13,059 nt of DNA, taken from contig JALTZH010000151.1 in the NCBI GenBank assembly GCA_027051265.1, positions 1 through 13,059 of the forward strand. The letters are read 5' to 3'. The position numbers were made by a program, and so were the translations under genes. Shown here in pieces: positions 1 to 13,059 of this stretch. Positions within the stretch are counted from its first letter, which is position 1; each line of letters begins with the position of its first letter. The DNA comes from an archaeon (GTDB lineage Archaea; Hydrothermarchaeota; Hydrothermarchaeia; JALTZZ01; JALUTC01). The notes beneath the pieces are model-generated. The model saw nothing but the letters and a program-made list of their open reading frames with translations, did not search any database and was not told the origin of the DNA.

Positions 1-253
1 TTTCAAGAAATTCTTTTGTTTTAGGACCAATACATGCAATTTTTTTATTCTCTATCTTATATTTCTTCAAAAAAAATCTTGCAGCTGTCTCACTTAAAAA
101 TACAACAACAGAAAAATCTTCAGGATTTATCTCATAATCCAATTTAACTATTTTTACGGCATTAATTATTATTGGAGAGAATCCATACTTATTCGCAATT
201 GAAATTGTTTCGGAATCTTTTCCTTCCGGTCTCGTTATTATAATTTTATTCAT
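1..253 (-). CDS. hemD: Uroporphyrinogen-III synthase, N-terminal part (partial)
   Basis: Likely HemD, which cyclises hydroxymethylbilane to uroporphyrinogen III in cytosolic tetrapyrrole (heme/siroheme) synthesis. Only the first 84 residues are in the window; the gene runs off the left edge. The start is ATG at 253, and the protein opens with IIITRPEGKDSETIS, matching the family's N-terminal 'vlvTRPe' strand. It continues with a hydrophobic strand near residues 52-56 followed by FLSETAARFF (the 'FtSpnaVr' position) and then KIACIGPKTKEFLE (the 'aVGptTa' motif). No clear Shine-Dalgarno precedes the ATG, so translation may be leaderless or from a short leader. It diverges from the AOR gene. A degenerate glutamyl-tRNA reductase homologue lies about 3.3 kb away, the only other tetrapyrrole-related gene here. 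HemD sequences are very divergent, so the call rests on motif order rather than strong identity. Confidence 0.8.
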   Translation of the reverse strand, partial: MNKIIITRPEGKDSETISIANKYGFSPIIINAVKIVKLDYEINPEDFSVVVFLSETAARFFLKKYKIENKKIACIGPKTKEFLE

Positions 254-304
254 AAAAAAAAGAAATTTAAAGAAATTTTCACACAATTTTTCTTTTATAT
301 TTTT
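254..304. promoter_or_regulatory. Divergent promoter region hemD / AOR
   Basis: This 51-base AT-only-like gap lies between the divergent hemD and AOR starts and must hold both promoters. On the minus strand TATAAAAG (from about 299 down to 292) lies some 40 bases before the hemD ATG and resembles an archaeal box A. On the plus strand TTTAAAG near 266 is a box A candidate about 38 bases before the AOR ATG. No Shine-Dalgarno is visible for either gene. The exact elements are inferred. Confidence 0.3.
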
Positions 305-2005
305 ATGAAAGAGGTACTAGAGGGTAAAATTCCTGAAATAAATTTATCTAAGAGTTCAGTTAAGGTTGAAGATATAGATATTGAGACATTTGAAAACTAT
401 ATAGGAGGAAAAGGTCTTGCTGTTAAATATTTATATGAAAATTTAAAACCAAAAATTGATCCGTTTGATGAAAAAAACATCTTAATCTTTGCTATAGGAC
501 CATTAACAGGTACTCCAGCACCTTGTTCCGGTAAAGCAGTTCTTGTATCAAAATCTCCTCTTACAAATACAATATTCGATTCTTATTGTGGTGGATACTT
601 TGGATTTGCAATGAGGAGATCTGGATATTATCTCATTGCTATTAAGGGACGATCAAATAGTCCTTGTTACGTTTATATAGAAAATGAAAACGTTGAAATT
701 CTAGACGCAAATGAGATATGGTATAAAAACAATTTCGAAACACAGGATATACTTAAAAGGAAACATGGAAAAGATTCACAGATTGCATCTATTGGAATTG
801 CAGGTGTTAATAAAGTCAGATTTGCCAACGTTATACATGATAGACATAGAGCTTTTGGTAGAGGAGGTTTAGGAGCCATAATGGGGAGTAAAAATTTAAA
901 AGCTGTTGTTATAAAAGGTAATAAAAGAATTAAGATATTCGATAAACAAAAATTTAGAGAAACATGTAAATATGCGTATGAGTTACTACGTATGCAAACC
1001 GTTAGATTACAGAAATATGGTACACCAAATATCGTTAAAATATTGAACGAAGAAAAAGCTTTACCAACAAGAAATTTTCAAAAGAGTTATTTTGAAAATG
1101 CGGATAAGATTTCAGGTGAAACGTTGTCCAAATATCATATAGGTAGTTATGCATGTTTTTCATGTAACATTAGATGTGGAAAAATAATAAAAGTTGAAGA
1201 TATCGTAACATATAGTTTAGAATATGAAACAGTATTTTCATTCGGTTCAAATTTAGAGATTGATGATATTAAAACCATAGCTCTTGCAAACAATCTTTGC
1301 AATGATTTGGGCCTTGATACAATATCAACTGGTGTAACGATTGCATGTTTTATAGAAGCATGTGAAAAAGGAATTTTTAAATACGATATAAAATTTGGTG
1401 ATAATAAATCGGTTTTAAAACTTATAGAAGAAATTGCGTACAGAAAAAATATCGGTAACGAATTAGCTGAGGGTGTTAAAAGATTTGCTTCTAAGTATGG
1501 AATTGATTTTGCCATGGAGATTAAAGGTTTAGAACTTCCGGGTTATGATGCTAGAGGTGTTTATGGTTATTCTTTAGCAATTGCTACAAGTAATAGAGGT
1601 GGATGTCATCTACGTGCTCCAATATACATAGATGAATTATTGAACAAAACGTTAAATAGATTTGAAAAGAAAAACAAAGCGAAAGAAGTTATTTATAAAC
1701 AGAATTTAAATGCAGCACTCGATTCATTAATCTTGTGTAAATTTACTGTAAGAGCTTTTGATGAAACGATTTACTCAAAACTCCTTAAGTATTGTACAGG
1801 TTTAAATATCGATGAGAAAAAATTTTTGGAAATTGGGAACAAAATATTCCATTTGGAAAGAGAATTTAACAGAAGAGAAGGTATAGATGAGAGATACGAT
1901 TATCTTCCTAAAAGATTCCTTTATGAGAAAAACTCCGGTGGATATGTAACGGATCTCGAAATACTGGATGAATATTATAAATTAAGAAAATTAAAAACAA
2001 AATAA
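305..2005 (+). CDS. Aldehyde:ferredoxin oxidoreductase family protein
   Basis: A 566-residue member of the tungsten (or molybdenum) bis-pyranopterin AOR family, which oxidises aldehydes to carboxylates with ferredoxin as acceptor in the cytosol of anaerobes; the exact substrate class (AOR, FOR, GOR, WOR-like) cannot be read. Visible signatures are the N-terminal YIGGKGLAVKYLY segment, RGGLGAIMGSKNLKAVVIKG (pterin binding), the iron-sulfur triad CFSCNIRC (Cys284, Cys287, Cys291), GLDTISTG, SNRGGCHLRAP, and a late DSLILC (Asp473, Cys478) supplying the fourth cluster ligand. In the best-known members that last motif is DxxGLC; here Gly is Ile. The length is slightly below the roughly 600 residues typical of Pyrococcus AOR. 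It appears monocistronic, diverges from hemD, and ends in a T-rich stretch. The family is certain, the physiological role is not. Confidence 0.93.
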   Translation: MKEVLEGKIPEINLSKSSVKVEDIDIETFENYIGGKGLAVKYLYENLKPKIDPFDEKNILIFAIGPLTGTPAPCSGKAVLVSKSPLTNTIFDSYCGGYFGFAMRRSGYYLIAIKGRSNSPCYVYIENENVEILDANEIWYKNNFETQDILKRKHGKDSQIASIGIAGVNKVRFANVIHDRHRAFGRGGLGAIMGSKNLKAVVIKGNKRIKIFDKQKFRETCKYAYELLRMQTVRLQKYGTPNIVKILNEEKALPTRNFQKSYFENADKISGETLSKYHIGSYACFSCNIRCGKIIKVEDIVTYSLEYETVFSFGSNLEIDDIKTIALANNLCNDLGLDTISTGVTIACFIEACEKGIFKYDIKFGDNKSVLKLIEEIAYRKNIGNELAEGVKRFASKYGIDFAMEIKGLELPGYDARGVYGYSLAIATSNRGGCHLRAPIYIDELLNKTLNRFEKKNKAKEVIYKQNLNAALDSLILCKFTVRAFDETIYSKLLKYCTGLNIDEKKFLEIGNKIFHLEREFNRREGIDERYDYLPKRFLYEKNSGGYVTDLEILDEYYKLRKLKTK

Positions 2006-2008
2006 ATG

Positions 2009-2039
2009 AATTTTTTATTTTTTCGTTGTTTGTTTTTTA
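2009..2039 (+). terminator. T-rich archaeal-type terminator after AOR
   Basis: Three T runs (six T, six T, then GTTGTTTG and six T) follow the AOR stop with no GC-rich hairpin. Archaeal RNA polymerase terminates at such U-rich tracts, so this is the likely end of the AOR transcript. It ends just before the zinc-ribbon start, so that gene's promoter would have to overlap it. Confidence 0.5.
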
Positions 2040-2050
2040 AATGAATTATT

Positions 2051-2209
2051 ATGAACGTCTGTATTACTTGTGGAAATGCATTGTTACCAAAAGATGGCTC
2101 CGTAGAATTCCCATGTCCTATCTGTGGAGAAACAATAGCAAGATGCTGGAGATGTAGAAGTATAGGTAGAAAATACACATGTAAAAAATGCGGATTTGAG
2201 GGGCCATGA
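2051..2209 (+). CDS. Small zinc-ribbon protein (HVO_2753-like)
   Basis: A 52-residue protein with eight cysteines in four CxxC pairs (Cys4/7, Cys22/25, Cys32/35, Cys44/47), enough to bind two zinc ions. The pattern CPICG ... CWRC ... CKKCGFEGP matches the archaeal family annotated as zinc-finger or Zn-ribbon RNA-binding proteins, in which Haloferax HVO_2753 is the studied member. In many archaea this gene lies directly before the aEF-1beta gene, and that holds here: only three bases separate its TGA from the next ATG. This context supports a role linked to translation or RNA, but the molecular function is not established. I chose ATG at 2051; an ATG at 2041 is in another frame and gives no zinc motif. 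The gene has not decayed. Confidence 0.88.
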   Translation: MNVCITCGNALLPKDGSVEFPCPICGETIARCWRCRSIGRKYTCKKCGFEGP

Positions 2210-2212
2210 ATT

Positions 2213-2470
2213 ATGGCAAGGGTTCTCGTTACTTATAGAATTTTACCAAAAAGTACAGATGTTAATCTAGATTTATTACTGAAAGAAATAAAGGAGAAAT
2301 TTGAAGTGTATTCTTCAGAAATTCAACCCATAGCATTTGGTATAAAAGCTTTAATCGTTAAAGTTTTATTACCAGAGGAAGAGGGATCCACGGATAAATT
2401 TGAAAGTGAACTTAAGAAGATCAATGGTGTTGGAGAAATTGAACTTCAGGGATTTACAAGGGTTGAGTGA
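2213..2470 (+). CDS. ef1b: Translation elongation factor aEF-1beta
   Basis: An 85-residue archaeal EF-1beta, the guanine nucleotide exchange factor that recycles aEF-1alpha (GDP to GTP) during elongation. The protein is the small alpha-beta sandwich alone, as usual in archaea, with the sequence order MARVLVTYRILP (first strand), DVNLDLLLKEIKEKF (helix), IQPIAFGIKALIVKVLLPE (two strands with the conserved P-IAFG-K-L segment) and a C-terminal VGEIELQGFTRVE, where eukaryotic and archaeal members end in 'v...g..r'. Length fits the family (about 85-95). A GAGGGG purine run lies ahead of the ATG inside the end of the upstream zinc-ribbon gene, indicating coupled translation. No gene follows on the same strand for about 470 bases. 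Confidence 0.95.
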   Translation: MARVLVTYRILPKSTDVNLDLLLKEIKEKFEVYSSEIQPIAFGIKALIVKVLLPEEEGSTDKFESELKKINGVGEIELQGFTRVE

Positions 2471-2616
2471 ACAATTCTCTCTTTTGTAGGATTACAGATA
2501 CCATATTTTCACAAACGGATTTACTGCCGTTGTACCTATACTAATTCAGTAAAAGGAGATTATAAAGTTACTTACACTATTTTGATTTTGGTTATATAAA
2601 AAAATAAAAAATAGAT
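2471..2616. other. Non-coding gap with an H-type pseudoknot-like structure
   Basis: No convincing gene is seen here. The gap holds a GC-richer inverted repeat, CAAACGG (2512-2518) with CCGTTG (2527-2532), one A bulged. Its loop TTTACTG (2520-2526) is perfectly complementary to CAGTAAA at 2547-2553. This makes an H-type pseudoknot with stems of 6 and 7 base pairs, a 1-base first loop, no gap between stems and a 14-base last loop. Either strand could form it. AAGGAGAT follows on the plus strand but no start codon is suitably placed after it. An alternative outer pairing TGTAGG (2485-2490) with CCTATA (2535-2540) is also possible. It could be the 3' untranslated region of aEF-1beta, a small RNA, or a relic of a mobile element. 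Confidence 0.4.
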
Positions 2617-2739
2617 TTATTTCTTATAGCATTCAAGTAGTTTCTTGATTACATCTTCAAAAGATTTTAAGTTTTCTTTCTCTTTAATTTCTTTTAATTT
2701 TTCATACGTTTCCAAACTAATAGCAATTGTTTTCCTCAT
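2617..2739 (-). CDS. VapB-like ribbon-helix-helix antitoxin (orphan)
   Basis: A 40-residue protein with the pattern KTIAISLETYEKLKEIKEKE ... SFEDVIKKLLE. The N-terminal strand with alternating Thr/Ile/Ser, the first helix beginning ETYEKLK, and 'SFEDVIKKLL' are characteristic of the short archaeal VapB-type (DUF217-like) antitoxins, which bind DNA as ribbon-helix-helix dimers and normally neutralise a VapC PIN-domain RNase. The start is ATG at 2739, with a good Shine-Dalgarno GAGGT seven bases upstream (2747-2751), so it looks expressed. Normally vapC follows within a few bases; here the downstream 146 bases contain no toxin. It may be a solitary antitoxin, an anti-addiction remnant, or a stand-alone repressor. 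The repeats upstream could be its operator. A gene this short carries some risk of being chance, but codons, RBS and motif agree. Confidence 0.72.
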   Translation of the reverse strand: MRKTIAISLETYEKLKEIKEKENLKSFEDVIKKLLECYKK

Positions 2740-2833
2740 ATTAATTACCTCTCATATCATACCATATATGAAATTAAACATATACATTTTCAGTTTAATA
2801 GGATGAAAGTATTGTTTAAAGGCACTGTCACCA

Positions 2834-2863
2834 AGCTATATATTTTTTAGTTAGCTATATATT
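2834..2863. repeat. Direct repeat AGCTATATATT, 19-base period
   Basis: AGCTATATATT occurs at 2834-2844 and again at 2853-2863, exactly 19 bases apart (about two helical turns), between the divergent starts of the RHH gene and bud32. Two same-face copies are typical of an operator for a dimeric repressor, and RHH antitoxins usually autoregulate. The assignment is inference, and low complexity AT sequence raises the chance of coincidence. Confidence 0.4.
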
Positions 2864-2885
2864 ATATTATTATATAATAATATAA
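2862..2885. repeat. Perfect 24-base AT palindrome
   Basis: The segment with half-site TTATATTATTAT followed by its exact reverse complement is a perfect 24-base palindrome of only A and T. It overlaps the second AGCTATATATT repeat by two bases. It may be an operator or an easily melted site in the divergent promoter region. Confidence 0.5.
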
Positions 2886-2890
2886 AAATT
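2880..2890 (+). promoter_or_regulatory. Candidate TATA box for bud32
   Basis: ATATAAAAATT, overlapping the palindrome's right edge, resembles an archaeal box A. A start of transcription about 25 bases downstream (near 2907) would leave a leader of about 35 bases containing the AGGTGA Shine-Dalgarno at 2928-2933. The element is inferred from consensus only. A repressor on the adjacent palindrome would block TBP binding here. Confidence 0.35.
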
Positions 2891-2941
2891 TCAACATTGA
2901 AAAACGATTATCAATAATTTAATAATTAGGTGAAAAGGATC

Positions 2942-3583
2942 ATGCCTAAAAATAAACGTAATTCAATTGAAATAATATCAATTGGTGCTGAAGCAAAAAT
3001 AATTAAAAATGGTGATCTTATAATAAAAGAAAGAATAAAAAAAAGTTATAGAAACGAATTCATTGATAATTATTTAAGAAAATTTAGAACAAGAAGAGAA
3101 GCGAAATTGTTATATGAAGCAAAAAAGGCCGGAGTTCCTGTACCTTTTATTATTGATTTAGATGATGATCGAATTGTCATGTCATATATAGATGGAGATA
3201 GATTGAGAGATATCGTGGATCGATTAGATAAAGAAAAAAGAACAAAAATATTTGAGGAAATTGGAAGATTCGTTGCTAGGTTACATTTATCTGGTATAGT
3301 TCATGGTGATTTGACAACGAGCAACATATTAATAAAGGATGATAAGATATTTTTTATAGATTTTGGTTTAGGAGATTTTACTAAAGATATCGAGGATATA
3401 GCTGTTGATTTACTTTTGTTCAAAAAGTGTATAAGAACAAGTCATTACAAATATGAGGAAGAGATTCTTAACGCTTTCTTTAAAGGATATTGTGAAGAAT
3501 ATAAGAATTGTGAAGAGGTGATCAAAAGAATGAATGAAATAGAAAAGAGAGGTAGATATTTTAAGAGAGGTGAGAATAATTAA
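2942..3583 (+). CDS. bud32: KEOPS complex serine/threonine kinase Bud32
   Basis: The atypical kinase/ATPase of the KEOPS complex, which with Kae1 makes N6-threonylcarbamoyladenosine at position 37 of ANN-decoding tRNAs. It is here a stand-alone protein of 213 residues, not fused to Kae1 as in many euryarchaea. Visible motifs are GAEAKI (residues 15-20, short Gly loop), the ATP-binding Lys29, Glu53 in RTRREAKLL, the catalytic loop HGDLTTSNIL (Asp123, Asn128) and DFGL (Asp140). The C-terminus EKRGRYFKRG matches the RGR-tail typical of Bud32. I prefer ATG at 2942, with AGGTGA about eight bases before it, over the in-frame GTG at 2930 that lies inside this ribosome site. Its 3' end overlaps the next gene by 14 bases, suggesting one transcript. 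Confidence 0.95.
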   Translation: MPKNKRNSIEIISIGAEAKIIKNGDLIIKERIKKSYRNEFIDNYLRKFRTRREAKLLYEAKKAGVPVPFIIDLDDDRIVMSYIDGDRLRDIVDRLDKEKRTKIFEEIGRFVARLHLSGIVHGDLTTSNILIKDDKIFFIDFGLGDFTKDIEDIAVDLLLFKKCIRTSHYKYEEEILNAFFKGYCEEYKNCEEVIKRMNEIEKRGRYFKRGENN

Positions 3584-4457
3584 CTGTATTTCGATACAAC
3601 ATAGATATTTATCCTATAAAATCTTTAAAAAACTAACGTTTAATGATGAAGAAGAATTTTATAGAAATTATCCGAATCCTAGAGATAAACTTGTTGTACA
3701 AACGGCAACGAGATTAGATATTTATTTTTATGATAAGAATGAGTTACAATATATTCTAAATTTTATAAGAAGAAAATCGTATCAAAAAGATTTTCCCTAT
3801 CTCTATTATGAGGGAAGAGATGCAATGTTATATCTGTTAAAATGCTTATGTAGAATAGAATCCAGAACTTTATCTGAAAGTTATCTTGATACGATTATTA
3901 GATACAATTATAATCGATTTAAAAATAATTTTTCTCCCCTATTTAAGAATAAACTTTCGAAATGTTTAGATATTGCTACTAAATATATGCTAAAAAATGA
4001 AATCAAATATAAAATATACGAAAAAATTAAAAATATTATCAAAGATAAAAAAATATTAATATATGGTGTTTCCAGATCAGCCTTGTATCTCTCTAAACTA
4101 ATACCTAAAGATTATCTAAGAATTTATCATAAAAATAGGAGATTATTAAGAATATTATATGGTAAAGAAATGGAAAAATGTTTTATTGAAAATTTAGATT
4201 ATGAAAAAGATATTGATATATTCATTTGTGCAACACTTGCTTCTCATGAAAGAATAAATGAAGAATTTTTTAAAAATTTCAAAAAGAAAGTGTATGTTAT
4301 CGATATATCACCTTTTAAAAATTTTAAACTCAAGGACGAAAAATATGTAAAGTATGATCATGAAATACGTGATCTCATTGAGAAAAACTATGAAGATGAA
4401 ATAAATAAAGCTTCATCCATAGCTAAGAAATTATTAGAAATTGTTGATTCCTTATAA
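3570..4457 (+). CDS. Degenerate glutamyl-tRNA reductase homologue (probable pseudoenzyme)
   Basis: A 295-residue protein that follows the plan of glutamyl-tRNA reductase (HemA, glutamyl-tRNA to glutamate-1-semialdehyde) but has lost its key residues. VVQTATRLDIYF (residues 42-53) aligns with the catalytic 'LLQTCNRVEVY' motif; Ala46 replaces the nucleophilic Cys and Thr47 the Asn. GRDAMLYLLKCLCRIESRTLSESYL aligns with 'GsEAvrHLFrVAsGLeSmmvGEqeIL', with the His changed to Tyr and the Gly to Ser. The nucleotide-binding segment KKILIYGVSRSALYLSKLI replaces the 'GAGEMG' glycines. ICATLASHERI and VYVIDISPFKN match later strands, and the C-terminal dimerisation domain is mostly absent (295 against about 400 residues). 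The start is GTG at 3570, overlapping bud32. The frame is intact, so it is probably expressed, but normal GluTR chemistry is very unlikely. Confidence 0.75.
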   Translation: MRIINCISIQHRYLSYKIFKKLTFNDEEEFYRNYPNPRDKLVVQTATRLDIYFYDKNELQYILNFIRRKSYQKDFPYLYYEGRDAMLYLLKCLCRIESRTLSESYLDTIIRYNYNRFKNNFSPLFKNKLSKCLDIATKYMLKNEIKYKIYEKIKNIIKDKKILIYGVSRSALYLSKLIPKDYLRIYHKNRRLLRILYGKEMEKCFIENLDYEKDIDIFICATLASHERINEEFFKNFKKKVYVIDISPFKNFKLKDEKYVKYDHEIRDLIEKNYEDEINKASSIAKKLLEIVDSL

Positions 4458-5314
4458 AGAAGTAAATAAGCTTTTGTTATATATCCTCGTAACAATATAA
4501 GGGTATGTTAACATGTTCTCAAAACGCTCAGGTTCATCCGTTATCGTATATATAACGTTTCCAAAACAATTCGCTGTAAATTCTTCATACCTTTTTAATA
4601 ACCTTAACGTCTCTATATCATGAACTTTCAGTTCAAATATAAACCTTCTAGATAGTTTAATATATGTTCTTAAACTTTTATTTTTTAAAAATATCTTTAA
4701 CAAAACTTTACCTAGTTGATAATTTGTTACCCTATGTCTTAATAACTCTCGTGTCTTAATTTCCCTTCCTACTATATAGAATATCAAATATTTATCGGAT
4801 GTCAATTTCTCTACGTTACAGTACTTTAAGCTTCCAGGACTTTTTCTTATCGTTATACCACCATATACCTGTGAAATTACACTACCTAGTCCAGTTTTAC
4901 ACATAATCTCTGATATATGTGCTAAATTTATTATTATCCCGTGATCAACATCAATACCTAATGCTTCTTTAAGAGCAATCAATGCCGCGAGTGTTCCTGA
5001 TGATGATGTTGCAAATCCCTGAGATATTGGTAATTTAAAATAATTTTTAATTATAACTTTACCTTTAAATTTAATATATCTCAGAAACATTTCTACAGCT
5101 TGTCTTGTTGTCTGACATGTACATTCTCTTTCATTAACGTATATCTGAATGGATTGCATGTTATCTTCATCTTTCTTTAAAAAAACTTTGGAACAACAAC
5201 CTTGGTCTAAACAGATACTTATACCAATAGATCCAGATTTCAATGGATTTTTGTTATACACCGGATAAAAAAACCCGTAATGCTACATGGAACGAATTGT
5301 TTATATGATTTCAT
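4452..5314 (-). CDS. Pantoate kinase (GHMP family), frameshifted near the N-terminus
   Basis: Archaeal pantoate kinase phosphorylates pantoate to 4-phosphopantoate in the archaeal coenzyme A route. The main frame (5261 to 4452) contains KNPLKSGSIGISI, the GHMP ATP loop LPISQGFATSSSGTLAAL, and CKTGLGSVISQVYGG. The conserved N-terminus is found in another frame upstream: from ATG at 5314 one reads MKSYKQFVPCSITGFF, matching the family's 'VPghITGFF'. The two frames join at a run of seven T (plus-strand A7 at 5267-5273); one extra T, or a -1 ribosomal slip on T_TTT_TTT, gives a continuous 287-residue product of normal family length. The alternative is a GTG start at 5261, which would delete a conserved motif. 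The gene lies 24 bases after glnK on the same strand, with no strong Shine-Dalgarno. Its stop overlaps the convergent GluTR-like gene by six bases. Confidence 0.85.
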
Positions 5315-5338
5315 AAAAAATAAATAAAATTGTGCTAA

Positions 5339-5679
<341 letters not shown>

Positions 5680-5689
5680 AATTGTAATC

Positions 5690-6859
5690 TTAACCATATG
5701 CTTGTTCTCCATGCTTTGCAATATCTAAACCAACGTATTCTTCTTCTCTTTTTACTCTTAATCCTATTGTTCTATGTAAGAAATATGCTATCACATAAGT
5801 TACTACGAATGAATAAGTTATTCCTATAATTGTTCCAATAAGTTGAATAACTGGCTGAGTATAATTTCCAAGAATTAATCCACTGGAATTTATGCTGGCA
5901 AATATCCCCGTTGCAATTGCTCCCCATACACCAGCAATACCATGAATGGAGAAACAGTCAAGACTTTCATCAATTCCTCTTTTTATTCTATAATTCATTG
6001 CATAATAACATATTATACCTGATATAAATCCTATTATTATAGCAAAGATTGGCTTAACATATCCAGCTCCAGGTGTTATTGCAACCAATCCTGCAATTAT
6101 ACCACTTATTATACCCAGACTACTTACCTTACCTTCTTTTAACCAATTTACTAACATCCATCCCAATGCTCCTGCAGCTGCAGCGGTATTCGTTGACAGT
6201 AGAGCATTGGATGCAATATAATTTGCTTCAAGAGCCGAACCAGCATTAAATCCAAACCATCCAAACCATAACAGCATTCCTCCAACTATTGCCATTGGAA
6301 TATTATTTGGTAAGAATGTATAACTTAGGAAACCATATCTTCTTCCAATAACTAAAGCTAGAGCCAATGCGGCAAAACCTGCATTTGCATGAACAACTAA
6401 ACCTCCGGCAAAATCTAGCATTCCAAGTTTTGCTAAGATACCATTTTCATTCCATACCCAGTGAGCTATTGGTGCATAAACAAAGGTTAACCAGAGAGCT
6501 GAGAATAGGAGAAAGGATGAGAGTTTTATCCTCTCTACAACTGCTGAAGTTATTAATGCTAAAGTTACTGCTGCAAACATTAACTGAAAAGCTACGTAAG
6601 AATATTCCTCCAGCGATACATTGTTTAAGCCAAAATATTTTAAACTACCAAGTAATCCAAGAAATGTTTCACTGAATACCAAAGAATACCCTATTATTAT
6701 CCATTGTATAGATGTAACTGCTAAAGCAATTATACTTAGCGAAATTACCGAAATGACATTTTTTCTTCTTACCATCCCTCCATACAGCAACCCTATTGCT
6801 GGAACCATTAACATTACGAGTGCTGTCGAAATTATTATAAATAGGTTGTCTCCATTCAT
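5690..6859 (-). CDS. amtB: Ammonium transporter AmtB
   Basis: A 389-residue integral membrane ammonium/ammonia channel of the Amt/Mep/Rh family. Hydrophobic segments span nearly the whole length, compatible with the usual eleven helices. Diagnostic residues are Asp149 in DFAGG, the pore twin histidines His157 (VVHANAG) and His306 (FSIHGIAGVWG), the FGWFGFNAGSAL segment, and the external recruitment-site region near FVYAPIAHWVWNENG. There is no long cytoplasmic C-terminal domain, only a tail of about 25 residues (LRVKREEEYVGLDIAKHGEQ) that contains the conserved 'GLD..xHGexAY' segment contacting GlnK. GGTGAT lies four bases before the ATG. The glnK gene follows immediately, the standard pairing for membrane sequestration of GlnK. 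Confidence 0.97.
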   Translation of the reverse strand: MNGDNLFIIISTALVMLMVPAIGLLYGGMVRRKNVISVISLSIIALAVTSIQWIIIGYSLVFSETFLGLLGSLKYFGLNNVSLEEYSYVAFQLMFAAVTLALITSAVVERIKLSSFLLFSALWLTFVYAPIAHWVWNENGILAKLGMLDFAGGLVVHANAGFAALALALVIGRRYGFLSYTFLPNNIPMAIVGGMLLWFGWFGFNAGSALEANYIASNALLSTNTAAAAGALGWMLVNWLKEGKVSSLGIISGIIAGLVAITPGAGYVKPIFAIIIGFISGIICYYAMNYRIKRGIDESLDCFSIHGIAGVWGAIATGIFASINSSGLILGNYTQPVIQLIGTIIGITYSFVVTYVIAYFLHRTIGLRVKREEEYVGLDIAKHGEQAYG

Positions 6860-6888
6860 TTTATCACCAATCTAAAATATAAAAATAA

Positions 6889-6902
6889 AAGTATTTAAAA
6901 TT
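6889..6902 (-). promoter_or_regulatory. Candidate TATA box for the amtB-glnK operon
   Basis: On the minus strand AATTTTAAATACTT lies 30-43 bases before the amtB ATG. Its TTTAAATA core fits archaeal box A and would place the transcript start near 6870, just before the GGTGAT ribosome site. The assignment is by consensus and distance only. Confidence 0.35.
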
Positions 6903-7048
6903 TTTTATTAATTATGATGAAAATTTGTTAAAGTTTAATAATTTTTACTAACTTTACGCAATATGATTTCTAACGCTAAAAAGTTCAAATGGTTCAATTT
7001 TCTTTAAGAACAATTATAATTTTCTTGGATAAAAAGAGATTCATTAAT

Positions 7049-7723
7049 ATGGAGATAATTGATTTTCATGTTCATTCAATACTAAGTGATGGCAGCTTAA
7101 CCATTGCCGAAATCGTGCAACGATATAAAAGATATAAATACAAGGGAGTTGCAATTACCGATCATGTTGATTTTTCAAACATTGAATTTGTCTTAAAATC
7201 TTTAAAGAAATTCTGTGAAAATTTTAAGGATGAAGATTTTATACTAATACCTGGAGTTGAAATAACACATGTAAAACCCGATAAAATTGATCGAATAATA
7301 AGAATAGCAAGAAAAAACGGTGCAAAATTAGTAATTGTACATGGTGAGACAATAGTAGAACCTGTAGAAAAAGGAACAAACTTTGCAGCAATAAAAGCAG
7401 GTGCCGATATTCTTGCTCATCCTGGATTTATTTCCGTCGATGAAGTAGAACTTGCAAGAGAAAACGACGTGTTTTTGGAACTAACATTTAGAAAGGGACA
7501 TTGCCTTACAAATGGTTATGTTGCCAAAGTAGCTAAGGAGAATGGATTGAATCTAATAGTTTCAACAGATATGCACGATCCCGATGATATGGTGGATACG
7601 AGAACATTTACACTTTTACCATTTGCTTCCGGACTTTCAAAGGAAGAAGGAAATAGAATTTTAAACGTTAATATAACTAAATTATTAAAAAAGATTGAAG
7701 ATTCGAAATATGAAATTCCTTGA
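7049..7723 (+). CDS. PHP-domain metal-dependent phosphoesterase
   Basis: A 224-residue PHP-family hydrolase of the archaeal group often labelled histidinol-phosphatase-like; the substrate is unknown. Nearly all metal ligands are visible: FHVHS (His7, His9), TDHVD (Asp38, His39), GVEITH (Glu71), VHGET (His98), AHPG (His124) and STDMHD (Asp174, His176), forming the trinuclear site of a distorted TIM barrel. The conserved VEPVEKGTN stretch follows VHGET. I place the start at ATG 7049, giving the standard MEIIDFHVHS opening; the frame extends 20 residues upstream, but that extension has no family match. No clear Shine-Dalgarno is present and an AT-rich box near 7014-7020 suits a nearly leaderless transcript. 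It overlaps gar1 by 14 bases and starts a four-gene overlapping cluster. A biosynthetic role in histidine is not supported by neighbours. Confidence 0.88.
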   Translation: MEIIDFHVHSILSDGSLTIAEIVQRYKRYKYKGVAITDHVDFSNIEFVLKSLKKFCENFKDEDFILIPGVEITHVKPDKIDRIIRIARKNGAKLVIVHGETIVEPVEKGTNFAAIKAGADILAHPGFISVDEVELARENDVFLELTFRKGHCLTNGYVAKVAKENGLNLIVSTDMHDPDDMVDTRTFTLLPFASGLSKEEGNRILNVNITKLLKKIEDSKYEIP

Positions 7724-7973
7724 GGTAAAGGTGGTAAAAAAAACAAAGAAAAGAAACTTATTGGCAAAGTCATCTAAAATTTTACCCAAAATATATTCTC
7801 CCGTTTATTATAACGACATGAAGATCGGATACGTTTCTGATATAATTGGTAACGTGGATGATCCTCTAATACTGATCCGTGTTGATAAAAATTATTTCGA
7901 AAAAATATCGGTTGGTGATTTTCTAAAAGTTGGTGGTGTATTTAATGAGAAGAGAAGAAAGAAAAAAAACTAG
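7710..7973 (+). CDS. gar1: H/ACA RNA-protein complex component Gar1
   Basis: An 87-residue Gar1, the small beta-barrel protein that binds Cbf5 in H/ACA RNPs and promotes substrate turnover in guided rRNA pseudouridylation. The core YSPVYYNDMKIGYVSDIIGNVDDPLILI fits the family's 'vyd....kiGkV.DIfGpv..Py..v' pattern, followed by the GDFL(K)V strand and a basic tail NEKRRKKKN. ATG at 7710 keeps the first strand (FLEVKVVKK); GTG at 7731, which has GAGGT just upstream, is an alternative giving 80 residues. Start and end overlap PHP and tfb by 14 and 29 bases. Adjacency of gar1 and tfb is common in archaea and supports the call, which would be weaker from this short, divergent sequence alone. Naf1-like proteins share the fold but are not expected in archaea. 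Confidence 0.85.
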   Translation: MKFLEVKVVKKTKKRNLLAKSSKILPKIYSPVYYNDMKIGYVSDIIGNVDDPLILIRVDKNYFEKISVGDFLKVGGVFNEKRRKKKN

Positions 7974-8946
7974 ATGTATTGATTGTGGAAATGATAAATT
8001 AATATATGATCATGCCAGAGGTGAAATCGTTTGTGAAGCATGTGGTGCTGTTCAGCCAGATAGTATTATAGATTTAGGTCAAGAGTGGAGAGCTTTTAAT
8101 CATGAACAATTAACCAAAAGATCAAGAGCTGGTAGTCCTTTAAATCCTTTGATACATGATTTTGGAATGTCTACGTTAATAGATGGTAGAAATAAGGATG
8201 CCTTTGGTAAAGAGTTAACGAACGAATCCAAAAAAATTATTCATAAAATTAAAAATATACACAAAAAATTAACAGCCGGATCACCAGCTGATAAATGTCT
8301 TATAAATGGTCTAAATTTAATAGATAGATATTGCACGTTTTTAGATTTATCAAATCAAGTAAAAAAAGATGCTGCTGAAATTTTTAGAAAGGTTTATCAA
8401 GAACGTTTAATAAGAGGTAGAAGTTTAGATGCCGTAGTTGCTGCATGTATTGCAATAGCCTGTAAAAGACAAAGGATTCCAAGAAGACATTCTGAAATAA
8501 TTGAAGTTGCAAATATCTCCAGAAAAGATTTATCCAGATGTATTAAGACTATCAGTAAAAAGTTGAAGATAAAGGTTACACCATTTTCGCCAGAAGATTT
8601 TATACCAAGATATGTAGCAAAGTTAAAACTATCCGGTCGTGTCAATAGTGTTGCTAGAAAAATAATACAAATGGCAAAAGAGGAAGGAACAACTTTAGGA
8701 AAGTCTCCCGAAAGTATATGCGGTGCAGCAATATATTTGGCATGTATCTTTTGTAAGGAGAAGAGAGCTCAAAAAGAAATAGCAAACACTTTAGAGATAA
8801 GCGATGTAACTTTAAGAAATAGAATAAAAGAATTATCAAGGATTATAAGAAGAAGACTTGACGAATTTCTATCTTTCTTAGCAAGTTTAAACATTTCTAT
8901 AGATTATATATATGAGGAAGAATTTCAAAATCTGCTGTTTAGCTGA
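7945..8946 (+). CDS. tfb: Transcription initiation factor B (TFB)
   Basis: The archaeal TFIIB homologue that binds the TBP-TATA complex and BRE, and recruits RNA polymerase. From ATG 7945 it is 333 residues. The N-terminal zinc ribbon has Cys11, Cys14, Cys30 and Cys33 (CIDCG ... CEACG). The B-reader/linker region follows (IIDLGQEWRAFNHEQ ... HDFGMSTLI), then two cyclin folds: one around SPADKCLINGLNLIDRYC to RRHSEIIEVANISR, the second from SPEDFIPRYVAKL to a helix-turn-helix AQKEIANTLEISDVTLRNRIKEL. In most TFBs the linker reads 'RtGaP.t..iHDkGLsT'; here Lys is Phe and Leu is Met, a mild deviation. GGTGGTG lies before the ATG inside gar1, indicating coupling. The frame is open 15 bases upstream but the ATG has the better ribosome site. 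Confidence 0.96.
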   Translation: MRREERKKTRCIDCGNDKLIYDHARGEIVCEACGAVQPDSIIDLGQEWRAFNHEQLTKRSRAGSPLNPLIHDFGMSTLIDGRNKDAFGKELTNESKKIIHKIKNIHKKLTAGSPADKCLINGLNLIDRYCTFLDLSNQVKKDAAEIFRKVYQERLIRGRSLDAVVAACIAIACKRQRIPRRHSEIIEVANISRKDLSRCIKTISKKLKIKVTPFSPEDFIPRYVAKLKLSGRVNSVARKIIQMAKEEGTTLGKSPESICGAAIYLACIFCKEKRAQKEIANTLEISDVTLRNRIKELSRIIRRRLDEFLSFLASLNISIDYIYEEEFQNLLFS

Positions 8947-9418
8947 TACCCATATTCCAGATAGAGCAGATAATCTTGAAGAAATTATTGAAAGAATAAA
9001 AGAATTCGATATCGACATGATATTTCATGCTGGAGATCTTACATCATTTGAAGTATATGAAAAATTAAATAAGTTGGCTAAGACTTATGCTGTTAGAGGA
9101 AATATGGATTACTTTTATGGTTTAAATAACTTTCCTGTGAAACAAAAAATCGAGATAGGAAACTTTAAGTTCTTGTTATTTCATGGTTCAGGAATTTATC
9201 CAAGAGGAGATGAATTACAACTCTATTACAAAACAAAAGAAGAAAATTGTAATATAATAGTAACTGGGCATACACATAAGCCAACGTTTAAAAAATTCAA
9301 AGACATATATATAATAAATCCAGGAAGTACAGGTGATCCGAGATATTACCATGGAACTTTTATGATCATTTATCTAGAAGAAAATGAATTGGATTACGAA
9401 TTAATTCTTTTAGACTAG
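8912..9418 (+). CDS. MJ0936/YfcE-type metallophosphoesterase
   Basis: A 168-residue calcineurin-like phosphodiesterase of the MJ0936/YfcE group, small cytosolic enzymes that hydrolyse phosphodiesters in vitro with Mn or Ni; the natural substrate is unknown. All dinuclear-metal motifs are in order: ADTHIPD (Asp12, His14), HAGD (Asp42), RGNMD (Asn64; most relatives have GNCD), FHG (His91), TGHTH (His120, His122), and then NPGSTGDPR. The length is the family's usual 160-180. ATG 8912 overlaps the end of tfb by 35 bases, with purine-rich AGAGG-like context absent, so translation probably depends on tfb. It is the last gene of the PHP-gar1-tfb cluster; a weak inverted repeat (9427-9439) and T5 follow its stop. 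Confidence 0.93.
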   Translation: MRKNFKICCLADTHIPDRADNLEEIIERIKEFDIDMIFHAGDLTSFEVYEKLNKLAKTYAVRGNMDYFYGLNNFPVKQKIEIGNFKFLLFHGSGIYPRGDELQLYYKTKEENCNIIVTGHTHKPTFKKFKDIYIINPGSTGDPRYYHGTFMIIYLEENELDYELILLD

Positions 9419-9503
9419 TATTTTTCGTTTAAAATAAACTACTTTGGGGTGAGATAGGAAGAAATAAACTCTTTTAAAATTTAGGTGGTCTATTAGTTAA
9501 AGA

Positions 9504-9992
9504 TTATCCGCCTTTTCTAAGATACCATCCCCTATCCATTAGATTCTTTATTACTTTTCCCATATATTTACCAATACCTAACGTTTCATGATGCTTGTTT
9601 AATACTAGACATCTTTCACCGTACTTAAATTTTTTAAAGGATTTTAAGATCGAGTTCTCAAATATATCTTTACCATATAAGAAAAGTTGCTCCGCTTTTT
9701 CGTTCACTATTATTTTATTCTTAGTAAACGGTTCTATTATAGATGCTAATTCCAAACTTAACAGGAAGAAATTCTTTTTTATTTCTCCAATGTATAAACC
9801 TAGACAATAAACTTCACGGTTTAGCTTCTTATAAATTTCGTATAAAAATTTATCCACAACAAAGATTTCTTTTCTACCAGTACTTACAACAAACAATTTG
9901 TTTCTGAAAATTTTTTTGAGAGAAATGTTAAATTCCTTTTCAAATTCTTTAAGAACATTCCATTCATCCTCATTTAACAATCTAAATTTCAT
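9504..9992 (-). CDS. nip7: Nip7-like ribosome biogenesis protein with PUA domain
   Basis: A 162-residue archaeal relative of Nip7, an RNA-binding protein needed for maturation of the large ribosomal subunit in eukaryotes; the archaeal role is presumed similar. The N-terminal half (MKFRLLNEDEWNVLKEFE, FVVSTGRKEIFVVDKFLYEIYK, YCLGLYIGEIKKNFFLLSLE) fits the pre-PUA domain, with the typical 'LG.yiGei' strand. The C-terminal half is a PUA domain: FLYGKDIFENSI, then GERCLVLNKHHETLGIGKYMG and a closing NLMDRGWYLRKGG, with the Dr-G-YLR ending seen across PUA proteins. Its ATG overlaps the gatB stop as ATGA, a classic sign of translational coupling. A relation to other PUA families (e.g. tRNA-guanine transglycosylase tails) is possible but the pre-PUA half points to Nip7. 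Confidence 0.85.
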   Translation of the reverse strand: MKFRLLNEDEWNVLKEFEKEFNISLKKIFRNKLFVVSTGRKEIFVVDKFLYEIYKKLNREVYCLGLYIGEIKKNFFLLSLELASIIEPFTKNKIIVNEKAEQLFLYGKDIFENSILKSFKKFKYGERCLVLNKHHETLGIGKYMGKVIKNLMDRGWYLRKGG

Positions 9993-11359
9993 CTTTTTAA
10001 ATATTGATTCAAATACTTTAATACAATTTGAGGTTTTACTCGACCTCTAGTTTTTTTCATAACTTGACCTATCAAATAGTTAACAGCTTCCTTTTTTCCT
10101 GATAAATAATCTTGTACTGCCTTTTTATGTTCGTTTATAACTTCTAGAACTATTTTTTGAACAATGTTTTCATCCGATATAACGTTTAGAAGTCCATGTT
10201 CTTTTGCTATTTCTCTAGGTGATTTCTTGTTGTTTATCATCTTTTCTATAATTTTCTTGCCAACCTTTGCTGTTATTTCTTCGTTTCTTATCATTTTTAA
10301 TAATTCCACAAGATGTTCCACTTTAATACCACTTTGGGTAAAAGTTAGGTCGTTGTATTCTAAGACTCTCTTTAATTCATCTTTTATCCAATATGCTGCA
10401 AATCTTGCATCCACATGTTTTGCAACTTCTTCGTAAACCTTTGCAAGTTCATACTCACTTGCAATGACTCTTGCAACATCTTCAGGTAAATTATATTTAA
10501 GCATTAACTTTTTCTCCTTCTCTTTAGGAGTTTCTGGTAATTTTTTCTTAATTTTCTCTAAAAACTCTTCCGTAATTTTTATGGGAAGAACATCTGGATC
10601 TGGTATATATCTATAATCCTCTGCATATTCCTTCAATCTCATGGGTTTAGTAATCATCTGATCTTCTATAAATGCTCGTGTTTCTCTTCTAATTTTTAAA
10701 CCTCTCTTTATCAAGTTTTTTTGTCTCATTATCTCGTATTTCAACGCCTTATAGACGCCTTTTATCGAATTGATATTTTTTATCTCTACTCTAGCTTGAT
10801 TTGAGATTGAAATATTAACATCAACTCTCATAGTTCCACCTTCTTTCCTCGTTTTATTACTGTAATCAAAGATCTTCATCAATTCTCTTAAAAATTCTCT
10901 TGCTTGCTCTGGTGATCTTATATCTGGTGCAGTTACGATTTCAATCAAAGGTACACCACATCTATTGTAATCTACCTTACCCGTTATTGGATCATATTTA
11001 CCCGGATCTTCTTCGAGATGAACTTCCCATATTTTAACCCCTGCAAGTTCTCCATTTACTCCTACTGGTGTTGATGTTCTTTGATAACCGTTAGGTAAAT
11101 CTGGATAATCATAATGTTTTCTTAAGAATATTATCTCTCTTTTAATTTCACATCCCAACATCATTGCTATTGTTATTGCACCCTCCAGTGCTTCTCTGTT
11201 AACAGCCATTGGTTTAGCCCCTGGTTGTCCTGTACATATTTCACATATATTACTATTGGGATCAGAATCTCTATAATTGGTTGAACAGTTACAGAATAAT
11301 TTTGTTCTTGTTGCAAGCTGTTCATGAATTTCAAATCCAATTTTTATCTCGTCAAGCAT
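9989..11359 (-). CDS. gatB: Glutamyl-/aspartyl-tRNA amidotransferase subunit B
   Basis: GatB binds misacylated Glu-tRNA(Gln) or Asp-tRNA(Asn), phosphorylates the acyl group with ATP and receives ammonia from GatA, so that Gln- or Asn-tRNA is formed. This 456-residue protein starts IKIGFEIHEQLATRTKLFCNCS, contains the zinc ligands of CNC and CEIC (about residues 23-42), HLEEDPGKYDP, YNRCGVPLIEIVTAPDIRSPEQAREFL, RVDVNISI, VEIKNINS, and a helical C-terminal YqeY-like tail (NYLIGQVMKKTRGRVKPQIVLKYL) that docks on the tRNA. The size fits GatB (about 470); GatE is about 600 and carries an AspRS-like insert that is missing here. No gatA or gatC is in the window. It starts only five bases after box D of the C/D sRNA, so sRNA processing should remove its leader. 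No clear Shine-Dalgarno is seen in this short leader. Confidence 0.95.
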   Translation of the reverse strand: MLDEIKIGFEIHEQLATRTKLFCNCSTNYRDSDPNSNICEICTGQPGAKPMAVNREALEGAITIAMMLGCEIKREIIFLRKHYDYPDLPNGYQRTSTPVGVNGELAGVKIWEVHLEEDPGKYDPITGKVDYNRCGVPLIEIVTAPDIRSPEQAREFLRELMKIFDYSNKTRKEGGTMRVDVNISISNQARVEIKNINSIKGVYKALKYEIMRQKNLIKRGLKIRRETRAFIEDQMITKPMRLKEYAEDYRYIPDPDVLPIKITEEFLEKIKKKLPETPKEKEKKLMLKYNLPEDVARVIASEYELAKVYEEVAKHVDARFAAYWIKDELKRVLEYNDLTFTQSGIKVEHLVELLKMIRNEEITAKVGKKIIEKMINNKKSPREIAKEHGLLNVISDENIVQKIVLEVINEHKKAVQDYLSGKKEAVNYLIGQVMKKTRGRVKPQIVLKYLNQYLKR

Positions 11360-11360
11360 A

Positions 11361-11418
11361 TGTATCAGAGCTCCAGATTATCATCATATTTCAGTCCGGA
11401 GTTCGTTCATCATAGATC
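11361..11418 (-). ncRNA. C/D box sRNA, dual 2'-O-methylation guide
   Basis: On the minus strand this gap reads, in order: box C ATGATGA (11413-11407), a 12-base guide ACGAACTCCGGA (11406-11395), box D' CTGA (11394-11391), a 3-base linker AAT, box C' ATGATGA (11387-11381), a second 12-base guide TAATCTGGAGCT (11380-11369) and box D CTGA (11368-11365). All four boxes are perfect and both spacers have the standard archaeal length of 12. Such RNAs, with L7Ae, Nop5 and fibrillarin, direct 2'-O-methylation at the target nucleotide opposite the fifth base before D or D'. The predicted marks are G in UCCG-G-AGUUCGU and C in AGCU-C-CAGAUUA. Box C overlaps the TGA stop of the preceding gene (TGATGA); box D ends five bases before gatB. 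It is probably cut from the operon transcript. RNA ends are estimated. Confidence 0.9.
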
Positions 11419-11700
11419 TTTAATCCTATCGTTATAATTTTGCACCTTATCTCTTCTATCATCTATTCTTATTTCTAATAAAACTCTACGTAAACCGAGT
11501 TGAAACATCTTTTCATGAGCTTCAAGTATTGAATTCAAACTGGATCTTAAATTTTCAGTTTCTATGACTGTAGACATTGCGTTAACATAAACCCTCTCAT
11601 TTTTTTCTCTTAATACTTTTATAAATTCTTTAACATATTTTCTCAATCCGGTATCTTTAGTTCCTAAAGGAATTATAGATACTTCAATAAATTTTTTCAT
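11410..11700 (-). CDS. MTH1187/YqgV-type (UPF0045) thiamine-binding family protein
   Basis: A 96-residue protein of the MTH1187 family, small ferredoxin-like-fold proteins related to the thiamine-binding YkoF domain; members are annotated as thiamine-binding, but the cellular role is not settled. The sequence shows the family plan: VSIIPLGTKDTGLRKYVKEFIKVL (first strand with Pro-Leu-Gly-Thr and helix), VYVNAMSTVIETENL (where relatives have 'pMgTviEGe'), AHEKMFQLGLRRVLLEIRIDDRRDK (helix and last strand with I-DDRRdK). Full-length: relatives are about 95-105 residues. It starts eight bases after the ppsA stop, and its stop codon is part of box C of the C/D sRNA. No thiamine transporter or riboswitch is nearby to support a thiamine role. 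Confidence 0.88.
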   Translation of the reverse strand: MKKFIEVSIIPLGTKDTGLRKYVKEFIKVLREKNERVYVNAMSTVIETENLRSSLNSILEAHEKMFQLGLRRVLLEIRIDDRRDKVQNYNDRIKDL

Positions 11701-11708
11701 AAGAAATA

Positions 11709-13059
11709 TTAATGTTTAACGTTTCTTAAGTTTCTGGATGCTTCTAATAATAATTTCTTTTCTTCTCTAGCAACAGTTTCTCTAACTAAAAAGATAGCAT
11801 CTGGATTTACGGATATGGAATCAATTCCTAATTTCACCAAAATCCTTGCCATTTCCGGATCACTTCCTGCTTGTCCACATATCGATGTTTCTACGTTATA
11901 TTTCTTGCACACATTTATGACATGCTCTACTAATTTTACTACTGCTGGATGTTTTTCACTGAAAAGTTTCTGTACGAGTTCATTATTTCTATCAATTCCA
12001 AGTGTTAGTTGTGTTAAATCATTAGTACCAAAAGATATAAAATCAATACCTGCTTTTCTTATTATATCTTCTATGATTATTGCTGATGCTGGAGTTTCAA
12101 CCATAATTCCTAGCTTAACATCTTTATGTGGTTCTAAACCAACCTCTTTCATTAATTCTTTTGCTCTAATAACTTCTTCAGGAGATATCACAAATGGAAG
12201 CATTATCCAAATATTATTAAGACCATTTTCTTTTATAAGTTTTTTAAATGCTCTTATTTGAGCTTTAAACAACTCTGGTTGGTCAAGGTCTCTCCTTATT
12301 CCGTGCCACCCCATCATAGGATTTGCTTCAACCGGTTCTTTCTCACCACCTTCTAGGTTTCTGTACTCATCTGTTCTCATATCTAATGTTCGTACAATTA
12401 CATATTTTGGATACATTATTCTCAATATCTCACCCAATTTCTCTGATAAAAGTCTTTCAAACTCGTCTAATTTATTTTCCTCTAAATACCATCGAGGATG
12501 TTTTCCACCGTGTGCAATCAAAAACTCCAATCGTAATAATCCTATACCATCAACATATTCCTTATATCTTTTAGCAATATCCGGGTGAGATGCGATCAAC
12601 AATATTTTTGTTGCGGTTATTTCCATTGGAACTAATTTGGTAACCTTTTTAACAACTTCCTCCTTTTCTTTCGCTTTTTCTTCTAATTCGATAGCACCTT
12701 CGTAAACGACACCTCTTGTAGCATCTACTGTAACGGTTTGACCATCGTGTAATATTTTCGTTGCTTCTCTCGTTCCAACAATACAGTTATGAGCTATTAG
12801 AGATAGAAAACCTTTTTGACAAATTACAACATAGTTTTCCGTATCTTCAACTTCTAGGTTATATACGTAATCTTTACCCAACATCTCACAAGATTTCACG
12901 CTTGCGAATTTAGTTTCAATCTTTTTCTCATCAACGATCCCACCATCTGCAAGTAGATGTTGTGAAATTTTAAGATTTGAAGTTAGTAAAGGAACGCCAT
13001 TTTCATAAACTTTTCCTATAGGAATCCAATGAAAATCATTATTGTTAAATACTAAAACG
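11709..13059 (-). CDS. ppsA: Phosphoenolpyruvate synthase, C-terminal part with intein (partial)
   Basis: PEP synthase makes phosphoenolpyruvate from pyruvate and ATP, the entry into gluconeogenesis (and pyruvate use). The frame is open from the stop at 11709 to the right edge, about 450 residues, so the apparent GTG start at 12899 is internal. From 13059 to 12786 it is the C-terminal part of an intein; the extein resumes at Cys 12785-12783 with CIVGTREATKILHDGQ, the end of the swivelling phosphohistidine domain. The TIM barrel follows: GIGLLRLEFLIAHGGKHPRW, VIVRTLDMRTDEYRNLEGGE, EANPMMGWHGIRRDL, LGIMVETPASA, SFGTNDLTQLTLGIDR and SICGQAGSDPEMA, whose Cys is the general acid. The phosphorylated His domain core and ATP-grasp domain lie beyond the window. 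It heads the minus-strand group with the MTH1187-type gene eight bases downstream. Confidence 0.95.
   Translation of the reverse strand, partial: VLVFNNNDFHWIPIGKVYENGVPLLTSNLKISQHLLADGGIVDEKKIETKFASVKSCEMLGKDYVYNLEVEDTENYVVICQKGFLSLIAHNCIVGTREATKILHDGQTVTVDATRGVVYEGAIELEEKAKEKEEVVKKVTKLVPMEITATKILLIASHPDIAKRYKEYVDGIGLLRLEFLIAHGGKHPRWYLEENKLDEFERLLSEKLGEILRIMYPKYVIVRTLDMRTDEYRNLEGGEKEPVEANPMMGWHGIRRDLDQPELFKAQIRAFKKLIKENGLNNIWIMLPFVISPEEVIRAKELMKEVGLEPHKDVKLGIMVETPASAIIIEDIIRKAGIDFISFGTNDLTQLTLGIDRNNELVQKLFSEKHPAVVKLVEHVINVCKKYNVETSICGQAGSDPEMARILVKLGIDSISVNPDAIFLVRETVAREEKKLLLEASRNLRNVKH
12786..13059 (-). mobile_element. Intein in PpsA, C-terminal part (probably endonuclease-free)
   Basis: About 91 residues of a Hint-type protein-splicing domain in frame within ppsA. 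Block F is YVYNLEVEDTENYVV and block G is SLIAHN, ending with the penultimate His and terminal Asn (codon 12788-12786) and followed by Cys as the +1 extein nucleophile; all C-terminal splicing residues are intact. Upstream, FHWIPIGKV and LKISQHLLADGGIVDEKK look like the strands after block B of the Hint fold ('gW....L..Gd.l...dG'). Between these and block F there is no room for a LAGLIDADG endonuclease, so it may be a mini-intein. The N-terminal splice blocks are beyond the right edge. The site is beside the conserved PpsA phosphohistidine domain, typical of inteins. Confidence 0.85.

Follow-up and report, generated by a model that had tools for sequence, protein, structure and literature searches.

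What is a glutamyl-tRNA reductase (GluTR, HemA) homologue without its catalytic cysteine kept for? The question is raised by an open reading frame in the window analysed here, a contig of 13,059 nucleotides (C151 of genome G000) from an archaeal assembly of 1.46 Mb (95% complete, 257 contigs) whose named relatives are Hydrothermarchaeota, archaea of the deep sea and the subsurface, e.g. Pyrohabitans jungbluthii JdFR-16 and Hydrothermarchaeum profundi JdFR-18. An earlier note on this DNA had described the product as a pseudoenzyme of the GluTR family that could regulate heme synthesis or partner a second, true HemA. The intact 295-residue frame reported there was borne out, and each of the residues listed in it was read again at the same place. 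The catalytic-like part carries TATR at residues 45–48, with Ala46 in the cysteine position and Arg48 kept, Tyr88 in place of the conserved histidine (HLF in canonical GluTR), Ser98 and Glu103 kept, and Ser102 replacing the glycine of GE. The NADPH-binding GxGxxG is GVSRSA, which lacks the second and third glycines.

Table 1. Features of the window discussed in the text.
Feature	Coordinates	Strand	Remarks
Cys-less GluTR-like paralogue	3570–4457	+	295 aa, GTG start; profile, model and structural matches
Catalytic-domain-like part	3570–4055	+	about residues 1–162, boundaries approximate; profile and alignment
Rossmann-like part	4056–4340	+	about residues 163–257, boundaries approximate
Start of spinal helix	4359–4457	+	residues 264–295; from the model
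bud32 (KEOPS kinase)	2930–3583	+	14 nt overlap with the paralogue
Pantoate-kinase-like GHMP kinase	4452–5261	−	convergent to the paralogue; outside the system
hemD (uroporphyrinogen-III synthase) fragment	2–286	−	contig edge; PF02602, E 3.8e-9

The surroundings of the gene in the window are listed in Table 1. The overlap with bud32 noted earlier was confirmed and is also present in the sister species (L052), being limited to the window's genus. The hemD gene reported nearby is indeed there as a fragment, a tetrapyrrole gene 3.3 kb from the paralogue. At 11709–13058 (−), the window also encodes the C-terminal part of a PEP synthase following an intein-like end (...FLSLIAHNC), with a weak Intein_splicing match (E 0.13).

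Taken singly, the window protein matched GluTR families below their cut-offs, with 21.1 bits (E 2.8e-4) for GlutR_N (PF05201, cut-off 27, which most of its relatives pass) and 25.2 bits for TIGR01035 (hemA, cut-off 209.55); Shikimate_DH was matched at E 8.3e-4 and PF13241 (SirC/Met8, precorrin-2 dehydrogenase) gave no match. A profile built from the paralogue family matched the Methanopyrus GluTR (1gpj) at E 3.7e-51. As judged from the sequences, the single-sequence matches are real but weak, and the family profile is decisive. An AlphaFold model computed from a 13-sequence alignment (mean pLDDT 90.5, pTM 0.87) agreed with this assignment: the significant Foldseek matches were GluTR chains only (E 5.8e-11 to 1.2e-8), and VIA-align gave Z values of 15.4–17.2 for whole-length GluTR chains against at most 12.0 for any other. 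The homology to GluTR claimed in the earlier note, which had proposed the comparison with the Methanopyrus structure, is thus upheld by profile and model. The whole-chain rmsd to GluTR chains was large (8–10 Å, TM about 0.5), the domains of the model being perhaps set at different angles. The alignment covers residues 1–318 of 1gpj and stops there, which indicates that the C-terminal dimerisation domain is absent and that the chain ends within the spinal helix. In the model, the catalytic-domain and Rossmann folds of GluTR are kept.

Relatives of the window protein were found in 17 of the 23 genomes of the class and in one genome beyond it. A search by sequence pattern through some 85,000 species genomes, which divergent members may escape, gave only records of this group and that one outsider. 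The cysteine is missing from all 16 paralogues examined (Gly in 12, Ala in 2, Asn and Ser in one each) and present in 29 of the 30 other GluTR sequences compared. The loss highlighted in the earlier note therefore holds throughout the family, while the alanine itself belongs to the branch of G000 and its sister species G001. The residue after the lost cysteine has changed from Asn to Thr (T-x-TR), and replacements at the cleft between the two domains are invariant and clade-specific (N46T, L238, S240, R243 and P-to-F266, Pyrohabitans numbering). Paralogues have CATLASHxR where GluTR usually has (T/S)AT(S/A)xPxxI, and D-x-SPF-x-N where GluTR has an invariant proline, so that (nearly) invariant paralogue-specific residues surround this cleft. 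The window protein bears the full signature, as T-x-TR, CATLASHER (220–228) and DISPFKNF (245–252). In the pocket, the paralogues retain Arg, Ser and Glu; the histidine is present in 14 of 16 and a GAGLTG-like GxGxxG in most, but the window and its sister species have tyrosine for the histidine and have lost the glycine motif. The window's genus is the most degenerate branch of the family. The copy of the sister species, 61% identical to the window protein, is also intact.

Such losses, together with a long stem branch (2.79), might be read as the decay of a hemA duplicate, a reading that the earlier note had itself considered. Frames are, however, intact in all full-length copies, the clade-specific residues are invariant and the origin is ancient. 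The dN/dS of the paralogue was 0.15–0.30 in four genome pairs, compared to 0.07–0.19 for hemA of the same genomes, and was the higher of the two in three pairs; in the window pair, synonymous substitutions have reached saturation (pS 0.81, pN 0.25). Decay is so improbable on these grounds that we consider it ruled out. The pseudoenzyme proposed earlier is supported as regards the GluTR reaction, under purifying selection, and the existence of a conserved pseudo-GluTR family is close to certain. In a maximum-likelihood tree, paralogues and Hydrothermarchaeal HemA fall on different sides of a branch supported at 100/99. A recent duplication of Hydrothermarchaeal HemA is therefore unsupported and the split looks old from the sequences, with the caution that long branches limit the tree.

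By membership, the window protein is not a GluTR but a variant derived from that family, with several of its defining features missing. Paralogues share with GluTR (M. kandleri 1gpj; Arabidopsis 4n7r, 5che and 5yjl) the catalytic-like and NADPH-domain-like folds, the start of the spinal helix and the pocket residues, but lack the cysteine and the dimerisation domain and have a remodelled cleft; the window protein additionally lacks the histidine and GxGxxG. A second GluTR-like protein in a genome of family code f12 (G024, L070:8188-9432) resembles the paralogues in having the cysteine replaced (TQSR for TCNR) beside a true HemA. Unlike them, it clusters with the HemA encoded by G024 itself (100/100), has a longer C-terminal part and contains neither CATLASH nor SPF, which indicates an independent loss of the cysteine. 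Second GluTR-like proteins are also found in the f12 genomes G066, G086, G264, G314 and G347; TQSR was read in G024.

Could the paralogue serve the heme pathway? The search of the genome for a canonical hemA was successful: a gene on C33 encodes 417 residues with TCNR and reaches 248 bits with TIGR01035. The paralogue is thus not a stand-in for a missing HemA, and the true HemA foreseen in the earlier note exists. A replacement of SirC or CbiX is likewise ruled out, both being encoded separately in G000 (SirC on C12) and in many carriers, SirC in most.

A different association emerged from the gene neighbourhoods. Outside the window's genus, the paralogue lies with dsrA and dsrB (TIGR02064 and TIGR02066, above cut-off), a small ferredoxin gene, an unassigned gene and a gene for an AhbD/NirJ-like radical SAM/SPASM protein (TIGR04053), whose relatives include heme b synthase and NirJ. 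It adjoins dsrAB in nine genomes (G006, G007, G008, G011, G017, G018, G019, G021 and G044), and the direction of transcription is often divergent with respect to dsrA. In the window's genus there is no such adjacency: in G000 the type-A dsrAB genes are on another contig (G000:C48:8335-10476) and the radical SAM gene is on C142. Just upstream of dsrAB on C48 (L113:3377-10557) lie genes for glutamate-tRNA ligase, KaiC-like proteins and an AhbC/NirJ1-like radical SAM protein, the last of which precedes dsrAB in the window's genus. Eight genomes encode, immediately upstream of the paralogue and mostly with an overlap, a protein of 180–207 residues (CEVCRHP...TYTLCEV...PSF) whose family matches nothing in Pfam or NCBIfam (loci include L057:9039-9662, L058:11431-11967, L062:9147-9698 and L066:692-1243) and is absent from the window's genome; the unassigned 183-residue neighbour likewise had no match in either. 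Tandem DUF1246/DUF1297 proteins occur near the paralogue in genus g4 (L058:7310-9613, L059:2467-4698 and L065:256-2488).

The association was also found at the level of whole genomes. All 13 class genomes with dsrA above cut-off have the paralogue. When fragmentary dsr genes are taken as present, 16 of the 23 genomes contain both the paralogue and type-A DsrAB, one the paralogue only, none DsrAB only and six neither (Fisher p 7e-5), that is 16 of 17 carriers against none of six non-carriers; the strict count, with dsrA over cut-off, is 13/4/0/6 (p 0.002), both values being uncorrected for phylogeny. The single exception, G014, has the paralogue and the radical SAM gene and no dsrA was found in its assembly, which is 88% complete. 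In G016, which lacks the paralogue, the only DsrA is of another, divergent type (40% identical; 74% identical to the second copy of G008). G013, a congener of Pyrohabitans, is devoid of paralogue, dsrA and radical SAM gene; an assembly gap is unlikely to be the cause, since the genes flanking the cassette in Pyrohabitans lie inside contigs next to other neighbours. The TIGR04053 gene has nearly the same distribution as the paralogue and was not found in a few carriers. In the genome outside the class, G044, the genes for the paralogue, radical SAM protein, ferredoxin, DsrB and DsrA stand in a row, as if transferred as a unit. Because G044 and G011 belong to one series of groundwater MAGs, mis-binning keeps a small probability; against it, the contig has a GC of 0.376, consistent with the value given in the record name, and the sequences differ from those of G011 (59% for the paralogue). 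No family-level match to the paralogue was obtained in seven further dsrA-containing archaea from outside the class (G028, G285, G334, G291, G372, G144 and G379), indicating that the paralogue is not required for DsrAB generally. Taken together, these data make it highly likely that the role of the paralogue is linked to Dsr.

This distribution bears directly on the regulatory role suggested earlier, in which the paralogue would act as a regulator or decoy of ALA synthesis by binding tRNA-Glu, GSAM or canonical HemA. Its GluTR origin, the retention of Arg48, Ser98 and Glu103 and the presence of canonical HemA in the same genome are in line with such a role. However, five of the six non-carriers (G010, G012, G013, G016 and G022) have hemA without type-A DsrAB and without the paralogue, which indicates that the paralogue follows DsrAB and not hemA or the heme pathway; no linkage to hemA was found, and the protein lacks the dimerisation domain with which mixed dimers could form. 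We thus regard regulation of, or partnership with, HemA as quite improbable.

What, then, would a Dsr-linked protein of this origin do? With the catalytic cysteine lost, the thioester route of GluTR is closed to it. The conservation of a family without cysteine, the remodelled cleft and the ties to a siroheme enzyme and to a tetrapyrrole-type radical SAM protein make the handling or tailoring of siroheme the most economical idea. The remodelled inter-domain cleft of the paralogue would bind siroheme, one of its precursors or else a glutamyl-like group, and the paralogue, with the radical SAM protein, would help to deliver or tailor siroheme for DsrAB. We give about an even chance to the full proposal, i.e. 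a GluTR-derived family that has lost the thioester chemistry and was recruited as an accessory of one DsrAB type to handle siroheme or its precursor in the cleft; siroheme handling as the specific role falls slightly short of that. A siroheme chaperone, or a unit with the TIGR04053 protein that tailors siroheme for the early-branching archaeal DsrAB, possibly yielding a modified siroheme, is a tentative refinement.

Two other Dsr-linked roles were weighed. An NAD(P)H-dependent oxidoreductase acting on another substrate in Dsr-linked cofactor chemistry, with no covalent cysteine intermediate, would account for the retained dinucleotide-binding fold and for the GxGxxG, His, pocket Arg, Ser and Glu kept in most members. 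Yet glycines two and three of the motif and the histidine are gone from the window's genus, which keeps the family signature, so that hydride transfer, if conserved in the family, would need to have been lost in that genus; this role appears rather unlikely. With both the glycine motif and the histidine gone, the paralogue of the window's genus is probably purely non-catalytic, as far as its sequence tells. Less likely still is an accessory of DsrAB assembly or electron transfer without a tetrapyrrole ligand; the linkage to dsrAB and ferredoxin would fit it, but descent from a tetrapyrrole enzyme favours a cofactor role and the associated radical SAM protein has relatives that act on siroheme-derived tetrapyrroles. 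The paralogue is therefore probably a Dsr-specific accessory, most plausibly in siroheme handling, and not a general regulator of heme synthesis.

Among known proteins, DsrN and the radical SAM enzymes AhbC, AhbD and NirJ share with the paralogue a link to siroheme or to dissimilatory sulfite reduction, but their folds are unrelated to it. DsrN phylogenies include Hydrothermarchaeota sequences (PMC10504309), hence siroheme amidation is probably covered without the paralogue. The papers on Dsr evolution and Hydrothermarchaeota (PMC10504309, PMC10591310 and PMC6775978) do not mention a GluTR-like gene, and in the literature searched we found no description of this family nor of a Dsr-linked or Cys-less GluTR.

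If the proposal is true, the enzyme of the first committed step in tetrapyrrole synthesis would have become an accessory protein. To our knowledge, little has been established on how siroheme is handed over to sulfite reductases, and the gene set is compact and amenable to in vitro testing. The DsrA of Hydrothermarchaeota is described in PMC6775978 as a form that evolved early, and a partner inherited with this DsrAB would therefore bear on the way in which dissimilatory sulfite reduction is put together.
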